Assembly: GCF_030315975.1 (NCBI RefSeq)
Contig: NZ_JASXSZ010000002.1
Location: 434,001 to 498,000 of the forward strand
Origin: Microbacterium candidum
GTDB lineage: Bacteria > Actinomycetota > Actinomycetes > Actinomycetales > Microbacteriaceae
DNA: 64,000 nt
Direction of reading: 5' to 3'
Shown one piece after another: positions 1-64,000 of this stretch. Below the pieces are notes generated by a model. That model was not told where the DNA came from, did no database searches, and saw nothing but the letters and a program-made list of their open reading frames with translations. Position 1 is the stretch's first letter; each line of letters starts with the position of its first letter. Position numbers and translations under genes: made by a program.

Positions 1-78
1 CGAGACGAAACGCGGTGGGCTTCCGAGAACAGCTCACTGCGTTTCGTCTCGTCGCTGGCGCTCCTCGCTCAACGACCC
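1..78. repeat. Family A palindromic repeat downstream of pulA
   Basis: GAGACGAAACGC (2-13) and GCGTTTCGTCTC (39-50) form an inverted pair, followed by CGCTCAACGACCC (66-78). It sits just beyond the pullulanase stop codon, so it may act as its transcription terminator. The same element recurs at 3684-3917, 11455-11530, 28846-28978, 48656-48689, 51893-52074 and 57597-57678. The copy is cut by the window edge. Confidence 0.8.
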
Positions 79-87
79 GCGGGGGGG

Positions 88-3000
88 TCAGCGCTGCTTC
101 TGCACCAGCACCGCCACCGTGCGTGCGGGCACCGAGACGGTTCCGGATGCCGCATCCCACGTCGTGGTCTTGACGACCGGGTCGGAGCCGTGCGCCTGCG
201 CATCCACGAGCTGGAAGTCGCGGCCCTGCAGCGAGCCGATCGTCTGCGTCGTCGCGTTCGGCGACGCGTTGAAGACGACGAGCGCACCCTTGAGCGCCGG
301 GTCGACGTCCGGCCCGATCAGGTCGTTGATGAGCATCACCACGACACCGGGCGTCGCCTGCGCGCCGCCGTTCGGGAACGACACCTTCTGCCGGATGAGA
401 TCGGCCGACCCCAGGCGCAGAAGCGCGACCTGCGAGCGGATGCGCAGGAGATCCATGGCACCTGCATCCGCCGCCTTCATGTCCGCCGGGCCCGGCTTCA
501 GCGCGGGGTCGGCGAGCAGCGGCGCCATGATCGGCCATTTGTCCTTGTTGTCCGCCGCCGGCGGGAGGCCCGAGCCGAACGTGTTCTGCTGGCCGGTCCA
601 GTCGATGCGGTTGAACCAGTCGCCGGAGTTGTAGCTGTTGCGGTCGAGCGACTTCGAACGGAGGAGCTCGGTGCCGGCCTGCCAGAACGACGGCGTCTGC
701 GACAGGGTGACCGTCGCGAGCTGCAGCGTGTTCATCCGCACCCGGTCGGCCATCGACGTGTTCCGCGGCAGCTTGAACACCGAGAGGTCGTACAGCGTCT
801 CGTTGTCGTGCGCGTCGACGTAGTTGACGACCTCGTCGGGCTGGTCGGCGTAGCCTGCGGCCTGCCCGTTGTAGTCGATCTGCGAACCCTGCTTGACGCT
901 GCCGTCCGAGGTCAGGAACGAGTACGACCGGAGGTTGCCGGCGAGCCCGAGCTTCACGAGGTCGGTGTCGTGGCCGAGTGCCATGAGCTGCTGCGCAGCG
1001 GAGCCGTTGATCGCGTCGCCGTTGGGGTCTGTCGCGAGGCCCGTTCCGAAGCCCTGGACGAAGGTCGAGCCTCCGTCGACGGGGCTGCCGCCGTGCACGG
1101 CATCGCGCAGCCGGTCGTTGAACGTGCCGATGCCGGTGCCGCCGAGCTGCCCCTGCGTCGCCTGCTCGAACAGTGCATTGTTCGCGACCTCGCCGAAGTT
1201 CCAGCCCTCGCCGTACAGGTAGATCGCCTTGCCGTCGACGCCGTCCTTCTTGAGCGTCAGGGCGTCCAGGGCCGACCGGATCGCCAGCATGTTGGCCTTG
1301 GACGCGTGCCCCATGAGGTCGAAGCGGAAGCCGTCGACCTTGTACTCCTTCGCCCCCAGGACGACGGAGTCGACCATGAGCTTCTGGGCGACGGCGTGCT
1401 CCGTCGCGACGTTCTGGCAGCAGGTCGAGGTCTCGACCGCGCCCGCCGCATCCAGTCGCTGGTAGTACCCGGGCACGACCTGGTCGAGCACGGAGGTGGA
1501 TGCCTCGCCTGACGCCGCGGTGTGGTTGAAGACCTGGTCGAGCACGACCTGCAGCCCCATCCCGTGCAGTGCGCCGACCATCTGCCGGAACTCCAACGTG
1601 CGCGATCCGCCGTCGGGGTCCACGGCGTAGGAGCCCTCGGGCGTCGAGTAGTGGAACGGGTCATAGCCCCAGTTGTAGCCGTCGGTGTCTGCCTGGGCCA
1701 TGACGCACGCCTGCTGGTCGGGGGATGCCGGGCCCATCGCCGCGAGGTCGCAGTTCGGGGTCGTCTGCTTCGAGCGGTCCTCCTGGATCGTCGCGAGGTC
1801 GAACGACGGCAGCAGGTGCACGGTGTTGATGCCCGCGGAGGCGAGTTCACGCAGGTGCTTCGTGCCCGCGCTGTCCTCGGTGAACGCGGAGTAGGTTCCG
1901 CGCTCCGCCGCCGGCACCGTCGTGTCGCCGATGGAGAAGTCGCGGATGTGGAGCTCGTAGATCGTGTGGTCGACCGGCTTCGCGACGACGGGAGACGGAG
2001 TCTTCCGCCACTGCGCGGGCTGCCAGTTCTGGTCGTCGAGGTCGACCGCGACGGAGCGCGTCGAGTTCGTGGTCAGGGCGACCGAGTACGGGTCGGTGAC
2101 CCGGTTGGTCTCGATCTTCCCGGTGGTCGGCGCGTAAACGGCGACCTCCCACAGGTATTCGCTGCCCTTGAGCGGCGCCTTCGCGGCGACGGTCCAGACA
2201 CCGGATGCGGCATCCCACCACGCCGCGTGGCGTGCCGGTTCGCCGGTCGCACCGGGCGCCCACGTCAGCAGCGTCGCGGTCTGCGCCGTCGGCGCCCACA
2301 GCCGGAACGTCGGCTGAGCGCCCTGGAAGGTGACGCCGAGGCCGGTCTTGCCGACGCCGGGCGCGTACAGATCGTCGAGCACGCCCGGGATCTGCACGCC
2401 GGTGAACGCGGAGAGCGCACCCGAACCGTCGCGCTGCGCGACGCGCAGCTGGCCCTTCAGGAGCTTCGCGACGGAGGCACGGTCCTGGCCGTCGACGTGC
2501 AGCGCCGTGTAGCCGGCGAGTGCGGGGAAGGTCGCCTTCTGTGCATCCGTGAGTCCGCCGGCGGTCTTCGTCAGCGAGACCGGGTCACCGCCGCCGGTGA
2601 CCGCGCCGTCCTTCGCATCGAGGGAGGCGGACGTCGAGCTGTAGAGCTGCCACGTGGCCGCGGCATCCTGCGATCCGAGGTTCGCCGGCCACGCGATGGT
2701 GGATGCGTCGACCCACTGGGCGCGCGACTCCCCGAGGCCGGGCAGCGGCGGGTCGGTCACGATGATCTGCAGCACATGGGTCGCGAGGGTGTAGCGGAAC
2801 GCGACCATCTTCCCGCCGGTCACGCTGAAGGTCAGGTTCGCCCCGCCGGCGACGCCGTCGGCGCCGTAGTTCTCGTTCCAGCTGAGATTGTGGGCGACCT
2901 TCACCTGGTACGACCCCGTCGGGATCTGATCGGTTGCGAACTCGTACACGCCGTCGTGGTCGCCGTCCGACATGAGGGTCGCGAGGCAGTCGGGCGCCCA

Positions 3001-3480
3001 GTCGGCGGCGCACCCGAGGCTCGCGTCGAACGAGCCGGGGAGGGTCACGATCGGGCCGTCATCCGTCGTCTGGGCGATGCCGGTGCGCGGGTCGAAGTAG
3101 AACGTGACCGGGCCGCCGGGGTGCGTCAGCGCGATGTTCGCGCCGCCGGGTGCGCCGTTCGCGCCGAAGTTGACGGTCCAGCTGCCGTCGATCGCGATCT
3201 TGTACTGGTAGCTGCCGGCGGGGAGCGTGAACGTTCCCGCCCAGATGCCATCGGCGCGCTTCGCCAGCTGCGCGGCGGTGCAGTCGGGCTGCCAGTCGCC
3301 GGGACATCCGATCTTCGAGTCGAGGTCGCCGGCGACCGTCACGGTCGAGTACGACGGGGTCGTGGATGCCGCCGCCGGGGACGCAGCGGGGGCGATCGCG
3401 ACGAGTCCTCCCGTAAGGGCGAGGACGGCGGTTGCGGACAGGGCGAGCGCGCGCCACGCGCGACGGAGTTGCTTCGACAC
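88..3480 (-). CDS. pulA: Secreted type I pullulanase (GH13 alpha-1,6-glucosidase)
   Basis: This 1130-aa enzyme should debranch alpha-1,6 links in pullulan, glycogen or starch outside the cell. A Sec signal peptide covers about residues 1-38 (basic start, hydrophobic core, AAAS). Two related starch-binding X25-type domains follow (about 45-140 and 145-235; both contain GSYQ.K and W..N.GA.G..GGAN). A CBM48-like region comes next, then the GH13 barrel. The pullulanase signature YNWGYDP is present. The catalytic residues fall at D721 (GFRFD), E758 (YGEGW) and D892 (DAHDN). The start is GTG with AGGAG five bases upstream. Two palindromic operators lie in the upstream region. It is a single gene with no sugar transporter beside it in this window. 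The domain set and intact catalytic triad make the call secure. Confidence 0.95.
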
Positions 3481-3538
3481 TGAGGCTCCTGGGGGGATCG
3501 GTTCCTCAGGAGGCTAGCCCGCAGATGCAGCAGACCGC

Positions 3539-3612
3539 AAGCGCTTACATGGCTTGTTCTTAACGTTTCCTTGACGCACTGTCATAGCCAGTTCCCAGAA
3601 TCGCAAGCGCTT
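3539..3612 (-). promoter_or_regulatory. Pair of LacI-type operators upstream of pulA
   Basis: Two identical 8-bp palindromes AAGCGCTT, each within GCAAGCGCTT, lie at 3539-3546 and 3605-3612, with centres 66 bp apart. The form matches operators of sugar-responsive LacI-family repressors. A weak minus-strand promoter (TATGAC, 17 nt, TTAAGA) can be placed between them, so looping repression by a maltodextrin regulator encoded elsewhere is plausible. Confidence 0.6.
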
Positions 3613-3683
3613 CCAGCATCCCGTGCGGGTCGTTGGACGAGCTCGCGAGTGGAACCGCAGCCAGCCGATCTCGTGACGTCACC

Positions 3684-3917
3684 ACGTTTCGTCTCGGTCG
3701 TTCCTCCCTCGCTCAACGACCCGCGAGGAGTCACCGTACGGGTCGTTGAGCGAGCGCAGCGAGACGAAACGCAGCTCACCCGTGCCGGTCGTTGAGCGAG
3801 CGAAGCGAGACGAAACGCAGAAGACGAAACGCGGTGAGCCGATCTCGTCACGGTCACCGCGTTTCGTCTCGGTCGTTCCTCCCTCGCTCAACGACCCGCG
3901 AGTCGCTCAACGACCGA
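3684..3917. repeat. Cluster of family A repeats between prpC and pulA
   Basis: At least four partial or complete copies in both orientations occur here: 3684-3722, 3741-3773, 3787-3820 and 3822-3898, with a remnant at 3903-3916. Units combine GGTCGTTGAGCGAG, GAGACGAAACGC and their complements. It begins just after the prpC stop, so it could terminate the prp operon. Confidence 0.85.
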
Positions 3918-3923
3918 TGGTCA

Positions 3924-5084
3924 TCAGCCGGCGGCCTCCGCAGGGCGGTCGACCGTCGCCGCGAAATCCGGGACGTAGCCCTCGATGTGCCGCTCGTCGA
4001 CGCCGTTGTACTCGGACAGCGGGCGGATGAGGGCGTTGGACGCGGCCTGCTCCATGATGTGCGCGGTCCACCCGGTGACACGCGCGGCGACGAACAGCGG
4101 CGTGAAGGTCAGGGTGTCGAAGCCCATCAGGTGGTACGCCGGGCCCGACGGGTAGTCGAGATTCGGGTAGATGCCCTTGCGAGAGACGAAGTCGGCCTCG
4201 AGCGTGTCATAGAGCTCCGCGAGCTCCTGCGCGTCGTAGTGCTCGACGAGCGTGTCGAGCGCGGCCTTCATCGTCGGGACGCGCGAGTCGCCGTGCTTGT
4301 AGACGCGGTGGCCGAAGCCCATGATCTTGCGCTTCGACGCGAGCGCCTCGTCCAGCCACGGCCCGACGTTCGACGCCGTCCCGATCTCGTCGAAGATGTG
4401 CATGACGGCCTCGTTGGCCCCGCCGTGCAGCGGGCCCTTCAGGGCGCCGATAGCACCGACGACCGCGGAGTACAGGTCGGCCGTCGTCGACGCGATCACG
4501 CGCGCGGTGAACGTCGACGCGTTGAACGAGTGCTCCGCGTACAGGATCATCGACACGTTGAACGCCCGCGCGACGACCGAATCCGGCTCCTCGCCGAAGG
4601 TCATCCAGAGGAAGTTGTGCGAGTAGTCGAGGTCGTCGCGCGGCTCGACGATGCCCTGCCCGCGGCGACGGCGCTGGTCGTACGCGACCATCGCCGGGAT
4701 CTTCGCGAACAGCAGACGCGACTTCTCGAGATCCGACTCGCGCGAGTTGTCGTAGGCAGCCGGGTCGGAGGCGCCGAGCACCGACACCGCGGTGCGCACG
4801 ACGTCCATCGGGTGGGCCTCGAGCGGCAGCAGGTCGATCGCCGCGATGATCTCCGGGTCGAGCGTGCGGTGCGAGCGCTCGTACGCGACGAGCTCCGCCA
4901 GCTGCTCGTCGGTCGGCAGCTCGCCGTTCCACAGCAGGTACGCGACCGCCTCGAACGGCTGGGTCGCCGCGAGCTCCTGCACCGGGTACCCGCGGTACAG
5001 CAGCGAGTTGGTGTCGGGGTTGACCTTGCTGATCGCCGTGTAGTCGACGACGACTCCGGCGAGGCCCTTCTTGATGTCGGTCAT
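3924..5084 (-). CDS. prpC: 2-methylcitrate synthase / citrate synthase
   Basis: This 386-aa protein of the citrate synthase family condenses propionyl-CoA with oxaloacetate to 2-methylcitrate. Family motifs are visible: the N-terminal GLAGVVVDYTAIS stretch, HGGANEAV, MGFGHRVYK and the C-terminal RPLSEYNG. Length is normal for the short bacterial type. The ATG lies one base after the prpB stop, with GAAGGA upstream inside prpB, so it is co-translated in the gntR-prpD-prpB-prpC operon. That context favours methylcitrate over citrate as product, although such enzymes often make both. Confidence 0.93.
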   Translation of the reverse strand: MTDIKKGLAGVVVDYTAISKVNPDTNSLLYRGYPVQELAATQPFEAVAYLLWNGELPTDEQLAELVAYERSHRTLDPEIIAAIDLLPLEAHPMDVVRTAVSVLGASDPAAYDNSRESDLEKSRLLFAKIPAMVAYDQRRRRGQGIVEPRDDLDYSHNFLWMTFGEEPDSVVARAFNVSMILYAEHSFNASTFTARVIASTTADLYSAVVGAIGALKGPLHGGANEAVMHIFDEIGTASNVGPWLDEALASKRKIMGFGHRVYKHGDSRVPTMKAALDTLVEHYDAQELAELYDTLEADFVSRKGIYPNLDYPSGPAYHLMGFDTLTFTPLFVAARVTGWTAHIMEQAASNALIRPLSEYNGVDERHIEGYVPDFAATVDRPAEAAG

Positions 5085-5085
5085 G

Positions 5086-5988
5086 TCAGTCCTTCGTGAT
5101 GGTGAAGTTGAAGACGCTGGTGTCGAAGCGGTTGTACTGCTCGTAGTCGATCAGATCGTAGAGGTCGGCGCGGTGCTGCATCTGGTCGAGGAGCCCGGTG
5201 AGGTGCCCCTCCTCCGTCAGCGTGTCGAGCGCGCGGCCAGCCGCGCCCATCGCCATGCGCAGCAGCGAGACCGGCCAGATGACGATGTTCACGCCGACGT
5301 CGCGCAGCTGGTCGACCGTGAAGAGATCGGACTTCCCGAACTCCGTCATGTTCGCGAGGATCGGGACGTCCACCGCCGCGCGCACCGCCGCGAACTCCTC
5401 GAGCGTGCGCATCGCCTCGGGGAAGATCGCATCCGCCCCCGCGTCCACGAGCGCGCGGGCGCGGTCGGTCGCCGCGTCCAGCCCCGACACCGCGCGGATG
5501 TCGGTGCGCGCCATGACGAGGAAGTTCGGGTCGCGACGCGCGTCCACGGCGGCGCGGATGCGGCCTGCCGCCGTGCCGAGGTCGACGACCTCCTTGCCGT
5601 CGAGGTGCCCGCAGCGCTTGGGGTTGACCTGGTCCTCGATGTGGAGGCCCGCGAGCCCCGCATCCTCGAGCGTCTGAACGGTGCGGGCGACGTTCATCGG
5701 CTCGCCGAACCCGGTGTCCGCGTCGATGATCGCCGGGAGGTCTGTCATCCGGGCGATCTGCTGACCGCGAGCGGCGACCTCGGTGAGCGTCGTCAGGCCG
5801 ATGTCCGGGAGCCCCATGTCGGCGGACAGGACGGCGCCGGAGATGTAGACGCCCTCGAACCCCTTGCGCTCGATGAGCCGCGCCGACAGCGGATTGAACG
5901 CACCGGGGAACCGGAGCAGCTCGCCGGTGGCGAGCCGCTCGCGGAACGCCCGGCGCTTCTCATGCGCCGGCACCTGGGAGTACAGCAT
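5086..5988 (-). CDS. prpB: Methylisocitrate lyase
   Basis: This 300-aa enzyme of the isocitrate lyase/PEP mutase superfamily splits 2-methylisocitrate to pyruvate and succinate, the last step of the methylcitrate cycle. Supporting motifs are GAFNPLSA, YISGA, the metal-binding DADTGFGEP and the catalytic KRCGH, with the Cys present. The start codon overlaps the prpD stop by one base (TGATG) and the gene ends one base before prpC, so expression is tightly coupled. Confidence 0.95.
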   Translation of the reverse strand: MLYSQVPAHEKRRAFRERLATGELLRFPGAFNPLSARLIERKGFEGVYISGAVLSADMGLPDIGLTTLTEVAARGQQIARMTDLPAIIDADTGFGEPMNVARTVQTLEDAGLAGLHIEDQVNPKRCGHLDGKEVVDLGTAAGRIRAAVDARRDPNFLVMARTDIRAVSGLDAATDRARALVDAGADAIFPEAMRTLEEFAAVRAAVDVPILANMTEFGKSDLFTVDQLRDVGVNIVIWPVSLLRMAMGAAGRALDTLTEEGHLTGLLDQMQHRADLYDLIDYEQYNRFDTSVFNFTITKD

Positions 5989-7505
5989 CAGAACAGGCCC
6001 TTGGGCGCCGGCGCGAGGGCCAGCACGCCGAGCTTCGCGACGATCGACAGCTCGCGCACCTCTTCGGGGGTGAGCTCGGGCAGGCGCTGGGCGAGCTCGA
6101 GGAAGCGCTCGATCTCCTCGGCCTCGAGCACGGGCTCGGCGAGCGTGCGGAACTTCCGGATGTAGTCCTCACGGGCGAACGGGCGCGCACCGAGCGGGTG
6201 GGCGTCGGCGACGGCGATCTCGTCGACGAGCTCGGTGCCGTCGGCGAAGTGGATGACGACGCGGCCGCCGAACGCCTTCTCCGCCGGGTCCTCCGAGTGG
6301 TAGCGGCGCGTCCACTCCGCGTCCTCGGCCGTGGTGATCTTGTTCCACAGCGCGACGGTGTCGGGTCGTCCGGCGCGCTCGGGCGCGTACGAGTCGACGT
6401 GGTGCCACGCGCCGTCCTGCAGGGCGACCGCGAAGATGTACGGGATCGAGTGGTCGAGCGTCTCGCGGGATGCCGTCGGGTCGTACTTCTGCGGGTCGTT
6501 CGCGCCGGAGCCGATCACGTAGTGCGTGTGGTGCGACGTGTGCAGCACGATCGACTCGATGTTCGGGATGTCGACGCCCTTGTTGTGGAGCTTGCGGGCG
6601 AGGTCGATCCACGCCTGCGCCTGGTACTCCGCGGAGTGCTCCTTCGTGAACGAGTCGAGGATCGCGCGCTTGGGCTCGCCTTCGGCGGGCAGCGGCACGT
6701 CGTACGAGGCGTCGGGACCGTCCAGCATCCAGGCGACGACGCCGTCCTCGCCCTCGTAGATCGGCGACGGGGACGTCTCGCCGCGCATGGCCCGGTCGAC
6801 CGCCTCGACGGCCATCTTTCCGGCGAACGCCGGGGCGAAGGCCTTCCACGTGGAGATCTCACCCTTGCGCGACTGTCGGGTGGCGGTCGTGGTGTGCAGC
6901 GCCTGCCCGACCGCCTGGTAGATGGTCTCGGCGTCGAGGCCGAGGAGCGTGCCGATGCCCGCGGCCGCGGACGGGCCGAGGTGCGCGACGTGGTCGATCT
7001 TGTGCTTGTGCAGGCTGATCGCGCGCACGAGGTCCATCTGGATCTCGTAGCCGGTCGCGATGCCGCGCACGAGCTGCGCACCGCCGAGGCCGACGTGCTG
7101 CGCGACCGCGAGGATCGGCGGGATGTTGTCACCCGGGTGCGAGTACTCGGCCGCGAGGAACGTGTCGTGGTAGTCGAGCTCGCGCACGGCGACGCCGTTG
7201 GCCCACGCCGCCCACTCCGGCGACGTGCGGCGCTCGAGGGTGCAGCCGAAGATCGTGGCGCCCTCGCCGCCGACCGAGACGGGGTGGTCGAGCGCCTGCT
7301 GGCGCGCGGCGCTCACGGGCGCGCGCGTGAGGGATGCGGCAGCGACGGAGGCGTTGTCGATGACGCGGTTGATGATCATGTCGACGACGTCGGCGTCGAC
7401 CTCGACCGGGTCCGTCGCGACGCGGGCGATCGTCCAGGCGAGCTGGCCTTCGCGGGCCAGGTTCTCGTCGCTGCGATGCACGCGGAGGTGGTGCGTGACG
7501 GTCAT
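5988..7505 (-). CDS. prpD: 2-methylcitrate dehydratase
   Basis: This 505-aa protein of the MmgE/PrpD family removes water from 2-methylcitrate on the way to 2-methylisocitrate. Evidence is the family pattern ([49 protein letters not shown] split across the protein) and the position directly ahead of prpB and prpC. ATG start with AAGGAG just upstream. It is the first structural gene after the GntR regulator, 47 bp downstream of it. Confidence 0.94.
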
Positions 7506-7552
7506 GATGCTCCTTCGTTCTTCGAGCTTGTCTTCGGCGGATGTCGGGCGGG

Positions 7553-8185
7553 TCAGGGGGTGGTCTCGATGGCCGGGGCGTCGAGGATGCTCGCGAGCGC
7601 GTTGTGCAGGTGCACGTGCGTCGCATGGGCTGCGAGATCAGCGTCGCGCGTCGCGATCGCCTGCGCAATGAGGCGGTGCTCCGCGACGGACGCGGCGAGC
7701 CGCTCGGGCTTGTCGCGCGCGAGTCGGCGGACGCGCACGAGGTGGGTGCGGACGGTACGCAGGGCGGCGGCGAGGTACGCGTTGGATGCCGCGGCATCCA
7801 CCTGAGCGTCGAAGTCGGCGATGAGGGCGTAGTAGTCGTCCGCGGCGCCGAGGTCCGTCGAGGCGAAGGCGGACGCGAGCGCGGCGAAGGCTGCCGCATC
7901 CCCTCGGGTCGCCGCGATGCGGACGGCGGTCTCCTCGAGCGCGCGCCGCAGTTCGAACAGGTCGCGGATGTCGTCCGCGGCGAGGTCTGCGACGACCGTG
8001 AGCCGCGGCGAGATCTCGATGACGAGGCCGTCGGCGGCGAGGCGTCCGAGCGCTTCGCGGACGGGCGTGCGGCTGACGCCGAGGCGCGCCGCGAGCTCGA
8101 CCTCGGCGAGGGCGGCCCCGGGCGCGAGCGCGCCGGACTGGATCTCGTCGAGGAGCGCGCGGTACGTGCGGTCGCTCGCCCTCAT
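7553..8185 (-). CDS. GntR/FCD regulator of the propionate operon
   Basis: This 210-aa protein has an N-terminal GntR winged helix (about residues 1-70; [17 protein letters not shown] is the recognition region) and a C-terminal FCD ligand domain (about 80-200, with FELRRALE and the H-rich helix near HVHLHNA). I place the start at the ATG at 8185, which follows a G-rich ribosome site; a longer reading exists but runs through the control region. It leads the prp operon and should respond to a C3 or methylcitrate-type ligand. Two GTATAC-centred palindromes upstream are its likely operators. Confidence 0.88.
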
Positions 8186-8213
8186 GTGCACCCCCCTATT
8201 CACACCGACGTCA

Positions 8214-8273
8214 GTGTATACACATCTCACTCCTGAATGCCATTTGAGGGGCGATCTGGCCCGGACCGTATAC
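8214..8273. promoter_or_regulatory. Two GTATAC operators between gntR and the ABC exporter
   Basis: GTGTATACAC (8214-8223) is a perfect 10-bp palindrome, and CCGTATACAG centres on GTATAC at 8268-8273. Spacing between centres is about 52 bp. GTATAC-cored palindromes are typical for FCD-type GntR proteins, and the site abuts the gntR start, which suggests autoregulation. Confidence 0.6.
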
Positions 8274-8352
8274 AGATGCGACATATCGGCCGACGTCGAA
8301 ACGCACCCGTAAGGATTTCGTTTAGAACTTTCACAAGTTCCTGAAATCGGTG

Positions 8353-8358
8353 TACTCT
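8353..8358 (+). promoter_or_regulatory. -10 box for a leaderless exporter transcript
   Basis: TACTCT lies 7 nt before the ATG at 8366 and there is no Shine-Dalgarno sequence, so the mRNA probably begins at or next to the start codon. Confidence 0.5.
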
Positions 8359-8365
8359 CACGTTC

Positions 8366-9337
8366 ATGACCACAGTCATCCGCACGAGCGGACTCACCAA
8401 GCACTACGGCCGTGTGCACGCACTCGACGGCCTCGATCTCACGGTCGACGACGGTCAGGTGCATGGATTCCTCGGGCCCAACGGCGCCGGGAAGACCACG
8501 ACCATCCGCATCCTCCTGGGCCTGGCCCGCAAGACCGGCGGGGAGGTGAACGTCCTCGGAGAGGAGCCGTGGCACAACGCGCCGCGCCTGCACAAGCGCA
8601 TCGCGTACGTCCCCGGCGACGTCAGCGTCTGGCCGAACCTCTCCGGCGGCGAGGCGATCGACTTCCTCGCGCGCCTGCGCGGCGTGAAGACGAAGGATGC
8701 GGCGTACCGCGTCGAACGGGAGCGGCTCATGGCCGCGTTCCAGTTCGATCCGCGCAAGAAGGGGCGCGCGTACTCGAAGGGCAACAGGCAGAAGGTCGCG
8801 CTCATCGCGGCGTTCGCCGTCCCCGCCGACCTCTACATCCTCGATGAGCCGACGAGCGGTCTCGACCCGCTCATGGAGGTCGTGTTCCGCGACGAGGTCG
8901 AGCGCCTGCGCAAGGCCGGCGCCACGATCCTCCTCTCGAGCCACATCCTCTCCGAGGTCGAGCTCCTGTGCGACCGGGTCAGCATCATCCGCGCGGGGAA
9001 GGTCGTGGAGTCCGGCACGCTCGCGGAGCTCCGCCACCTCACCCGCACCGAGGTGTCGTTCGAGGCCGTCGACGACTCGGCGTTCGCCGGCATCCCGCAG
9101 GCGCACGACGGCTCGATCGAAGAGGGCCGCGCCCGGTTCACCGTCGACAGCGACGCGATTCCGGCCGTCCTGCCACTGCTGGCGCAGCGCAACGTCACGG
9201 GGCTCCGGATCGAGCCGCCCTCGCTCGAGGAGCTGTTCCTGCGTCACTACGGCGACGATCTCGCGGCGCTGCGCGCCGCCGAAGAGGAAGACGGCACGCG
9301 CGCCTCGCGCCGGGTCGCCGTGAAGGAGTCGAGATGA
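8366..9337 (+). CDS. ABC exporter ATP-binding protein, antibiotic-efflux type
   Basis: This 323-aa ATPase energises the membrane partner encoded immediately downstream. Walker A is GPNGAGKTTT (about residues 35-44). The signature region is YSKGNRQK, in which LSGGQ is replaced by YSKGN as is usual in this exporter subfamily. Walker B is LYILDEPTSGLDPL and the switch histidine is in SSHILSE. A C-terminal extension of about 90 residues follows. The stop overlaps the permease start by 4 bp. By family it resembles daunorubicin/tetronasin-type efflux pumps, but the substrate cannot be told from sequence. The start lacks a ribosome site and fits a leaderless mRNA. Confidence 0.9.
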   Translation: MTTVIRTSGLTKHYGRVHALDGLDLTVDDGQVHGFLGPNGAGKTTTIRILLGLARKTGGEVNVLGEEPWHNAPRLHKRIAYVPGDVSVWPNLSGGEAIDFLARLRGVKTKDAAYRVERERLMAAFQFDPRKKGRAYSKGNRQKVALIAAFAVPADLYILDEPTSGLDPLMEVVFRDEVERLRKAGATILLSSHILSEVELLCDRVSIIRAGKVVESGTLAELRHLTRTEVSFEAVDDSAFAGIPQAHDGSIEEGRARFTVDSDAIPAVLPLLAQRNVTGLRIEPPSLEELFLRHYGDDLAALRAAEEEDGTRASRRVAVKESR

Positions 9338-10944
9338 GCGCACTGCTCCGGCAGCGGCTGCGCCGCGACTGGCTGCAGCTGCTCCTCTGGATCCTCGGCA
9401 CGGTCCTGCTGGCGTTCTCCGGCTACGCGGGGGTCACCCAGTCGTACGGCACCCACACCGACCGCGTACAGGTGCTCGCCGCCGTCATGGCGAACCCCGT
9501 CATCATGATGTTCCGCGGTCTGCCCTCCGGCGCCTCGGAGGGCCAGTTCGTGGCGTTCGAGATCCTGCCGTGGCTCACGATGCTCGCCGCGTTCATGAGC
9601 ATCTTCCTCGCGGTGCGCCACACGCGCGGCGATGAGGAGGCAGGCCGCTCCGAGCTCGTCGCGGCGACGCCCGCGGGCCGCTCGCTGCCGACCGTCGCGA
9701 CGCTCATCCACGGCGTCATGGCGAACGTCGTGCTCGGGGTGCTCGTCGCCGCGGCCCTCATCGGATCGAAACTGGATGCGGAGGGCTCCTGGCTCATGGG
9801 TGCGGTGTCCGCGACCACGGGCATCGCCTTCCTCGGCATCGGCCTCATGGCGGCGCAGCTCATGCGCACGTCGCGCGGTGCGAACTCGCTCACGGTCTGG
9901 ATCCTCGTCGCGACGTTCCTCATCAACGGGATCGGCAACGTCGCGGGCACGCCGAGCAACGACCTGACGCGCATCTCGAGCTCGTGGCTCGTGTGGCTCT
10001 CGCCGTTCGGCTGGGCGCAGCAGGCCCGTCCCTACGACACGAACGACTGGTGGCCCGCCGTCCTCGGCCTCGCGTTCGGCGTCGCCCTCGCGATCGTCGC
10101 GACGGCGCTGCAGTCGGTCCGCGACATGGGCGAGGGGTTCGTCCCCGCTCGTGCCGGGCGCACCTTCGCGCGACCCGCACTGTCCACCCCGCACGCGCTC
10201 GTGTGGCGGCTGACGAACGGCGGGATTATCGGCTGGGCCATCGGCGGAGCGCTCACCGGCATCCTCGCCACGAAGCTCAGCGGCCTCGCCGGGCAGGTGG
10301 CCGGGCAGAACCCCGCCGTGCAGCAGATCCTCGACAAGATCGGCAAGGCCGGGAACCTCGAGGAGACCGTCGTCTCGGTGTTCTTCACGATGCTCGGCAT
10401 CCTCGCCGCGTGCGCCGCGGTGCAGATCGTCGCTCGCGCCCGCCAGGAGGAGGCGCACGGCACCGCGGAGAACGTGCTGGCGCGTCCGGTGGATCGCGTC
10501 ATGTGGCTGCTCGACTACATGCTGGTCGCGACGTTCGCGATCCTCATCACGGTCGCCGCGGCCATGCTCGCCGCGTACGCCGGGCTCTCGGGGAACAAGG
10601 ATGCGTCGTCCCTGTCGCACGTCGTGCTGGTCGTCGGCCTGGGGCAGGCGCTCGCCGCGTGCGTGTTCACCGTCCTGACGGCGCTCGTGTTCGTCCTGTT
10701 CCCGCGCGGAACGATCGCCATCGCGTGGTCGCTCCTGCTGCTGGCGACCATGTTCGGCCTGTTCGGCCCGCTGTTCGGGCTGCCGGAATGGACGACGAAG
10801 TTCTCCCCGTTCGCGGTCTCGCCGGTCGTCTCGAACGGTGACGTCGACCTCCGCGGGATGTGGTGGCTGGTGCTGGCGGTCGCGGTGGGGGCCGCGGCAT
10901 CCCTCACCCTCATGCGGCGTCGCGAGCTGGCGTCGGACGGGTAG
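9334..10944 (+). CDS. ABC exporter permease, polyketide-antibiotic type
   Basis: This 536-aa membrane protein has about twelve hydrophobic segments in two homologous halves (first from about residue 15, second from about 290). It matches the large fused ABC-2 permeases that pair with tetronasin/daunorubicin-like ATPases. The ATG at 9334 overlaps the ATPase stop (ATGA). The cytoplasmic loops contain VRHTRGDEEAGRSELV and RARQEEAHGTAENVLARPV, the paired R-E-E-G-E loops typical of this family. Likely role: efflux of hydrophobic drugs or a native metabolite. It is followed 25 bp later by a small HTH regulator. Confidence 0.9.
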   Translation: MSALLRQRLRRDWLQLLLWILGTVLLAFSGYAGVTQSYGTHTDRVQVLAAVMANPVIMMFRGLPSGASEGQFVAFEILPWLTMLAAFMSIFLAVRHTRGDEEAGRSELVAATPAGRSLPTVATLIHGVMANVVLGVLVAAALIGSKLDAEGSWLMGAVSATTGIAFLGIGLMAAQLMRTSRGANSLTVWILVATFLINGIGNVAGTPSNDLTRISSSWLVWLSPFGWAQQARPYDTNDWWPAVLGLAFGVALAIVATALQSVRDMGEGFVPARAGRTFARPALSTPHALVWRLTNGGIIGWAIGGALTGILATKLSGLAGQVAGQNPAVQQILDKIGKAGNLEETVVSVFFTMLGILAACAAVQIVARARQEEAHGTAENVLARPVDRVMWLLDYMLVATFAILITVAAAMLAAYAGLSGNKDASSLSHVVLVVGLGQALAACVFTVLTALVFVLFPRGTIAIAWSLLLLATMFGLFGPLFGLPEWTTKFSPFAVSPVVSNGDVDLRGMWWLVLAVAVGAAASLTLMRRRELASDG

Positions 10945-10950
10945 CGTAGA

Positions 10951-10961
10951 CAGACAGTCTG
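10951..10961. promoter_or_regulatory. 11-bp palindrome ahead of the HTH regulator
   Basis: CAGACAGTCTG is a perfect palindrome around a central A, placed between the permease stop and the regulator start. It could be a self-binding site. It is short, so chance cannot be excluded. Confidence 0.35.
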
Positions 10962-10969
10962 GGGGAACC

Positions 10970-11446
10970 ATGGAGCACCGCGGAGTCGATGCCGCCGAGC
11001 AGGCGGCAGCGATGATGACGGCGGCGGGCATGCCGCGGATGCCCGCGCGCACCCTCATGGCCCTGCTCGCAGCTCCCGCCGGCGGCTATACGGCGGCGGA
11101 GCTCGCAGACCGCCTCGGCGTCAGCGCCGGGGCGGTCTCCGGCGCCGTCCGGTACCTGCAGGACGCGCACTTCATCCGCCGGATGCCGACGCCGGGGCAT
11201 CGGCGCGACCGGTACGACGTCGTGGTCGACGCGTTCCACTCGGTCATCATCGGGAACATCCCCGTCTACCTGCAGATGGCCGACCACGTCGACCGGATCT
11301 CCGGCGAGATCGCGGACGACGAGGTCGCCGTCGAGCGGGCGGCCAGCATGTCGGGCTTCCTCCGGTTCATGGCGAAGCGGATGCCGGAGCTCGTCGCCGA
11401 ATGGGAGGACATCCGCACCTCAGGCGACTTCGGCGTCGACGCCTGA
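10970..11446 (+). CDS. MarR/GbsR-like winged-helix regulator
   Basis: This 158-aa protein has a winged helix at about residues 20-85: the helix-turn-helix is YTAAELADRLGVSAGAVSGAVRYL and the wing follows at RRMPTPGHRRDRYDV. The rest is helical. It lies 25 bp after the exporter permease on the same strand, so it probably senses the exporter's substrate and controls the three genes. ATG is at 10970 with GGGGGA nearby. MarR-like is safest; GbsR-type is possible from the length and the C-terminal helices. Confidence 0.8.
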   Translation: MEHRGVDAAEQAAAMMTAAGMPRMPARTLMALLAAPAGGYTAAELADRLGVSAGAVSGAVRYLQDAHFIRRMPTPGHRRDRYDVVVDAFHSVIIGNIPVYLQMADHVDRISGEIADDEVAVERAASMSGFLRFMAKRMPELVAEWEDIRTSGDFGVDA

Positions 11447-11454
11447 CTCCCCTG

Positions 11455-11530
11455 GTCGTTGAGCGAGGGAGGAACGACCGAGACGAAACGTGCCAATCCA
11501 ACGAGATCAGCTCGCCGCGTTTCGTCTCGC
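11455..11530. repeat. Family A repeat, hairpin between convergent genes
   Basis: GGTCGTTGAGCGAGG with GAGACGAAACG (11455-11491) faces CGTTTCGTCTCG (11519-11530). It lies between the convergent HTH regulator and DUF1990 gene, where a bidirectional terminator would be expected. The next 170 bp up to 11704 hold no gene I can support. Confidence 0.75.
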
Positions 11531-11704
11531 CGGTGCCCGTTGTGCGGGACGCCCAGGGATGTCCGCCCGGTCCGGCTCACAGACTGCGGTGTGTCCGGAG
11601 TGGGCCGCCAAGCAGGCTGCCCCTTGTCCGTGCCCAGGCGGCCGGTGTTGTTTGTCCCGACGTGGCGGACGCCTCCGCATGCGACGTGCCCGTAAGCGGA
11701 TCGT

Positions 11705-12217
11705 TCAGCGCTCGGTAGGGATCTTCAGCGCCCGCATGTACCGTCGTCGCGCGACACGCTGCGCGATCAGGAGCAGGGGGAAAAGCGCACGCCAGTGCAG
11801 AGTTCGACTGGGGCGAGTGACCGATCGTATGGTGAGCCTGACGACACCGTTCTCGCGGTGGACGATAAACGCTTCCTCGCCGGTGACGGGGTGGCCAGGT
11901 AGCGTCCGGTATGCGAATCCGACGCGGTCGCCGGTCCGGACCACATCAACCACTTCAACGGGCTCCAGAATCGTGATGCCGAGCGCGTGAACAGCTATTA
12001 CGGGTCGGTCCCCCCGTGCCACTGTTCTTGCCGGCTCGACCGAGAAGCCACTTCGAGTCTTCACGCCCCAGCACAGGGTCTCGGTCGTGGCCCAATCCCA
12101 CAGGGAGTCACCTCGCCCCAGCGCGACAGTCTTTTCCCATAAGCGACCGGGTGACGGCTGGAGGCTCCACTGCGCCGCGGAGATCTCCGTCAGTGAAGTG
12201 TTCTGCCTGAGCGCCAT
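11705..12217 (-). CDS. DUF1990 family protein
   Basis: This 170-aa protein resembles the DUF1990 family: WATTETLCWGVKTRSGF, VVRTGDRVGFAYRTLPGHPVTGEEAFIV and a C-terminal RRYMRALK stretch after the arrangement of an alpha/beta lipid-binding-like fold. Its function is unknown. It stands alone, on the minus strand, with no operon partner. Codon use is slightly less GC-rich than in the surrounding core genes. Confidence 0.75.
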   Translation of the reverse strand: MALRQNTSLTEISAAQWSLQPSPGRLWEKTVALGRGDSLWDWATTETLCWGVKTRSGFSVEPARTVARGDRPVIAVHALGITILEPVEVVDVVRTGDRVGFAYRTLPGHPVTGEEAFIVHRENGVVRLTIRSVTRPSRTLHWRALFPLLLIAQRVARRRYMRALKIPTER

Positions 12218-12420
12218 GACCCGATCATTTCACCCCACGTGCGACGCCCCCGAGCCGTCCCCGTCGCATCCGTGGGTGCGGGGCATCGAGTCAGCGAGCC
12301 GACTGCGTGCCCCAGGGCGAGTATTCGGACGGGATCCGGTTGGGAACATCCGTTCAGCATGCGCTGCTGCCAGGAAGTTGGGCTCGCCGCGACGGCTGCG
12401 CGGAGCCGGTGAGAACCGCC

Positions 12421-12768
12421 TCAGACCGGGAAGCTGCCCATCGTCAGCTCGGCGTCGACTCCGGCGGGCAGGGGAAACCACCCGATGAAGGTGACGCCCT
12501 CTTCGGTGGCGTCAAACCTGGCAATGGTCTCATTGGCTGGCTCGTAGAAAGTGTCCCCGGCCCGGAGGATGGACTCCTGCTCGCCACTTACTTGGAAATA
12601 CACCGAACCGGACTCGATGACACCGAAGACGGGCCCGTTGTGCCAATGCGCTCCGGGATGGACGTTCGCGGCGATCCTGATCCGTCGGACTTCCATCGTT
12701 GCAAAGCTCGTGTGCGCAGGGAGCTGAAGTCTGCTGAGCGTCACACGTTCCACCGGGTCCTGGCTCAC
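12421..12768 (-). CDS. Small cupin-domain protein
   Basis: This 115-aa single-domain cupin carries the metal-site pattern HPGAHWHNGPVFGVIESG (first cupin motif with two His) and the second motif region GDTFYEPAN, whose usual metal His is replaced. It is too small for a full enzyme of known specificity; possible roles are isomerase-like activity or ligand sensing. GTG start at 12768, with CACGAT six bases upstream as a weak leaderless-type -10 candidate. Isolated gene; substrate unknown. Confidence 0.75.
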   Translation of the reverse strand: MSQDPVERVTLSRLQLPAHTSFATMEVRRIRIAANVHPGAHWHNGPVFGVIESGSVYFQVSGEQESILRAGDTFYEPANETIARFDATEEGVTFIGWFPLPAGVDAELTMGSFPV

Positions 12769-12944
12769 GTCTCGATCGTGTCACAGCCGTCGTGACCGAT
12801 CAGGAATACGTCACACCGACGCCGCCAGTAGCCCGACCGCAGGTGGATCCGTCGGCGTGCCGAACAACGAGGAGTGGCGCCAACCGGGGGCCTGCCGGCA
12901 TGAGATTCGAGGCCGAGACGAAATTCCGTACGGGGTGCGGAGCC

Positions 12945-13106
12945 TCAGCGAGTCGTGGTGGCCCAGTAGACCGTGGCAAGCGGGACGTCGCACGACGTCA
13001 GTAGATAGCCCCAGGCCCGTCTGAACCCCAGGATGAGCTTCGGGTCGGGAAGGAGCTGCCCGATCTTCCCGTTCGCCTCGATGCGAACAGCGCAATTGCC
13101 AGACAT
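12945..13106 (-). CDS. Small hypothetical protein
   Basis: A possible 53-aa protein starting at the ATG at 13106. Third codon positions are GC-rich and the peptide is mixed in composition, with an aromatic C-terminal half (RAWGYLL, VYWATTTR). I recognise no family. It may be the tail of a decayed gene, since neighbouring DNA on both sides holds no convincing coding sequence. Confidence 0.3.
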   Translation of the reverse strand: MSGNCAVRIEANGKIGQLLPDPKLILGFRRAWGYLLTSCDVPLATVYWATTTR

Positions 13107-13213
13107 CGACCAGTGAGCGTCACCGCTCAATGGCGTCGGTCACCAGACAGGCACCATCGTCCAGGCTCGTTCTGTATGACGTCTAACGATGGACCCGCTC
13201 GGGTCGCCAGGGT

Positions 13214-13219
13214 TACGGT
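13214..13219 (+). promoter_or_regulatory. -10 box for a leaderless membrane-protein gene
   Basis: TACGGT stands exactly 6 nt before the GTG at 13226; no ribosome site is visible. Confidence 0.5.
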
Positions 13220-13225
13220 GGGCTC

Positions 13226-13558
13226 GTGGGTTCGATCACTGACGGTCAGCCCGAACGACGTGGCGTCCGCGCCCGGCTCGGCGTGGGCATCGCCGTCGTC
13301 CTGGGTGTCGTTGCCGGATTCTTTGGTTCGATCTTCGGCCCCTTCAGCGTCATGCTCGCCGGCGGGATCCTGACTGCGGTGGGCGGGATCGCCGCCGTGG
13401 CCTTCCGTGGTAGAACGTGGACCCGTGTGGTTCTCGCAGTCGGCATCGCCGTCGTGATCGGGGCATGCGCGTACGTTCTGATAGGACTCGTCATGCCGCA
13501 AGGAGCCGGCAGCGGGTCGGGCGGTGGCTGCGAGCCGGGCGGTACGTGCCGCCCGTAA
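13226..13558 (+). CDS. Small membrane protein with a Gly/Ser-rich tail
   Basis: A 110-aa protein with three hydrophobic segments (about residues 17-34, 40-60 and 68-90) and a short tail rich in Gly, Ser and Cys (GSGSGGGCEPGGTC). I recognise no family. GTG start, chosen because a TANNNT box sits 6 nt before it and hydrophobic segment 1 follows directly. Probably an envelope protein of unknown role. Confidence 0.6.
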   Translation: MGSITDGQPERRGVRARLGVGIAVVLGVVAGFFGSIFGPFSVMLAGGILTAVGGIAAVAFRGRTWTRVVLAVGIAVVIGACAYVLIGLVMPQGAGSGSGGGCEPGGTCRP

Positions 13559-13731
13559 CAGTGGGGCGGGTGGTCACCCCGGTGGAGGTCGAGGTCTTCC
13601 GATGATGGAGGTTCCTTCGCGTTCCGGCCGAGGGGTGCTGCCCAGGCAGCCACCGACGGACCGCATCGCCACGCGAAAGCCGATCGGTCAGCGTGCGTCG
13701 CACCGTTGGGCATGGGCATGCACGCCATGGG

Positions 13732-14076
13732 TCAGAGGTCGAGGAAGTCGCCGAGCCAGGCTCTGACGGATGCAAGGCATCCGGTGCTGACAATGCCGGC
13801 GGTGCCGGTGAGGCGGTCGCGAGATAGCGTACGGGGCTGCTCGGTCATGATCCAGGAGGCCCGGTCCAGGTCATTCGGCCCGTCAACGCGGATGTGGTTG
13901 GGCCAGCCACGATCACTGGTGGTGATCGGCAACGCGATCACGAGGGTGGTGACCGCGTCGAGGTAACCGGCAGAGGCGACGATCAGGACCGGGCGGTGGC
14001 CACCCTGCTCACGACCGCGCACGGGTTCCAGCGATGCCCAGGCGATGACGCCCGGTGCAAGCTCAAGGTCGGTCAC
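13732..14076 (-). CDS. MazF/PemK-type endoribonuclease toxin
   Basis: This 114-aa toxin of the MazF/PemK family would cut RNA when freed from its antitoxin. Family signs are an N-terminal RGREQGGHRPVLIVAS strand and loop (the conserved G-x-RP motif), a central VIALPITTSDRGWPNHI and a later GTAGIVSTGCLASV strand. The GTG start overlaps the antitoxin stop by 4 bp (GTGA), so it is translated after the antitoxin, the usual order. The length is typical. Confidence 0.88.
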   Translation of the reverse strand: MTDLELAPGVIAWASLEPVRGREQGGHRPVLIVASAGYLDAVTTLVIALPITTSDRGWPNHIRVDGPNDLDRASWIMTEQPRTLSRDRLTGTAGIVSTGCLASVRAWLGDFLDL

Positions 14077-14309
14077 GCCACGGAGTCTGTCAGTTCAGTC
14101 CGTTCCCACTGCGCCGACTCCGCGGAATGCGAGGCCACATCCGCGGGCGAAGTCCGGGCGATCGCCGTCTTCAGCGACTGCAGCCGCAGCCGGCGGTCTT
14201 CAGCATCTGCCAGGCGAGCAAGGTGAGCGCCGAGCGTCAATCCCTCACGCCCTGCTTGCGCCTTGAGGCGGTCGCGAAGCTCATCGCTCACCTTGATCGT
14301 GGTAGTCAT
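14073..14309 (-). CDS. Antitoxin with an RHH-like N-terminus
   Basis: A 78-aa antitoxin. The N-terminal MTTTIKVSDELRDRLKAQA looks like a ribbon-helix-helix DNA-binding motif; the C-terminal part is acidic and probably disordered, suited to wrapping the toxin. It directly precedes and overlaps the MazF-like toxin gene. A near-consensus TATACT lies 6 nt before the ATG, so the transcript is probably leaderless and autoregulated. Confidence 0.85.
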   Translation of the reverse strand: MTTTIKVSDELRDRLKAQAGREGLTLGAHLARLADAEDRRLRLQSLKTAIARTSPADVASHSAESAQWERTELTDSVA

Positions 14310-14551
14310 ACCAGGAGTATACCGACCTGCACGGAGAACGATTCCACATTCGTGGCTGCTCTACCGACGTCCGGCTCAACGATCCCCGCATGGCCACCTT
14401 GGGCCGCGAAGTGCAGCTGAGTGAACCCGGAGGTATCCGCCAGATTGACGTCGTCGCCTACTTTGATCGCGGCTTCGACATGGCCGAGCCGTCCCCCCAG
14501 CGCTGCGTAGTGGAGGTCAGTCCTGCCGACACGATCGAGAGTCGGAGTCAC
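14306..14551 (-). pseudogene. Ankyrin-repeat gene remnant
   Basis: About 81 codons remain. One clear ankyrin unit and part of a second are readable: GRTDLHYAALGGRLGHVEAA followed by DDVNLADTSGFTQLHFAAQGGHAGIVE. The usual next repeat is missing and the reading degenerates into sequence that serves as the antitoxin promoter. Intact bacterial homologues have several repeats, so this is a truncated fragment rather than a working gene. Start taken at GTG 14551. Confidence 0.6.
14316..14321 (-). promoter_or_regulatory. -10 box of the toxin-antitoxin operon
   Basis: TATACT lies 6 nt upstream of the antitoxin ATG, close to the sigma-A consensus and positioned for a leaderless mRNA. Confidence 0.6.
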
Positions 14552-14592
14552 GACGGACGTACTGGCACGCCGAGCAGACCGCACATTCGCCC

Positions 14593-14930
14593 GTGGCGAC
14601 GTCAGAAGAGGATCCGTCAACGCCCGTCGCGAAGTATCACACGGCTCAGACGCAGTTGAACATCGCCAAGTACGCGAAGCGTCGCGACGTCATCGAGCCC
14701 GGTGGTGGCCTCCCAGTCATGGCCCGAGCCAAGAACATCACAATCGTCGTTGTCGAGTAGCGCGGACCCGTGATGGGCGCGGTCCACATCCGCTCGCGAC
14801 GGGATACGAACTCGGGGTCATCCAGCACGTCGTCTGGCACGGCACGGGCGAATACATCTCGTGCATCGACAAAAGCGGGCGTAATCTGTGCTCACATCAT
14901 CTGCGAGACGCGATCTGGGGAGCCGCGGTC
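14593..14930. other. Gene debris without a recognisable gene
   Basis: Two overlapping readings look partly coding but match nothing I know: a plus-strand 55-aa reading from GTG 14593 to 14760 (contains TQLNIAKYAKRRDVIEPGGG) and a minus-strand reading ending at 14646 (contains ARAVPDDVLDDPEFVSRRE). Both are short and cannot both be real. With the adjacent ankyrin fragment this suggests decayed acquired DNA. Confidence 0.35.
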
Positions 14931-16532
14931 ATGGATGCATCGACATCGCCGGAAGGGCCGAGTCCGTACGGACCCGGCTCCAGTCCGTTCGTCGCGCCTG
15001 GAAGTCCGCTCCCCGATGCCAGTCCTGACGTACCGTCCGCCGGCCCGCCCCTCGGCGGCGTCGCGCTGACGCCACCGCCGACTCCTCCTGAGCCGGTCCG
15101 CGGCGGCCGGGCGCTCCTCACCGTCACGATCGTCTCCGCGGCGATCGGGCTCGTCGCATCCGTCGTCTCCGTCGCGCTGACGGACATCGACCTGTCGATC
15201 GGCGTCGCCTCGCCGTTCGTGCCGTGGCTCGCACTCGCCGCCTGCGCGGTCGCGGTCGTGTGCGGAGCCGTGCTCCTCGAGCGCCGGGCGCGGCGGCGGG
15301 GGCTCATCGGATCAGTCGTCGGGGTGGCCGCTGCGACCGGGATCCTGGCGGCCACATCCCTCATCCCTCTCCCTGATCTCGCGGTCCATGCCTACGGCTA
15401 CGCGTGCCCGTTCTCGACGTCCGGACTGCAGGGCTCGGCCGGCTGGTCACCGGATGCGCCCATCCCCTACGGCAGCACGATCGCCGAATCCAGCGGCATG
15501 CAGAACCAGCCGTGGACGACCTTCACCGTCGACAAGCCGGTCGACGTCACCGCGATCGCGCTCACAGCGGGCGCACGACTCCCGCGCAGCGGAACCTACT
15601 TCGCCGTCCCTGTGACGCGCGGCAAGGTCGACGAATCAGCGATGTCGTGCTCCGATCCGCTCAAGGCGCAGGCGTTCTGGGCCTCCGGCGGCGGTCGCGG
15701 AGGCGAGACCGCAGACATCGCGCTCGCGCTCCCGGACTACCCGGGAGGCGCACAGGGCGGACGGGACAACGGCGACGGCACGGTCACGTACTTCGTGATC
15801 TTCGACATCACCCCGGATGCGGCTGCGCACGGTGCATTCGGGATCACGCAGCTGCCGTCCAACAACGCGGATCCGTCCGAGGTCTACTGGGGTGCGCATT
15901 CGTCAGGGCCGGTCCTCGCGGCACCGGAAGCGTCGCCCTCAGCACCCGCTGCGACGCCCGCACCCTCGGACACCGGCGGCCCTTCCACACCGGTACCGGT
16001 GGGTCCCGCGCCGGATCCGTCGGCGAGCACGTCGGTCGACGTGTACGTCCCCGACGACTCGGCGACCGGCTCGTCGCCGTCGCATCCACTTCCCTACGGC
16101 TCGGCCCAGACGATGAAGGCGGTGCGCACGGGGAAGGATGCGCTGACCTTCATCGTCGGCGCGCCGAAGGACATCACGGCCGCGGCGAAGGCCGGCGGTG
16201 CAGCTGCCCCGAAGCAGGGGGCGTACCTCGCGGTACCGGTCACCTCCCGGGAGATCGACGCGAGTGCGATCACGGATGCGAACGGGGTCGAGTATCCGGG
16301 CGGATACTGGTCGACCCCGGCGAACCTGAACGGCGTCGAGAGCATCGACGTCTCGATCCCCGGGTATCCGACGCTCACCAAGGTGCAGAACCCCAACGCG
16401 GACGGGACGTGGAGCTACTGGGAGATCTTCGACGTGCCGGCGAGCACGATCTCCACCGGCCGATACGAGATCGACCTCACGCTCCCCGACGGAACCGTCG
16501 AACCCTGGTACTGGGGGACGCCCGCACCATGA
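14931..16532 (+). CDS. Membrane-anchored protein with a duplicated extracellular domain
   Basis: This 533-aa protein has a Pro/Ser-rich N-terminus (about 1-60), three hydrophobic segments (about 63-145), then two related extracellular domains joined by a Pro/Ala/Thr linker (about 325-365). The repeats align at GTYFAVPVTRGKVDESA and GAYLAVPVTSREIDASA, and each ends with a YWG motif (VYWGAH, YWGTPAP). I know no family for the repeated domain. The stop overlaps the next gene (ATGA), so the two probably act together at the cell surface. Confidence 0.75.
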   Translation: MDASTSPEGPSPYGPGSSPFVAPGSPLPDASPDVPSAGPPLGGVALTPPPTPPEPVRGGRALLTVTIVSAAIGLVASVVSVALTDIDLSIGVASPFVPWLALAACAVAVVCGAVLLERRARRRGLIGSVVGVAAATGILAATSLIPLPDLAVHAYGYACPFSTSGLQGSAGWSPDAPIPYGSTIAESSGMQNQPWTTFTVDKPVDVTAIALTAGARLPRSGTYFAVPVTRGKVDESAMSCSDPLKAQAFWASGGGRGGETADIALALPDYPGGAQGGRDNGDGTVTYFVIFDITPDAAAHGAFGITQLPSNNADPSEVYWGAHSSGPVLAAPEASPSAPAATPAPSDTGGPSTPVPVGPAPDPSASTSVDVYVPDDSATGSSPSHPLPYGSAQTMKAVRTGKDALTFIVGAPKDITAAAKAGGAAAPKQGAYLAVPVTSREIDASAITDANGVEYPGGYWSTPANLNGVESIDVSIPGYPTLTKVQNPNADGTWSYWEIFDVPASTISTGRYEIDLTLPDGTVEPWYWGTPAP

Positions 16533-17587
16533 CCGCACCCATGGCTCCCGCGATCACCGCGACCGCACCCGCACGCCCGCCCCGCACCGTGGTGGTGGCG
16601 TTCTATCTGTGGTGGGCGCCCATCACCTGGCAGCTGATCGGGCTCGCGTACATCCTCCTGACCTTCTCTGAGGCCGCGCGGATCGGCGGTCCCGCCTGGG
16701 ACGTCCTCCTGAACGACGGCCCGTCCGCCCTTCTCCTGCCCGTGGTGTGCGGTGTCGAGATCGCATTCCTGTTCCCCATGCGCCGGGGCATGCGCGCAGC
16801 ACGGATCGTGCTGACCGTGGTCGGCTTCCTCATCGCGGCGGCTCTGGCCCTGCTGCCTACCACCATGGAAGGAAACCCGGCGGCGCTCCTCACCGCATTC
16901 GGTCTGGTGGTCGCTGTCACGATCGCCGCCGTCGTGCTGATGTTCGTGCCGTCGTCGAACCACTGGTTCGCGGGGGCGACGGATGCGGGCGTCCCCGACG
17001 CTGCCCTCGACACTGCCGCACCCGTGACGCGACGGCCTCTCATCGTGACGGTCGCGTTCTGGATGTGGTGGGTGATCGTCCTCGCGCAGTTCGCGTTCGT
17101 CATCCAGGACATCGTCGAGGTCGCGCAATACGGGGTCGGGATCCTCGTCAACGTGTGGTGGGGGGACGCGCTCGACCTCGCCTTCGCCGTCGTGGCGGCC
17201 GTCTTCACTCCGAGTCTCGGACACGGTAGTCGCGTCGCGCGGATCGTCCTCACCGTGGGGAGCGGCGTCACGCTTCTGCTCGGTCTCGTCGTGGAGCCGC
17301 TCCTCAGCTGGACCATCCCCTGGTACACCGCCCTGTTCTTCCTGTTCCTGATCGCCGCGACCGTCCTCCTCTTCGTGCCCGTCGCGAACCGGTTCTTCGC
17401 GCGGCGCCAGGCTCAGCCCACGCATGCGGTGCCGCACGAGGCGACAACCGCAGCATCCGCGACGACCACGACATCCGCGGTCGTGCCGCCGAGCCCGTAC
17501 GCCATCGCACCGGCCACCGACCTTGAAGCCGCGCCCGGCGACGCCGAACCCGCCGGGGACGATCCCCAGCCGGTCGACGAGAGCTGA
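16529..17587 (+). CDS. Eight-helix membrane protein with two similar halves
   Basis: A 352-aa protein with about four hydrophobic helices in each half. The halves align at VVVAFYLWWAPITW / VTVAFWMWWVIVLAQ and RAARIVLTVVG / RVARIVLTVGS. The C-terminal 65 residues are Ala/Thr/Pro-rich and acidic. No known family recognised. The ATG at 16529 overlaps the upstream gene's stop by 4 bp. Internal duplication occurs in both members of this gene pair. Confidence 0.7.
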   Translation: MTAPMAPAITATAPARPPRTVVVAFYLWWAPITWQLIGLAYILLTFSEAARIGGPAWDVLLNDGPSALLLPVVCGVEIAFLFPMRRGMRAARIVLTVVGFLIAAALALLPTTMEGNPAALLTAFGLVVAVTIAAVVLMFVPSSNHWFAGATDAGVPDAALDTAAPVTRRPLIVTVAFWMWWVIVLAQFAFVIQDIVEVAQYGVGILVNVWWGDALDLAFAVVAAVFTPSLGHGSRVARIVLTVGSGVTLLLGLVVEPLLSWTIPWYTALFFLFLIAATVLLFVPVANRFFARRQAQPTHAVPHEATTAASATTTTSAVVPPSPYAIAPATDLEAAPGDAEPAGDDPQPVDES

Positions 17588-18162
17588 CTCAGCGGGGAGG
17601 TCATGGATCAGTCGCCGCCGCCGCGGGTCGAGTCCGTTCACCCCGCCAGGGGGCCGGGACCTCGCGGATCCGTCCGATACCGCGCGTGGTGAAATCGTCG
17701 TCTCTACGCCGCACGAGCGCCCCCGATCCACCGTTCGGGCTCGAGCTGGCATTCGAACTGCCGATGCCAGCAGTGTGTCGGTGCAGGCACACGAGGCTGC
17801 GACGTGCAGATGGGTGAAGAACACCCGGCCAGCCCCCATCCGCTCGTATTCCGGAGCAATCGGGCGACTGCTCGCGTTGTTCTTGATGATGTGGAGATTC
17901 GGACGCGCTTCGGTGCGTGCCTCTCTTCTCGGTCGATTCTTGAGTGAATTCGGAGTCATATGACTACGCCGCCGCGCAGCTGGAACTCGGGAGAGTGCCA
18001 CGATCGCCGTCGGGCACGCGGCGCTATGGCGCGAATAGCCGACTCGATGCTCTCGTAGCGAAGAGACCATTCCTCGGGCTTGCTGAGCACCAGGACCACG
18101 GGCTGATCGTCGCCACCCCGCGATCATCGCAACCCGGCGGTGTCGCGGACGCCGGCCACGCG
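17588..18162. other. 575-bp region with no supported gene
   Basis: Neither strand shows a reading frame with a convincing start and protein-like composition. Base composition is a little lower in GC around 17880-18000 than in neighbouring genes. No tRNA, hairpin with T-run or repeat of the two interspersed families was seen. Confidence 0.6.
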
Positions 18163-18621
18163 TCAGACGAGGCGCTCGAGCACGTCGAGGATGGGGAGCT
18201 GGCCCTTCACAAGACGGATGCGCGCCGCATCCATCGTCGACCACTCGGCGCGATCGACCTCGGGGAAGCGCTCCAGCTTCCCCGAGCGGGGCGGCCACTC
18301 CAGCTCGAACTCGCCGAACGCGAACGGCCCGGGCTCCCACCCGGAGCCGTCCAGCGCGTAGACAGCGAGCTTCTTCGACGACGAGACCGTGAACACGCCG
18401 AGGTCGAGCGCACGCGCGTCGGGCGGAGCGACGCCCAGCTCCTCGTGGAACTCGCGGACCGCCGCATCCCACGGCTCCTCGTCCGCCGGGTCGTATTCAC
18501 CCTTCGGGAGCGACCACGCGCCGGCGTCCTTGCGGGCCCAGAACGGCCCGCCCATGTGCGCGATGAGCACCTCGAGCGCCGGCGCCCGCCGGTACAGGAG
18601 GATGCCCGCGCTCGTCACCAT
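18163..18621 (-). CDS. NUDIX hydrolase
   Basis: A 152-aa single-domain NUDIX enzyme that would hydrolyse a nucleoside diphosphate-linked substrate. The Nudix box runs from GEYDPAD to REFHEELGV with one extra residue in the first spacer compared with GX5EX7REUXEEXGU. The start MVTSAGILLYRR and the PFWARKDAGAWSLPKGE segment are typical of a family found in many bacteria. It lies 14 bp after the aldo/keto reductase on the same strand and may share its transcript. Confidence 0.88.
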   Translation of the reverse strand: MVTSAGILLYRRAPALEVLIAHMGGPFWARKDAGAWSLPKGEYDPADEEPWDAAVREFHEELGVAPPDARALDLGVFTVSSSKKLAVYALDGSGWEPGPFAFGEFELEWPPRSGKLERFPEVDRAEWSTMDAARIRLVKGQLPILDVLERLV

Positions 18622-18635
18622 GGGTCCGCCCGGCC

Positions 18636-19643
18636 TCAGGGCCGCGTCTTCGGGGAGACCTCGTCGGTGAGCGCGGCGTCGCGGACGACGACGTCGCCGA
18701 GCGCGACATCGATGGCCGCGAGGACGTCCGCCTCGAGGACGACACCGGATGCTGCGACGTTCGACGCGATCTGCTCAGGACGGGATGCGCCGACGAGCGC
18801 GGCGGCGACGTTCGGGTTCTGCAGCACCCACGCGATCGCCAGCTGCGGCATCGTGAGCCCGAGGTCGTCGGCGATGGGCTGCAGCTGCTGCACGGCGGTC
18901 AGGACGTCGTCGCGCAGGAACCTCTGGATGAAGTGCGCGCCGCTCTTCTCGTCGGTCGCACGCGACCCCTCGGGCACCGGCTGACCGGGGAGGTACTTGC
19001 CGGACAGCACGCCCTGCGCCATCGGCGACCACACGATCTGAGAAAGCCCGAGCTCCTCGCTCGTGGGGACGACCTTCTCCTCGATCACTCGCCACAGCAT
19101 CGAGTACTGCGGCTGGTTCGAGATGAACGGGACCTTCAGCTCGCGGGCGAGCTCGGCGCCCGCGCGCAGCTGATCGGCGGTCCACTCCGAGACGCCGATG
19201 TAGAGCGCCTTGCCCTGCCGGACGATGTCCGCGAACGCGAGGAAGGTCTCCTCGAGCGGCGTCTCGTAGTCGAACCGGTGGGCCTGGTACAGGTCGACGT
19301 AGTCGACCCCGAGACGGCGCAGCGACCCGTCGATGCCCTCGAAGATGTGCTTGCGGCTGAGGCCGGCGTCGTTCGCGCCCTTCGGGCCGATGGGCCAGTA
19401 CACCTTCGTGAAGATCTCGAGCGACTCACGGCGCTGGCCGGCGAGGGCCTTGCCGAGCACGACCTCGGCGGCGGTGTTCGCGTACGTGTCGGCGGTGTCG
19501 AACGTCGTGATGCCGGCATCCAGCGCCGCGTGGACGGTCGCGATCGCCGCGCTGTCGTCGATCTGGGACGCGTGCGTCACCCAGTTCCCGTACGTGATCT
19601 CCGAGACTTTCAGGCCGCTGTTACCGAGGTGGCGATACTTCAT
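18636..19643 (-). CDS. Aldo/keto reductase (K+-channel beta-like subfamily)
   Basis: This 335-aa NADPH-dependent oxidoreductase has the tetrad Asp and Tyr in DTADTY, Lys in FTKVYW and His in YQAHRFD. The ordered motifs GVSEW, SPMAQGVLSGKY and the cofactor-binding VGASRPEQIASN place it in the subfamily related to voltage-gated channel beta subunits. Full length. The ATG has TAGCGT 6 nt upstream; the GGAGG between them is too near the ATG to act as a ribosome site, so leaderless expression is likely. Substrate unknown. Confidence 0.9.
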   Translation of the reverse strand: MKYRHLGNSGLKVSEITYGNWVTHASQIDDSAAIATVHAALDAGITTFDTADTYANTAAEVVLGKALAGQRRESLEIFTKVYWPIGPKGANDAGLSRKHIFEGIDGSLRRLGVDYVDLYQAHRFDYETPLEETFLAFADIVRQGKALYIGVSEWTADQLRAGAELARELKVPFISNQPQYSMLWRVIEEKVVPTSEELGLSQIVWSPMAQGVLSGKYLPGQPVPEGSRATDEKSGAHFIQRFLRDDVLTAVQQLQPIADDLGLTMPQLAIAWVLQNPNVAAALVGASRPEQIASNVAASGVVLEADVLAAIDVALGDVVVRDAALTDEVSPKTRP

Positions 19644-19649
19644 GCCTCC

Positions 19650-19655
19650 ACGCTA
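19650..19655 (-). promoter_or_regulatory. -10 box of the aldo/keto reductase gene
   Basis: TAGCGT lies 6 nt before the ATG at 19643. The 12-nt arrangement is almost identical to that at the DUF4407 gene. Confidence 0.5.
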
Positions 19656-19680
19656 ACGGGCGGCGGGAGGTCGCGCCCGC

Positions 19681-21210
19681 TCAGGCCGGATCGGCGGATG
19701 CGGCGGCCGGCGCCACGGGCGCCGCGAACGCGGGGCTCTCGGCGGCCGTCGTGACGATGGCCGCGCGATCGCGGAAGCCCTCCGCGCTCACACGGTCGAG
19801 GTCGACCTGCTTGCGGATGCCGGCGGTCTGCTCGTACAGGCTCGGCTCGCCGAAGCTCGTCAGCACCTTCACGAGGACGGGCAGCAGCTCGATCATGAAG
19901 AACAGGGACGCGATCATCCAGTGCGCCCACAGGATGGCGGGCTGCTTCTCACCGAGGGTCGTGAGGCCGTTGATCTGGCTGAGGATGCCGACGGCCCCCG
20001 CATTGCCCTGGGCGACCGCATCCGCTCGCGCGTTGTAGGCAGCGAGGGCCGCGTCGTACTGCTTCTGCGCGGTCGGCAGCTGGCTCTTGGCCGCCGCACG
20101 GTTCTGCGACTCGGACGCGCTGGTCTGGTTCTTCTCCGCGGTGGTGGCGGCGTCGAGCGACGCGTTCGCGTCGCGCAGCTGCGCGGCCAGGGCATCGTAC
20201 GTCTGCTGCGCCTGCGCGAGCTGCGCCTGCGCCGCCGACGAGCTCGCGCCCTTGCCCTTCACTCCGGTGCAGCCGGGCACGGTCCCGGCACCCTGACCGG
20301 TCAGCTCGCACTGGTAGAGGGCGCGCGCGTCGTCGATGACCTTCTGCTGATCGGCCATCTTCTTGGTGAGGTCGTCGACGTTCGACTGCGCGGCGGACTG
20401 GGAGGCCGAGGCACCGGACGTGCCCGCAACGATGCCGGTCTTCGCCTGCTGCTCGAGGGCGGCGACGCGCTTGGACGCGGCATCCATCGCCTTCTTCTCC
20501 GGCCCCTTGTCGAGCGCCGTCTGGTCCGCCTGCGACTGCACGATGTTCGTCGAGGCGACCTCGCGCGCGATGTCGTTGTGGAAGACCTGCAGCACGACGG
20601 GCTCGGCGACGACGAACCCGATGAGCGCCGCCATGAGGACGCGGGGGATCGCGAGGCCGATGAGCTTGCCGACGCTGCGCGTCGACGTCATGGTCGAGGT
20701 GAGGAATCGGTCGAGGTTGAAGATGAGGAGCGCCCAGACGAGGGCGATCGGGATGGCGAGCCAGATCGCCGCCTGCGCGCCCGTGGTGAGAGCGAAGAGC
20801 ATCGAGATCGCCGAGACGACGGCCGTGCCGAGCAGCACGAAGAACATCTGCACGAACTTCGGCGTCTCGCCCGGGACGCGATCGAGGATGGGGCCGTCCG
20901 CGCCGCCGAGGATCGCGAGCTTGCGCAGCCGCGAGCCCGGGATGCGCGGCGTACGCTCGCGCTTCGGCTTGGGCTCACGCGCGGGCTCCGCCTGGAGGGG
21001 ATGCGGGTCTCCCGCCGGCTCCGCGAGCGCCGGAGGTTCGGGAGCGATCGGCACCGTCGGGGCGTCCGGAACGGGCCTGACGGAGGCCTCAGGATCGAAG
21101 GCCCGAAGGAAGTCGAAACCGTCGTCCTCGCCGTCGATCGGCTCGTCGAGTTCGAACTGGATCCGGCCCTGCGAGTCCATGCGGCCCGGGCGATGCGCGG
21201 AGTACTCCAT
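19681..21210 (-). CDS. DUF4407 membrane protein with a coiled-coil ectodomain
   Basis: A 509-aa protein. An acidic/Pro-rich cytoplasmic N-terminus (about 1-105) is followed by three hydrophobic segments (about 120-205), a long Ala/Gln-rich helical region (about 215-415) with a Cys pair (YQCELTGQGAGTVPGC), and a last membrane helix (about 430-450) before an Ala-rich tail. The order TM-TM-TM-coiled coil-TM matches DUF4407 proteins, whose function is unknown. Single gene; -10 TAGCGT sits 6 nt before the ATG. Confidence 0.8.
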   Translation of the reverse strand: MEYSAHRPGRMDSQGRIQFELDEPIDGEDDGFDFLRAFDPEASVRPVPDAPTVPIAPEPPALAEPAGDPHPLQAEPAREPKPKRERTPRIPGSRLRKLAILGGADGPILDRVPGETPKFVQMFFVLLGTAVVSAISMLFALTTGAQAAIWLAIPIALVWALLIFNLDRFLTSTMTSTRSVGKLIGLAIPRVLMAALIGFVVAEPVVLQVFHNDIAREVASTNIVQSQADQTALDKGPEKKAMDAASKRVAALEQQAKTGIVAGTSGASASQSAAQSNVDDLTKKMADQQKVIDDARALYQCELTGQGAGTVPGCTGVKGKGASSSAAQAQLAQAQQTYDALAAQLRDANASLDAATTAEKNQTSASESQNRAAAKSQLPTAQKQYDAALAAYNARADAVAQGNAGAVGILSQINGLTTLGEKQPAILWAHWMIASLFFMIELLPVLVKVLTSFGEPSLYEQTAGIRKQVDLDRVSAEGFRDRAAIVTTAAESPAFAAPVAPAAASADPA

Positions 21211-21216
21211 CCCTCC

Positions 21217-21222
21217 ACGCTA
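21217..21222 (-). promoter_or_regulatory. -10 box of the DUF4407 gene
   Basis: TAGCGT lies 6 nt before the ATG at 21210, the same layout as the aldo/keto reductase start 1.6 kb away. Confidence 0.5.
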
Positions 21223-21267
21223 CGAAGAGCCGCCTGGACGTCCCGTGGACAACCCCTATGCGGGCTC

Positions 21268-22335
21268 TCAGGTTGAGGGGATCCCGATGTGCGCGGCGAG
21301 TTCCCGATCGAACGTCTCGGCCTCGTCGAGATGCGGCGCGTGGCCGGCGTCCGGGAGGCTCACCTCGCGATACGAACCGCCGTTCGCGGCGTACCGGTCG
21401 AGCACGGCACGGGTCTGCGTGACCATGGGCTGCGGGGGCGCGACCTCGGCGCCCGGCCAGCCCGGGATGATCCCGAGGAGCCCCAGCTGATTGAGGTCGA
21501 AGAACGACGCGTCCGAGACGATGGCGTCCTTCCCGCCGTGCACCCAAAGGATCGGGGGCTTCACCGCCAGGTCGACGATGCCGGAGAGGTCGAGGTGCTG
21601 GGGCGCCATCGTGTTGAGCACCCCGCGCATGCCGGCGGCGAAGCCCGGCCAGTTCTCCGACACGACCGAGTCCCCGGGGTAGTTGTCCAGCCCGGTCCTG
21701 GTCGTGAGCATGGAGGCGACCCACGCATCCTCGTGCGCGGCCTGCAACTCGGGCTTCGCGACGTACGAGCTGCGGTACACCGTACGCGGCGACGTCTGCG
21801 CGTCGGCGGATGCATCGCCGGCATCCAGTCGCGCGACGAAGTCGGGATTCGCCCCGCCGCCGCCTGTGCCTGCGCCGTCGGCGTCGTTGCGGACGCCGTC
21901 CGCGCCGTGGGTCCCGCCGAAGCCGTACGGCGAGACCGGCGCCTCGAGGGTCAGGGATGCCACTCGCCCCGGGGCGTCGAGCGCCACCTGCATCACGACC
22001 CCGCCGCCCATGCTCCAGCCGACGAGGTGGACCTGTTCGAGCTCGAGGGCGTCGAGCACCGAACGCACGTCGTCGGCGAAGTCGCGCAGCCCGCGCGCGG
22101 CGTCGACGGGCTTGGTCTCGCTGTCACCGAATCCGCGCAGATCGATCGCGAGCGCCCGCACGCCGGCCGGGAGCGCGAGCATCGAGGGCTGGTAGAACGC
22201 GGCCGACGACACGTTGCCGTGCACGAAGACGACCGTCGCCGTCGGATGTTCGGCCGCACGCTCGAGCACATTCGCCGTGTAGCGGGTCGTCGGGACACGA
22301 CGGGCGGTGATGCCGTCGAAGAGCGTGCTGGCCAT
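21268..22335 (-). CDS. Alpha/beta hydrolase
   Basis: A 355-aa alpha/beta-fold hydrolase. The nucleophile elbow is GWSMGGG, the oxyanion strand is VVFVHGNVSSAAFYQPSM, and the C-terminal region holds the acid (WVHGGKDAIVSD) and the His (LPDAGHAPHLDE). The start at 22335 is preferred to a longer reading because AAGGAG stands 5 bases before it. An insertion with a Gly/Asn-rich loop (about 150-190) forms part of the cap. Substrate unknown; ester or epoxide cleavage both possible. Isolated gene. Confidence 0.87.
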   Translation of the reverse strand: MASTLFDGITARRVPTTRYTANVLERAAEHPTATVVFVHGNVSSAAFYQPSMLALPAGVRALAIDLRGFGDSETKPVDAARGLRDFADDVRSVLDALELEQVHLVGWSMGGGVVMQVALDAPGRVASLTLEAPVSPYGFGGTHGADGVRNDADGAGTGGGGANPDFVARLDAGDASADAQTSPRTVYRSSYVAKPELQAAHEDAWVASMLTTRTGLDNYPGDSVVSENWPGFAAGMRGVLNTMAPQHLDLSGIVDLAVKPPILWVHGGKDAIVSDASFFDLNQLGLLGIIPGWPGAEVAPPQPMVTQTRAVLDRYAANGGSYREVSLPDAGHAPHLDEAETFDRELAAHIGIPST

Positions 22336-22454
22336 GTGGACTCCTTCGTCGTGCGGCGGCTCCGCCGAAGCGACGGATGCGGCCGTACCTGAAGGGTAAT
22401 TCATGTTTCAGTTCCGCGCCACGGAATCGTCGGCGAAACCGCTGGACGCGGTCG

Positions 22455-23690
22455 TCAGGCGAGGGCTGCTGCGGCGGCCTCGTCCTCCGTCGTCGCGACG
22501 AGCTGACCGCACGCGCCGTCGATCTCCTTGCCGCGGGTGTCGCGGAGGGTCGTCGGGATGCCGGCGTCGTTGAGCCGGCGGACGAACTCGTCCTGCACGG
22601 CCTTCTCCGACGAGGTCCAGATGGAGCCCGGCGTGGGATTGAGCGGGATGGGGTTCACGTGCACCCACCCGCGGCCGCGGGCGTTGAGCTTCTCGGCGAG
22701 GAGATCGGCGCGCCACGCGTGGTCGTTCATGTCCTTGATGAGGGCGTATTCGATCGAGACGCGGCGGCCGGTGCGTTCGAAGTAGGCGCGCGCCGCATCC
22801 AGCGCCTCGTCGACCTTCCAGCGCGAGTTCACCGGGATGAGCTCATCGCGCAGCTCGTCGTCCGGGGCGTGCAGCGACAGGGCGAAGGTGACGGGGATCT
22901 CCTCGTCGGCGAGCTTCTTGATCGCCGGCACGAGCCCCACCGTCGACACCGTGATGCCGCGGGCGCTCATCCCCATGCCGTGCTTCTTGTCGGTCATCAC
23001 GCGCACCGCCTGCATGACCCGGGCGTAGTTCGCGAGCGGCTCGCCCATGCCCATGAACACGATGTTGGTGACGCGCTCCTCCTCGTGCCCGACACCCCGC
23101 GGGTCGCCGAGGCCGCCGGCGCGGATGAGCGCGTTCGCCCGCACGACCTGGTCGATGATCTCGGCGGCGGACATGTTGCGCGTGAGGCCCGCCTGCCCGG
23201 TCGCGCAGAACGGGCAGTTCATGCCGCAACCGGCCTGGCTCGAAACGCAGAGCGTGATGCGGCCGGGGTAGCGCATGAGGACGGACTCGACGAGCGCGCC
23301 GTCGTGCAGGCGCCACAGGAACTTGATCGTGTCGCCGCGGTCGGTCTCCAGGCGCCTGACCTCCGTCAGAAGCGGCGGGAGGAGCCCCGCGACGAGCTCT
23401 TCGCGGCCGGATGCGGGCAGGTCGGTCATCGCGGCGGCGTCCCACGCGTAATGGGTGAAGTAGTGCTTCTCGAGCTGCTTCGCGCGGAATCCCGGCAGTC
23501 CGAGCTCCTTCAGCCTCTCGACGCGCTCCTCGGGCTTCAGGTCCGCGAGGTGCACCGGCGGCTTGCCGCGGCGCGGGCTCGCGAACTGGAGCAGCGGGCG
23601 GCCGTCGGCATCCTTCTTCTGCGACCAGCCCTCGGTCTTCGGCCGCACCTGGGTGACACGGGTGGTGCTGCTGCGGGGAGAGTCGGTCAT
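22455..23690 (-). CDS. rlmN: 23S rRNA (adenine2503-C2)-methyltransferase RlmN
   Basis: This 411-aa radical SAM enzyme methylates A2503 of 23S rRNA and A37 of some tRNAs. The cluster motif CGMNCPFC (CX3CX2C) is intact, as are the [14 protein letters not shown] region, [10 protein letters not shown] and the C-terminal [16 protein letters not shown], which contains the catalytic Cys. I prefer the ATG at 23690 to a longer start because TAGCCT lies 7 nt before it. It is divergent from the LysE gene. Confidence 0.95.
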
Positions 23691-23697
23691 GGATCCA

Positions 23698-23703
23698 AGG
23701 CTA
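23698..23703 (-). promoter_or_regulatory. -10 box of rlmN
   Basis: TAGCCT sits 7 nt before the rlmN ATG; no ribosome site is present, which supports a leaderless mRNA. Confidence 0.45.
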
Positions 23704-23764
23704 CCGGCGGGCACTGGGCGAAAGCAGGATGCCGCGGACCCGCCGCACTGCTGGCCCGCGGCCG

Positions 23765-23770
23765 TATGCT
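23765..23770 (+). promoter_or_regulatory. -10 box of the LysE gene
   Basis: TATGCT sits exactly 6 nt before the ATG at 23777, placing the expected transcription start on the A of the start codon. Confidence 0.55.
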
Positions 23771-23776
23771 GGCGCG

Positions 23777-24409
23777 ATGGTGCCACCTGACCGCCTTCTC
23801 GCGTTCGCCGCGGCGGCGCTCGTGCTGATCGTCATCCCCGGCCCGAGCGTGCTGTTCACGATCGGTCGCTCCCTCGCCCTCGGGCGCATCGGGGGCCTCC
23901 TGAGCGTCCTCGGCAACGCGCTCGGGCTGCTGCCGATCATCGCCGCCGTGGCCTTCGGCGTCGGCGCGATCGTCGCGGAGTCCGTCGTCCTCTTCACGAT
24001 CATCAAGGTCGTCGGGGCCGTCTACCTCGCCTACCTCGGCATCCAGGCGATCCGGCATCGGAAGGATCGCGCCGCCGGCACCGCCGTGCTGCCGCGCTCG
24101 CACTGGAAGCAGCTGGGTCAGGGCTTCATCGTGGGCATCACGAACCCGAAGACGATCGCGTTCTTCATCGCGGTGCTCCCCCAGTTCGTGGACCTGCACG
24201 CCGGCATGGTGCCCATGCAGATGATGGAGCTCGGCCTCGTGTTCTTCGTGCTCGCGCTGCTGTCCGACGGCACGTGGGCGCTCATCGCCGCCGGTGCGCG
24301 GGATTGGTTCGGCCGCTCCCCCACGCGCATGGAGCGGCTGACCGCGACCGGCGGCGGGATGATGATCGGACTCGGCGGCATCCTGCTGCTGACCGGCAAC
24401 AAGTCCTGA
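23777..24409 (+). CDS. LysE/RhtB family amino-acid exporter
   Basis: A 210-aa membrane protein with six hydrophobic segments. The N-terminal [21 protein letters not shown] is split by the hallmark PGP motif, and the central [17 protein letters not shown] is typical of the LysE family. It probably exports a neutral or basic amino acid or its analogue; specificity cannot be read from sequence. The start is chosen from the TANNNT box 6 nt upstream. It converges with the SDR gene, with stops one base apart. Confidence 0.9.
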
Positions 24410-24410
24410 A

Positions 24411-25298
24411 CTACAGGAAGATGTCCGGGAAGAGCTCGCCGTCGGGTGTGCCGGGCACGGCGGCGTAGCCCGAGAAATCGCTGACGCCGGCCGCCTCCAG
24501 CACGTCCTCGACGATGAGCGTCTGCCCCGTGTACTCTCGCGCCGGCTGCTGGAGGACCTCGTACGCGGCGTCGGCGTAGATCTCCGGTGTCCGGCTGACT
24601 TTCATCATCCGGTCGCCGCCGAGGGAGTAGAGCACCGCCGCCGTCGCGATCGTCGTCCGCGGCCACAGCGTGTTGGCGGCGACACCCTCGGACGCGAACT
24701 CCGCCGCGATGCCGAGCGTCGCCATCGTCATGCCGTACTTCGCGAGCGTGTACCCGGTGTGCGCGCCGAGCCATTTCGGGTCGAGATTCAGCGGCGGGGA
24801 GAGCGACAGGATGTGGGGGTTCTCCGCCTCCCGCAGGACCGGGAGCGCCACACGCGACAGCATGAACGTCCCGCGCACATTGACGTCCTGCATGAGGTCG
24901 TACTTCTTCGCGGCGAGATCGAGCGAGCCCGACAGGTCGATGACCGACGCGTTGTTCACGACGACGTCGATGCCGCCGAACTCGCCTTTCGTCTCGAGCA
25001 CCGCACGCGTGATGTCGTCGTCGTCGCGGACGTCGCCGACGATCGCGAGCGCGTTGCCGCCGGCATCCCGGATCTGCTGCGCGGCGGTGTGCACGGTGCC
25101 TTCGAGCTTGGGATGCGGGGTGTCGGTCTTCGCAAGGAGGGCGACGTTCGCGCCGTCGCGGGCCGCGCGCAGCGCGATCGCGAGCCCGATGCCTCGGCTG
25201 CCGCCGGACATCAGGATGGTCTTGCCGAAGAGTGGGCCCACGCGCCCGGAGGCTCCGGGCGACGCGCCAGCGGCGTCTGGAGTGGGCGTGGGGATCAC
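24411..25298 (-). CDS. SDR oxidoreductase, HSDL2-like
   Basis: A 295-aa short-chain dehydrogenase. The cofactor motif is GGSRGIG (near residue 32), VVNNAS follows, and the active site has Ser in SLSPPLN with YTLAK (YX3K). The pattern PPLNLDPKWLGAHTGYTLAK is typical of the HSDL2-like subfamily linked to fatty-acid metabolism. Its start overlaps the upstream enoyl-CoA hydratase stop by 4 bp; it is the third gene of a lipid-type operon. Substrate not determinable. Confidence 0.87.
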   Translation of the reverse strand: MIPTPTPDAAGASPGASGRVGPLFGKTILMSGGSRGIGLAIALRAARDGANVALLAKTDTPHPKLEGTVHTAAQQIRDAGGNALAIVGDVRDDDDITRAVLETKGEFGGIDVVVNNASVIDLSGSLDLAAKKYDLMQDVNVRGTFMLSRVALPVLREAENPHILSLSPPLNLDPKWLGAHTGYTLAKYGMTMATLGIAAEFASEGVAANTLWPRTTIATAAVLYSLGGDRMMKVSRTPEIYADAAYEVLQQPAREYTGQTLIVEDVLEAAGVSDFSGYAAVPGTPDGELFPDIFL

Positions 25299-26134
25299 GC
25301 GTTCTCCTCGGGCTTGGCACGGCGGGCGGATGCGGCGGCGAACCCCGCGACGCGCGCCTTCGCGTCGGGCGTCTCGATCGCCTCGCCGATCGTCCGCGCC
25401 TCCTCGACCAGCTGCTCGGCGAACGAGCGCGCCGGCTGCGAGCGGACGAGGCGCTTCGCCTGCCCGTACGCGCCGTACGCGTTCGACAGCCAGAAGCGGG
25501 CCACCTCGTCAGCGCGCGCCCTGACCGCGGCGGCCGTCGATTCCGCGTCGGATCCCTCCACGACCTCGGCGACGAGCCCCCACTCGAGGGCCTCCCGAGC
25601 CGTCAGGAGCCGGTCCTGCAGCACGAGCTGGAGGGCGCGGCGCTGGCCGACGGCGTGGGCGAGCTGCGCCGAGACCGACAGGTCGGGCGTCAGACCGATG
25701 TTCGCGTACAGGCTGCCGATGCGCGAGTTCGCACCGACGATCGCGTAGTCCGAGCACATCATGATGCCGAGGCCGCCGCCCGCAGTCGTGCCGTGCGCAG
25801 CGGCGACGACCGGGATCGACGACTCCGTGAGCGCACGGATGCCGATGTTGATGACGCCGGCGAGCTCCGTGAGCAGGGCACCGGAGCCCGTGTCCTGCGC
25901 CATGTCGAGGACGTCGCCGCCCGCGCAGAACGACGGGCCTGCGGCATCCAGCACGATCGCGCCGACGTCGCCGCGGGTCGTCGCCGCGGTCGTGACCTCA
26001 GCCCACACGTGCGCCGTCTCGGCGTTGAACGCGTTGAGCCGGGCCGGGCGGTTGAGTGTGATCCGCGCGAGACCGCCCTCGACCGCCAGCAGGATCGGGC
26101 CGGAACCCACGTCCGAGCTCACGTCGGGGCTCAC
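25295..26134 (-). CDS. Enoyl-CoA hydratase/isomerase family protein
   Basis: A 279-aa crotonase-fold protein. The oxyanion-hole segments are [12 protein letters not shown] and [13 protein letters not shown]; the second hydratase glutamate position is replaced in IGLTPDLS, so isomerase or another crotonase reaction is possible. Overlaps of 4 bp with both the SDR before it and the SDR after it mean tight coupling. The trio looks like a beta-oxidation-type module for an unusual acyl-CoA. Confidence 0.86.
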
Positions 26135-26892
26135 TTCGGTGCCATCCGGATCGCGCCGTCGAGGCGGATCGTCTCGCCGTTGAGGTAGCCGTTCTCGACG
26201 ATCGCCATCACCATCTGCGCGTACTCGTCAGGACGGCCGAGGCGGGACGGGTACGGCACCTGCTGGCCGAGCGAGTCCTGCGCCGCCTGCGGGAGACCCG
26301 CCAGCATCGGGGTCTCCATGATGCCCGGCGCGATCGTGCAGACGCGGATCGCGTAGCGGGCGAGCTCGCGGGCGATCGGGAGGGTCATCGCGTGCACGGC
26401 GCCCTTGCTCGCCGAGTACGCGGGCTGGCCGATCTGTCCGTCGAACGCTGCGACGCTCGCCGTGCTGACGATGACGCCGCGGTCGCCGCCCTCGGTCGGC
26501 TCGGTCCTGGCCATGTACGCGGCCGCCTGGGAGGTGACGTTGTACGTGCCGATCAGGTTGATGCGGATGATGCGCTCGAAGTCCGCGAGCGACGACGGCT
26601 TGCCCTCGCGGTCGAGCACCTTCGCGGGCGGAGCGATGCCGGCGCAGTTCACGACGACCCGCAGCGGACCGGCGGTGGATGCAGCATCCACGGCCAGCGC
26701 GACCTCCTCGGCGCTCGTGACGTCGGCGGGGGCGAAGATGCCGCCCAGTTCGCCGGCGACCTCGAAGCCCGCCGAGTTGGGCAGGTCGACGATCGTCACT
26801 CGGGCGCCGGCGGCCGCGAGACGGGTCGCCGTGGCTTTGCCGAGTCCGCTGGCACCGCCCGTGACCAGGGCGGCGGCTCCTGCGATGTCCAT
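26131..26892 (-). CDS. 3-hydroxyacyl-CoA dehydrogenase type-2-like SDR
   Basis: A 253-aa [11 protein letters not shown] cofactor loop, D-L-P after the second strand (NAD preference), NCAGI, Ser in [11 protein letters not shown] and [18 protein letters not shown] and the C-terminal [13 protein letters not shown] match the HSD17B10/3-hydroxyacyl-CoA dehydrogenase type-2 group. First gene of the three-gene operon, with AAGGAG ahead of its ATG. It likely oxidises the 3-hydroxyacyl-CoA formed by the neighbouring hydratase. Confidence 0.9.
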
Positions 26893-26911
26893 GTGCTCTC
26901 CTTCGAACGGA

Positions 26912-26949
26912 TGACATTCAGTGTCAGTCTAGGCGGGACTCAGTGTCAG
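26912..26949. promoter_or_regulatory. Operator of the SDR/enoyl-CoA hydratase operon
   Basis: TGACATTCAGTGTCA (26912-26926) has perfect TGACA/TGTCA arms around five bases. The right half TCAGTGTCAG recurs 22 bp away at 26940-26949. This looks like two sites for a dimeric repressor, probably TetR family, regulating acyl-CoA genes; the repressor gene is not adjacent. Confidence 0.6.
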
Positions 26950-26997
26950 CAGCATCCCGACCCCCACGAGCCTACCGATGGGTGTTGACTGGAAGGT

Positions 26998-27345
26998 ATG
27001 GAGATCCGCATCGAGCGCGTGTACGACGACCCGTCGTCCGCCGACGGATTCCGTGTGCTCGTCGACCGGTTGTGGCCGCGAGGACTCTCGAAGGAGCGGG
27101 CCGACCTGGACCTGTGGGCCAAGGAGGTCGCGCCCTCGACGGAGTTGCGCAAGGAGTTCCACCACGAAGGGATGTCGTGGGACGCCTTCGCCGCCGCCTA
27201 CCGCGCAGAACTCGCCGTGAACCCCGCAGTCCCCCAGCTGCGCGATGAGCTCCGAGGGCACGGCGTCGTGACACTGCTGCACAGCGTCCACGACGCCGTG
27301 CAGAACCACGCGGTCCTGCTGCGCGAAGCGCTGCTGGCCTCGTGA
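26998..27345 (+). CDS. DUF488 family protein
   Basis: A 115-aa member of the DUF488 family (YeaO-like): RIERVYDD, VLVDRLWPRGLSKE and LLHSVHDAVQNHA are the family blocks. Its biochemical role is unknown. Its stop overlaps the GTG of the kinase gene (GTGA), so both are made from one mRNA. It is divergent from the SDR operon, and the shared 105-bp region holds the inverted-repeat operator. Confidence 0.85.
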   Translation: MEIRIERVYDDPSSADGFRVLVDRLWPRGLSKERADLDLWAKEVAPSTELRKEFHHEGMSWDAFAAAYRAELAVNPAVPQLRDELRGHGVVTLLHSVHDAVQNHAVLLREALLAS

Positions 27346-28067
27346 CGATCCCGATTGAACCGGTGGAGGTCCCGCCGGTCGTCCGCGAACTCGCCGCCGA
27401 CGCGACGGTGGATGCCGTGTGGCTCAATGGGATCGGCGGCCGCACCTTCCGCCTCGGCGACGACCGGTTCGTGAAGTGGCAGCCGTTCAATGCCGAGACC
27501 TCGATGATCGACGAGGTGATCCGGCTCGAGTGGGCGGGGCGGCACACACGGGTTCCCCGCGTGCTCGAGGTCGGGTCCGACCATACGCACGAGTGGCTCG
27601 TGACGGCGGCGCTGCCGGGTGCATCGGCGGTCGATCCGCGCTGGATCGCCGACCCGGCGACGGCCGTGCGCGCCGTCGGCGAAGGATTGCGCGCTCTGCA
27701 CGATGCCCTCCCGGTGGACGAGTGCCCGTTCTGGTGGGATGTTCCGAATCGCATCCGGGATGCGGAGGCGCGCGGCATCCTCGTCCCGGAATCTCTGCGC
27801 ACCCCGCCCGCAGACGACGTGCTCGTCGTGTGCCACGGGGATGCCTGCTGCCCCAACACCCTCCTCGACGACGACGGTCGCTGGACCGCGCACGTCGATC
27901 TCGGCTCGCTCGGCGTCGCCGACCGCTGGGCGGACATCGCGGTGGCCTCTATGAGCACGGAGTGGAACTACGGTCCCGGCTGGGAGGACGCTCTCATCGA
28001 TGCGTACGGCATCGCGCCCGACCGTGACCGCCTCACCTATTACCGGGGTCTCTGGAACGCCACCTGA
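27342..28067 (+). CDS. APH(3')-like aminoglycoside phosphotransferase family kinase
   Basis: A 241-aa kinase-like protein. The catalytic loop VVCHGDACCPNTLL keeps the Asp and Asn, the metal-binding DLGSLG segment follows, and VADRWADIA with the aromatic C-terminal WNYGPGWEDAL and YYRGLW pattern places it near APH(3') enzymes. The nucleotide-binding Lys is in FVKWQ. All catalytic residues are present. Whether it inactivates aminoglycosides or phosphorylates something else is not known. It is co-translated with DUF488 and shows no mobile element nearby. Its stop abuts the stop of the convergent ykoC. Confidence 0.82.
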   Translation: MTIPIEPVEVPPVVRELAADATVDAVWLNGIGGRTFRLGDDRFVKWQPFNAETSMIDEVIRLEWAGRHTRVPRVLEVGSDHTHEWLVTAALPGASAVDPRWIADPATAVRAVGEGLRALHDALPVDECPFWWDVPNRIRDAEARGILVPESLRTPPADDVLVVCHGDACCPNTLLDDDGRWTAHVDLGSLGVADRWADIAVASMSTEWNYGPGWEDALIDAYGIAPDRDRLTYYRGLWNAT

Positions 28068-29006
28068 TCAGCTCCAGACGAAGCGGAAGGTGCCCGCCGC
28101 CACCGCGACCGTGAGAGCGATCACGATGATGGCGATGCCTCCGACGATCGCCACCGCATCCCTCGGTCCCACCGTCGAGGTGCGCGCCCACGTGCGCTCG
28201 ATCCCGGAGCCGAGTCCGCGGGCCTCCATCGCCGTCGCGAGCTTCGTGCCGCGGCGCACCGCGAAGACGAGCAGCACGAACGCCATGGAGAAGAAGCGTC
28301 GCAGTGCTCCCTTGTCGCCGACGCCGCGCGCACGGCGGGCGAGGCCCATGCTGCGCCAGTCGTCGAGGAAGAGGCCGAGCGTGCGGGTGCCGGCGAGGAC
28401 GCCGAGGACGAACCTGCTCGGCAGGTGGGCAACCTGCGCGAGGGCGTCGGCGAGCTCCGTCGGGTCGGTCCGGGCGAACAGCAGGATGGTCGGGAGCGCC
28501 AGCGCCACGACCCGCAGCGAGATCGCGATGGCCAGCTCGATCGAGCCGTCGCTGATCGTCGCGGCGCCGAACGTCCAGTAGACCTCGCCGGACGACTGCC
28601 CATAGAGGAGCATGCTGACACCGGCGATCGGCGCGAACAGCAGAACCGGCGCGAGCCGTTTCGCGACGATCGCGAGGGTGAGCCCGGTGAGCGGGATGCA
28701 CATCAGCTGCAGCAGGATGGCGACCCCCGCGCTCGTGACATCGATCGACGCCATGAGCGGCACCGCGAGGATGAGGGCGAGGAGCACCTTCGTCACCGGG
28801 TTGACGCCGTCGAGCCACGCACGACGCGGGTCTTCACGTCGATGCCGGTCGTTGAGCGAGCGCAGCGAGTCGAAACGCGGCGAGCCTTCCAGATCAGCCC
28901 CCTGCGTTTCGTCTCGGTCGTCCCTCCCTCGCTCAACGCCCGGCACGGGCTCAACGACCGGCACGGGCTCAACGACTCGTGAAGGCTTGTGTTCAGAGAC
29001 CGACAT
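28068..29006 (-). CDS. ykoC: ECF transporter transmembrane subunit (EcfT, YkoC type)
   Basis: A 312-aa membrane protein coupling the S component to the ATPase. Hydrophobic helices begin near residue 75; the EcfT coupling motifs ARRARGVGD and AMEARGLG (the A-R-G signatures) are present. The ATG at 29006 overlaps the ATPase gene by 14 bp. Residues about 10-54 are encoded by an interspersed family A repeat that stays in frame (VERGRDDRDET and [10 protein letters not shown] are its translation), so the normal N-terminus has been stretched. Helices and coupling motifs downstream are intact, so it may still work. Confidence 0.88.
   Translation of the reverse strand: MSVSEHKPSRVVEPVPVVEPVPGVERGRDDRDETQGADLEGSPRFDSLRSLNDRHRREDPRRAWLDGVNPVTKVLLALILAVPLMASIDVTSAGVAILLQLMCIPLTGLTLAIVAKRLAPVLLFAPIAGVSMLLYGQSSGEVYWTFGAATISDGSIELAIAISLRVVALALPTILLFARTDPTELADALAQVAHLPSRFVLGVLAGTRTLGLFLDDWRSMGLARRARGVGDKGALRRFFSMAFVLLVFAVRRGTKLATAMEARGLGSGIERTWARTSTVGPRDAVAIVGGIAIIVIALTVAVAAGTFRFVWS
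28846..28978. repeat. Family A repeat inside the 5' part of ykoC
   Basis: GGTCGTTGAGCGAG with a GTCGAAACGC variant (28847-28878) faces GCGTTTCGTCTCGGTCG (28904-28920) and CCCTCGCTCAACG (28925-28937). Two further CTCAACGA pieces follow at about 28950-28976. The whole element is translated as residues 10-54 of the EcfT protein. Confidence 0.85.
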
Positions 29007-30465
29007 GCGCCGCCTCCGCTTCGAGGGTGACCCGCTGCCCGCCGAGGTGCCGGACCACGCCCTCGTCGTGTGTGACGGCGACGATCGACGAGCCGCGGGC
29101 GATCTCGTCCTGCAGCAGGCGGACGAGCTCGATCCAGCCGACGCGGTCCTGCCCGAACGTCGGCTCGTCGAGGACGATGACGGCAGGGGATGCGGCAAGC
29201 ACCGTCGCGACGGACAGCCGCCGCTTCTGCCCGCCCGAGAGCGTGAACGGGTTGGCCAGGGCGAGCGGCGCGAGGTGCAGCCGCTCGAGGAGGTCCTCGA
29301 CGATCCGCTCGGTCTCGGCGACCGGCAGCTTCAGCGCCTTGGGCCCGACGGCGAGCTCGTCGCGGAGCGTCTGGGTGAGGAACTGATGCTCGGGCTCCTG
29401 GAACACCGTGCCGATGCGGGTGAGGAGTTCGCGCGAGGTCCACCGGATCGGCCGCCGTCCGGAACGCCCTTCGAGGTCGGCTGACGACAGCACTTCGCCG
29501 GACTTCTCCGGAAGCAGTCCGGCGAGCGTGAGAGCGAGCGTCGACTTCCCCACTCCGTTCGGCCCGGTGAGGACGGTCCCCGTCCCTCGCGGCACCGTCA
29601 GGTCGAGCGCATCCCGGACGACGGTGCGGCCATCGCGGCTGACGGCGAGGCCGGACGCGGAGAGCACCGCATCCATCGCCGGGTCGGCAGGGGGGAGTGC
29701 GGGCAGATCGATCGCCTGCCCCGGCACCCACACCCCCGCCGCCGCGAGCGCGTCGCCGTACCGGCCGAACACCGTGTCGGGGGTTCCGTCGGCGAGCACG
29801 CCGCCCCCCGCGTCCAGCACGATGACGCGCGTCATGAGGTCCACCCACGCCTCGGTGCGATGCTCGATGACGACGAGGGTCGCCCCCGATTCGCCGACCG
29901 CGTGCTCGACAGCACGTCGGACCTCACCAACCCCCTGCGGGTCGAGGTTCGCCGTCGGCTCGTCGAGGAGCAGCACGCCCGGGCGCATAGCCAGCACGCC
30001 CGCGATCGCCAGCCGCTGCTTCTGCCCGCCCGACAGCGCGTTGGTCGGTCGCGACACCGGGACGTCGAGCCCCACCGCCTCGAGCGCCTCCGCGACGCGG
30101 GACGGGATGTCGGATGCCGGGACCCCGAGGTTCTCGCAGCCGAAGGCGACGTCATCCCCCACCTTCGACAGCACGACGCCCGTGTCGGGGTCCTGCAGCA
30201 CGAGTCCGACGCGGCCGCGATGCGCCTCGGGCCGCTCGCCGTCGACGAGCAGGGCGCCGGTCTCCTCGCCCTCGTCGGCGCCGCCGAGGAGGCCCGCGAT
30301 GCCGGCGAGCAGCGTCGACTTGCCGGAGCCGGACGCTCCGAGCAGGAGGACGCGCTCGCCGGGCTCGATCGTGAAGGAGACGTCGCGCACGGCCGGCAGG
30401 CGCCGGCCGGCGTAACGCCATCCCCAGTCGATCGCGGTGATGCGACCGGGCGGGATGCGGGTCAC
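28993..30465 (-). CDS. ykoD: ECF transporter duplicated ATPase (YkoD type)
   Basis: A 490-aa protein holding two ABC ATPase domains. Domain 1: Walker A GASGSGKST, Q-loop VLQDPDTGVV, signature LSGGQKQR, Walker B VLLLDEPTANLD, switch H in VIEHR. Domain 2 (from about 260): GPNGVGKST, VFQEPEHQ, LSGGQKRR, VIVLDEPTFGQD, AVTHD. Both sites look intact. GTG start at 30465, one base after the ykoE stop with GAGG upstream. The order S component, fused ATPase, EcfT is that of Bacillus ykoEDC, a hydroxymethylpyrimidine/thiamine transporter. Confidence 0.92.
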   Translation of the reverse strand: MTRIPPGRITAIDWGWRYAGRRLPAVRDVSFTIEPGERVLLLGASGSGKSTLLAGIAGLLGGADEGEETGALLVDGERPEAHRGRVGLVLQDPDTGVVLSKVGDDVAFGCENLGVPASDIPSRVAEALEAVGLDVPVSRPTNALSGGQKQRLAIAGVLAMRPGVLLLDEPTANLDPQGVGEVRRAVEHAVGESGATLVVIEHRTEAWVDLMTRVIVLDAGGGVLADGTPDTVFGRYGDALAAAGVWVPGQAIDLPALPPADPAMDAVLSASGLAVSRDGRTVVRDALDLTVPRGTGTVLTGPNGVGKSTLALTLAGLLPEKSGEVLSSADLEGRSGRRPIRWTSRELLTRIGTVFQEPEHQFLTQTLRDELAVGPKALKLPVAETERIVEDLLERLHLAPLALANPFTLSGGQKRRLSVATVLAASPAVIVLDEPTFGQDRVGWIELVRLLQDEIARGSSIVAVTHDEGVVRHLGGQRVTLEAEAAHVGL

Positions 30466-30466
30466 G

Positions 30467-31102
30467 TCAGACCTCGCGCCGCACTTCCCGACCGGCGGCG
30501 AATCGGCTGAGCGCTCCTGTCGCGGCCAGTGCCCGCACGAGGAGCCAGCCGACGACGCCCGCGAGCAGCGCACCGGAGATGATCATCGTGACGAGGTAGA
30601 TGAGGTTGAACTCGATCGACTTCTGGATGTTCGCGAAGACGAAGAGCTCGAGCACCCACTCGACGACCGCAGCTCCGGCACCGGCCAGCATGGCGACCGG
30701 AAGCGTGAAGCGCGCGTAGAGGAAGAGCGCGAACACGATCTCGGCGCCGAGACCCTGGGCGAGCCCGGAGAACACGGTCGAGATGCCCCACTGGTTCCCG
30801 ATCAGAGCCGACAGGATCGCGGCGATCACCTCGACGGCGATGGCCGCACCGGGCTTTCGGATGACGAGGCCGCCGATGACGCCGCCGATCAGCCAGATGC
30901 CGACGGCGATGCCGCCGAGGCCGGGGGTCAGGCCGTCCATGACGGAGAACCAGGCCCCGCCGATGGTGTTCCAGCCCCAGAAGACGAGGCCGACGGCGAC
31001 GCCGAGAACGGCGGTGACGACGATGTCGACGACTCTCCAGTGAAGACGACCAGGGGTCTTCGCTGCGGACGGCGACAGATGGGCAGGCGCGGACGCGTGC
31101 AT
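30467..31102 (-). CDS. ykoE: ECF transporter S component for HMP/thiamine (YkoE)
   Basis: A 211-aa membrane protein of the YkoE family with about six hydrophobic helices. The segments WNTIGGAWFSVMDGLTPGLG and VGIWLIGGVIGGLVIRKPG are characteristic. It binds the substrate and docks on the ykoD/ykoC energising module. ATG at 31102 with GGAGGAG upstream. The TPP riboswitch in the leader strongly supports a thiamine-pathway substrate, most likely the pyrimidine precursor HMP. Confidence 0.92.
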   Translation of the reverse strand: MHASAPAHLSPSAAKTPGRLHWRVVDIVVTAVLGVAVGLVFWGWNTIGGAWFSVMDGLTPGLGGIAVGIWLIGGVIGGLVIRKPGAAIAVEVIAAILSALIGNQWGISTVFSGLAQGLGAEIVFALFLYARFTLPVAMLAGAGAAVVEWVLELFVFANIQKSIEFNLIYLVTMIISGALLAGVVGWLLVRALAATGALSRFAAGREVRREV

Positions 31103-31111
31103 GTTCTCTCC

Positions 31112-31190
<79 letters not shown>

Positions 31191-31200
31191 GTGTGGTGGA

Positions 31201-31206
31201 AGTATA
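31201..31206 (-). promoter_or_regulatory. -10 box of the ykoEDC transcript
   Basis: TATACT on the minus strand ends about 10 nt before the first riboswitch bases, so the RNA would start right at the aptamer. No good -35 is visible. Confidence 0.5.
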
Positions 31207-31223
31207 TCTCCGGACGCGCAAGG

Positions 31224-31229
31224 TAGGTT
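31224..31229 (+). promoter_or_regulatory. -10 box of the carboxypeptidase gene
   Basis: TAGGTT is 6 nt before the GTG at 31236. It is divergent from and close to the ykoE promoter. Confidence 0.5.
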
Positions 31230-31235
31230 TGGCGG

Positions 31236-32675
31236 GTGACATCCACCGACGCCGACAGCGACGCCGCCCCCTCTGCGGGCGCGGGCGCTGACGGTCGCGG
31301 TGCGCTCGACGGGATGTTCGGGCCGAGCACCGCGCCGACGTCGGTCGCGGTCCCGTCGACGAGCTCGACGCTCGCGCTGACCTGGGTGGATGACAACGCG
31401 TTCGCCGCCGGTCACAGCACGACCACCGGCTGGCTGACCAGCGAGGACCTTCTCGCGACGCGCCCGCGCAGATCGCCCGTGGCGACCCTGGTGCCGATCC
31501 TCATCGTCCTGGCGGTGATCGGCGCCTACGTCGCCGGGACCGCGCTGTGGCCTCTGGATGCCATCCGTCCTCAGCTGACGACGGACACGGTCTCCGCGGC
31601 CGCAGCGCCGGCCGCGAACCTCACCTGGCCCGCGAAGGGCAGCGGAGCGGTGGTCGTCGAGGGCTTCGGGACGCCTCTGGCCTCGACGCAGGGTCCGACG
31701 ACGATCGCGAGCATCACGAAGGTCGTGACGTCGCTCATGATCCTCGACAAGCTGCCGCTGAAGCCCGGCGAGCAGGGCCCCTCTTACCCGATCACGGCAG
31801 CCGACGGCGCCCTGTACCGGACGATGCAGAAGGCCGGCGAGTCCGTCCTGAAGGTGCCGGTCGGCAGCTCGCTCACGGAGTACCAGCTGCTCCAGGGCGG
31901 CCTCATCGGCTCTGCCGGCAACTACATCACGAAGCTCGCACGGTCCCAGTGGGCGTCCGACGCGGACTTCGCCGGCGCCGCCCGGGTGTGGCTCGGCCAG
32001 CACGGTCTCACCGGGATCTCACTCGTCGGCCCGACAGGCATCAGCAAGCTCAACACCGCCGACCCGGCATCCCTCATCGCGCTCGGCAAGCTCGCGATGG
32101 CCAACCCGGTCTTCGCCGAGATCGTGGGCACGAAGCAGGTCGTCCTCCCGGGCGCCGGGCCTGTCGAGAACACCAACGAGCTGCTCCTGACCGAGCCGGG
32201 CGTCGTCGGCATCAAGACCGGCACGCTCGACACATACGACCTGCTCGCCGCGAAGGACGTCACCGTCGGATCGACGAAGGTGCGGCTGTACGCCACGGCC
32301 CTCGGCCAGCCGAACGACAAGGCCCGCACGGCGGAGACGAGCGCCCTGTTCGCTCAGCTCGAGAAGCAGCTGACGCCCTTCCCCTCGGTTCCCAAGGGGA
32401 CGACGGTCGGCACCGTGACGACGAAGTGGGGCGACAGCGTGCCTGTCGTGACGACGACGGATGCGGGGGTCGTGCTGTGGAACGCGGCGACCGGCACCGT
32501 CAAGACCGACGTCGCGGTGAAGGATGCCGACACCAAGGGCGCCAAGGTGGGGACGCTGACGGTCACCGGGCCGCTCGACAAGGCGGCGACGGACGTCGTC
32601 CTCGCGGGGGACATCACGGCGCCGAGTCTCATGTGGCGCCTCACCCACCCGCTGGAGCTTCTCGGCCTCGGCTGA
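31236..32675 (+). CDS. D-alanyl-D-alanine carboxypeptidase-like protein
   Basis: A 479-aa serine peptidase-type protein of the S11/PBP5 superfamily, acting on peptidoglycan outside the membrane. A 90-residue Ser/Thr/Ala-rich cytoplasmic part precedes one membrane anchor (about 91-110). Catalytic motifs: S159-I-T-K162 (SXXK), S226-A-G-N (SXN-like, one residue longer than usual) and K327-T-G. The C-terminal 140 residues form a beta-rich domain ending near a hydrophobic stretch. GTG start fixed by the TAGGTT box 6 nt upstream. Confidence 0.88.
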   Translation: MTSTDADSDAAPSAGAGADGRGALDGMFGPSTAPTSVAVPSTSSTLALTWVDDNAFAAGHSTTTGWLTSEDLLATRPRRSPVATLVPILIVLAVIGAYVAGTALWPLDAIRPQLTTDTVSAAAAPAANLTWPAKGSGAVVVEGFGTPLASTQGPTTIASITKVVTSLMILDKLPLKPGEQGPSYPITAADGALYRTMQKAGESVLKVPVGSSLTEYQLLQGGLIGSAGNYITKLARSQWASDADFAGAARVWLGQHGLTGISLVGPTGISKLNTADPASLIALGKLAMANPVFAEIVGTKQVVLPGAGPVENTNELLLTEPGVVGIKTGTLDTYDLLAAKDVTVGSTKVRLYATALGQPNDKARTAETSALFAQLEKQLTPFPSVPKGTTVGTVTTKWGDSVPVVTTTDAGVVLWNAATGTVKTDVAVKDADTKGAKVGTLTVTGPLDKAATDVVLAGDITAPSLMWRLTHPLELLGLG

Positions 32676-32694
32676 CGGCGTCTCGCCCGGGCCC

Positions 32695-33627
32695 TCAGAC
32701 GAAGCGAACGGCTTGCTGGAGGCGCGTCCGCACGTCGAACAGCTCGTTGCCGCCGATGTCACGCGTCCCGGTGATGCCACGGCGCAGGGCGGTCGCCAGC
32801 CCGGAGCGGCTCGTGACGGCGACGGGTACGCTCCGGATGCGGCCGAGCTCGGTGATCGCCTGCGGCACGTCGCCGTCGGGCAGCACGACGAGCGCGGCGC
32901 CGAACTTCACCCGGGCTGCGCGGGAGACGACGCGCGCCTGGCCGAGGAGCCGCGTGATCGGGGCGCCCGCGACCGCCGGGCCCACGATCTCCCCGCGGCG
33001 GAATCCGACCGGGCCGCCGAAGTCGTCGGAGGTGATGGCGTAGAGCCCGCTCGGGCCGAGCACGATGTGGTCGAGCTTGTCTTCGGGATCCGCGCTGGTC
33101 GACACGTCATGCCAGACGGTGTAGCCCATGCCGAGGTCGCCGATGATGCGTGCCGTCTCCTCCTCCGCGAGCGCATCGGCGAGCAGGCGCCGCACCTCGC
33201 GGGGCGCCGTGCGCACGAGCGCGGGATCGTACGGATCGGCGAGATCGACGCCGCGGCCCGCCCACTCGCGGATGAGGCGCAGGTAGCGCTCGCGACGCCA
33301 GCCGCCCGGCTGGCCGAAGGAGCGTGCGCGGGGGCGCGTGTCGGGCCGCTGCGCCGGGGCGCGCCATCCACTCCACTCCGCCTCCCCCGCTCCCTGAGCC
33401 TGTCGAAGGCCGAAGCCGTGCCCGCGGTCGTACGCCGCGCGGGCATCGGGGGTACCGACGAGCTCCCACGCGAGCTGCACCTGGACGAACAGCGCCGCAT
33501 CCCCGCCCGTGTCCGGATGCGTCACGCGCAGCCGCAGCCGGTACGCCTTGCGCAGCGCCTCGTCGTCGGCATCCGGGGCGACGCCGAGGACCTCGTACGC
33601 CGACGCCGAGAGCGGACTGTCGAACAC
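32695..33627 (-). CDS. DnaJ-domain protein with a NERD-like C-terminus
   Basis: A 310-aa protein. The J domain spans about 1-65 and keeps the HPD tripeptide (RVTHPDTGG), so it could stimulate an Hsp70. The C-terminal part resembles a nuclease-related domain: KLDHIVLGPSGLYAITSDDFGG fits the strand-turn pattern, but the E-X-K catalytic motif is not seen, so nuclease activity is doubtful. Residues about 72-79 (LRQAQGAG) come from an in-frame family B repeat. GTG start at 33627, 13 bp after the upstream hydrolase stop. Confidence 0.75.
   Translation of the reverse strand: MFDSPLSASAYEVLGVAPDADDEALRKAYRLRLRVTHPDTGGDAALFVQVQLAWELVGTPDARAAYDRGHGFGLRQAQGAGEAEWSGWRAPAQRPDTRPRARSFGQPGGWRRERYLRLIREWAGRGVDLADPYDPALVRTAPREVRRLLADALAEEETARIIGDLGMGYTVWHDVSTSADPEDKLDHIVLGPSGLYAITSDDFGGPVGFRRGEIVGPAVAGAPITRLLGQARVVSRAARVKFGAALVVLPDGDVPQAITELGRIRSVPVAVTSRSGLATALRRGITGTRDIGGNELFDVRTRLQQAVRFV
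33391..33412. repeat. Family B repeat inside the dnaJ-like gene
   Basis: TCCCTGAGCCTGTCGAAGG is a copy of the CCGAGCTTGTCGAGG repeat family, here between the J domain and the C-terminal domain and translated in frame. Confidence 0.75.
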
Positions 33628-33640
33628 CTGGTCCGCCCGT

Positions 33641-34699
33641 CTATGCCCAGAGCGCGACGTGCGGGACGTACGCGAGCGCGTCCTGCGCCGTGCCCGCCGC
33701 GACGCCCGCGTGGGTGTCGGGCTGCCAGCGCGGCGAGCGGTCCTTGTCGACGAGCTGCGCGCGGATGCCTTCCACGAGGTCGGGCTGCGTGTTCGCGAAC
33801 CACAGCACGAGGCCGTACTCCTGAGCGAGGGCGGCACGGAGATCCGGGAGCTCGCGGGCGGCGCGGACCGCGGCCAGTGTCACCGCGAGCGACGTCGGCG
33901 ACAGCTCGGCGAGGGTGTCGGCGGCGATGGATGCCTCGGCCTCCGGCCGCGCGCGCAGCCGCTCGACGATCTCGGCGACGGTGTCGGCCGCGAAGGCGTC
34001 GTCGATCCACTTGCGGGCGGCTTCGAGCTTCGAGGGCTCGGCCGTCTCGTCGAAGAGCAGCACGAGCTCGGACGGCGTGCCCGGGTCGGCCCGGGTCTCC
34101 AGCGCATCGAGCAGCGCGGGCAGGTTCTCGGACGGCACGAGATGGTCGGCGAGGCCCGCGTAGATGGCGTCCGAGGCATCCATCACCGCACCGGTCAGCG
34201 CGAGGTACTCGCCGAGCCGGCCCGGCGCGTGGGCGAGCAGCCAGCTGCCGCCGACGTCCGGGGTGAGGCCGATGCGCGTCTCGGGCATGGCCAGGCGCGA
34301 ACGCTCCGTCACGATGCGGATCGAGGCGTGGCCCGCGAGGCCGATGCCGCCGCCCATCGTGACGCCGTCGCCGAATGTCACGACCGGCTTCGGGTACTCC
34401 GCGATGAGGTCGTTTACGGCGTACTCGACGCGGAAGAATTCACCGGTCGCATCCGCGTGGCCGGCGAGGATCATCTCGCGCAGGCTCCGGACGTCGCCGC
34501 CTGCGCAGAACCCGCGGTCGCCCGCGCCGTCGATGAGGACGACGTCGACGGAGGGGTCGTTGCGCCACTCCTCGAGCGCCGTGCCGATGGCACGGAGCAT
34601 GTCGACGTCGAGGGCGTTGATGGCGCGCGGACGGTTCAGGGTGATTCGGCCAAGTCCCGCGCGGGCGCGGACGAGGACGGTCGGTTCGTGCTCGGTCAC
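33641..34699 (-). CDS. 3-hydroxyisobutyryl-CoA hydrolase-like crotonase
   Basis: A 352-aa crotonase-fold protein of the HIBCH type, which hydrolyses 3-hydroxyisobutyryl-CoA in valine breakdown. Evidence: RAINALDVDML, FCAGGDVRSL, GVTMGGGIGLAGH, AMPETRIGLTPDVG (the catalytic Glu/Asp region) and the extra C-terminal helical domain that makes it about 350 rather than 260 residues. GTG start with TAGCGT 7 nt upstream. The dnaJ-like gene follows 13 bp later. Confidence 0.88.
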   Translation of the reverse strand: MTEHEPTVLVRARAGLGRITLNRPRAINALDVDMLRAIGTALEEWRNDPSVDVVLIDGAGDRGFCAGGDVRSLREMILAGHADATGEFFRVEYAVNDLIAEYPKPVVTFGDGVTMGGGIGLAGHASIRIVTERSRLAMPETRIGLTPDVGGSWLLAHAPGRLGEYLALTGAVMDASDAIYAGLADHLVPSENLPALLDALETRADPGTPSELVLLFDETAEPSKLEAARKWIDDAFAADTVAEIVERLRARPEAEASIAADTLAELSPTSLAVTLAAVRAARELPDLRAALAQEYGLVLWFANTQPDLVEGIRAQLVDKDRSPRWQPDTHAGVAAGTAQDALAYVPHVALWA

Positions 34700-34706
34700 G
34701 GTCGCA

Positions 34707-34712
34707 ACGCTA
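34707..34712 (-). promoter_or_regulatory. -10 box of the HIBCH-like gene
   Basis: TAGCGT lies 7 nt before the GTG at 34699. It is the third TAGCGT-type start in the window. Confidence 0.45.
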
Positions 34713-34787
34713 CCCTCACACGTTGAGCGGCCCTCTCACCTTGAGTCGTCGGCGCACCGCGAGCCGCCCTCTGACCGTCGGCCGCAC

Positions 34788-35303
34788 TCACACCGTGAGT
34801 TTGAAGCCGATGTGCGAGTCGGTGAAGCCGAGACGCGCGTAGAAGCGGTGCGCGTCGGCGCGCTGCGAGTCACTTGTCAGCTGGATGAGCCTGCTGTTCG
34901 TCGCCGGCGCGGCGGTGTCGATGACCCACCGCATCATCGCGGTGCCTGTGCCTTGTGATCGCTGTGCGGTTCTCACGCGCACTGCTTCGATCAGCAGGCG
35001 TCTGCTGCCGCGACGGGCGAGCCCCGGGATGACGGTGAGCTGCAGCATCCCCCTGATCTCTTCTTCCTCGCCGCCGGCGTTCTTGCCGATGGCGAGGATG
35101 ACCGTGTTGTTCGGATCTCGGGTGATCTCATCGAGACCGCGGGCATAGTCGGCCCGGTCCTCCCCCGAGGCGCGGTCCCCGCGGGCACGGCTGATCGGGT
35201 CGTCGCTCAAGAGCTCGATGATGGCGTCGAGGTCGCCTGGTTCGGCGTTGCGGAGGAGAAGGTCGGGGGCGATGGATGCGGGGAGCTCGAGCGAGGCGAT
35301 CAC
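34788..35303 (-). CDS. GNAT N-acetyltransferase
   Basis: A 171-aa GNAT-fold acyltransferase using acetyl-CoA. LLLRNAEPGDLDAI begins the domain, QRSQGTGTAMMRWVI is the pyrophosphate-binding loop (Q/R-x-x-G-x-G/A), and SDSQRADAHRFYARLGF is the last helix and strand. Acceptor unknown. GTG start chosen at 35303 because domain homology begins close behind it; GAGACT 6 nt upstream is a weak leaderless-type -10. Isolated gene. Confidence 0.85.
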   Translation of the reverse strand: MIASLELPASIAPDLLLRNAEPGDLDAIIELLSDDPISRARGDRASGEDRADYARGLDEITRDPNNTVILAIGKNAGGEEEEIRGMLQLTVIPGLARRGSRRLLIEAVRVRTAQRSQGTGTAMMRWVIDTAAPATNSRLIQLTSDSQRADAHRFYARLGFTDSHIGFKLTV

Positions 35304-35353
35304 GCGATCAGTCTCGCGGATGGCCTGCCGGCGTTGTTCCGGCGCCCGCTGAG

Positions 35354-35359
35354 TAGATT
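35354..35359 (+). promoter_or_regulatory. -10 box of the two tiny ORFs
   Basis: TAGATT lies 6 nt before the ATG at 35366, the same spacing as at other leaderless genes here. Confidence 0.5.
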
Positions 35360-35365
35360 GGCGGC

Positions 35366-35413
35366 ATGTCCATGGTGACGCCGGGAGTGGCCGTGGCGGA
35401 TGCGGCCGGATGA
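35366..35413 (+). CDS. Possible 15-residue leader peptide
   Basis: A short ORF, ATG to TGA, encoding MSMVTPGVAVADAAG. Its stop overlaps the ATG of the next tiny ORF (ATGA at 35410-35413), the same coupling seen between real genes in this window, and a TANNNT box sits 6 nt before its start. Too short for homology; it may be a leader whose translation feeds the second ORF. Confidence 0.35.
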   Translation: MSMVTPGVAVADAAG

Positions 35414-35490
35414 TGGGCGCCACCATCGGTGCACTGGTCGCAGTGTTCGTGGCGATCTTCGTCATGCTGATCGTTCGCCGCAGGCGCTGA
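35410..35490 (+). CDS. 26-residue single-helix membrane peptide
   Basis: Encodes a short hydrophobic helix (GALVAVFVAIFVMLIV) capped by a basic RRRR tail, a classic single-pass small membrane protein with the C-terminus inside. It is coupled to the preceding 15-codon ORF by ATGA overlap and has no ribosome site of its own. No family recognised; it could tune a membrane complex. Confidence 0.5.
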   Translation: MMGATIGALVAVFVAIFVMLIVRRRR

Positions 35491-35525
35491 GTTCGTATTT
35501 ATCATCGAATGTCGGTGGCCATCCG

Positions 35526-35531
35526 TACTCT
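35526..35531 (+). promoter_or_regulatory. -10 box of the DUF222-HNH gene
   Basis: TACTCT lies 6 nt before the ATG at 35538; no ribosome site is present. Confidence 0.5.
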
Positions 35532-35537
35532 TGAATC

Positions 35538-36893
35538 ATGTACAGATCAACGGATCTTGAGGACCCGGCGAAGGACCTCTACGAGCATGATCTGCTGTTG
35601 CCGGGCGAGCTCCCGCCGACGGCCGACGGTGAGTCGGACCTGTGGACGAGCGGTGCGGCGCACACCGCCGCGGCCGATGCGCTCGAGGGACTGTCGGTCC
35701 GCTTGAACGCGCTGCTCGCGGAGCAGTACGCGTCGATCGCCGCGATCCTCGCGGAGGCGGAGCGGTGCCCGGATCCGTGGGTCGGTCCCGATCCGACGCT
35801 CGATCCTTTGTGGGTCGATCCACGCGACCGAACCGCGGGCGACGTGCGACGCGAGCGACGCGAGGTCGCGGTGCGTGCGGCGGTCGCCGATCTCGCGGTC
35901 CGGCTTCGCCTGTCCGAGACCGCCGTGCGCACACGCGGCGCTTACGCGGCGACGTTGAAGGAGCGATGTCCGCGCGTCTGGGCTGCGTTCGGCGCCGGCT
36001 GGGTCGTCGAGCAGAACGCCGTCTTCGCCGCTCGACTGGCCGCGAGCCTGCCTGACGACGGCGACGGGTGGACCGAGTTCGACGAGCGCGTCGCGGATCC
36101 GGCGACATCGGCGTCACCCGGGCCGTTCCGCATCCGTGCACGACGCGCACGGGAGCACGCCCACCCCGAGTCGCTCGACGAGCGTCACCACCGCGCCGCG
36201 ACCGACCGGCGGGTGTGGCTCGAACCCGAGTTCGACGGGATGGCGATGCTCAGCGCGCTGCTTCCCGCCGCCGAAGCGATGGCAGCGTTCGGACGCATCG
36301 ACGCCGACGCCCGGCATCTCCACGACCAGCCGGGCGAGACGCGCACGCTCGCGCAGCTGCGCGCGGATGCTCTCGCCGACCTGCTGACGGGAGGAGTGAT
36401 GGATACCGTGCAGCCTGCTCCCCGCGCGACGGTCGCCGTGACGATTCCGGTGATGACGCTGCTCGGCCAGTCGGAAGAGCCCGCCACACTCGACGGATAC
36501 GGACCGATCGACATCGAGACGGCGAAGCACCTGGCGGGAGAGGCGTCGAGCTGGGTGCGCATCCTCACCCACCCCGTCACCGGGACTGTGCTCGACGTCG
36601 ATCGCACCACCTATCGAGTGCCGAAGGCGCTGCGGCGCTGGCTCGGGGTACGAGACCCCGTGTGCATCTTCCCCGGCTGTGTTCGAACGGCGCGAGAGTG
36701 CCAGATCGACCACCGGCTGGATTGGCAGTACGGCGGGAAGACAGCGAGCACGAACCTCGCCCCGCTGTGCGAGCCGCATCACGTCGTGAAGACCAGGAGC
36801 GAATGGAGACTGCATCGAGATCCGGACACCGCGACCACGTGGTGGATGAGTCCGACGGGTCAGATCGTGGATACCGAACCGCCGCCGTGGTAG
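35538..36893 (+). CDS. DUF222/HNH endonuclease family protein
   Basis: A 451-aa protein with an N-terminal helical DUF222 region (about 30-330) and a C-terminal HNH nuclease domain (about 365-425): CIFPGCVRTARECQIDHRLDWQYGG, split by CX2-4C and the catalytic DH, then TNLAPLCEPHH with the second metal ligand set. This architecture matches the 13E12-type repeat family that is multi-copy in actinobacteria. Such genes are often spread within genomes, but no terminal repeats or transposase are seen. DNA target unknown. Confidence 0.9.
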   Translation: MYRSTDLEDPAKDLYEHDLLLPGELPPTADGESDLWTSGAAHTAAADALEGLSVRLNALLAEQYASIAAILAEAERCPDPWVGPDPTLDPLWVDPRDRTAGDVRRERREVAVRAAVADLAVRLRLSETAVRTRGAYAATLKERCPRVWAAFGAGWVVEQNAVFAARLAASLPDDGDGWTEFDERVADPATSASPGPFRIRARRAREHAHPESLDERHHRAATDRRVWLEPEFDGMAMLSALLPAAEAMAAFGRIDADARHLHDQPGETRTLAQLRADALADLLTGGVMDTVQPAPRATVAVTIPVMTLLGQSEEPATLDGYGPIDIETAKHLAGEASSWVRILTHPVTGTVLDVDRTTYRVPKALRRWLGVRDPVCIFPGCVRTARECQIDHRLDWQYGGKTASTNLAPLCEPHHVVKTRSEWRLHRDPDTATTWWMSPTGQIVDTEPPPW

Positions 36894-37047
36894 ACCGGTG
36901 CACGGGCATGCGCGCATCCGTGTGAATCGGCGCGCGAAGGCTCGGATCTTGTCAACGCCTGCGGCTCACCCCATTTGAGCGTTCCCTATACGAACGGGGC
37001 TTTTCCGGCAGGATAGTGAGAACGCCCGCGATACGGAGAGGTGCCGC

Positions 37048-40000
37048 ATGCCCGAAGGACAGGTGCTGGAGTTCTCCCGTCTCACGAAACAGTTCGGAGC
37101 AGTGCACGCGGTCTCGGATCTCACCGCCCGGGTGCAGCCAGGAGCCGTCACCGGATTCCTCGGTCCGAACGGAGCCGGAAAGACCACCACCCTGCGGATG
37201 CTGCTCGGCCTCGTCCGCTCCACCTCCGGGACCGCGACGATCGGCGGCGCGCCGTACGCGAAGCTGACCCGGCCCCTGCAGACCGTGGGCGCCGTGCTCG
37301 AGGCATCCAGCTTCCACCCCGGCCGCACGGGCGCGAATCATCTGAAGGTGTACGCGCAGGCGGCGGGGATCGCGACGTCTCGCATCGACGAGACCCTCGG
37401 ACTGGTGGGTCTCGCGGATGCCGCGGGCCGCAAGGTCGGCGGCTACTCGCTCGGGATGCGCCAGCGCCTCGGCCTCGCCTACGCGCTGCTCGGCGACCCG
37501 GGAGTGCTGGTGCTGGACGAACCGGCGAACGGACTCGACCCGGAGGGGATCAAGTGGCTGCGCGGCTTCCTGCAGCAGCTCGCCCGCGAGGGCCGCACCG
37601 TTCTGGTGTCCTCGCACCTCCTGACCGAGATCCAGCAGACGGCGGACGCCGTGCTCATCCTCGCGAACGGCCGCCGCGTGTTCAGCGGCGCCATCTCCGA
37701 CCTCGTCGACCCGTCGGAGCAGGTGACGATCGTGGACTCGACGGACCGTGCCGCGCTCGTCGGCGCACTGCGCGCGGCGGGCATCGAGTCGGAGGTGCTC
37801 CGCTCGGGTGTCAACGTCCGCGGTGCCGAGCCCGTCGATGTCGGCAGGGCGGCGGCGGCAGCAGGCGTCGCCCTCACTGCGCTGCAGCGACGCGGCCCCG
37901 CACTCGAGGAGGTGTTCCTCGAGCTCGTCAGCGGCGTGCGCGTGCACCCGAGCGCGAACCCCGACTTCGACGGGCGGTCCGATGCGGGCGCCGCGCTCGC
38001 GCTGGGGGTCGCAGGCGCTGCGGCGGCGGCACCGGGTGTCATGCCGGGCGAAGATCGCCGCACGGATGAAGAGGCAGCCGCCGGGGCTGCGGGTGCTGTC
38101 ACTGCGGGTGCTGTCATCCCCGCAACGGCCGATGACTCGACTGCACCGGCCGGCGCTGCCGCCGTCACGTCGACGGGCGATGCGTCCGCTGCATCCGCGG
38201 GGGACGGCAGGACTTCAGAGAAAGCCGAGAGCGCCGATGAGGGCGGTGCAGACGCAGACGGTGCCGATGAAGGCGGTGCCGACGCAGGCGGAGCCGACGC
38301 AGGCAGTGCCGACGCAGGCGGCGCCGATGAAGGCGGAGCCGACGCAGACGGAGCCGACGCAGACGGTGCCGACGCAGGCAGTGCCGACGCAGGCAGTGCC
38401 GACTCACGCGGAGCCGACGCCGCCCCGGCGGCGGTCGCTGCGACAGCGGTCGCTGCGGCAGCGGCGGGACACGGGGCGGGACCGGGCACAACGCCCGGAC
38501 CGGATCGCGCGACTTCGTCGGATGCCACAGCTTCCGTGGCCGGGAAGAATGCGGCTGGCGCGGCGCTCGCCGGCGCGGGCGCGGTCGCCGCAGGTGCATT
38601 GATCGCGGGCGTCGCCGCGCATTCTGACGACACTGAGCGCGACGACGATGCCGAACTCGGACAGGACGGGAGTGCCGGTGATGACGCCGGGCCTGGCGGA
38701 CACGCGGGCACCGACGAAGACGAACCGGCCGACGGATCCGCCGTCGCCGGCGAGGGGAAAGCGACCGACGAGGACGGAGGCGCCGACGAACGCACCGCGA
38801 CCGACGAGGACGCAAACACCAGCAACGGCACGGCGTCCGACGACGGTGCGGTGATCGACGGAGGCCTCGCGACGGCGGAGGCAGCGGATGTGGACGATGT
38901 CCGGAATACCGCTGCGAGTGATGCCGATTCGGACACGAATCGCGCGGCCGAGGGCGGCGCGGCATCCGAGAAGAATCTCGCTGCCGACAGCGACGCCGAG
39001 ACCGGGACAGACCGCACAGCCGACGGCGACGCCGACTCGGGCACCGATCAGGACGACCCCGACGGCACCGACTCGACCACCGACCAGGGAGCGGGCGACA
39101 CCGACTCTGTGACGGATCAAGCAGCCCGGGGCACGTCCTCGGCGGACGACCTCGCCGAGGACACACATGCCGCCGCGGACGCTGGAGCAGCGGCGACCTC
39201 GGTCGACGCGGATGCTGCGGGGATCGGGCCTGGCACGGCGGAGGATTCGGGCCAGGCGTCCACCGAGAACGCCGACGACGACCCCGACGCGGATGGCCGC
39301 GCTGAGCCCGAGGCCCACTCCGGATCAGCAGTTGCTGCATCCGTTGAGGAGCCTGCCGCGGTCACCGGTGTCACGGCACTCGCTGCGCTCGGGCTCCACA
39401 ATGACCGCGCGTCGGCGGATGGCCGGCAATCACTCGCTTCCGATCCGGCGTCGTCCGACGACGGGGCTACGGACGACCCGCTGTCGTGGATCACGGCGGC
39501 GGAGAACGACGCAGCCGCCCGCCGCGCAGCGGCCGTCGCGAACGCCGCTAAGAAGACGGACGAGCCCGAGGCTCCGCGGCCCGCATACTCCGTCGCGACG
39601 ACGGGGATCATCGATGTCGTTCCGCTCGCCGCGACCGCCGATGCGGACGAAGAGACCGACATCGACGTCGACGACACCGACGAGGTCGCCTATGAGGACG
39701 ACATCGACTCGATGTACGTGACGAACTCGGCCCATGCCGGCGAAGGCGAGAAGACCGACTCGGATGTCGCAGCCGACGCGTTCTTCCGCGCGTTCGACAC
39801 GTCGACAGGTGCCGCGGCAAAAGACCAGGCCGCCGAGCCCGCCCGGACCGACGACACGGGAGAACCCTCGTCGGATACGAGTGAGGGGCCAGAACCGGCG
39901 GGCAGCGACGTGGACGGCCCGGACGGCCCCGACGAGGACCCATCGGAGCCAGATGAGCGTGAGGATGCTGAACCCGCATCCGGCGAGCCCTCCGTGACCG

Positions 40001-40209
40001 ACGAGTCGGACGGGTCGGACGGGTCGGACGAATCGAGCAGTCCCGACCAGCCGGAAAGCGACCATCCGGAAGACGCGCAGCCGGAAGACGCGCAGCCGGA
40101 AGACGCGCAGCCGGGCGGCGAACAGCCCGAAGGCGACCTACCCGAAGACGCGCAGCCCGAAGACGAGCAGCCCCGCAAGGGTGACCACGAGGAAGGTGAC
40201 GAGCGATGA
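37048..40209 (+). CDS. ABC ATPase fused to a ~750-residue acidic repetitive tail
   Basis: A 1053-aa protein. Residues 1-305 are a normal ABC exporter ATPase: Walker A GPNGAGKTTT, signature YSLGMRQRLGLA, Walker B VLVLDEPANGLDPEG, SSHLL switch. Residues about 306-1053 are low-complexity, extremely rich in Asp, Ala, Glu and Gly, with a pentapeptide array (AD[AE][GD]G type, about residues 396-456), two Ala-rich hydrophobic patches (about 460-475 and 505-530) and PEDAQ repeats near the C-terminus (about 1007-1045). Usual members stop near 300 residues. The stop overlaps the permease ATG, so the long frame is read to its end. SD GGAG precedes the ATG. Confidence 0.88.
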   Translation: MPEGQVLEFSRLTKQFGAVHAVSDLTARVQPGAVTGFLGPNGAGKTTTLRMLLGLVRSTSGTATIGGAPYAKLTRPLQTVGAVLEASSFHPGRTGANHLKVYAQAAGIATSRIDETLGLVGLADAAGRKVGGYSLGMRQRLGLAYALLGDPGVLVLDEPANGLDPEGIKWLRGFLQQLAREGRTVLVSSHLLTEIQQTADAVLILANGRRVFSGAISDLVDPSEQVTIVDSTDRAALVGALRAAGIESEVLRSGVNVRGAEPVDVGRAAAAAGVALTALQRRGPALEEVFLELVSGVRVHPSANPDFDGRSDAGAALALGVAGAAAAAPGVMPGEDRRTDEEAAAGAAGAVTAGAVIPATADDSTAPAGAAAVTSTGDASAASAGDGRTSEKAESADEGGADADGADEGGADAGGADAGSADAGGADEGGADADGADADGADAGSADAGSADSRGADAAPAAVAATAVAAAAAGHGAGPGTTPGPDRATSSDATASVAGKNAAGAALAGAGAVAAGALIAGVAAHSDDTERDDDAELGQDGSAGDDAGPGGHAGTDEDEPADGSAVAGEGKATDEDGGADERTATDEDANTSNGTASDDGAVIDGGLATAEAADVDDVRNTAASDADSDTNRAAEGGAASEKNLAADSDAETGTDRTADGDADSGTDQDDPDGTDSTTDQGAGDTDSVTDQAARGTSSADDLAEDTHAAADAGAAATSVDADAAGIGPGTAEDSGQASTENADDDPDADGRAEPEAHSGSAVAASVEEPAAVTGVTALAALGLHNDRASADGRQSLASDPASSDDGATDDPLSWITAAENDAAARRAAAVANAAKKTDEPEAPRPAYSVATTGIIDVVPLAATADADEETDIDVDDTDEVAYEDDIDSMYVTNSAHAGEGEKTDSDVAADAFFRAFDTSTGAAAKDQAAEPARTDDTGEPSSDTSEGPEPAGSDVDGPDGPDEDPSEPDEREDAEPASGEPSVTDESDGSDGSDESSSPDQPESDHPEDAQPEDAQPEDAQPGGEQPEGDLPEDAQPEDEQPRKGDHEEGDER
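38233..38415 (+). repeat. 15-bp tandem array inside the ABC ATPase tail
   Basis: About twelve 15-bp units encode ADEGG, ADADG, ADAGG or ADAGS. Unit boundaries keep the frame. Variation is mostly at third positions plus D/E and G/S swaps, which indicates expansion by slippage with selection to stay open. Confidence 0.85.
40066..40180 (+). repeat. PEDAQ-type repeats at the end of the ATPase tail
   Basis: Units of 15 bp encode PEDAQ three times in a row, then degenerate PGGEQ, PEGDL, PEDAQ and PEDEQ, just before the stop codon. Confidence 0.75.
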
Positions 40210-41039
40210 GCCTGGTCGCAGCGAGCCGCTCCGAGGTCACGAAGCAGTTCTCCACCGCGATGTGGTGGGTGCTCGCGATCGTCCTGGTCGTCTACGTCGG
40301 CATGACCGCGACGGGCCTCGGCGTCGTTTTCGCGGCATCCTCGGCAGGGAAGCTCACGGGAACCAACGCGCCGAAGCTCCCGGCGGAGACGATCGTGCCG
40401 GTTCTCTATGCACTCGCCTCGTCTATCGGGTACGTTTTCCCGCTGCTCATCGGCACGCTGATGGTGACGACGGAGTTCCGCCACAAGACGCTGACCCCGA
40501 CCTTCCTCGCGACGCCGCGACGCGGGCGCGTCCTCGCGGCGAAGGTCGTCGTCGGGATCGTGCTCGGAGTCCTGTACGCGATGTTCGCCCTCATCTCCAC
40601 CGTCGGACCCGCCGCCGGCGTGCTCGCCGGATTCGGCATCGACACACAGCTCGGCGAGACCAGCACGTGGGCGCTGCTCGGCCGCATAGTCCTGGCCTTC
40701 GTCGTGTGGACGCTCATCGGCATCGGCGTCGGCACGCTGGTGCGCAACCAGGTCGCCGCGATCGTCATCGTGCTCGCCTTCACCCAGTTCATCGAGCCGA
40801 TCGCGCGCGCGGCATCCGCTTTCGTCTCCGGGATGTCGGACATCACCCGGTTCCTCCCCGGCGCCGCGAGCGACGCGCTCGTCGGGTCGAGCGTCTTCAC
40901 GACGTTCTCGACCGGCGGCTCGAGCGCAGCGGCCGGCCATCCGCTCGAGTGGTGGGCCGGCGGACTCGTCCTGCTCGGCTACGCCGTCGTGTTCCTGGTG
41001 CTCGGCTACCTCACGAGCTGGCGACGCGACGTCAGCTGA
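40206..41039 (+). CDS. ABC-2 type permease
   Basis: A 277-aa membrane protein with six hydrophobic helices (about 20-45, 80-100, 120-145, 160-180, 190-210 and 245-268). TEFRHKTLTPTFLATPRRGRVLAAK is the conserved coupling loop of ABC-2 permeases and is broken by the TLTPTFL core. ATG overlaps the ATPase stop (ATGA), so the pair forms one transporter. Substrate unknown; drug or lipid export typical for the family. Confidence 0.88.
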   Translation: MSLVAASRSEVTKQFSTAMWWVLAIVLVVYVGMTATGLGVVFAASSAGKLTGTNAPKLPAETIVPVLYALASSIGYVFPLLIGTLMVTTEFRHKTLTPTFLATPRRGRVLAAKVVVGIVLGVLYAMFALISTVGPAAGVLAGFGIDTQLGETSTWALLGRIVLAFVVWTLIGIGVGTLVRNQVAAIVIVLAFTQFIEPIARAASAFVSGMSDITRFLPGAASDALVGSSVFTTFSTGGSSAAAGHPLEWWAGGLVLLGYAVVFLVLGYLTSWRRDVS

Positions 41040-41067
41040 CGTCTGACCCCGGCCGATACCGTCGCGG

Positions 41068-41463
41068 CTATTCGGCGACGAGTTCGGCCACGTCGGCCAG
41101 TTCGTCGCCGACGCTGTCGAGGCGCAGCGCCTGCACGAGCGCGACCCCGTGACGGGTCGTCAGCACGAGACGCTGGAACTCGTCGTGGCCCTCGAGGTCG
41201 ATGACGACGCTCGGCTTCCGGCCCCGCAGCATCACGAAGTCGCGGCCTCCCGCCGACTTCCACGAGCCGGCGGCGACGGTGACGGGGAAGTTCGTGCCCG
41301 GGTCGGGAACTCCGCGCAGCCACGTCCACGCATCATCCGTCAGCTGTACCTTCGCGATCGCGGACCGCTCGACGGTGACGTCGCGGCGGCGGAACGAGAG
41401 CGCCCGCTCCGTCCGTGAGAGCACGACTCGGAGCTGCGCGGAATCGAGCAGCAGCGTGACCAT
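41068..41463 (-). CDS. Hypothetical protein with a PH-like pattern
   Basis: A 131-aa protein of mainly beta-strand pattern: LRVVLSRTERALSFRRRDVTV, VQLTDDAWTWLRGVPDPGTN and a later KPSVVIDLEGHDEFQRLVL segment, similar to small actinobacterial proteins with a PH-like fold. Function unknown. I start at ATG 41463, with CAGACT 6 nt upstream. It converges with the ABC-2 permease. Confidence 0.65.
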   Translation of the reverse strand: MVTLLLDSAQLRVVLSRTERALSFRRRDVTVERSAIAKVQLTDDAWTWLRGVPDPGTNFPVTVAAGSWKSAGGRDFVMLRGRKPSVVIDLEGHDEFQRLVLTTRHGVALVQALRLDSVGDELADVAELVAE

Positions 41464-41505
41464 TCCCCCAGTCTGCCAGCGCACCCCGATGCCGAACCTC
41501 GTGTT

Positions 41506-41543
41506 TGCTCACAGACCGGCAACGATCCGGTTGTCGGTGAGCA
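41506..41543. other. Nested inverted repeat upstream of fbiC
   Basis: Outer arms TGCTCAC (41506-41512) and GTGAGCA (41537-41543) enclose inner arms ACCGG (41515-41519) and CCGGT (41527-41531). It lies in the 248-bp gap between divergent genes, about 170 bp before fbiC. It could be an operator or an RNA hairpin. Confidence 0.4.
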
Positions 41544-41711
41544 CATATCCGGCGGCGTCAGGACGGTCCGTCGCGGCGCGGCCCACGGTGCCCGACCCCC
41601 GCGACCGCAGATGCGCGTCCCGCCCTTCAGGAGCGAACCGGCATACGGCCGCCGCGAACCGCGCATCCTTCTCCGGCCCGGGCGCGCACCGGGCGGTGCA
41701 AGACTGGAACA

Positions 41712-44294
41712 GTGACTCTCGACAGCGCCACCGTCAGGGCCATCCGCGACGCCCCCGCCCCGTCCGAGGACGCCCGCGAGCTGCCCGAAAGCACCGGGAT
41801 CGACTCGACACGGATCGATCCCGCACACATCGATGCAGCCCTCGACCGCACCGCCTCGGGCGGTCGCGTCGAGGTCGACGACGCGGAAGCGCTGCTCCAC
41901 GCGCGCGGCGCGCAACTGGAGCAGTTGCTCGGCCTGGCATCCGCGCTGCGGGATGCGGGGCTCGCCGCCTCCGGCCGCGCGGGCGTCATCACCTACTCGC
42001 GCAAGGTCTTCATCCCGCTGACGACCCTCTGCCGCGACCGCTGCCACTACTGCATCTTCGTCGACACCCCCGGCCAGCTCCTGAAGCTCCACAAGCCGGT
42101 GTACATGACGCCTGAGCAGGTCCTGTCGGTCGCGCGCCAGGGCGCGGCGCTCGGCTGCAAGGAGGCGCTCCTCACGCTCGGCGACCGCCCCGAGGAGCGG
42201 TGGCCTGCAGCCCGCCAGTGGCTCGACGACCACGGCTACGCGTCGACCCTCGACTACGTCGCTGCGATGGCACGCCTCGTGACCGCGGAGACGGGACTCC
42301 TCGCCCACGCGAACCCCGGCGTCATGTCGTACGACGAGCTCGTCGCCATGCGCCCGGTGGCGCCGTCGATGGGGATGATGCTCGAGACGAGCTCGCGGCG
42401 CCTGTTCGAGGAGCCCGGCCAGGTGCACTACGGGTCGCCCGACAAGGATCCGGCGGTCCGCCTGCGGGTGATCGAGGATGCGGGTCGCGCACGAGTGCCG
42501 TTCACGACCGGCATCCTGGTGGGCATCGGCGAGACGGTGCGCGACCGGGCGGAGTCGCTCGTCGCGATCCGCGCGGCGCACGAGCGCCACGCCTCCGCAG
42601 GTCTCGGCCACGTGCAGGAGGTGATCGTCCAGAACTTCCGCGCGAAGGACCACACGGCCATGCGCGGGGCGGCGGATGCGGAGACCCTCGAGTATGTCGC
42701 CGCCGTCGCCGTCGCCCGGCTCGTCATGGGACCGGACATGCGGATCCAGGTGCCGCCGAATCTGTCCGACGTCACGGAGCTCGATCTCCTCGTGCGAGCC
42801 GGCGCCGACGACTGGGGCGGGGTCTCGCCGCTCACCGCCGACCACGTCAACCCGGAACGTCCCTGGCCGCACCTCGACGACCTCGCCGCGCGCACCGCGG
42901 ACCTCGGCTTCGAGCTGCGCGAACGCCTCACCGCCCAGCCGCCGTACGTCGTCGATGCCGAGGAGTGGATCGATGCGGGGCTGCGGCCCGCGGTGCTGCG
43001 GCTTGCGGGGGTCGATGGATTGGCCGCTCGGCGCTTCACAGAATCCACCCGCAACTCGACGGACGACCCCTCGACAAGCTCGGGGGCCGGGAGTCATCCG
43101 AACTCGAACGCCAACCGGTCGCCGAGCCTGTCGAGGCGTCGCACCCACGACGGACAGGTGGAAGACCCCTCGACGAGCTTGGGGGTCGTGAACGCGCGAC
43201 CAGTCGGGCAGCTCATCGAGCGGGCGGCGGCGTCCCCCGCATCCCTCGACGACGACGAGTGGGTGCGCCTCCTCGAAGCGACGGGCGACGACCTCGACCT
43301 CCTCACCGCGACCGCGGACGACGTGCGTCGCTACACGATCGGCGAGGCGGTCACCCTCGTCGTCAACCGCAACCTCACCTCCTCCGGATTCCGGAGCACC
43401 CCCAGCACCGAAGACGACACGGACCCGCAGACGTTCACGCTCTACGACGTCGCCGCGATCGCGGTGGATGCCGCGGACCTCGGCGCCACCGAGCTGTGTG
43501 TCCAGGGCCGGCTGCCGGCATCCGAAGACCCGTCCGCCTATCTCGAGATCGTCCGTACGGCGAAGCGCGCCGTACCGAGCCTTCACCTGCACGCCTACCG
43601 CCCGCAGGACGTATGGGATCTCGCCGACCGCGGCGGATACGGCCTCGAGGCCGCGCTGAGCGCGATGAAGGACGCCGGCGTCGACACCGTCCCCGGCACC
43701 GGCGTCAAGATCCTGAGCGAGCGGGTGCGCGCACTCGTCGCCCCCGGCGACCTTGAGATCGACCGCTGGATCGAGGGCATCACGGCGGCGCACCGCGCGG
43801 GCTTCCACTCCACGAGCGTGCTGTTCTACGGCCACGTCGAGACCGCGCGCGAGCGGATCGCGCACCTCCGGGAGCTCATCCGCATCCAGCGCGCCTCGAC
43901 GAGCTCGGCGACCGGAGGCGGCTCGGCGACCGGAGGCGGTTTCACCGAGTTCGTTCCGATCCCCCTGCCCGGGCCGCAGGGCGGCATCCCCCTCGTCCCC
44001 GGGCGCGCGGACGTCGACGAGCACCGTGCCGTGGTCGCGGTCTCGCGCCTGATGCTCTCCGGATCGATCCCGCACATCCAGATCCCCTGGACGCGGCTGG
44101 GCCTTCCGACCGCGGGCGTCCTGCTGCAATCGGGCGGCGACGACCTCGGCGGCGTACTCCTCGACGGGCGCGTGAAGCCGGCGGCGGGCATCGAGCAGGG
44201 CCTCGAACTGCCGGTGGCGGATGCGGCGGCCCTCGCCGCACGCATGTTCCGGCCGTTCCGGCTGCGCACGACCGACTACCAGGTCGCGACATGA
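41712..44294 (+). CDS. fbiC: FO synthase FbiC (CofG-CofH fusion) with a degenerate CofH half
   Basis: An 860-aa F420 biosynthesis protein. The N-terminal CofG half has the intact cluster motif C107-X3-C111-X2-C114 (CRDRCHYC). The C-terminal CofH half (about 490-860) is otherwise recognisable: LVVNRN, ATELCVQGRLP, HLHAYRPQDV, DTVPGTGVKIL, TSVLFYGHVE, GGFTEFVPIPL, SHIQ-like PHIQIPW. But the CX3CX2C that should follow NRN552-554 is absent; residues 555-585 contain no Cys at all. In-frame family B repeats form the linker (about 451-493) and a second insertion (about 728-743). GTG start; the 3' end overlaps the flavoprotein gene. Confidence 0.9.
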   Translation: MTLDSATVRAIRDAPAPSEDARELPESTGIDSTRIDPAHIDAALDRTASGGRVEVDDAEALLHARGAQLEQLLGLASALRDAGLAASGRAGVITYSRKVFIPLTTLCRDRCHYCIFVDTPGQLLKLHKPVYMTPEQVLSVARQGAALGCKEALLTLGDRPEERWPAARQWLDDHGYASTLDYVAAMARLVTAETGLLAHANPGVMSYDELVAMRPVAPSMGMMLETSSRRLFEEPGQVHYGSPDKDPAVRLRVIEDAGRARVPFTTGILVGIGETVRDRAESLVAIRAAHERHASAGLGHVQEVIVQNFRAKDHTAMRGAADAETLEYVAAVAVARLVMGPDMRIQVPPNLSDVTELDLLVRAGADDWGGVSPLTADHVNPERPWPHLDDLAARTADLGFELRERLTAQPPYVVDAEEWIDAGLRPAVLRLAGVDGLAARRFTESTRNSTDDPSTSSGAGSHPNSNANRSPSLSRRRTHDGQVEDPSTSLGVVNARPVGQLIERAAASPASLDDDEWVRLLEATGDDLDLLTATADDVRRYTIGEAVTLVVNRNLTSSGFRSTPSTEDDTDPQTFTLYDVAAIAVDAADLGATELCVQGRLPASEDPSAYLEIVRTAKRAVPSLHLHAYRPQDVWDLADRGGYGLEAALSAMKDAGVDTVPGTGVKILSERVRALVAPGDLEIDRWIEGITAAHRAGFHSTSVLFYGHVETARERIAHLRELIRIQRASTSSATGGGSATGGGFTEFVPIPLPGPQGGIPLVPGRADVDEHRAVVAVSRLMLSGSIPHIQIPWTRLGLPTAGVLLQSGGDDLGGVLLDGRVKPAAGIEQGLELPVADAAALAARMFRPFRLRTTDYQVAT
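43062..43189. repeat. Family B repeats in the fbiC interdomain linker
   Basis: Three units occur: GACCCCTCGACAAGCTCGGG (43065-43084), GCCGAGCCTGTCGAGGC (about 43121-43137) and GACCCCTCGACGAGCTTGGG (about 43165-43184). They are read in frame as DDPSTSSGAG, SPSLSRR and EDPSTSLG. Confidence 0.85.
43893..43939 (+). repeat. Family B remnant and 18-bp duplication inside fbiC
   Basis: CCTCGACGAGCTCGGCGACC is followed by two copies of CTCGGCGACCGGAGGCGG (43904-43921 and 43922-43939), read as SSATGGGSATGGG in a loop just before GGFTEFVP. Confidence 0.75.
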
Positions 44295-45769
44295 CGCACC
44301 ACGAGGTCGTGGTCGTCGGGGCGGGCTTCGCGGGGCTCGCCGCGACGATGGCCCTGCGCGACGCCGGCATCGACGACGTGCTGGTCGTCGAGCGTGCGGC
44401 ATCCCTCGGCGGCACGTGGCGGGACAACACGTATCCGGGGGTCGCGTGCGACATCCCGAGCCACCTCTACGGCTTCGCCGCGCACCCCAACCCGGACTGG
44501 TCCGGCGTGTACGCGAACGGCGCGGAGATCCGCGCGTACCTGGAGCGTGTCGCCGCGGACGAGCGCATCGCACCACGGCTGAACACGCCCCTCACGTCCG
44601 CGAGCTGGGACGACGATCGGTGGCGCATCGACCTCGGCGGGCGGCATCCCGAGACCGTCACCGCGGACGCTCTCGTCCTCGCGTGCGGGCGGCTGACCGA
44701 GCCTCGCATCCCGTCCGTCCCCGGTCTCGCCCGATTCCCCGGCCCGGTGTTCCACTCGTCCCGGTGGCGGCACGATGTCGACCTCCAGGGCACCCGCATC
44801 GCGGTCGTCGGCACGGGGGCGTCCGCCGTGCAGCTCGTCCCCGAGCTCTCCCGCACGGCGCACGTGACGCTCTTCCAGCGGACTCCGGCATGGATCGTCC
44901 CGCGCGGAGCGCGCGCGTACAGCGAAGCCGAGCGCATGCGGTTCCGCGAGCGTCCGGACGAGCTCGCCGCCCTCCGCGCCGAGCTGTACGACGAGGGCGA
45001 GGAGCGATTCGCTTCGCGATCGGGGGATGCCGCGGCATCCGCCCTGGCCCGCGAAGTCGCGCTCGCCCACCTGTACGACCAGCTCGACGACCCGGCCCTG
45101 CGAGAGCTGCTGACTCCGGACTACGCCTTCGGCTGCAAGCGGGTGCTGCTGAGCGACGACTTCTACCCCGCGATCGCGTCCGGAGCCGTGACGCTCGAGG
45201 CATCCGCGCTGGCCACCGTCGAGGGGAGCACGGTCGTCTCCGCGGATGGCGCGCGTCACGAGGTCGATGCCATCGTCTTCGCGACCGGGTTCGCCTCCAC
45301 GCAGCAGCCGTATGCCGAGCTCGTGACCGGCGAGCGGGGCACGCTCGCCGAGCACTGGGCGGGCGGGATGACGTCCTTCGCCTCGACCGTCGTGAGCGGC
45401 TTCCCGAACCTCTTCGTCCTCGACGGCCCGAACGCCTCGCTCGGGCACAACTCGTCCGTCCTCATGATCGAGGAGCAGGCCGCCTACGCCGCGCGCACGC
45501 TCGCCGGCCGCTTCGAGGACGACCGCGACGGCGTGCTGCGCGTCGCGCCGGAGGCGGAGAGCGCGTACACCGCAGAGATCGACCGGGCCGCGGCATCCAC
45601 CCCCTGGATCACCGGAGGATGCCGCAACTGGTACGTCGACGCGCGGTCCGGGCGCCTCACCCTGCTGTGGCCGGGCACCGTGGGCGCCTTCCGCGAGCGT
45701 CTCGCGCGGGCCGACGGCTCCGAGTTCGAGCCCTCTCGACGGTTCACCCGAGAGCGCGAGGTCGCGTGA
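44291..45769 (+). CDS. Baeyer-Villiger-type flavin monooxygenase
   Basis: A 492-aa FAD- and NADPH-binding monooxygenase. First Rossmann motif GAGFAGLAA near the N-terminus, second at VVGTGASAVQ (about residue 175), and the BVMO fingerprint FPGPVFHSSRW between them (F-x-G-x3-H-x3-W). GGTWRDNTYPGVACDIP is also family-typical. Substrate likely a ketone or related compound. It is translationally coupled to fbiC (4-bp overlap) and to cofC (one-base overlap), an unusual place for such an enzyme. Confidence 0.88.
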   Translation: MTHHEVVVVGAGFAGLAATMALRDAGIDDVLVVERAASLGGTWRDNTYPGVACDIPSHLYGFAAHPNPDWSGVYANGAEIRAYLERVAADERIAPRLNTPLTSASWDDDRWRIDLGGRHPETVTADALVLACGRLTEPRIPSVPGLARFPGPVFHSSRWRHDVDLQGTRIAVVGTGASAVQLVPELSRTAHVTLFQRTPAWIVPRGARAYSEAERMRFRERPDELAALRAELYDEGEERFASRSGDAAASALAREVALAHLYDQLDDPALRELLTPDYAFGCKRVLLSDDFYPAIASGAVTLEASALATVEGSTVVSADGARHEVDAIVFATGFASTQQPYAELVTGERGTLAEHWAGGMTSFASTVVSGFPNLFVLDGPNASLGHNSSVLMIEEQAAYAARTLAGRFEDDRDGVLRVAPEAESAYTAEIDRAAASTPWITGGCRNWYVDARSGRLTLLWPGTVGAFRERLARADGSEFEPSRRFTREREVA

Positions 45770-46371
45770 TGTGGACCATCGTCATCCCGGTCAAGCACAC
45801 CGACCACGGCAAGTCGCGCCTCGCGGTGCCGGGGCTGCGGCGCACCGAGCTCGCCCGCGCGATCGCGCTCGACACGATCGCAGCGGCGGTGGATGCGGCG
45901 CGCGTCGTCGTCGTGACGTCGGATCACACGGTCGCGCGCGAAGCGCAGGTACTGGGGGCGACGATCGCGGCGGATGCCGGCGGCGGCATCGATGCGGCGA
46001 TCGCGGCAGTCATGCCGGCGACCGGATTCCGTGCGGCTCTGCTCGGCGACCTGCCGGCCCTCCGCTCGGAGGATCTGACAGATGCGCTGCGGGATGCCGC
46101 ATCCCGGCCCCGCGCGGTCGTCCCGGATGCCGAGGGCACGGGCTCGACGCTCGTGACCGCGACCCCGGGCCAGCCGTGGGCGTCGGCCTTCGGCCACGAC
46201 TCGTTCGCCCGCCACGTCGCGCTCGGGTGCGTGCCACTCGCGGTGGCCTCGACGTCGAGCCTGCGCCGCGACGTCGACACGCTCGCCCAGCTCGAGGCCG
46301 CCGCGTCTCTGGGACTCGGGCCGCGTACGGCGGCCGTGTTCGCCACCCGGATGCTGACTGCATCTGCCTGA
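45769..46371 (+). CDS. cofC: Phosphoenolpyruvate/2-phospholactate guanylyltransferase (CofC/FbiD)
   Basis: A 200-aa nucleotidyltransferase that charges PEP or 2-phospho-L-lactate with GMP to donate the side chain of F420. The N-terminal [15 protein letters not shown] is the family signature, followed by [16 protein letters not shown] and [13 protein letters not shown]. The ATG begins on the last base of the upstream stop codon (TGATG). The product is used by CofD, encoded at 55.3-56.2 kb. Confidence 0.92.
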
Positions 46372-46402
46372 CCCGCCCGCCGGTTCCACTGAAGGAGACA
46401 CG

Positions 46403-47419
46403 ATGACCCTCACCCTCGGCTACAAGGCCTCCGCCGAGCAGTTCGGCCCCCGCGAGCTCGTCGAGATCGCCGTCGGCGCGGAGCGCCACGGATTCGAATC
46501 GGTGTTCGTCAGCGACCACTTCCAGCCGTGGCGGCACACCGGCGGGCACGCACCGTTCTCCCTCTCGTGGATGGCGGCGGTCGGTGAGCGGACCTCGACG
46601 ATCCGCATCGGCACGAGCGTGCTCACCCCGACGTTCCGGTACAACCCGGCCGTCATCGCGCACGCGTTCGCGACGATGGGATGCCTCTACCCCGATCGTG
46701 TGATCCTCGGCATCGGCACGGGCGAGGCGCTGAACGAGGTCGCGACCGGCTTCCGCGGCGCGGGCGACCAGGACTGGCCCGAGTTCAAGGAGCGCTTCGC
46801 GCGCTTGCGTGAAGCCGTCCGCCTCATGCGGGCGCTGTGGGCGGGCGACCGGGTGACGTTCGAGGGCGAGTACTACTCGACCCACGACGCCTCGATCTAC
46901 GACCGTCCCGAGGGCGGCATCCCGATCTACATCGCGGCCGGCGGCCCCGTGGTCGCGAAGTACGCGGGCCGCGCGGGCGATGGGTTCATCTGCACGTCGG
47001 GCAAGGGCCCCGAGCTCTATGTCGACCAGCTCATCCCCGCGGTCGCGGAGGGTGCCGAGGCGGCCGGCAAGGACCCTGCATCCATCGACCGCATGATCGA
47101 GATCAAGCTCTCCTACGAGCACACGCTCGATGCCGCGCTCGACAACACGCGCTTCTGGTCGCCGTTGTCGCTCTCCAAGGAGCAGAAGCACGACATCACC
47201 GACCCCGTCGAGATGGAGCAGGCCGCGGACGCGCTGCCGATCGAGCAGATCGCGAAGCGCTGGATCGTCGGCACCGACCCGGACGAGGTGGTGGCGCAGA
47301 TCGGCCAGTACATCGACTGGGGCTTCAACCACCTCGTCTTCCACGCGCCCGGTCAGGACCAGGAGCGCTTCCAGACCCTCTTCGAGAACGAGCTCGCCCC
47401 GCGCCTGCGGGCGCGGTGA
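46403..47419 (+). CDS. fgd: F420-dependent glucose-6-phosphate dehydrogenase
   Basis: A 338-aa luciferase-fold enzyme that reduces F420 with glucose 6-phosphate. Family features: [51 protein letters not shown] and [12 protein letters not shown]. The His in the SDHFQPW loop and the Glu in GTGEA match known catalytic positions. GAAGGAG precedes the ATG. Its location directly after fbiC-BVMO-cofC makes a self-contained F420 supply and reduction block. Confidence 0.93.
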
Positions 47420-47893
47420 CCGTGACCGTCCGTGCACCGCGCGCCGCCGACATCCCGGCCCTCGCGCGGGCACGTGCAGGCGTGGCAGGAGGCGTATCGC
47501 GGGCTCTTCTCCGACGCCATCCTCGACGACCCGACCTTCATTCCGCGCCGCGAGCGCTTCTGGGCGAACGTGCTCGCGGACGACTCGGGCCGCACGCGCG
47601 CCGCGCTCGCCGAGATCGACGGCGAAGTGGTGGGGCTCGCGCTGTCCGGACCTTCGGAGACGGCGGATGCGGAGCGCCAGCTGTACAACCTGTACCTCCT
47701 CGCCGCGCACTACGGGAGCGGTGCCGGTGCAGCCTTGCTGAATGCCGTCGTCGACCCCGACGAGGACGTCATCCTGTGGGTCGCCGACCCCAACCCGCGC
47801 GCGCAGGCGTTCTACCGCAAACAGGGCTTCGCGCCCGACGGACCCGTCAAGATCGAGCACGACGTCCGCGAGATCCGGATGCGCCGCACCTGA
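47416..47893 (+). pseudogene. Frameshifted GNAT acetyltransferase
   Basis: The start GTGACCGTGACC overlaps the fgd stop and encodes [19 protein letters not shown], a normal GNAT beginning. The natural continuation HVQAWQEAYRGLF lies in another frame, and the length 478 is not a multiple of three, so there is an indel near 47470-47475. The rest (ALAEIDGEVVGLALSG, LYNLYLLAAHYGSGAGAALL, NPRAQAFYRKQGF) is intact. A GTG at 47432 in the second frame would still give a 153-aa protein. Either a recent mutation or a sequence error. Confidence 0.75.
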
Positions 47894-48604
47894 TCAGCGT
47901 TGCAGTGTGGAGATCATCTCCTGCAGCGTCTCGATCTTGGATTCGAGCGACTTGATGTGGGCGACCGTGACCGCCTGCTGCTCGGCGTCCTGCACCGCGA
48001 TCTTCTCGATGATCCACGCCGCGAAGGTCGCCGTGACGATACCGAGGAGGGCGATGCCGCAGACCATGAGGGCGGCCGCGATGATGCGGCCCTGCGGGGT
48101 GATCGGCACCTCGTCGCCGTAGCCGACGGTCGTCACGGTGACGACCGCCCACCACAGCGCGTCGCCGAGGGTCTTGATGGTCGAGCCCGCTGCGGGCCGC
48201 TCCGCATCCAGCACCGCCAGCGCCGCGACGAACACCAGGAGCGACGCGGCGCTCGTCACGTAGAGGGCGATGCGACCGCGGATGGCGACGCCCGCCGTGC
48301 GATCGAGTACCCGCAGCAGCGTCACGAACCGCAGCGCGCGCAGCGGACGCATCATCGGCAGCACGACGACCGCGAGATCGAACAGATGCGAGCGGAACCA
48401 TCTCCCGCGCGGTTTCGCGAGATACAGGTTCATGCCGTAGTCGACGAGGAACAACGCCCACGTCAGCGCCTGGATCAACTCGGCGGGCACGGCGGCCGGC
48501 CCCGACAGGTCCGCGATCACCTCCCACGCGTATGCCGCGAGGAAGATGAGGGCCGCCGCCACGAGCGGCCATTCCATGACTTTCTGCCAGCGCTGCTGAT
48601 CCAT
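47894..48604 (-). CDS. Voltage-gated-like potassium channel
   Basis: A 236-aa channel subunit. The selectivity filter TTVGYGD sits between the last two of about six hydrophobic helices. An S4-like helix carries spaced arginines (RPLRALRFVTLLRVLDR). A short C-terminal coiled coil (VAHIKSLESKIETLQEMI) would help tetramerise it. ATG at 48604 with TACGAT 6 nt upstream. Its stop abuts that of the frameshifted GNAT gene. Confidence 0.9.
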   Translation of the reverse strand: MDQQRWQKVMEWPLVAAALIFLAAYAWEVIADLSGPAAVPAELIQALTWALFLVDYGMNLYLAKPRGRWFRSHLFDLAVVVLPMMRPLRALRFVTLLRVLDRTAGVAIRGRIALYVTSAASLLVFVAALAVLDAERPAAGSTIKTLGDALWWAVVTVTTVGYGDEVPITPQGRIIAAALMVCGIALLGIVTATFAAWIIEKIAVQDAEQQAVTVAHIKSLESKIETLQEMISTLQR

Positions 48605-48610
48605 GGCGTG

Positions 48611-48616
48611 ATCGTA
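48611..48616 (-). promoter_or_regulatory. -10 box of the potassium channel gene
   Basis: TACGAT lies 6 nt before the ATG at 48604; there is no ribosome site. Confidence 0.5.
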
Positions 48617-48655
48617 CGACCGCGGCAGCGCTCTCGGGCAGAACAATTCTCTGCC

Positions 48656-48689
48656 GGTCGTTGAGCGAGCGAAGCGAGTCGAAACGCAG
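48656..48689. repeat. Family A repeat, single arm
   Basis: GGTCGTTGAGCGAGCGAAGC with a GTCGAAACGC variant lies between the potassium channel start and the histidine kinase stop. No opposing arm is present. Confidence 0.75.
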
Positions 48690-48695
48690 CGACCG

Positions 48696-49832
48696 TCAGT
48701 CGGCGACGGCCATGTCCATGACGAACCGCGACCCGCCATCGACATTCGTCACGCGCAGGTCGCCGTCGTGGGCGACGAGGATGCCGTGCGCGATCGCAAG
48801 GCCGAGTCCCGCGCCGCTCGAGCGCCCGACGAGGGGTGGACGGGATGCGGCACCCCGCCATCCCGCGCGGAACACCTCGCCGAGATCCGCGGGTGGGATG
48901 CCGCCGCCCTGATCGACGACGGCGAGCAGCGCCCGTCCCCCGAGCACGGACGTCTCCACCCGGATCGCCGAGCCGGACGGCGAATGCTGGATCGCGTTCA
49001 GGAGCAGGTTTCCGACCGCCCGGCCGAGCTCGCGCGCATCCCCTGTGACGAAGATGTCCTGATCAGGCGACTCGCGGATCGTCACGTCCCTCATCGCGGC
49101 AAGGGTGTGCAGCTCCGCCACGGCGTCGCTCACCAGGTCGTGGAGCGACACCGTCTCCATCGCCAGCACGAGCCGCCCGGACTCGATCTTCGACAGCTCG
49201 AACAGATCGTCGACGAGGTCGGACAGGTGGTCGACCTGCACGCGCATCTGCCGGTGGAAGCGCTGCGGGTCGTCGGCCAGGCCGTCCTCGAGCGCCTCCG
49301 CCATCGCGCGGAGTCCGGCCAGCGGCGTCCGCAGGTCGTGGGAGATCCACGCGACGAACTCGCGACGAGACGCGTCGAGCGCCGCGACCTCGGCCCGCGC
49401 GTCCTCGAGCCGGCGGCTCGTCCGGGCGAGCTCGGCGGCCACCGCGGCGAGTTCGGAACCGCCGTCGAGCGCCGAGTCCGAGGCATCCGTCGCCTGCTGC
49501 TCCCCGACGATCGCCGCCATCCGGCGGACCTGCCGCGCCTGCCGCACGAACGTCACCGCGAGCACCACCGCGACCGCGAGCGCGACGACGGCGGCGATGC
49601 CGGCGACCCACAGGCTCACCAACAGATCGTGCGACGAGAGGAACATCGCCCGGGCGACGGCGACCATGCCCGCGACGACCGACAGCATGCCGGTGAGGAC
49701 AACCACGGACACCTGCACGACCATCGGCGCGCGTCTTGCGAGCCGCAGCGCGACGAGCCCCACGAGCCCGACGACCACGCCGCACAGCAGCGCGATCCCG
49801 ACGATCGCAGCGAGATCGCGCCCCGGGATCAT
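48696..49832 (-). CDS. Sensor histidine kinase
   Basis: A 378-aa membrane kinase. Three hydrophobic helices (about 10-30, 38-62 and 72-95) leave almost no extracellular loop, so it probably senses a signal in or at the membrane. The HisKA box is VAWISHDLRTPLAGL (phosphorylated His), followed by N box NLLLNAIQHS, G1 VVDQGGGIP and G2 SSGAGLGLAI. It overlaps the response regulator by 4 bp and is its partner. Confidence 0.92.
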   Translation of the reverse strand: MIPGRDLAAIVGIALLCGVVVGLVGLVALRLARRAPMVVQVSVVVLTGMLSVVAGMVAVARAMFLSSHDLLVSLWVAGIAAVVALAVAVVLAVTFVRQARQVRRMAAIVGEQQATDASDSALDGGSELAAVAAELARTSRRLEDARAEVAALDASRREFVAWISHDLRTPLAGLRAMAEALEDGLADDPQRFHRQMRVQVDHLSDLVDDLFELSKIESGRLVLAMETVSLHDLVSDAVAELHTLAAMRDVTIRESPDQDIFVTGDARELGRAVGNLLLNAIQHSPSGSAIRVETSVLGGRALLAVVDQGGGIPPADLGEVFRAGWRGAASRPPLVGRSSGAGLGLAIAHGILVAHDGDLRVTNVDGGSRFVMDMAVAD

Positions 49833-50554
49833 GCCGGCTCACCGACCGAAGGCTCACCGACCGAGAGCCGGTACCCGACGCCCCACACGGTCTGCAGGAT
49901 GCGGGGATGCGTCGGGTCGTCCTCGACCTTCTCCCGCAGGCGCCGCATCGTGACGGTCACGGTCGAGAGGTCGCCGTAGCTCCACCCCCACACCGAGCCG
50001 AGCAGCTCCTCGCGCGTGAACGCGCGCTGCGGGTGCTTCAGCAGGAACGAGAACAGGTCGAACTCGCGCGCGGACAAGGCCAGCGGCATCCCGTCCTTCT
50101 GCACGAACCGGGCGGACGGATGCAGCGTGAACGCGCCGAGGTCGAACGGCGCCTCCGGCGCGTACTCGACGAGGCTGCGCCGCAGCACCGATCCGACGCG
50201 CAGCACCAGCTCGCGCGGGGAGAACGGCTTCGTGAGGTAGTCGTCGGCGCCGGCCTCGAGGCCGTCGATGCGGTCGTCGGTCGCGCCGAGCGCGGTGAGC
50301 ATGATGACGGGGATGTCGTGCGCGGCGCGGATGCGACGGCACACTTCCACTCCGTCGATGCCGGGGAGCATCCGATCCATGACGATGAGGTCCGGCGCGC
50401 GTTCGGCGACGAGGTCGATCGCCTGGAACCCGTCGGACACCTCGTCGACCAGGTATCCGGCGTCCTGCAGGTAGGTGCGCACGACCTCGCGCACCGTCTC
50501 GTCGTCCTCGACGAGGAGGATGCGGCGGTCCCGCAGATCGCCCGCGATGTCCAT
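49829..50554 (-). CDS. OmpR-family response regulator
   Basis: A 241-aa transcription factor. Receiver domain (about 10-125): acidic pair VEDDE, phospho-acceptor Asp in IVMDRMLPG, Thr/Ser in MLTALG and Lys in LTKPF. DNA-binding winged helix (about 135-235) with LSAREFDLFSFLLKHP and the recognition helix TVTVTMRRLREKVE. ATG with TAGCAT 6 nt upstream. Probable targets include its own operon and the divergent propeller gene. Confidence 0.93.
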   Translation of the reverse strand: MDIAGDLRDRRILLVEDDETVREVVRTYLQDAGYLVDEVSDGFQAIDLVAERAPDLIVMDRMLPGIDGVEVCRRIRAAHDIPVIMLTALGATDDRIDGLEAGADDYLTKPFSPRELVLRVGSVLRRSLVEYAPEAPFDLGAFTLHPSARFVQKDGMPLALSAREFDLFSFLLKHPQRAFTREELLGSVWGWSYGDLSTVTVTMRRLREKVEDDPTHPRILQTVWGVGYRLSVGEPSVGEPA

Positions 50555-50560
50555 GGGCTC

Positions 50561-50566
50561 ATGCTA
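50561..50566 (-). promoter_or_regulatory. -10 box of the two-component operon
   Basis: TAGCAT lies 6 nt before the response regulator ATG at 50554. Confidence 0.5.
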
Positions 50567-50608
50567 GGTCGGCCGTGCGCCAGGCGGGCGGGTGCGCCTT
50601 ACGAAACG

Positions 50609-50625
50609 GTGACAGCGACCGTCAC
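50609..50625. promoter_or_regulatory. Inverted repeat between the two-component operon and the propeller gene
   Basis: GTGACAGCGACCGTCAC has 5-bp arms GTGAC/GTCAC around seven bases. It is placed upstream of both divergent genes and is a candidate regulator site. Confidence 0.35.
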
Positions 50626-50714
50626 GGGTCGGTAAGCGGATGACGGTTCCCCGCCGCTGGGCGGGGTGCGACTGTTGCCTCGCCCCCCAACCAGATACTC
50701 CGAAAGGACTCATC

Positions 50715-51848
50715 ATGAGGCTCTCACTCAAGGCGTCCGCGGCCGGTGTCGCGGCCCTCGCGGCGGTCGCGACCGCCCTCCTCGGCGGCGGCGCGGCGCA
50801 GGCGACGACGGGCTCGCCGGCCGGTTCCGATCCCGTCGGCGCGGTGTTCGTGCAGACCGACGGGCTCGCCGGGAACGCGATCGTCGCCTATGACCGGAAC
50901 GCCGACGGCACGTTGCACTGGGCCGACACCTATCCGACCGGAGGCCTCGGCCTCCAGCTCGCCGGCTCCGCCGTCGACCACCTCGCATCGCAGGGCTCGC
51001 TCGCTCGCGCCGGCGGATCGCTCTTCGCCGTGAATGCGGGGAGCAACACGATCACGTCGTTCGCCATCCGCGGCGACCGGCTGGTGCGGCTGCAGACCAC
51101 CGGTTCGGGCGGTGATGCGCCGGTGAGCATCGCGACGCATGACCGACGCGTGTTCGTGCTCAACGCCCGCGGAGGCGGCTCGATCCAGGGCTACCTCAAC
51201 GTCGGCGGCCTGCTCGTGAAGGTTCCGGCGTGGCATCGCGATCTCGGGTTGAACCCCGCCGCGACGCCGCAGTTCGTCACGACGCCGGGCCAGATCGCGT
51301 TCACGCCGGACGGTTCGAAGCTCATCGTCACGACGAAGGCGAACACGAACGCGTTCGACGTCTTCTCCACTGCCGGGTTCGGGCTGTCCGCATCCCCCGT
51401 CGTCACGACGGTGCCGGGGACGGTGCCGTTCGGGATCCAGTTCGACGCGGCGGGCCACCTCGTCGCGGTGGAGGCCGGCCCGAGCGCGATCGCCACGTTC
51501 ACGGTGAACGCGGACGGCTCGCTGACGCAGCTTGCCTGGGCCGCGACCGGGCAGGCCGCCGCGTGCTGGGTCGTCGTCTCAGGCGCCTACGCGTACACGT
51601 CGAACGCGGGCAGCGCGTCGCTGAGCGGCTACCGCCTCGGGACCGTCGGGTCGCTCACCGCGCTCGGCAACACCGCGACCGACCCCGGAACGGTGGATGC
51701 CGCCACGGCCGGCGGGTTCCTCTACGTGCAGACCGGCGCCACCGGCACGGTGGACGAGTTCCGCATGGGCGCGGACGGTTCCCTGACGAAGGTCGGCTCC
51801 GTGCTCGTGCCGGACGCGGTCGGTGGCGAAGGGATCGTCGCGAGCTGA
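50715..51848 (+). CDS. Secreted beta-propeller (lactonase-like) protein
   Basis: A 377-aa exported protein. Signal peptide about residues 1-30 (ALAAVATALLGGGAAQA). The remainder is a run of about seven beta-propeller blades of the YVTN/6-phosphogluconolactonase type: GNAIVAYDRNADGTLHW, NTITSFAIRGDRLVRLQ, IAFTPDGSKLIVTTKANTN and FTVNADGSLTQLAW each mark a blade. Catalytic function is unproven. AAAGGA precedes the ATG. It is divergent from a two-component system that may control it. Confidence 0.82.
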   Translation: MRLSLKASAAGVAALAAVATALLGGGAAQATTGSPAGSDPVGAVFVQTDGLAGNAIVAYDRNADGTLHWADTYPTGGLGLQLAGSAVDHLASQGSLARAGGSLFAVNAGSNTITSFAIRGDRLVRLQTTGSGGDAPVSIATHDRRVFVLNARGGGSIQGYLNVGGLLVKVPAWHRDLGLNPAATPQFVTTPGQIAFTPDGSKLIVTTKANTNAFDVFSTAGFGLSASPVVTTVPGTVPFGIQFDAAGHLVAVEAGPSAIATFTVNADGSLTQLAWAATGQAAACWVVVSGAYAYTSNAGSASLSGYRLGTVGSLTALGNTATDPGTVDAATAGGFLYVQTGATGTVDEFRMGADGSLTKVGSVLVPDAVGGEGIVAS

Positions 51849-51855
51849 CCAGTAG

Positions 51856-51893
51856 TCCCCGAGCCAGCCCCCGGTCCCGAGCTTGTCGAGGGC
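51856..51893. repeat. Family B repeat after the propeller gene
   Basis: AGTCCCCGAGCCAGCC and GGTCCCGAGCTTGTCGAGGG are degraded family B units, directly followed by family A units, so both families meet here. Confidence 0.75.
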
Positions 51894-52074
51894 TCGAAAC
51901 GCTCAACGACCCGCGCAGATCGCATGATGCGCGGGTCGTTGAGCGAGCGAAGCGAGACGAAACGCAGTGCTGCGCCGAGGTGCGGGGGTCGTTGAGCGAG
52001 CGAAGCGAGACGAAACGCAGGTGCCGCGCCGACGTGCGTCGGTCGTTGAGCGAGCGAAGCGAGACGAAACGCAG
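51893..52074. repeat. Family A tandem array
   Basis: A short inverted piece (51893-51914) is followed by three direct copies of a 34-bp unit (GGTCGTTGAGCGAG to GAGACGAAACGCAG) at about 51934-51967, 51988-52020 and 52041-52074. Period is 53-54 bp. The 19-20-bp spacers resemble each other (both carry GCGCCGA and TGCG), so the array grew by tandem duplication. It lies between convergent genes. Confidence 0.88.
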
Positions 52075-52085
52075 TCAGTCTGAGA

Positions 52086-53552
52086 TCAGCGTTCGAGACC
52101 CACGGCGAGGAGCTCGATCAGCAGCCGCTCGACGAGCTCGGACGGCAGCGCCTCGACCAGCGCGAGCACCGGAGCGAGCGCTCCAAGGCCGGACGGCTCG
52201 AGCAGACCCGCCGCGCGGAGGATCTCGACCGCCGCATCCGAGTTCAGGTGCCTCAGGTCGTCGGGCTCGAAACCGCCGAGCAGCCCCTGCGCGAGCGCGG
52301 CGCCGTCGAGGTGCGGCATCCCGCGCACCGCGTCGGCGGCCGCCGCTGCGGCCGGGACGAGCTCATCGACGACCTGCTCGGTGACCGGCGTGATCGTGAG
52401 GTGCGCCGTCGAGGGCAACCACGATCCGTCGGGCTGGATGGATGCCGGCTGCAGCTGCACGACGAACCCGTAGTCGCGCATCGCGTCCGCCCACAGGTGC
52501 GGGTCGACACGGCGATCGGCGGGCACGGAGGCATCCACCGCGACCGCGACCATCGGGCCCGTCGGCCGCCCGACCACCGACAGACCCTCGATCGCATCGA
52601 TCGCCTCTACGATGCGGCCCGTCGAGGCGGCCATCGAGTCGGTGAGCTCGCGGAAGCCCTCGACCCCGAGGACAGAGGTGATCGCCCACGCCGCCGCAAG
52701 CGGGGCGGCCGACTTCGAGCCGAGGAGCGTCGCGTTGACGACGGGGTAGCCGGGCCAGGCGCTCGTCGCGAACCACTGGTGGCGCTGCCGGTCGCGGCCG
52801 CGCTGCAGCAGGACCGAGACGCCCTTCGGCGCGTAGCCGTATTTATGCAGGTCGGCAGACAGACTCGTGACGCCGGGGACGGCGAAGTCCCACGGATGCG
52901 CGGGAGCCCCCGCCGCATGCTGCGGCCAGAAGGCGAGCGCGAACCCGCCGATGCACGCGTCGACATGCAGGTCCACTCCGGCGGCGAGCGCGGCAGCAGC
53001 CACCTCGACGACCGGGTCGAGCGTCGCGTAGGGATACGACGGCGCACTGACGACGACAAGCGCGACATCGTCGCCGAGGCGCTCGATCACGGCAGAGGCA
53101 TCCGGACGTCCCGTCGACGGGTCGACCGGCACGAGGTCGAGCGCGACATCCAGGAGCGCCGCCGCCTTGCGGAACGCGGCGTGCACCGTGGTCGGAGCGA
53201 CGAGGCGGGGCGTCCCCGACCGGTGTCGTGCGCGCCAGGCATCCCGCGCCGTCTTCACCGCGAGGATGCAGCTCTCGGTGCCGCCGGAGGTCGCCGTCCC
53301 GACGACCTCGTCATCGGCGTGGAACACCGACCGCGCGAAATCGACGAGCTCGCGCTCGATGACCGCCACCGACCGGAAGGTCGTCGGGTCGAGACCGTTC
53401 ACGGGCTGCATCGTGCGCACCGCGGCGGCAGCGAGCTCGTCGAGCTCGGGGCGGCCCGAGTCGTAGACATACGACAGCAGGCGCCCGCCGTGGGTCGGCG
53501 CGTCGAGGGCTCGCAGCTCCGCGAGCCGGGCGATGACGTCTTGCGGGTTCAT
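52086..53552 (-). CDS. PLP-dependent decarboxylase/lyase (S1P-lyase-like)
   Basis: A 488-aa type I-fold PLP enzyme of the group II decarboxylase/sphingosine-1-phosphate lyase family. The cofactor Lys is in SADLHKYGYAPKG; GTATSGGTESCILAVKTARD binds the PLP phosphate, and DLHVDACIGGF has the Asp that contacts the ring. It overlaps the symporter gene by 4 bp, so transporter and enzyme are made together. Substrate unknown: an amino acid or a phosphorylated amino alcohol are the main options. Confidence 0.85.
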   Translation of the reverse strand: MNPQDVIARLAELRALDAPTHGGRLLSYVYDSGRPELDELAAAAVRTMQPVNGLDPTTFRSVAVIERELVDFARSVFHADDEVVGTATSGGTESCILAVKTARDAWRARHRSGTPRLVAPTTVHAAFRKAAALLDVALDLVPVDPSTGRPDASAVIERLGDDVALVVVSAPSYPYATLDPVVEVAAAALAAGVDLHVDACIGGFALAFWPQHAAGAPAHPWDFAVPGVTSLSADLHKYGYAPKGVSVLLQRGRDRQRHQWFATSAWPGYPVVNATLLGSKSAAPLAAAWAITSVLGVEGFRELTDSMAASTGRIVEAIDAIEGLSVVGRPTGPMVAVAVDASVPADRRVDPHLWADAMRDYGFVVQLQPASIQPDGSWLPSTAHLTITPVTEQVVDELVPAAAAAADAVRGMPHLDGAALAQGLLGGFEPDDLRHLNSDAAVEILRAAGLLEPSGLGALAPVLALVEALPSELVERLLIELLAVGLER

Positions 53553-54928
53553 GCGAGTGCCTCCTGAGGGATGCCGGGACCGTCGATATCCTCGCGCCGC
53601 AGTCGGTAGCGCGAGAGGGTGAGGAGGCTCAGCGCCGCGAGGGCGGCGGGGACGACGCTGAATCCGACCGCGATGCCGACGACGGCGCTCCCCGGCTGGA
53701 CGACGACGTGTCCCGCGACCGTCTGCACGTACCCGGTGATCGACAGCACGGCCGCGAGCGCGGCGGCGCCGAGCGCCATCCCGGTCGTCTCGCCCGCCGT
53801 CCAGACGCCGCCGAAGACGCCCGCGCGCGCTTCGCCGTGCAGCCTCGCGTCGTGCGAGATGACATCTGGGAGCATCGCCATCGGGAGCGCCTGCATCCCC
53901 GCGTACGCCGCACCGGCGGCCGCGACGGAGGCGTACATCCACGCGCCGGGCGCCCAGATCGCGATGGTCAGCGTCGCCGCGGCGATCGTGAAGATCACGG
54001 TCGCCCACACGTACGCGCGCTCCTTGCCGATGCGGCGCGAGATCGCGTTCCAGACCGGGGAGAACAGGATGGCGGGGCCGATCAGCGCGACGAACAGGAA
54101 CGTCAGCGCGTCATCGGAGTGCATGACCCACACCGCGACGTAGTTCGCAGCGGCGAGCATGAGGCCCGTCGCGAGCGCCTGCAGGAGGAAGGTGCCGAGG
54201 AGCGCGCGGAACGGAGCGCTGCGCCGAAGAGCCGCGATGCCCTCGCGGTAGCCCTCGGAGAACGGGATGCCGTGGGCGTCGGGATACGGCATCCCCTTCG
54301 GTGCGACGGTCGACGCGATCAGCATGCCCGCCCCGATCACGAGCCCCGCGACGAGCGCCATCACGAGGTATCCCGTGTAGGGGTCGCCGATCTTGCGGAG
54401 GATCGGACCGCCCGCGCCGAACAGCAGGATCGCGCCGCTGAGCACCGCGACGCGCGTCGTGAGGAGTCGCGTGCGCTGGTCGTAGTGGTCGGACAGCTCC
54501 GCGGGCAGCGCGATGTACGGCACCTGGAAGAGGCTGAACGACGTCGAGGCGAGGATGAACGCGATGACGACCCATGCGCCCGCTGCGGCCGGCGCGACTC
54601 CGGCGGGCACGGCGAAAGTCAGCAGGAAGAAGATCGGCAGCGCGATGCCGCCGACGATCATGAGGCGCCGGCGGGATCCGCTGTGCAGCAGCGAGCGGTC
54701 GGAGAGCCCGCCGATCAGCGGATCGATCAGCACGTCCCAGATCTTCGCGACGGTCACGACGAGTCCCGCGGCCCACGCCGCGACCCCGAGCGTGTCGGTC
54801 ATGTAGAAGACGAGGACGAGGCCCGGCAGCGTGGCGAATCCGCCCGTGCCGAGCGAGCCGATCGCGTAGCGCGCGACGACGGAGGTGGACAGCCGCGACG
54901 ACCCTGTCGCAGACGTGCTTGCAGGCAT
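53549..54928 (-). CDS. GPH-family sugar:cation symporter-like transporter
   Basis: A 459-aa protein with about twelve hydrophobic helices. AKIWDVLIDPLIGGLSDRS is the key signature of the glycoside-pentoside-hexuronide family, followed by SRRRLMIVGG and VPYIALPAELSDHYDQRT. Such carriers usually take up sugars or uronides with H+ or Na+. Coupled to a PLP lyase, it may import an amino sugar or related amine. ATG with TAGGAT 7 nt upstream. Confidence 0.87.
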   Translation of the reverse strand: MPASTSATGSSRLSTSVVARYAIGSLGTGGFATLPGLVLVFYMTDTLGVAAWAAGLVVTVAKIWDVLIDPLIGGLSDRSLLHSGSRRRLMIVGGIALPIFFLLTFAVPAGVAPAAAGAWVVIAFILASTSFSLFQVPYIALPAELSDHYDQRTRLLTTRVAVLSGAILLFGAGGPILRKIGDPYTGYLVMALVAGLVIGAGMLIASTVAPKGMPYPDAHGIPFSEGYREGIAALRRSAPFRALLGTFLLQALATGLMLAAANYVAVWVMHSDDALTFLFVALIGPAILFSPVWNAISRRIGKERAYVWATVIFTIAAATLTIAIWAPGAWMYASVAAAGAAYAGMQALPMAMLPDVISHDARLHGEARAGVFGGVWTAGETTGMALGAAALAAVLSITGYVQTVAGHVVVQPGSAVVGIAVGFSVVPAALAALSLLTLSRYRLRREDIDGPGIPQEALA

Positions 54929-54935
54929 GAGAGCG

Positions 54936-54941
54936 ATCCTA
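54936..54941 (-). promoter_or_regulatory. -10 box of the symporter/PLP lyase operon
   Basis: TAGGAT lies 7 nt before the ATG at 54928; there is no ribosome site. Confidence 0.45.
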
Positions 54942-55000
54942 TGCCGGTCCCACGGTGCTCATTGACGGACCGCCAGTTGGCCTCGGTCCACAAACGCGTA

Positions 55001-55255
55001 CGCGGTCCCGAGCCTCACGGGTCCGCGAGCCTTCACCGATCCCCGAGCCTCTCCGGTCCCGAGCCTTCACCAGTCCCCGAGCCCCTCCGGTCCCCGAGCC
55101 CCTCCGGTCCCCGAGCTTGTCGAGGGGTCGTCGCCGCTCGGACAGTTGCGACGCCTCGACAGGCTCGGCGACCGGCGATTTTCGGCCGACCGGACCGCAG
55201 CCGCTCGGGGGGTACGACGCCCCGACAGGCTCGGCGACCGACGATATTCGCCGAC
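55001..55255. repeat. Dense cluster of family B repeats
   Basis: Many degraded GGTCCCCGAGCC-type half units (about 55014-55110) lead to complete palindromes CCCCGAGCTTGTCGAGGGG (55109-55127), CCTCGACAGGCTCGGCGACC (about 55154-55173) and CCCGACAGGCTCGGCGACC (about 55221-55239). They fill the gap between cofD and the symporter gene. No gene is visible in it. Confidence 0.85.
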
Positions 55256-55287
55256 CGGAGCGCAGTGAGCGATCGCGGGTCTGGGCG

Positions 55288-56232
55288 TCAGGCGGCGAGA
55301 GCGGCGCGGACGATCTCGGCGGAAGCCGCCGCTTCCGTCATCCAGAGCGGTGCGACGACCGCGCGGATGCCGAGCGCCTCCACGGCAGGGACGAGGAATG
55401 CGTCCTCCTCGGCGACGAGCCACGCGTCGAGGATGCCGTCCGCCGACCGCGCGCCGTAGTGCGCGGCGACCGCATCCGCCCGCGTCTCGACGCCGATCGC
55501 CGTGAGGCACACGTCGGCCATGCCGCGGACGACGCGTCCGCCGATGATGCCGGACACGCCGACGACCTTCGCGCTCGTCTGCCGCAGCGCCTCCCGCATG
55601 CCGGGGACGGCGAGGATCGGGCCGATCGACACGACCGGGTTGGACGGCGCGAGCAGCACGACATCGGCGTCGGCGATCGCCTCGACGACTCCCGGGGCGG
55701 GAACCGCCGCGGCCATGCCGGGGTTCTCGAAAGCCGCGGGGGCGAGGGCCGCGCGGTGACGCGTCCACCACTCCTGGAAGTGCATGCGGCTGCCGTCGCC
55801 GAGCACGATGTTCGTGTCGACCTCCGCATCGGTCATCGGCAGGAGCCGAACGCCGAGCGGCCACCGCTCCTGCATCCGTGCGAGCACCTGCGTCGGCGTG
55901 AGTCCGTCGCGGAGCCACCCCGTGCGGGCAAGATGCGTGCCGAGATCGAGGTCGCCGAGGGTGAACCACGGCCAGCCCGCGCCCCACGCCTGAAGCTCCT
56001 CGTTGACGCGCTCGCTGTCGCCGGCACGACCCCACCCGCGGTGCGCGTCGTTGACGCCCGCGAGCGCGTAGACGATCGAGTCGACGTCGGGCTGCAGCCG
56101 GACGCCGGACAGCCAGAGGTCGTCGCCGGTGTTGACGACGACGGTCGCCTCATCCTCCGGGCCGAGCGCCTCGCGCACGCCGAGCGTGAACTTCGATCCG
56201 CCGACGCCGCCGGCCAGCACGACGACCTTCAC
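55288..56232 (-). CDS. cofD: 2-phospho-L-lactate/PEP transferase CofD (FbiA)
   Basis: A 314-aa enzyme that joins the activated phosphoenolpyruvate or phospholactate made by CofC to FO, yielding (dehydro)F420-0. Motifs: [15 protein letters not shown] at the N-terminus, [10 protein letters not shown], the [12 protein letters not shown] segment and [15 protein letters not shown]. The GTG start overlaps the hemL stop (GTGA). It is separated by 8 kb from the other F420 genes and tied to heme genes instead. No fused CofE domain. Confidence 0.93.
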
Positions 56233-57569
56233 GCGGTGGCCTCGGCGGCGGCGCGGGCGGCGGCGGGCAGGGCCTCGACGATGCGGCCGAGGGCGTCGTC
56301 GTCGTGCGCGGCGGTGAGGAACCACGCCTCGAAGACGCTCGGCGGCAGCGAGACGCCGGCATCCAGCGTCGCGTGGAAGAAGGGGGCGTAGCGCCAGGCC
56401 TCCTGGTCCTGCGCCTCGTCGTACGTCGTCGGGATGCCATCGCGGAACGCGACGCCGAAGAGCGAACCGGCCCGCGGCACGCTGTGCACGACGCCCTCAG
56501 CCGAGAGCGCGGAATCGAGCGCGTGCGCGACGACGGCGGCGGCCGCATCCACGCGCGCGTAGACGTCGGGCGTCGCGAGCCGGAGCGTCGCGAGACCTGC
56601 GGCGACCGAGAGCGGGTTCCCGCTGAGGGTGCCTGCCTGGTAGACGGGTCCGACGGGGGCGAGGGCGTCCATGACGTCGGCGCGACCGCCGAGGGCGGCC
56701 AGCGGCATCCCTCCGCCGACGACCTTGCCGAAGGTGAACAGATCGGGCGTGTAACGCTCCCCCGCCGCCTGCTGGAGTCCCCAGAATCCGGCCGGGTGCA
56801 CGCGGAAGCCCGTGAGCACCTCGTCGAGGATCAGAAGCGCCCCGTGCCGGTGGGCGATGTCGGCGAGGAAGGCGTTGAATCCCGCGGCCGGCGGGACGAC
56901 GCCCATGTTGGCGGATGCGGCCTCGACGATGATCGCGGCGATGCGTTCGCCGTGGATCGCGAAGGCCTCTTCGAGCGCGGTCGGGTCGTTGTACGGCAGC
57001 ACGAGGGTCTGCGCGGCGATCGGGGCGGGGACGCCCGCGGAGCCCGGCAGCGCAAGCGTCGCGACGCCGGAGCCGGCGGCGGCCAGCAGCCCGTCGGAAT
57101 GCCCGTGGTAGTGCCCGGCGAACTTGATGAGCAGGTCACGGCCGGTGTACCCGCGAGCGAGGCGGATCGCCGTCATCGTCGCCTCGGTGCCGGTCGAGAC
57201 CAGCCGCACGCGGTCGATGGGATTGATCCCCGAGCCCGTCGAGGGGTCGCCGAACGCGACCCGCGCGGCGATCAGCTCGGCGAGCTCGACCTCGCCCTCC
57301 GTCGGTGCGCCGAACGACAGACCGCGGGATGCCGCCTCCTGCACGGCGGCGACGACCTCGGGCTGCGCGTGCCCGAGGAGCGCGGGGCCCCACGACGCGA
57401 CGAGGTCGACGTACTCGCGGCCTGCGGCATCCGTCACGTAGGCGCCGCGCGCCGACCCGAGGAACCGGGGGCTTCCGCCCACCGATCCGTATGCGCGTAC
57501 GGGCGAGTTCACGCCGCCAGGGATGACGCGACGCGCCTCGTCGAACAGCTCATCGTTGCGATCGGTCAT
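56229..57569 (-). CDS. hemL: Glutamate-1-semialdehyde 2,1-aminomutase
   Basis: A 446-aa PLP enzyme that converts glutamate-1-semialdehyde to 5-aminolevulinate. PLP Lys in [51 protein letters not shown] and [10 protein letters not shown] are diagnostic. ATG with GAAGGAG. Residues about 107-115 (GDPSTGSG) are an in-frame family B repeat insertion just before the STGTEA motif. It is downstream of hemB with a repeat-filled gap, and coupled to cofD. Confidence 0.95.
57227..57250. repeat. Family B repeat inside hemL
   Basis: CCCCGAGCCCGTCGAGGGG is a palindromic unit translated as DPSTGSG in a surface segment of HemL. Confidence 0.75.
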
Positions 57570-57596
57570 AACGCTCCTTCATCAGACTCGGCCGCC

Positions 57597-57678
57597 CGGC
57601 GACGAGCGAAGCGAGGAGACGAAACGCAGTGCGCATCGCGTTTCGTCACTTCGTCTCGCTGCGCTCGCTCAACGACCG
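57597..57678. repeat. Family A hairpin between hemB and hemL
   Basis: GACGAGCGAAGCGAGGAGAC with GAAACGC faces GCGTTTCGTC, then GTCTCGCTGCGCTCGCTCAA and CGACC, a long near-complete palindrome. The hemB stop TGA (57669-57671, minus strand) lies within it: GGTCGTTGA encodes Gly-Arg-stop. Confidence 0.85.
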
Positions 57679-58652
57679 GCGGCCAGCAGGCGGGCGGCCT
57701 CGACGGCCCAGTAGGTCAGGATCGCGTCGGCGCCGGCACGGCGGATCGACAGCAGGCTCTCCAGGATCGCGGGCTCGCGGGAGATCCAGCCGTGGGCGGC
57801 GGCCGCTTCGACCATCGCGTACTCGCCGGACACCTGGTATGCCCAGACCGGGATGTCGACCGACGCGCGCACGTCGGCGAGCACATCGAGGTACGGCAGC
57901 GCGGGCTTGACCATCACGACGTCGGCGCCCTCTTCGGCGTCGATGAGCGCCTCGCGCACACCCTCGCGACCGTTGGCGGGGTCGAGCTGGTAGGTGCGGC
58001 GGTCGCCCTTCAGCTGCGAGTCGACGGCCTCGCGGAACGGTCCGTAGAACGCGCCGGCGTACTTGGCCGAGTACGCGAGGATCAGCGTGTCGGTGTAGCC
58101 CTCGGCATCCAGCGCCGCACGTACGTGGGCGACCTGGCCGTCCATCATTCCGGACAGGCCGAGCATGACCGAGCCGGCACGGGCCTGCGCGAGGCCCATC
58201 GCGGCGTAGCGCTCGAGGGTCGCGTCGTTGTCGACGGAGCCGTCGGCAGCGAGAACCCCGCAGTGACCGTGGTCGGTGAACTCGTCGAGGCACAGGTCGG
58301 TCTGCACGACGAGCGCGTCCCCGACCTCGGCGGCCACGAGAGCGGTCGCGACGTTGAGGATGCCGTTCGGGTCGTCGGCTCCGGAGCCGCGCGCGTCGCG
58401 CACCTCGGGGACGCCGAACAGCATGACGCCGCCGACGCCCGCGTCCGCCGCATCCGTCACCGCCCGGCGCATCGAGTCGAGCGAGTGCTGCACGACTCCG
58501 GGCATCGAGCCGATCGGCTGCGGCTCGGCGAGGCCTTCGCGCACGAACAGGGGCAGCACGAGCTGCGAGGGAACGAGGTGGGTCTCGCGGGCGAGGCGCC
58601 GTACGGCCGGCGACTGCCGGAGGCGGCGCGGTCGATGCGTTGGGAAGCTCAC
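57669..58652 (-). CDS. hemB: Delta-aminolevulinic acid dehydratase (porphobilinogen synthase)
   Basis: A 327-aa enzyme that joins two 5-aminolevulinate molecules to porphobilinogen. The two active-site lysines are in LAYSAKYAG and [10 protein letters not shown]. The metal loop [14 protein letters not shown] keeps two Cys and has Asp where three-Cys zinc enzymes have the middle Cys, a mixed type. The GTG start overlaps the hemD stop by 4 bp. The last two codons and the stop come from a family A repeat. Confidence 0.95.
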
Positions 58653-59470
58653 GGCAGGAACTCGTCGGCCGCGTGCGGGAGCGGAAGCTTCGAGACGGCG
58701 TCGATGAGCGCCGTCACGGTCTGGGTCTCCGCGACGATGTCGACGTCGAGGCCCAGCTTGCGGGCGTCCTTCGCCGTGCGCGGGCCGATCGCGGCGACGA
58801 CGGTCTCCGCCGGAAGGCTCGGGAACTGGTCGTGCACCTGGCGGGCGACGGACCCGCTCGTCACGAGGATCGCGTTGATGCGGCCGGATTCCACATCGCG
58901 CATGATGCGCTCGGTGACCGGCACGCCGACCGTGCGATACGCGATGACGCTGTGGACGTGATGGCCCGCATCCAGGAGGCGCTTCGTGAGGACGGGCTTC
59001 GCGATCTCGCTGCGGAGGGTGAGGATCTCGCGGGGCTCCGGCTCGAGGGCGAGGAGCTGGTCGGCCATGCCGGCAGCGGAGTTGTCGCGCTCGGGGACGA
59101 GGTCGACGCGGTAGCCGGCGGCCTGGAGCGCTGCGGCCGTCGTCTCGCCCACGGCGGCGACCTTCGTGTTCGCGGGGATCTTCGCGCGGTACGCGAAGAG
59201 GACATCGACCGTCGTCGCGCTCGTGAGCGTCAGCCAGTCGAACTTCCCGTCGGCTAGGTCGGCGAGGGCCTGCTCGAGCGGCGCGACATCGTGCGCCGGA
59301 GCGAAGTCGATGAGCGGTGCGACCACGGGCACCGCGCCCTGGTTGCGGAGGGATGCCGCGACCCCGTCTCCCCAGGGACCGCCACGGGGCACGAGCACGC
59401 GCCAGCCCGCGAGGGGCTTCGGCGCAGTCGTGTCAACGCTGCCGGTGATGGGATGGGGGGCTGTATTCAT
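58649..59470 (-). CDS. hemD: Uroporphyrinogen-III synthase
   Basis: A 273-aa protein of the HemD family, which closes hydroxymethylbilane with ring D inversion. The sequence is divergent as usual, but [41 protein letters not shown] and [12 protein letters not shown] are the family's strand-loop segments. Start taken at ATG 59470; a longer reading exists without support. It is coupled to hemB by overlap. hemC is not in the window. Confidence 0.9.
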
Positions 59471-59698
59471 AGGGTCGACTCTCGTGGTGACAGTCAGCCG
59501 CCCCACGTTCGAGCAGCCGACAGGCCTGCGTACCCCTGCGCACAGAGCGTGCGCACTTCGGGTTCGCGCTGTCGGCAGCGTCCGCACCATTGCCACTGCC
59601 TGATCACTGAGCATACCCCGGACCGGCTGAACGTGGACAGGTGCCGTTCTCAGCACCCGCCGACGACCCCGCCGGCAGCCCTGCCGTCAGCGCTGCTG
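59471..59698 (-). promoter_or_regulatory. Probable hemD promoter region
   Basis: The gap upstream of hemD contains TATGCT on the minus strand (59610-59615), about 140 nt before the ATG, as a possible -10, without a clear -35. The leader would be long. I see no known riboswitch in it. Confidence 0.3.
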
Positions 59699-59971
59699 TC
59701 AGCGCGTGTACAGCCTGACGAAGCCCCACACGACGCCTCCGACCACGGCGGCGGCGCCGACGACCGCGGCGGCGACGCCGATCGGGTTGTCGCGGGCCAT
59801 CCGGCGGGCCTTCACGATGCGCGCCTCGGTCGCGTCGGCGACGCGCCTCGGCATGTTCGCCTTGACCTCGATCGCGGCGAGCGCGGCCTTCAGTTCAGCA
59901 CGCGCTTTCTCGACGGGATCGGTGATCCCCGCCGGGACCGCGGTCTTCGCCAGCGGCTGGTCAGAACTCAT
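59699..59971 (-). CDS. DUF3618 protein
   Basis: A 90-aa protein. The charged helical part (about 15-60, DPVEKARAELKAALAAIEVKA split by the E-K repeats) is followed by one membrane helix (about 64-85). Matches DUF3618 proteins, usually encoded beside the holin-X and YtxH-like genes, as here. It overlaps the upstream gene by 11 bp. Role unknown, probably cell envelope. Confidence 0.8.
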   Translation of the reverse strand: MSSDQPLAKTAVPAGITDPVEKARAELKAALAAIEVKANMPRRVADATEARIVKARRMARDNPIGVAAAVVGAAAVVGGVVWGFVRLYTR

Positions 59972-60371
59972 CGGCCACGTCCTTCACGATCTCGATGTCG
60001 GTCGCGACCGACTGCACCGGATTCTCCCGTGCGGCGAGCTTCCGGAAGCGGAGGATGCTGAGCAGTGCGAACACCGCGACGATCACGAGCGTCACGCCGA
60101 GCACGACGAGCGCGGACAGCCACACCGGCCACCACGACGACAGGCCTGCGATGAGGAAGGCGTCGAACACGGGGATCGACCAGAAGAGGAAGAACAGCGC
60201 GAGCGCCATCCAGCCCGCGCCGTAGCCCGCATCCTTCGCCGTCTTGGTCAGCCACACCTTGGCGGCGTTGACCTCTGCGATGACGAGGTTGCGCAGGAGC
60301 TCCGGAAGCTCGCCGAGGAGCGTCAGGAGACTGTCATCAGCCCGATCGCGGGACGCGCGAGGCGTGGGCAT
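59961..60371 (-). CDS. Actinobacterial holin-X/DUF1469-type membrane protein
   Basis: A 136-aa protein with an amphipathic N-terminus (LLTLLGELPELLRNLVIAEV, with a following KVWLTKTAKDAG) and two membrane helices (about 52-75 and 82-110). It belongs to the Phage_holin_3_6/DUF1469 group, which despite the name is chromosomal and common in actinobacteria. Middle gene of the three-gene operon; GAGGAG precedes it. Confidence 0.85.
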   Translation of the reverse strand: MPTPRASRDRADDSLLTLLGELPELLRNLVIAEVNAAKVWLTKTAKDAGYGAGWMALALFFLFWSIPVFDAFLIAGLSSWWPVWLSALVVLGVTLVIVAVFALLSILRFRKLAARENPVQSVATDIEIVKDVADEF

Positions 60372-60374
60372 CGT

Positions 60375-60782
60375 CTACTCCTCGGACTTCTTCTTCACCG
60401 AGCTCTTGGCCGCACCGGTCGCCTTGGCGGCGGCGCCCGACGCCGCGTCGCCCACGGCGTCAGCGGAGGTCGCGGCGGCCTGGGCGATGTCGTCGGCCGA
60501 GTCCTTCGCTGTGGCGATGCCGGCATCGAGGCGCTCGCCCGGCGTGCCCTTCGAGGCCGCGGCCTTGGTGACCTTCACCGCGCCGTCCCGCAGGGCGACG
60601 GGCAGCGCCATCGCCGCCGACTTGCCGAACTCCTTCGCCTTGTCGACCTGGTTCTGCACGGGCTCGAGCTCCCACAGCTTGAGCGCCTGGGCCTTGATCT
60701 GCTCGTACCTCTCGCGGCCGGCGCGCGTGCCCAGCACGTAGCCGATCGCAAGTCCGACGACGAGTCCTGCTTTGCCCTTCAT
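60375..60782 (-). CDS. YtxH-like protein
   Basis: A 135-aa protein with one N-terminal hydrophobic segment (GLVVGLAIGYVLGTRAGRERYEQI, split at GTRAGRERY, a frequent actinobacterial signature) followed by an Ala/Lys-rich helical tail. Likely a membrane-anchored, helical stress or envelope protein. First gene of the operon with the holin-X and DUF3618 genes, inserted between hemY and hemD. Confidence 0.82.
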   Translation of the reverse strand: MKGKAGLVVGLAIGYVLGTRAGRERYEQIKAQALKLWELEPVQNQVDKAKEFGKSAAMALPVALRDGAVKVTKAAASKGTPGERLDAGIATAKDSADDIAQAAATSADAVGDAASGAAAKATGAAKSSVKKKSEE

Positions 60783-60858
60783 GAGGTCCCCTCACGCGTG
60801 GTCATAGGTCGTTCGCTCCCCAGCGTAGCCCTATATTCCGATTCCGGCATCCGTCGCC

Positions 60859-62454
60859 TCAGGCCTCCGCGGGCGCGCCCCACAGCAGCGCGCGACGGAT
60901 GCGGTCGGCCTCGGCGCGCGCGTCCGGAACCACCTGGGCGAGCCCCGTTCCCGCGATCCAGGCGCCGACGGCGGCGAGTCCGGGGACCGCCGAGACAGCG
61001 GTGCGCGCCGCCGCGACGACGTCCGAACGACCGATGATCGCGGCCGGCTGCGACTGCGCGAACCGCACCCGGCTCGAGCCGCGCAGTGCGCTCGCGTCGA
61101 GTTCGACGCCGAGGAGAGCGGATGCCTCGTTCAGCGCGAGGACGGCGGCATCGGCGTCGCTGAGGCCCGTGGTCGCGGGCTCCTCGCCCTGCGCTCCGAA
61201 CGAGACCCGGACGACGTGCACCCCTGTGCCTGCCGCGCGCGCGACCCATTCCCACTTCGCAGTGGAGTGGGTGAGCGCCTTCGCGGTGTGCGATCCGGGG
61301 ACGGTGAGCACACCGGTGCCGCGGGGCGCCGCATCCAGTCGCGCGTCGGTGATGACGAGCGTGACGATCTCGACGATCGGCGACGGCCCGACCTCGCTCT
61401 GCAGACCGGGTGCGACCGGCGAGAGGAGCCGCCGCGCGGTCGCCTCGTCCGTCGCCACGATCACCGCCGCTGCAGGGAAGCGCGTCGAGACGGCCCCCGA
61501 GCCCGCCCCGGTCCCCGAGCCAGCCCCGGTCCCCGAGCCAGCCCCGGTCCCCGAGCTTGTCGAGGGGTCGTCCCTGTCGAGCGGCGACGACCCTTCGACG
61601 GGCTCGGGGACCGCAGCCTCGACGACCCAACCGCCGGGCGCGGACGCGATCTCCTCCACGGCAACGCCGGTCAGCACCCGGGCTCCCAGCTGCTCGAGCC
61701 GCGCGACGAGAGCGTCGACGAGGCGCGTCATCCCGCCGTCAAGGCCCGCGACCGCCGCACCCGGAGCGGCACCCGGAGCGCCGCCCGCCCGCTCGCCCAG
61801 GATCAGCCCCACTCCGCCGGACAGGGATCCCGCACGGGTGAGGGCGGCGCTGAGGCCGGGGGCCGCGAGGTCGACGTCGATGTCGTCCGGGCGGGCGGAG
61901 TACACGCCCGTCGTCACCGGGGCGACGAGCGCGTTCAGCACGGTGTCGCCCATCCGCGAGCGCACGAGCTTGCCGAGGCTCCGCTCGCTGCCGATCGTCA
62001 GCGGCGGGCGCAGGCGATCGACGTACGCGCGCCACGCGCCCTTCCAGCCGATGATCCGGCGGACGTCCGGATCCCACGGATTGGCCGGGATGCCGAGGAG
62101 GCCGCCGCCGGGCAGGGGCGCCGCATCCTCCGACCCGGAGAGCCCCGCGACCCACGCGCGCCCTCCGGCGGGCGCGACCACGGCGTCCGCGAGCCCGAGC
62201 TCGTCGATCAGCGCGCGCACGTGACCGCCACGCGTCGCGAAGCTCTCCGCGCCCGCGTCCAGGCGGAGGCCCGCGACATCCGTCGACCGGACGACCCCGC
62301 CGACTCGATCGGATGCCTCGAGCACCGTGACCTGCAGGCCGACCTTCGCGCATTCGAGGGCGGCGACGAGGCCGCCGATCCCGCCGCCCACGATCACGAC
62401 GCGTGTCTCGTGGGCGTGCGCCGCGATGGTCTCCATGCTGCTGTCGTCGCTCAT
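60859..62454 (-). CDS. hemY: Coproporphyrinogen III/protoporphyrinogen oxidase
   Basis: A 531-aa FAD enzyme of the HemY/CgoX type. N-terminal FAD motif VVIVGGGIGGLVAALE, EASDRVGGVVRS, LDAGAESFATR, and the C-terminal AVGAWIAGTGLAQVV. In Gram-positive actinobacteria it is expected to oxidise coproporphyrinogen III. Residues about 281-321 are a string of in-frame family B repeats (DDPSTSSGTG and GAGSGT units) not expected in the family. ATG at 62454 chosen, with AAAGG upstream; another ATG lies 9 bp earlier. Divergent from the HhH-GPD gene. Confidence 0.9.
   Translation of the reverse strand: MSDDSSMETIAAHAHETRVVIVGGGIGGLVAALECAKVGLQVTVLEASDRVGGVVRSTDVAGLRLDAGAESFATRGGHVRALIDELGLADAVVAPAGGRAWVAGLSGSEDAAPLPGGGLLGIPANPWDPDVRRIIGWKGAWRAYVDRLRPPLTIGSERSLGKLVRSRMGDTVLNALVAPVTTGVYSARPDDIDVDLAAPGLSAALTRAGSLSGGVGLILGERAGGAPGAAPGAAVAGLDGGMTRLVDALVARLEQLGARVLTGVAVEEIASAPGGWVVEAAVPEPVEGSSPLDRDDPSTSSGTGAGSGTGAGSGTGAGSGAVSTRFPAAAVIVATDEATARRLLSPVAPGLQSEVGPSPIVEIVTLVITDARLDAAPRGTGVLTVPGSHTAKALTHSTAKWEWVARAAGTGVHVVRVSFGAQGEEPATTGLSDADAAVLALNEASALLGVELDASALRGSSRVRFAQSQPAAIIGRSDVVAAARTAVSAVPGLAAVGAWIAGTGLAQVVPDARAEADRIRRALLWGAPAEA
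61493..61612. repeat. Family B repeat array inside hemY
   Basis: Units of CCCCGAGCCAGCCCCGGT repeat with an 18-bp period (about 61497-61550), then a complete palindrome CCCCGAGCTTGTCGAGGGG and a reversed CCCTTCGACGGGCTCGGGG. All are read in frame, as a Gly/Ser/Thr-rich 40-residue insertion. Confidence 0.88.
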
Positions 62455-62496
62455 CCCGTCCATCCTTTCACCCGCTCCCGATGGGAGACTGTGGGC

Positions 62497-63066
62497 ATGA
62501 GCCTGCACATCACCGCGGACCCCGCAGCCGACGATCTGCTCACGCGCGACCCGCTCGCCCTCCTCATCGGCATGCTGCTGGATCAGCAGGTCGCGATGGA
62601 GGTCGCCTTCACCGGTCCGTTGAAGATCGAGGAGCGCGTGGGGGCGATGGATGCGGCGACCCTCGCCGACTACGACCCCGAGGCGTTCGCGGCCGCCTTC
62701 AAGGAGCCGCCCGCGGTCCACCGCTACCCGGGCTCGATGGCGGGCCGGGTCCAGGCGCTCAGCGCCGCGGTCGAGGAGGACTGGGGCGGGGATGCCTCCG
62801 CCATCTGGACACAGGGCGCCCCGAGCGGCGCCGAGGTCCTCAAGCGACTGAAGAAGCTGCCCGGCTTCGGGGAGCAGAAGGCGAAGATCTTCCTCGCGCT
62901 GCTGGGCAAGCAGTGCGGGTTCGCGGGCGAAGGATGGCGCGAGGCATCCGCCCCGTACGGCGAGGCCGGGTCGTTCCGCAGCGTCGCCGACATCGTCTCG
63001 CCCGACTCGCTCGCCAAGGTGCGCGAGCACAAGCGCGCGATGAAGGCCGCCGCGAAGCAGGCCTGA
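62497..63066 (+). CDS. HhH-GPD family DNA-repair-type protein
   Basis: A 189-aa protein with the N-terminal LALLIGMLLDQQVAMEVAF and the helix-hairpin-helix LKKLPGFGEQKAKIFLALL, typical of an uncharacterised HhH-GPD group related to base-excision glycosylases. No Fe-S cysteines of the EndoIII type. Start at ATG 62497, with GAGACT 6 nt upstream. Catalytic activity unproven. Confidence 0.88.
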   Translation: MSLHITADPAADDLLTRDPLALLIGMLLDQQVAMEVAFTGPLKIEERVGAMDAATLADYDPEAFAAAFKEPPAVHRYPGSMAGRVQALSAAVEEDWGGDASAIWTQGAPSGAEVLKRLKKLPGFGEQKAKIFLALLGKQCGFAGEGWREASAPYGEAGSFRSVADIVSPDSLAKVREHKRAMKAAAKQA

Positions 63067-63071
63067 ATCCG

Positions 63072-63123
63072 CCCTCGCCTGTCACGATCCCCGGCGGGGG
63101 CCGGCGTCGGTGACAGGCGAGGG
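63072..63123. terminator. Strong bidirectional hairpin between convergent genes
   Basis: CCCTCGCCTGTCAC (63072-63085) and GTGACAGGCGAGGG (63110-63123) form a perfect 14-bp stem with a GC-rich loop that can pair further. It lies exactly between the stops of the HhH-GPD gene and the lipoprotein gene. There is no T-run, as is common in high-GC actinobacteria. Confidence 0.75.
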
Positions 63124-63131
63124 ATGAACCG

Positions 63132-63725
63132 CTACGGCTTCTGCGCGTTGCGCCGGCGGACGACCACGACGATGGCGACCGTTCCGCCCGCGATGACGAC
63201 GAGCCCGAGCAGCCACCAGAGCCAGGCCATGTCCGAGGACTCGACGTTCTGATCCGGCAGTGCGCTCTCGGACGGCGACGGCGTCGCGGACTCGGTCGGA
63301 GTCGGCGTCGGTGTGGGAGTCGGCGTGGGCGTGGGGGCGACGGTCTCGACAGGCGTCGGCTCGGTCGTGGCCGGCGGAACCGGCGCGACCGAGGCCTCGG
63401 GGCTCTGCACGGGGCTCGTCGGGATCGGGACGGGCGGGGCCGACGTCGGAAGCGGGACCGGGGGCGTGGTCGGCAGGGACCCCGTCCGCGTCGGGATGGG
63501 GACGGGCTTGGCCGTGGGCAGCTCGACGGTCGGCACCGGCGAGGGCAGACCTGTCGGCAGCCCTGACGGCAGACCCGACGGGAGGCTCGAGGGCAGCGCG
63601 GTCGGCAGAGCCGTCGGCAACCCGCCACCGCTCCCGCATCCGGCCAGCCCGATGACGAGCGCGAGCGAGGCGGCCGCGAGCGCGGCCGTGCGGAATCCAC
63701 GGCGTTGCCGATGGTTCGATGTCAT
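63132..63725 (-). CDS. Proline-rich lipoprotein with a C-terminal membrane helix
   Basis: A 197-aa exported protein. Signal sequence with lipobox VIGLAGC (about residue 30), then Leu-Pro repeats (LPTALPTALPSSLPSG and relatives, about 36-60), a Pro/Thr/Val-rich stalk with a TP run (about 130-145), and a C-terminal helix (WLLGLVVIAGGTVAIVVVV) with RRR. Both ends could be membrane-attached. GGAAGG precedes the ATG at 63725. No LPXTG seen. Function unknown, probably surface stalk. Confidence 0.75.
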   Translation of the reverse strand: MTSNHRQRRGFRTAALAAASLALVIGLAGCGSGGGLPTALPTALPSSLPSGLPSGLPTGLPSPVPTVELPTAKPVPIPTRTGSLPTTPPVPLPTSAPPVPIPTSPVQSPEASVAPVPPATTEPTPVETVAPTPTPTPTPTPTPTESATPSPSESALPDQNVESSDMAWLWWLLGLVVIAGGTVAIVVVVRRRNAQKP

Positions 63726-63825
63726 GACGGCCTTCCCCGGGGGTCCGATGAATGACAGCATCCTGACCCGCCGCGACGGCGCGCCGCAAGACGTGATCCG
63801 CGGATTCACGCGATGTGCGTGACGC

Positions 63826-64000
63826 TCACGGGAGCTCGTGGTGCGCGGCGGCCTCCTCGATCTCCTTCGCCTGGGTCTCGGCGAGCGCCCGCTCCGACGC
63901 GACGTCGATGTGACGCGTCATGAGCCAGTAGGCGACGGCCGCGACGGGGAGCCCGATGAACAGCGAGATGTCCACGCCGCCCATCGCCTTCGACACCGGC
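63826..64000 (-). CDS. C-terminus of a cytosine/purine permease-type transporter (partial)
   Basis: The last 57 residues of a gene running off the right edge. GGVDISLFIGLPVAAVAYWLM is a final membrane helix preceded by the Gly-Val-Asp-Ile-Ser pattern that ends NCS1 nucleobase permeases, then a charged cytoplasmic tail rich in Glu and Ala. Start lies outside the window. Family call rests on one helix, so it is moderate. Confidence 0.6.
   Translation of the reverse strand, partial: PVSKAMGGVDISLFIGLPVAAVAYWLMTRHIDVASERALAETQAKEIEEAAAHHELP

Follow-up and report, generated by a model that had tools for sequence, protein, structure and literature searches.

A cluster-less CofH half of FbiC in Microbacterium candidum and its linkage to a Baeyer-Villiger-like flavin monooxygenase

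Known CofH systems and the fbiC* locus

Canonical CofH (TIGR03551), the 5-amino-6-(D-ribitylamino)uracil--L-tyrosine 4-hydroxyphenyl transferase, is a radical-SAM enzyme that forms the substrate of CofG from tyrosine and 5-amino-6-ribitylaminouracil (5-A-6-RU). MqnE, aminofutalosine synthase, acts in the synthesis of menaquinone and is likewise a radical SAM enzyme. Swaps between O2-dependent and O2-independent enzymes are known from the pairs ThiO/ThiH and HemF/HemN.

The window, a stretch of 64,000 nucleotides from Microbacterium candidum, contains the gene fbiC* (41712..44294, forward strand, GTG start), which codes for a protein of 860 aa with a CofG half fused to a cluster-less CofH half. 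CofH without the CX3CX2C motif is designated CofH* here; classes were assigned by counting CX3CX2C motifs. The CofG half (approximately residues 90-430, 41979..43001, forward strand) carries CRDRCHYC, an intact CX3CX2C motif and the only one in the entire protein, and scored 451 bits against TIGR03550 (cut-off 213.35). The CofH* half comprises residues 504-860 (43221..44291, forward strand). Two comparisons with TIGR03551 yielded 280 and 247 bits, both below the curated cut-off of 374.1, and the whole protein reached 906.4 bits against the FbiC/CofGH equivalog model NF006687, again below the curated cut-off (1018).

Residues 552-554 read NRN, with codon 552 beginning at 43365. The following residues 555-585 (43374..43466, forward strand) are LTSSGFRSTPSTEDDTDPQTFTLYDVAAIAV, a variable Ser/Thr/Asp-rich segment without a single Cys, which replaces the canonical cluster loop NFTNxCYTGCRFCAFAQ and is followed by ATELCVQG. 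The original prediction, which had claimed a loss of the cysteines after NRN, an intact CofG half and no Cys motif in either of the two remaining forward frames at 43365-43470, was borne out in these three points. A chance CRLRCWGC was observed in one reverse-strand frame of the same region, a frame with two stop codons. A frameshift or sequencing error was rejected as the origin of the loss, based on the other forward frames and on the clade-wide distribution: since each of the 47 Microbacterium FbiCs read lacks the motif too, a sequencing fault does not account for it.

The start codon of the next gene overlaps the stop codon of fbiC* (ATGA). This gene (44291..45769, forward strand) codes for a type I Baeyer-Villiger-like flavin monooxygenase of 492 aa, the proposed functional partner of CofH*. 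It is followed by cofC (45766..46371, forward strand; TIGR03552, 121.7 bits, cut-off 105) and by the gene of an F420-dependent glucose-6-phosphate dehydrogenase (FGD; 46403..47419, forward strand; TIGR03554, 625 bits, cut-off 420). The gene cofD is located at 55288..56232 on the reverse strand, with a match over the cut-off to TIGR01819 at 55300-56226. The neighbourhood of fgd, cofC and cofD had been noted before and agrees with these matches.

The AlphaFold (AF2) model of CofH* has a pLDDT of 91.4, and its nearest solved fold is that of MqnE (PDB 6xi9/6xig; Z 34.4 over 316-317 residues). In this model, the radical-SAM-type barrel is kept, whereas the cluster motif is absent, in contrast to MqnE. 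CofH* thus shares the predicted barrel and the fusion to CofG with the known CofH and FbiC/CofGH proteins (TIGR03551, NF006687), and cofC and fgd adjoin fbiC* as in known FbiC/CofGH systems. Unlike canonical CofH, it lacks CX3CX2C, has changes in the second Gly of QGG and the Ser of HAFS, and has lost the substrate-side motifs PFxHxxAPVYLAG and LMEETISRMAGxxNGS.

Spread and conservation of CofH* and retention of the F420 pathway

The comparison with FbiC/CofH of other Microbacteriaceae, suggested together with the original prediction, showed the loss to be common. The CofH half was found to lack CX3CX2C in 47 of 47 Microbacterium FbiCs read (54 found) and in 36 of 53 read from the rest of the family, so that 83 of the 100 FbiC-bearing genomes read (121 found) are cluster-less. 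Carriers include Microbacterium, Cryobacterium, Humibacter, Subtercola, Promicromonospora, Arthrobacter, Kineococcus, Aeromicrobium and Gordonia, which make up a large aerobic actinobacterial group. CofH* sequences form one clade. While 59 alignment columns are conserved in both CofH* and canonical CofH, the switched residues S630R and D710E are fixed in CofH* (35/35).

Cysteines elsewhere in the same fold had been named beforehand as an observation that would speak against a cluster-less enzyme. The alignment of 28 CofH* sequences shows no substitute Cys ligands; the sole invariant Cys is C596. Canonical CofH has the same conserved residue, and alternative cysteine ligands were rejected on this basis.

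The ten closest pairs gave dN/dS values of 0.10-0.23. Medians over all pairs were 0.21 for CofG, 0.30 for CofH* and 0.33 for the monooxygenase; these rest on high dS, and the ten closest pairs were therefore relied on. Judged by these ratios, CofH* is under purifying selection. Together with the residues conserved specifically in CofH*, they rule out a pseudogene.

A search of the rest of the Microbacterium candidum genome for a stand-alone CofH, also proposed earlier, found none. No CofH over the cut-off was detected in the 76 cluster-less genomes tested, nor a canonical CofH in seven named cluster-less genomes. Because all 76 fall below the curated cut-off, genome surveys that demand this score would miss CofH* producers if the replacement proposed below is true. 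One cluster-less genome (G079) carries two copies of FbiC*, while the double CofH rows of two others (G068 and G380) represent one gene in pieces.

All 54 Microbacterium genomes with FbiC* also encode CofD, and 53 of the 54 encode a CofE over its cut-off. Based on these counts, F420 is probably made in cluster-less members of the genus. The gene content of an F420 producer is complete, with CofC, CofD, CofE and an F420-dependent enzyme present. The literature surveyed yielded no measurement of F420 or its precursor FO for any cluster-less genome.

Two further explanations bear on this gene content. F420 synthesis might be broken or vestigial in Microbacterium candidum, as the motif needed for CofH chemistry is absent. 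However, every member of the genus that was read carries the variant, it occurs in many other genera and is conserved across the clade with residues of its own, the selection described above acts on it, and the operon and the tail pathway (CofC, CofD, CofE, FGD) are intact, which makes this explanation highly improbable. Alternatively, FbiC* and the monooxygenase could form another deazaflavin or a different product instead of FO, with the nearby F420 genes using this variant. The altered substrate-side residues are in line with such a change, as are four genomes of the genus that have no FbiC match and still keep CofC/CofD/CofE/FGD-like genes. The good conservation of CofG argues against it, as does the retention of CofC, CofD, CofE and an FGD that exceeds its equivalog cut-off, and we regard it as improbable.

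Linkage of CofH* with a flavin monooxygenase clade

CofH* is linked to the monooxygenase gene, as counted in three partly overlapping samples. At the level of genus and family (100 genomes read, 121 found), the monooxygenase was observed beside 83 of 83 CofH* genes, always downstream, on the same strand and within 914 nt, compared to 0 of 17 canonical ones. At the order level (396 genomes), it adjoins 30 of 31 CofH genes below the cut-off and 0 of 32 over it, where the latter count could miss a divergent neighbour since only three first-look candidates per genome were scored. The one exception without a monooxygenase (G407) is a gene fragment. From the 30 linked order-level genes, which were matched by hand, 29 were read, all of them cluster-less, with G486 left out. 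A full-flank scan of 80 named loci, which covers the gap of the order-level scan in part, yielded the monooxygenase at 34 of 34 CofH* and 0 of 46 canonical CofH genes. Among the titles and beginnings of abstracts surveyed, none connected CofH with a monooxygenase of this kind.

The monooxygenases found beside CofH* group in a single clade, from which 16 unlinked relatives are separate. As the clades of CofH* and of the monooxygenase each have a single origin, the co-occurrences represent one event, followed by long co-inheritance and by transfer, and are not independent trials. The monooxygenase could also act elsewhere and hitch-hike at the locus.

Kineococcus (f15), family f8, Gordonia and G252 encode CofH* in a gene of its own beside that of the monooxygenase, and CofG in another gene. 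This arrangement bears on a reading in which the one cluster of the CofG half serves both radical reactions, CofH* is a mere scaffold for either 5-A-6-RU or the intermediate, and the monooxygenase has an ancillary part. The motif is indeed kept in CofG of FbiC* (one motif in each of 82 loci) and in the separate CofG of G252, and the barrel is predicted to be kept in CofH*. Nevertheless, in several families the neighbour of CofH* is the monooxygenase and not CofG, and a scaffold leaves unexplained why the monooxygenase adjoins each CofH* read but none of the canonical CofH genes. We consider this reading to have little probability.

The best match of the monooxygenase model, among the matches listed, is phenylacetone monooxygenase (PAMO; Z 40.0, rmsd 2.4, 469 residues aligned). 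Over its whole length, the modelled fold is that of a type I Baeyer-Villiger monooxygenase (BVMO). All 25 sequences compared have C53, D54 and R284; we take these residues to be equivalent to Cys65, Asp66 and Arg337 of PAMO (named from PDB titles), an assumption based on the alignment with 4ap3. The type I BVMO fingerprint is FxGxxxHxxxW(P/D). The monooxygenase carries FPGPVFHSSRW, with R as the final fingerprint residue and not P/D. It shares the Arg, the Cys-Asp pair and FxGxxxHxxxW with phenylacetone (1w4x/2ylw), steroid (4ap3) and cyclohexanone monooxygenases, but is about 26-32% identical to known type I BVMOs among the matches listed, and differs from them in having its own clade tied to CofH*.

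Relatives at E<=1e-100 were found in 48 of 396 genomes of the phylum sample. At 42-51% identity, 27 of 28 loci read have no CofH neighbour in the examined stretch (11/11 and 16/17). CofH* is absent within 1.5 kb at 16 of the 17 new phylum loci, including G847 (51% identity); at the remaining one (G1065) it is adjacent, with the loop sequence of the Gordonia locus. Since relatives are common and mostly without a CofH neighbour, homology alone gives no substrate and is no marker.

Proposed O2-dependent step of FO synthesis

The presence of a cluster-less CofH next to the gene of an oxygen-using flavoenzyme suggests a different, oxygen-dependent step in F420 synthesis. Taken together, the linkage, the clade-wide motif loss, the retained predicted fold, the purifying selection, the lack of a canonical CofH in the genomes searched and the conserved tail pathway lead us to infer that the radical-SAM step of CofH is taken over by CofH* and the monooxygenase in an O2-dependent, non-radical manner, which we consider likely. 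FO would accordingly be made by the cluster-less organisms. The original prediction had offered three options, namely that another protein performs the CofH reaction, that the CofH half serves a new function without radicals, or that F420 synthesis is broken; the first two are retained in combination, and the third is not. The flavin monooxygenase directly downstream had not been mentioned among them.

FbiC* and the adjoining monooxygenase would then constitute an O2-dependent variant of FO synthase. The CofG half would still perform the radical-SAM ring closure, while the CofH* barrel without a [4Fe-4S] cluster and the BVMO-type flavoenzyme would provide the same intermediate as radical-SAM CofH. 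As in ThiO/ThiH and HemF/HemN, an oxygen-using enzyme would take over a radical-SAM step; in contrast to these pairs, the old radical-SAM fold stays, cluster-less, beside the new enzyme. If true, this would be a clear case of such a replacement, and F420 production could gain a first step that tolerates O2.

As a speculative chemical route, the flavoenzyme may oxidise a compound of the type 4-hydroxyphenyl-CH2-CO-R, e.g. an arylketone such as 4-hydroxyphenylpyruvate. In this Baeyer-Villiger oxidation, the 4-hydroxybenzyl group would migrate to give a 4-hydroxybenzyl ester, which would collapse to a p-quinone methide. Capture of the latter by the nucleophilic C5 of 5-A-6-RU in the CofH* barrel would yield the CofG substrate without a radical. 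We propose this second route to FO only tentatively.

A related variant, in which the monooxygenase N-oxidises the amine of tyrosine (followed by C-C cleavage) or oxidises 5-A-6-RU and CofH* catalyses the coupling, is supported equally by the linkage. Some flavin monooxygenases are N-oxidising enzymes of amino acids, and the monooxygenase has a weak Pfam match to Lys_Orn_oxgnase. Its whole-fold match is, however, to Baeyer-Villiger enzymes; N-hydroxylases are absent among the 50 matches listed but may rank further down. This variant appears rather unlikely.

For the Baeyer-Villiger route, a further gene was considered. Alpha/beta hydrolases are common partners of ester-forming BVMOs, and one is encoded at some CofH* loci, which speaks for the proposed replacement; in some genera, it was found by eye to lack the Ser nucleophile. 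A general presence in the CofH* clade was ruled out by its frequency: with 12 of 83 family-level loci (nine genus codes), 4 of 34 named loci and 0 of 47 in Microbacterium, the hydrolase is accessory at most.

The CofH half of FbiC*

The open reading frame fbiC* (41712–44294, + strand) encodes a CofG-CofH fusion of 860 residues. As the original prediction had it, the CofG half is intact, with the motif CRDRCHYC and a score of 451 bits against TIGR03550 (cut-off 213), and the CofH half lacks the CX3CX2C cluster motif: residues 552–554 (NRN) are followed by a Cys-free Ser/Thr/Asp-rich stretch and then by GATELCVQG. The CofH half scored 280 bits against TIGR03551, below the cut-off of 374.1, and the whole protein reached 906 against the FbiC equivalog, under the cut-off of 1018. 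The two other forward frames of 43365–43470 were likewise found to contain no CX3CX2C motif; on the reverse strand, one frame matches by chance but is broken by two stop codons.

In the ten closest pairs within the genus, dN/dS was 0.06–0.15 for CofG, 0.10–0.23 for the cluster-less CofH (CofH*) and 0.10–0.22 for the monooxygenase encoded 3' of fbiC*. An alignment of 35 CofH* and 12 canonical (motif-bearing) sequences features 59 columns conserved in both groups. S630R and D710E are fixed in 35/35 CofH*, which no longer have the cluster loop, the second Gly of QGG or the segments PFxHxxAPVYLAG and LMEETISRMAGxxNGS. The AlphaFold model of CofH* is a confident barrel (pLDDT 91.4, pTM 0.90), nearest to MqnE (Z 34.4, 2.6–2.8 Å over 316–317 residues) and then to PylB, HydE, BioB, HydG and ThiH, a tyrosine lyase. 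Its dN/dS, own fixed residues and predicted barrel indicate that CofH* is a functional protein.

A dispersed repeat, CCTCGACRAGCTYGGG, has copies within the FbiC* coding sequence at 43061–43191 and 43894–43909, where the linker between CofG and CofH and a short insertion into the CofH* barrel are encoded. Across the window there are 21 matches at ≤2 mismatches, compared to 0.64 expected.

Distribution of CofH* and linkage to a monooxygenase

With the whole FbiC* protein as query, FbiC was found in 54 of 99 genomes of the genus, and the family sample yielded a match in 70 of 299 genomes, 67 of them outside the genus. Sequences were read for 100 of these 121 FbiC-bearing genomes (47/54 in the genus, 53/67 in the rest of the family). 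The proposed comparison with other Microbacteriaceae revealed the same absence in 83/100 genomes, including 47/47 from Microbacterium: 82 have a single CX3CX2C, located in CofG, and in G252 CofG (motif kept) and cluster-less CofH are separate genes on different contigs. Both motifs are present in the other 17. The absence of the motif is a trait of a clade and not a lesion. The stretch from NRN to GATE comprises 43 residues in 17/17 canonical and 22–63 in the 82 cluster-less sequences measured, and both types occur in two genera (g12, g77). Named sources of cluster-less CofH, beyond the family as well, are Microbacterium, Cryobacterium, Humibacter, Subtercola, Promicromonospora, Arthrobacter, Kineococcus, Aeromicrobium and Gordonia, together with some possibly mislabelled MAG bins; named canonical sources include Streptomyces, Mycobacterium, Nocardia, Rhodococcus, Geodermatophilus, Nocardioides and Kineococcus xinjiangensis.

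Directly 3' of fbiC*, a flavin monooxygenase of 492 residues begins at 44291 (+ strand), its start codon overlapping the fbiC* stop. Steroid, phenylacetone and cyclohexanone monooxygenases are among the solved structures closest to it in sequence, and its model (pLDDT 89.8) matches phenylacetone monooxygenase (PAMO) with Z 40.0 over 469 residues. C53, D54 and R284 are invariant in 25/25 sequences; from alignment to 4ap3 we take them to correspond to PAMO Cys65, Asp66 and Arg337, which are mutated residues according to PDB titles. The segment FPGPVFHSSRW matches the FxGxxxHxxxW part of the Baeyer-Villiger monooxygenase fingerprint FxGxxxHxxxW(P/D), with R at the last position. Sequence and predicted fold thus characterise the enzyme as Baeyer-Villiger-like.

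A similar monooxygenase lies 3' of 83/83 cluster-less CofH (same strand, ≤914 nt) and of 0/17 canonical ones in the genus and family genomes read. The order-level sample (396 genomes, CofH match in 63) has 32 CofH above the cut-off (465–537 bits) and 31 below (190–345 bits). With coordinates matched by hand and monooxygenases scored for three candidates per genome only, one adjoins 30/31 of the latter on the same strand, the exception being a fragment in G407, and 0/32 of the former, seven of whose genomes have one elsewhere; 29 of the 30 adjoined CofH were read and all are cluster-less. When the CofH* alignment was scanned against genome contigs of named organisms, the best 80 of 581 loci had the monooxygenase at 34/34 cluster-less and 0/46 canonical CofH, 44 of these 46 with at least 2 kb of downstream sequence. 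The three samples partly overlap.

Stand-alone CofH* followed by the monooxygenase occurs in family f15 (including Kineococcus rubinsiae), family f8 and Gordonia sp. ABSL49_1, and CofG is a separate nearby gene in all eleven of these loci where it was seen (L183, L191, L196–L200, L205, L206, L208, L300). The CofH*-monooxygenase pair travels without CofG. The gene order is CofH*-monooxygenase-CofG in Gordonia and FbiC*-monooxygenase-CofC in Aeromicrobium flavum.

F420 pathway genes and ancestry of the pair

The fbiC* operon encodes CofC and a glucose-6-phosphate F420 dehydrogenase (FGD), both above equivalog cut-offs. In the genus sample, CofD above cut-off is present in 54/54 FbiC* genomes versus 4/45 others and CofE in 53/54 versus 9/45, the CofE exception (G091, 68% completeness) having the gene in two pieces. 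The suggestion that F420 synthesis is broken was not borne out, given the retention of CofC, CofD, CofE and FGD and the constraint on CofH*; from gene content, F420 is probably still made in FbiC* bacteria. The search for a stand-alone CofH, also proposed originally, yielded none above cut-off in the window's genome, 76 cluster-less genomes and seven named ones. If the F420 precursor FO is made, a source of the CofG substrate other than a radical-SAM CofH is required. Four genomes of the genus (G066, G002, G061, G077; loci L303, L304, L305, L306) have CofC, CofD, CofE and an FGD-like gene with no FbiC match, and FO salvage is possible there.

One branch separates CofH* from canonical CofH (SH-aLRT 100, 58 versus 25 rows, quick method, cluster-loop columns left out beforehand). 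The CofH*-linked monooxygenases likewise group in a single clade (99, 57 rows), and 16 unlinked relatives fall outside it. Given the single branch and single clade, the co-occurrence goes back to one origin followed by long joint inheritance, and the linkage counts are not independent events. Transfer of the pair as a unit is probable.

Unlinked relatives in G503, G703, G216 and G667 adjoin an alpha/beta hydrolase. A similar hydrolase occurs in 12/83 family-level CofH* loci (nine genus codes), 4/34 named CofH* loci and G577 (L115, L136, L140, L142, L148, L145, L133, L143, L114, L144, L134, L113, L201, L244, L245, L252, L257) and in 0/47 of those of Microbacterium. The hydrolase-like gene is placed between those for cluster-less CofH and the monooxygenase; that of the Cryobacterium locus matches Pfam Abhydrolase. 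On visual inspection, some of these proteins have GYSxG as nucleophile elbow, and others have Ala or Gly instead of the Ser. From its presence beside unlinked relatives and in part of the CofH* loci, it seems that the F420 locus acquired a monooxygenase-hydrolase operon and that the hydrolase was often lost later. Monooxygenase-hydrolase pairs occur at L202, L211, L212 and L213, with no CofH in the locus sequence examined; they are possible ancestors of the recruited pair.

Proposed route to FO and neighbouring features

In the canonical reaction, a p-hydroxybenzyl radical from tyrosine adds to 5-amino-6-ribitylaminouracil (5-A-6-RU) and the adduct is then oxidised, according to a review (PMC8498797), which calls the two-radical-SAM route universal and in which the words 'Baeyer' and 'monooxygenase' are absent. 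By our own chemistry, the net change would be addition of a p-hydroxybenzyl cation equivalent at C5. PAMO oxidises phenylacetone with benzyl migration. By a comparable Baeyer-Villiger oxidation with benzyl migration, 4-hydroxyphenylpyruvate would give a 4-hydroxybenzyl ester, which could eliminate to p-quinone methide, to be trapped by C5 of 5-A-6-RU inside the CofH* barrel. We regard these steps as tentative; better supported is that CofH* and the monooxygenase together replace the CofH step, which we consider rather likely. The hydrolase that some clade members have is in keeping with ester chemistry, yet dispensable. A literature search covering titles and abstract openings, chiefly of open-licence papers, found none on a cluster-less CofH or its monooxygenase. 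FGDs and FSDs occur in Microbacterium, as stated in PMC6279831.

A 138-aa protein (41068–41484, − strand) adjoins fbiC* in 39/40 genus loci (L071–L110) and has no match in Pfam or NCBIfam. In a 458-aa frame 19 kb from fbiC*, the radical-SAM domain PF04055 matches with 40.7 bits (~22713–23078, − strand). An ABC transporter ATPase frame (37048–40209, 1053 aa) ends in a very long C-terminal extension of low complexity that is rich in Asp, Ala and Gly.
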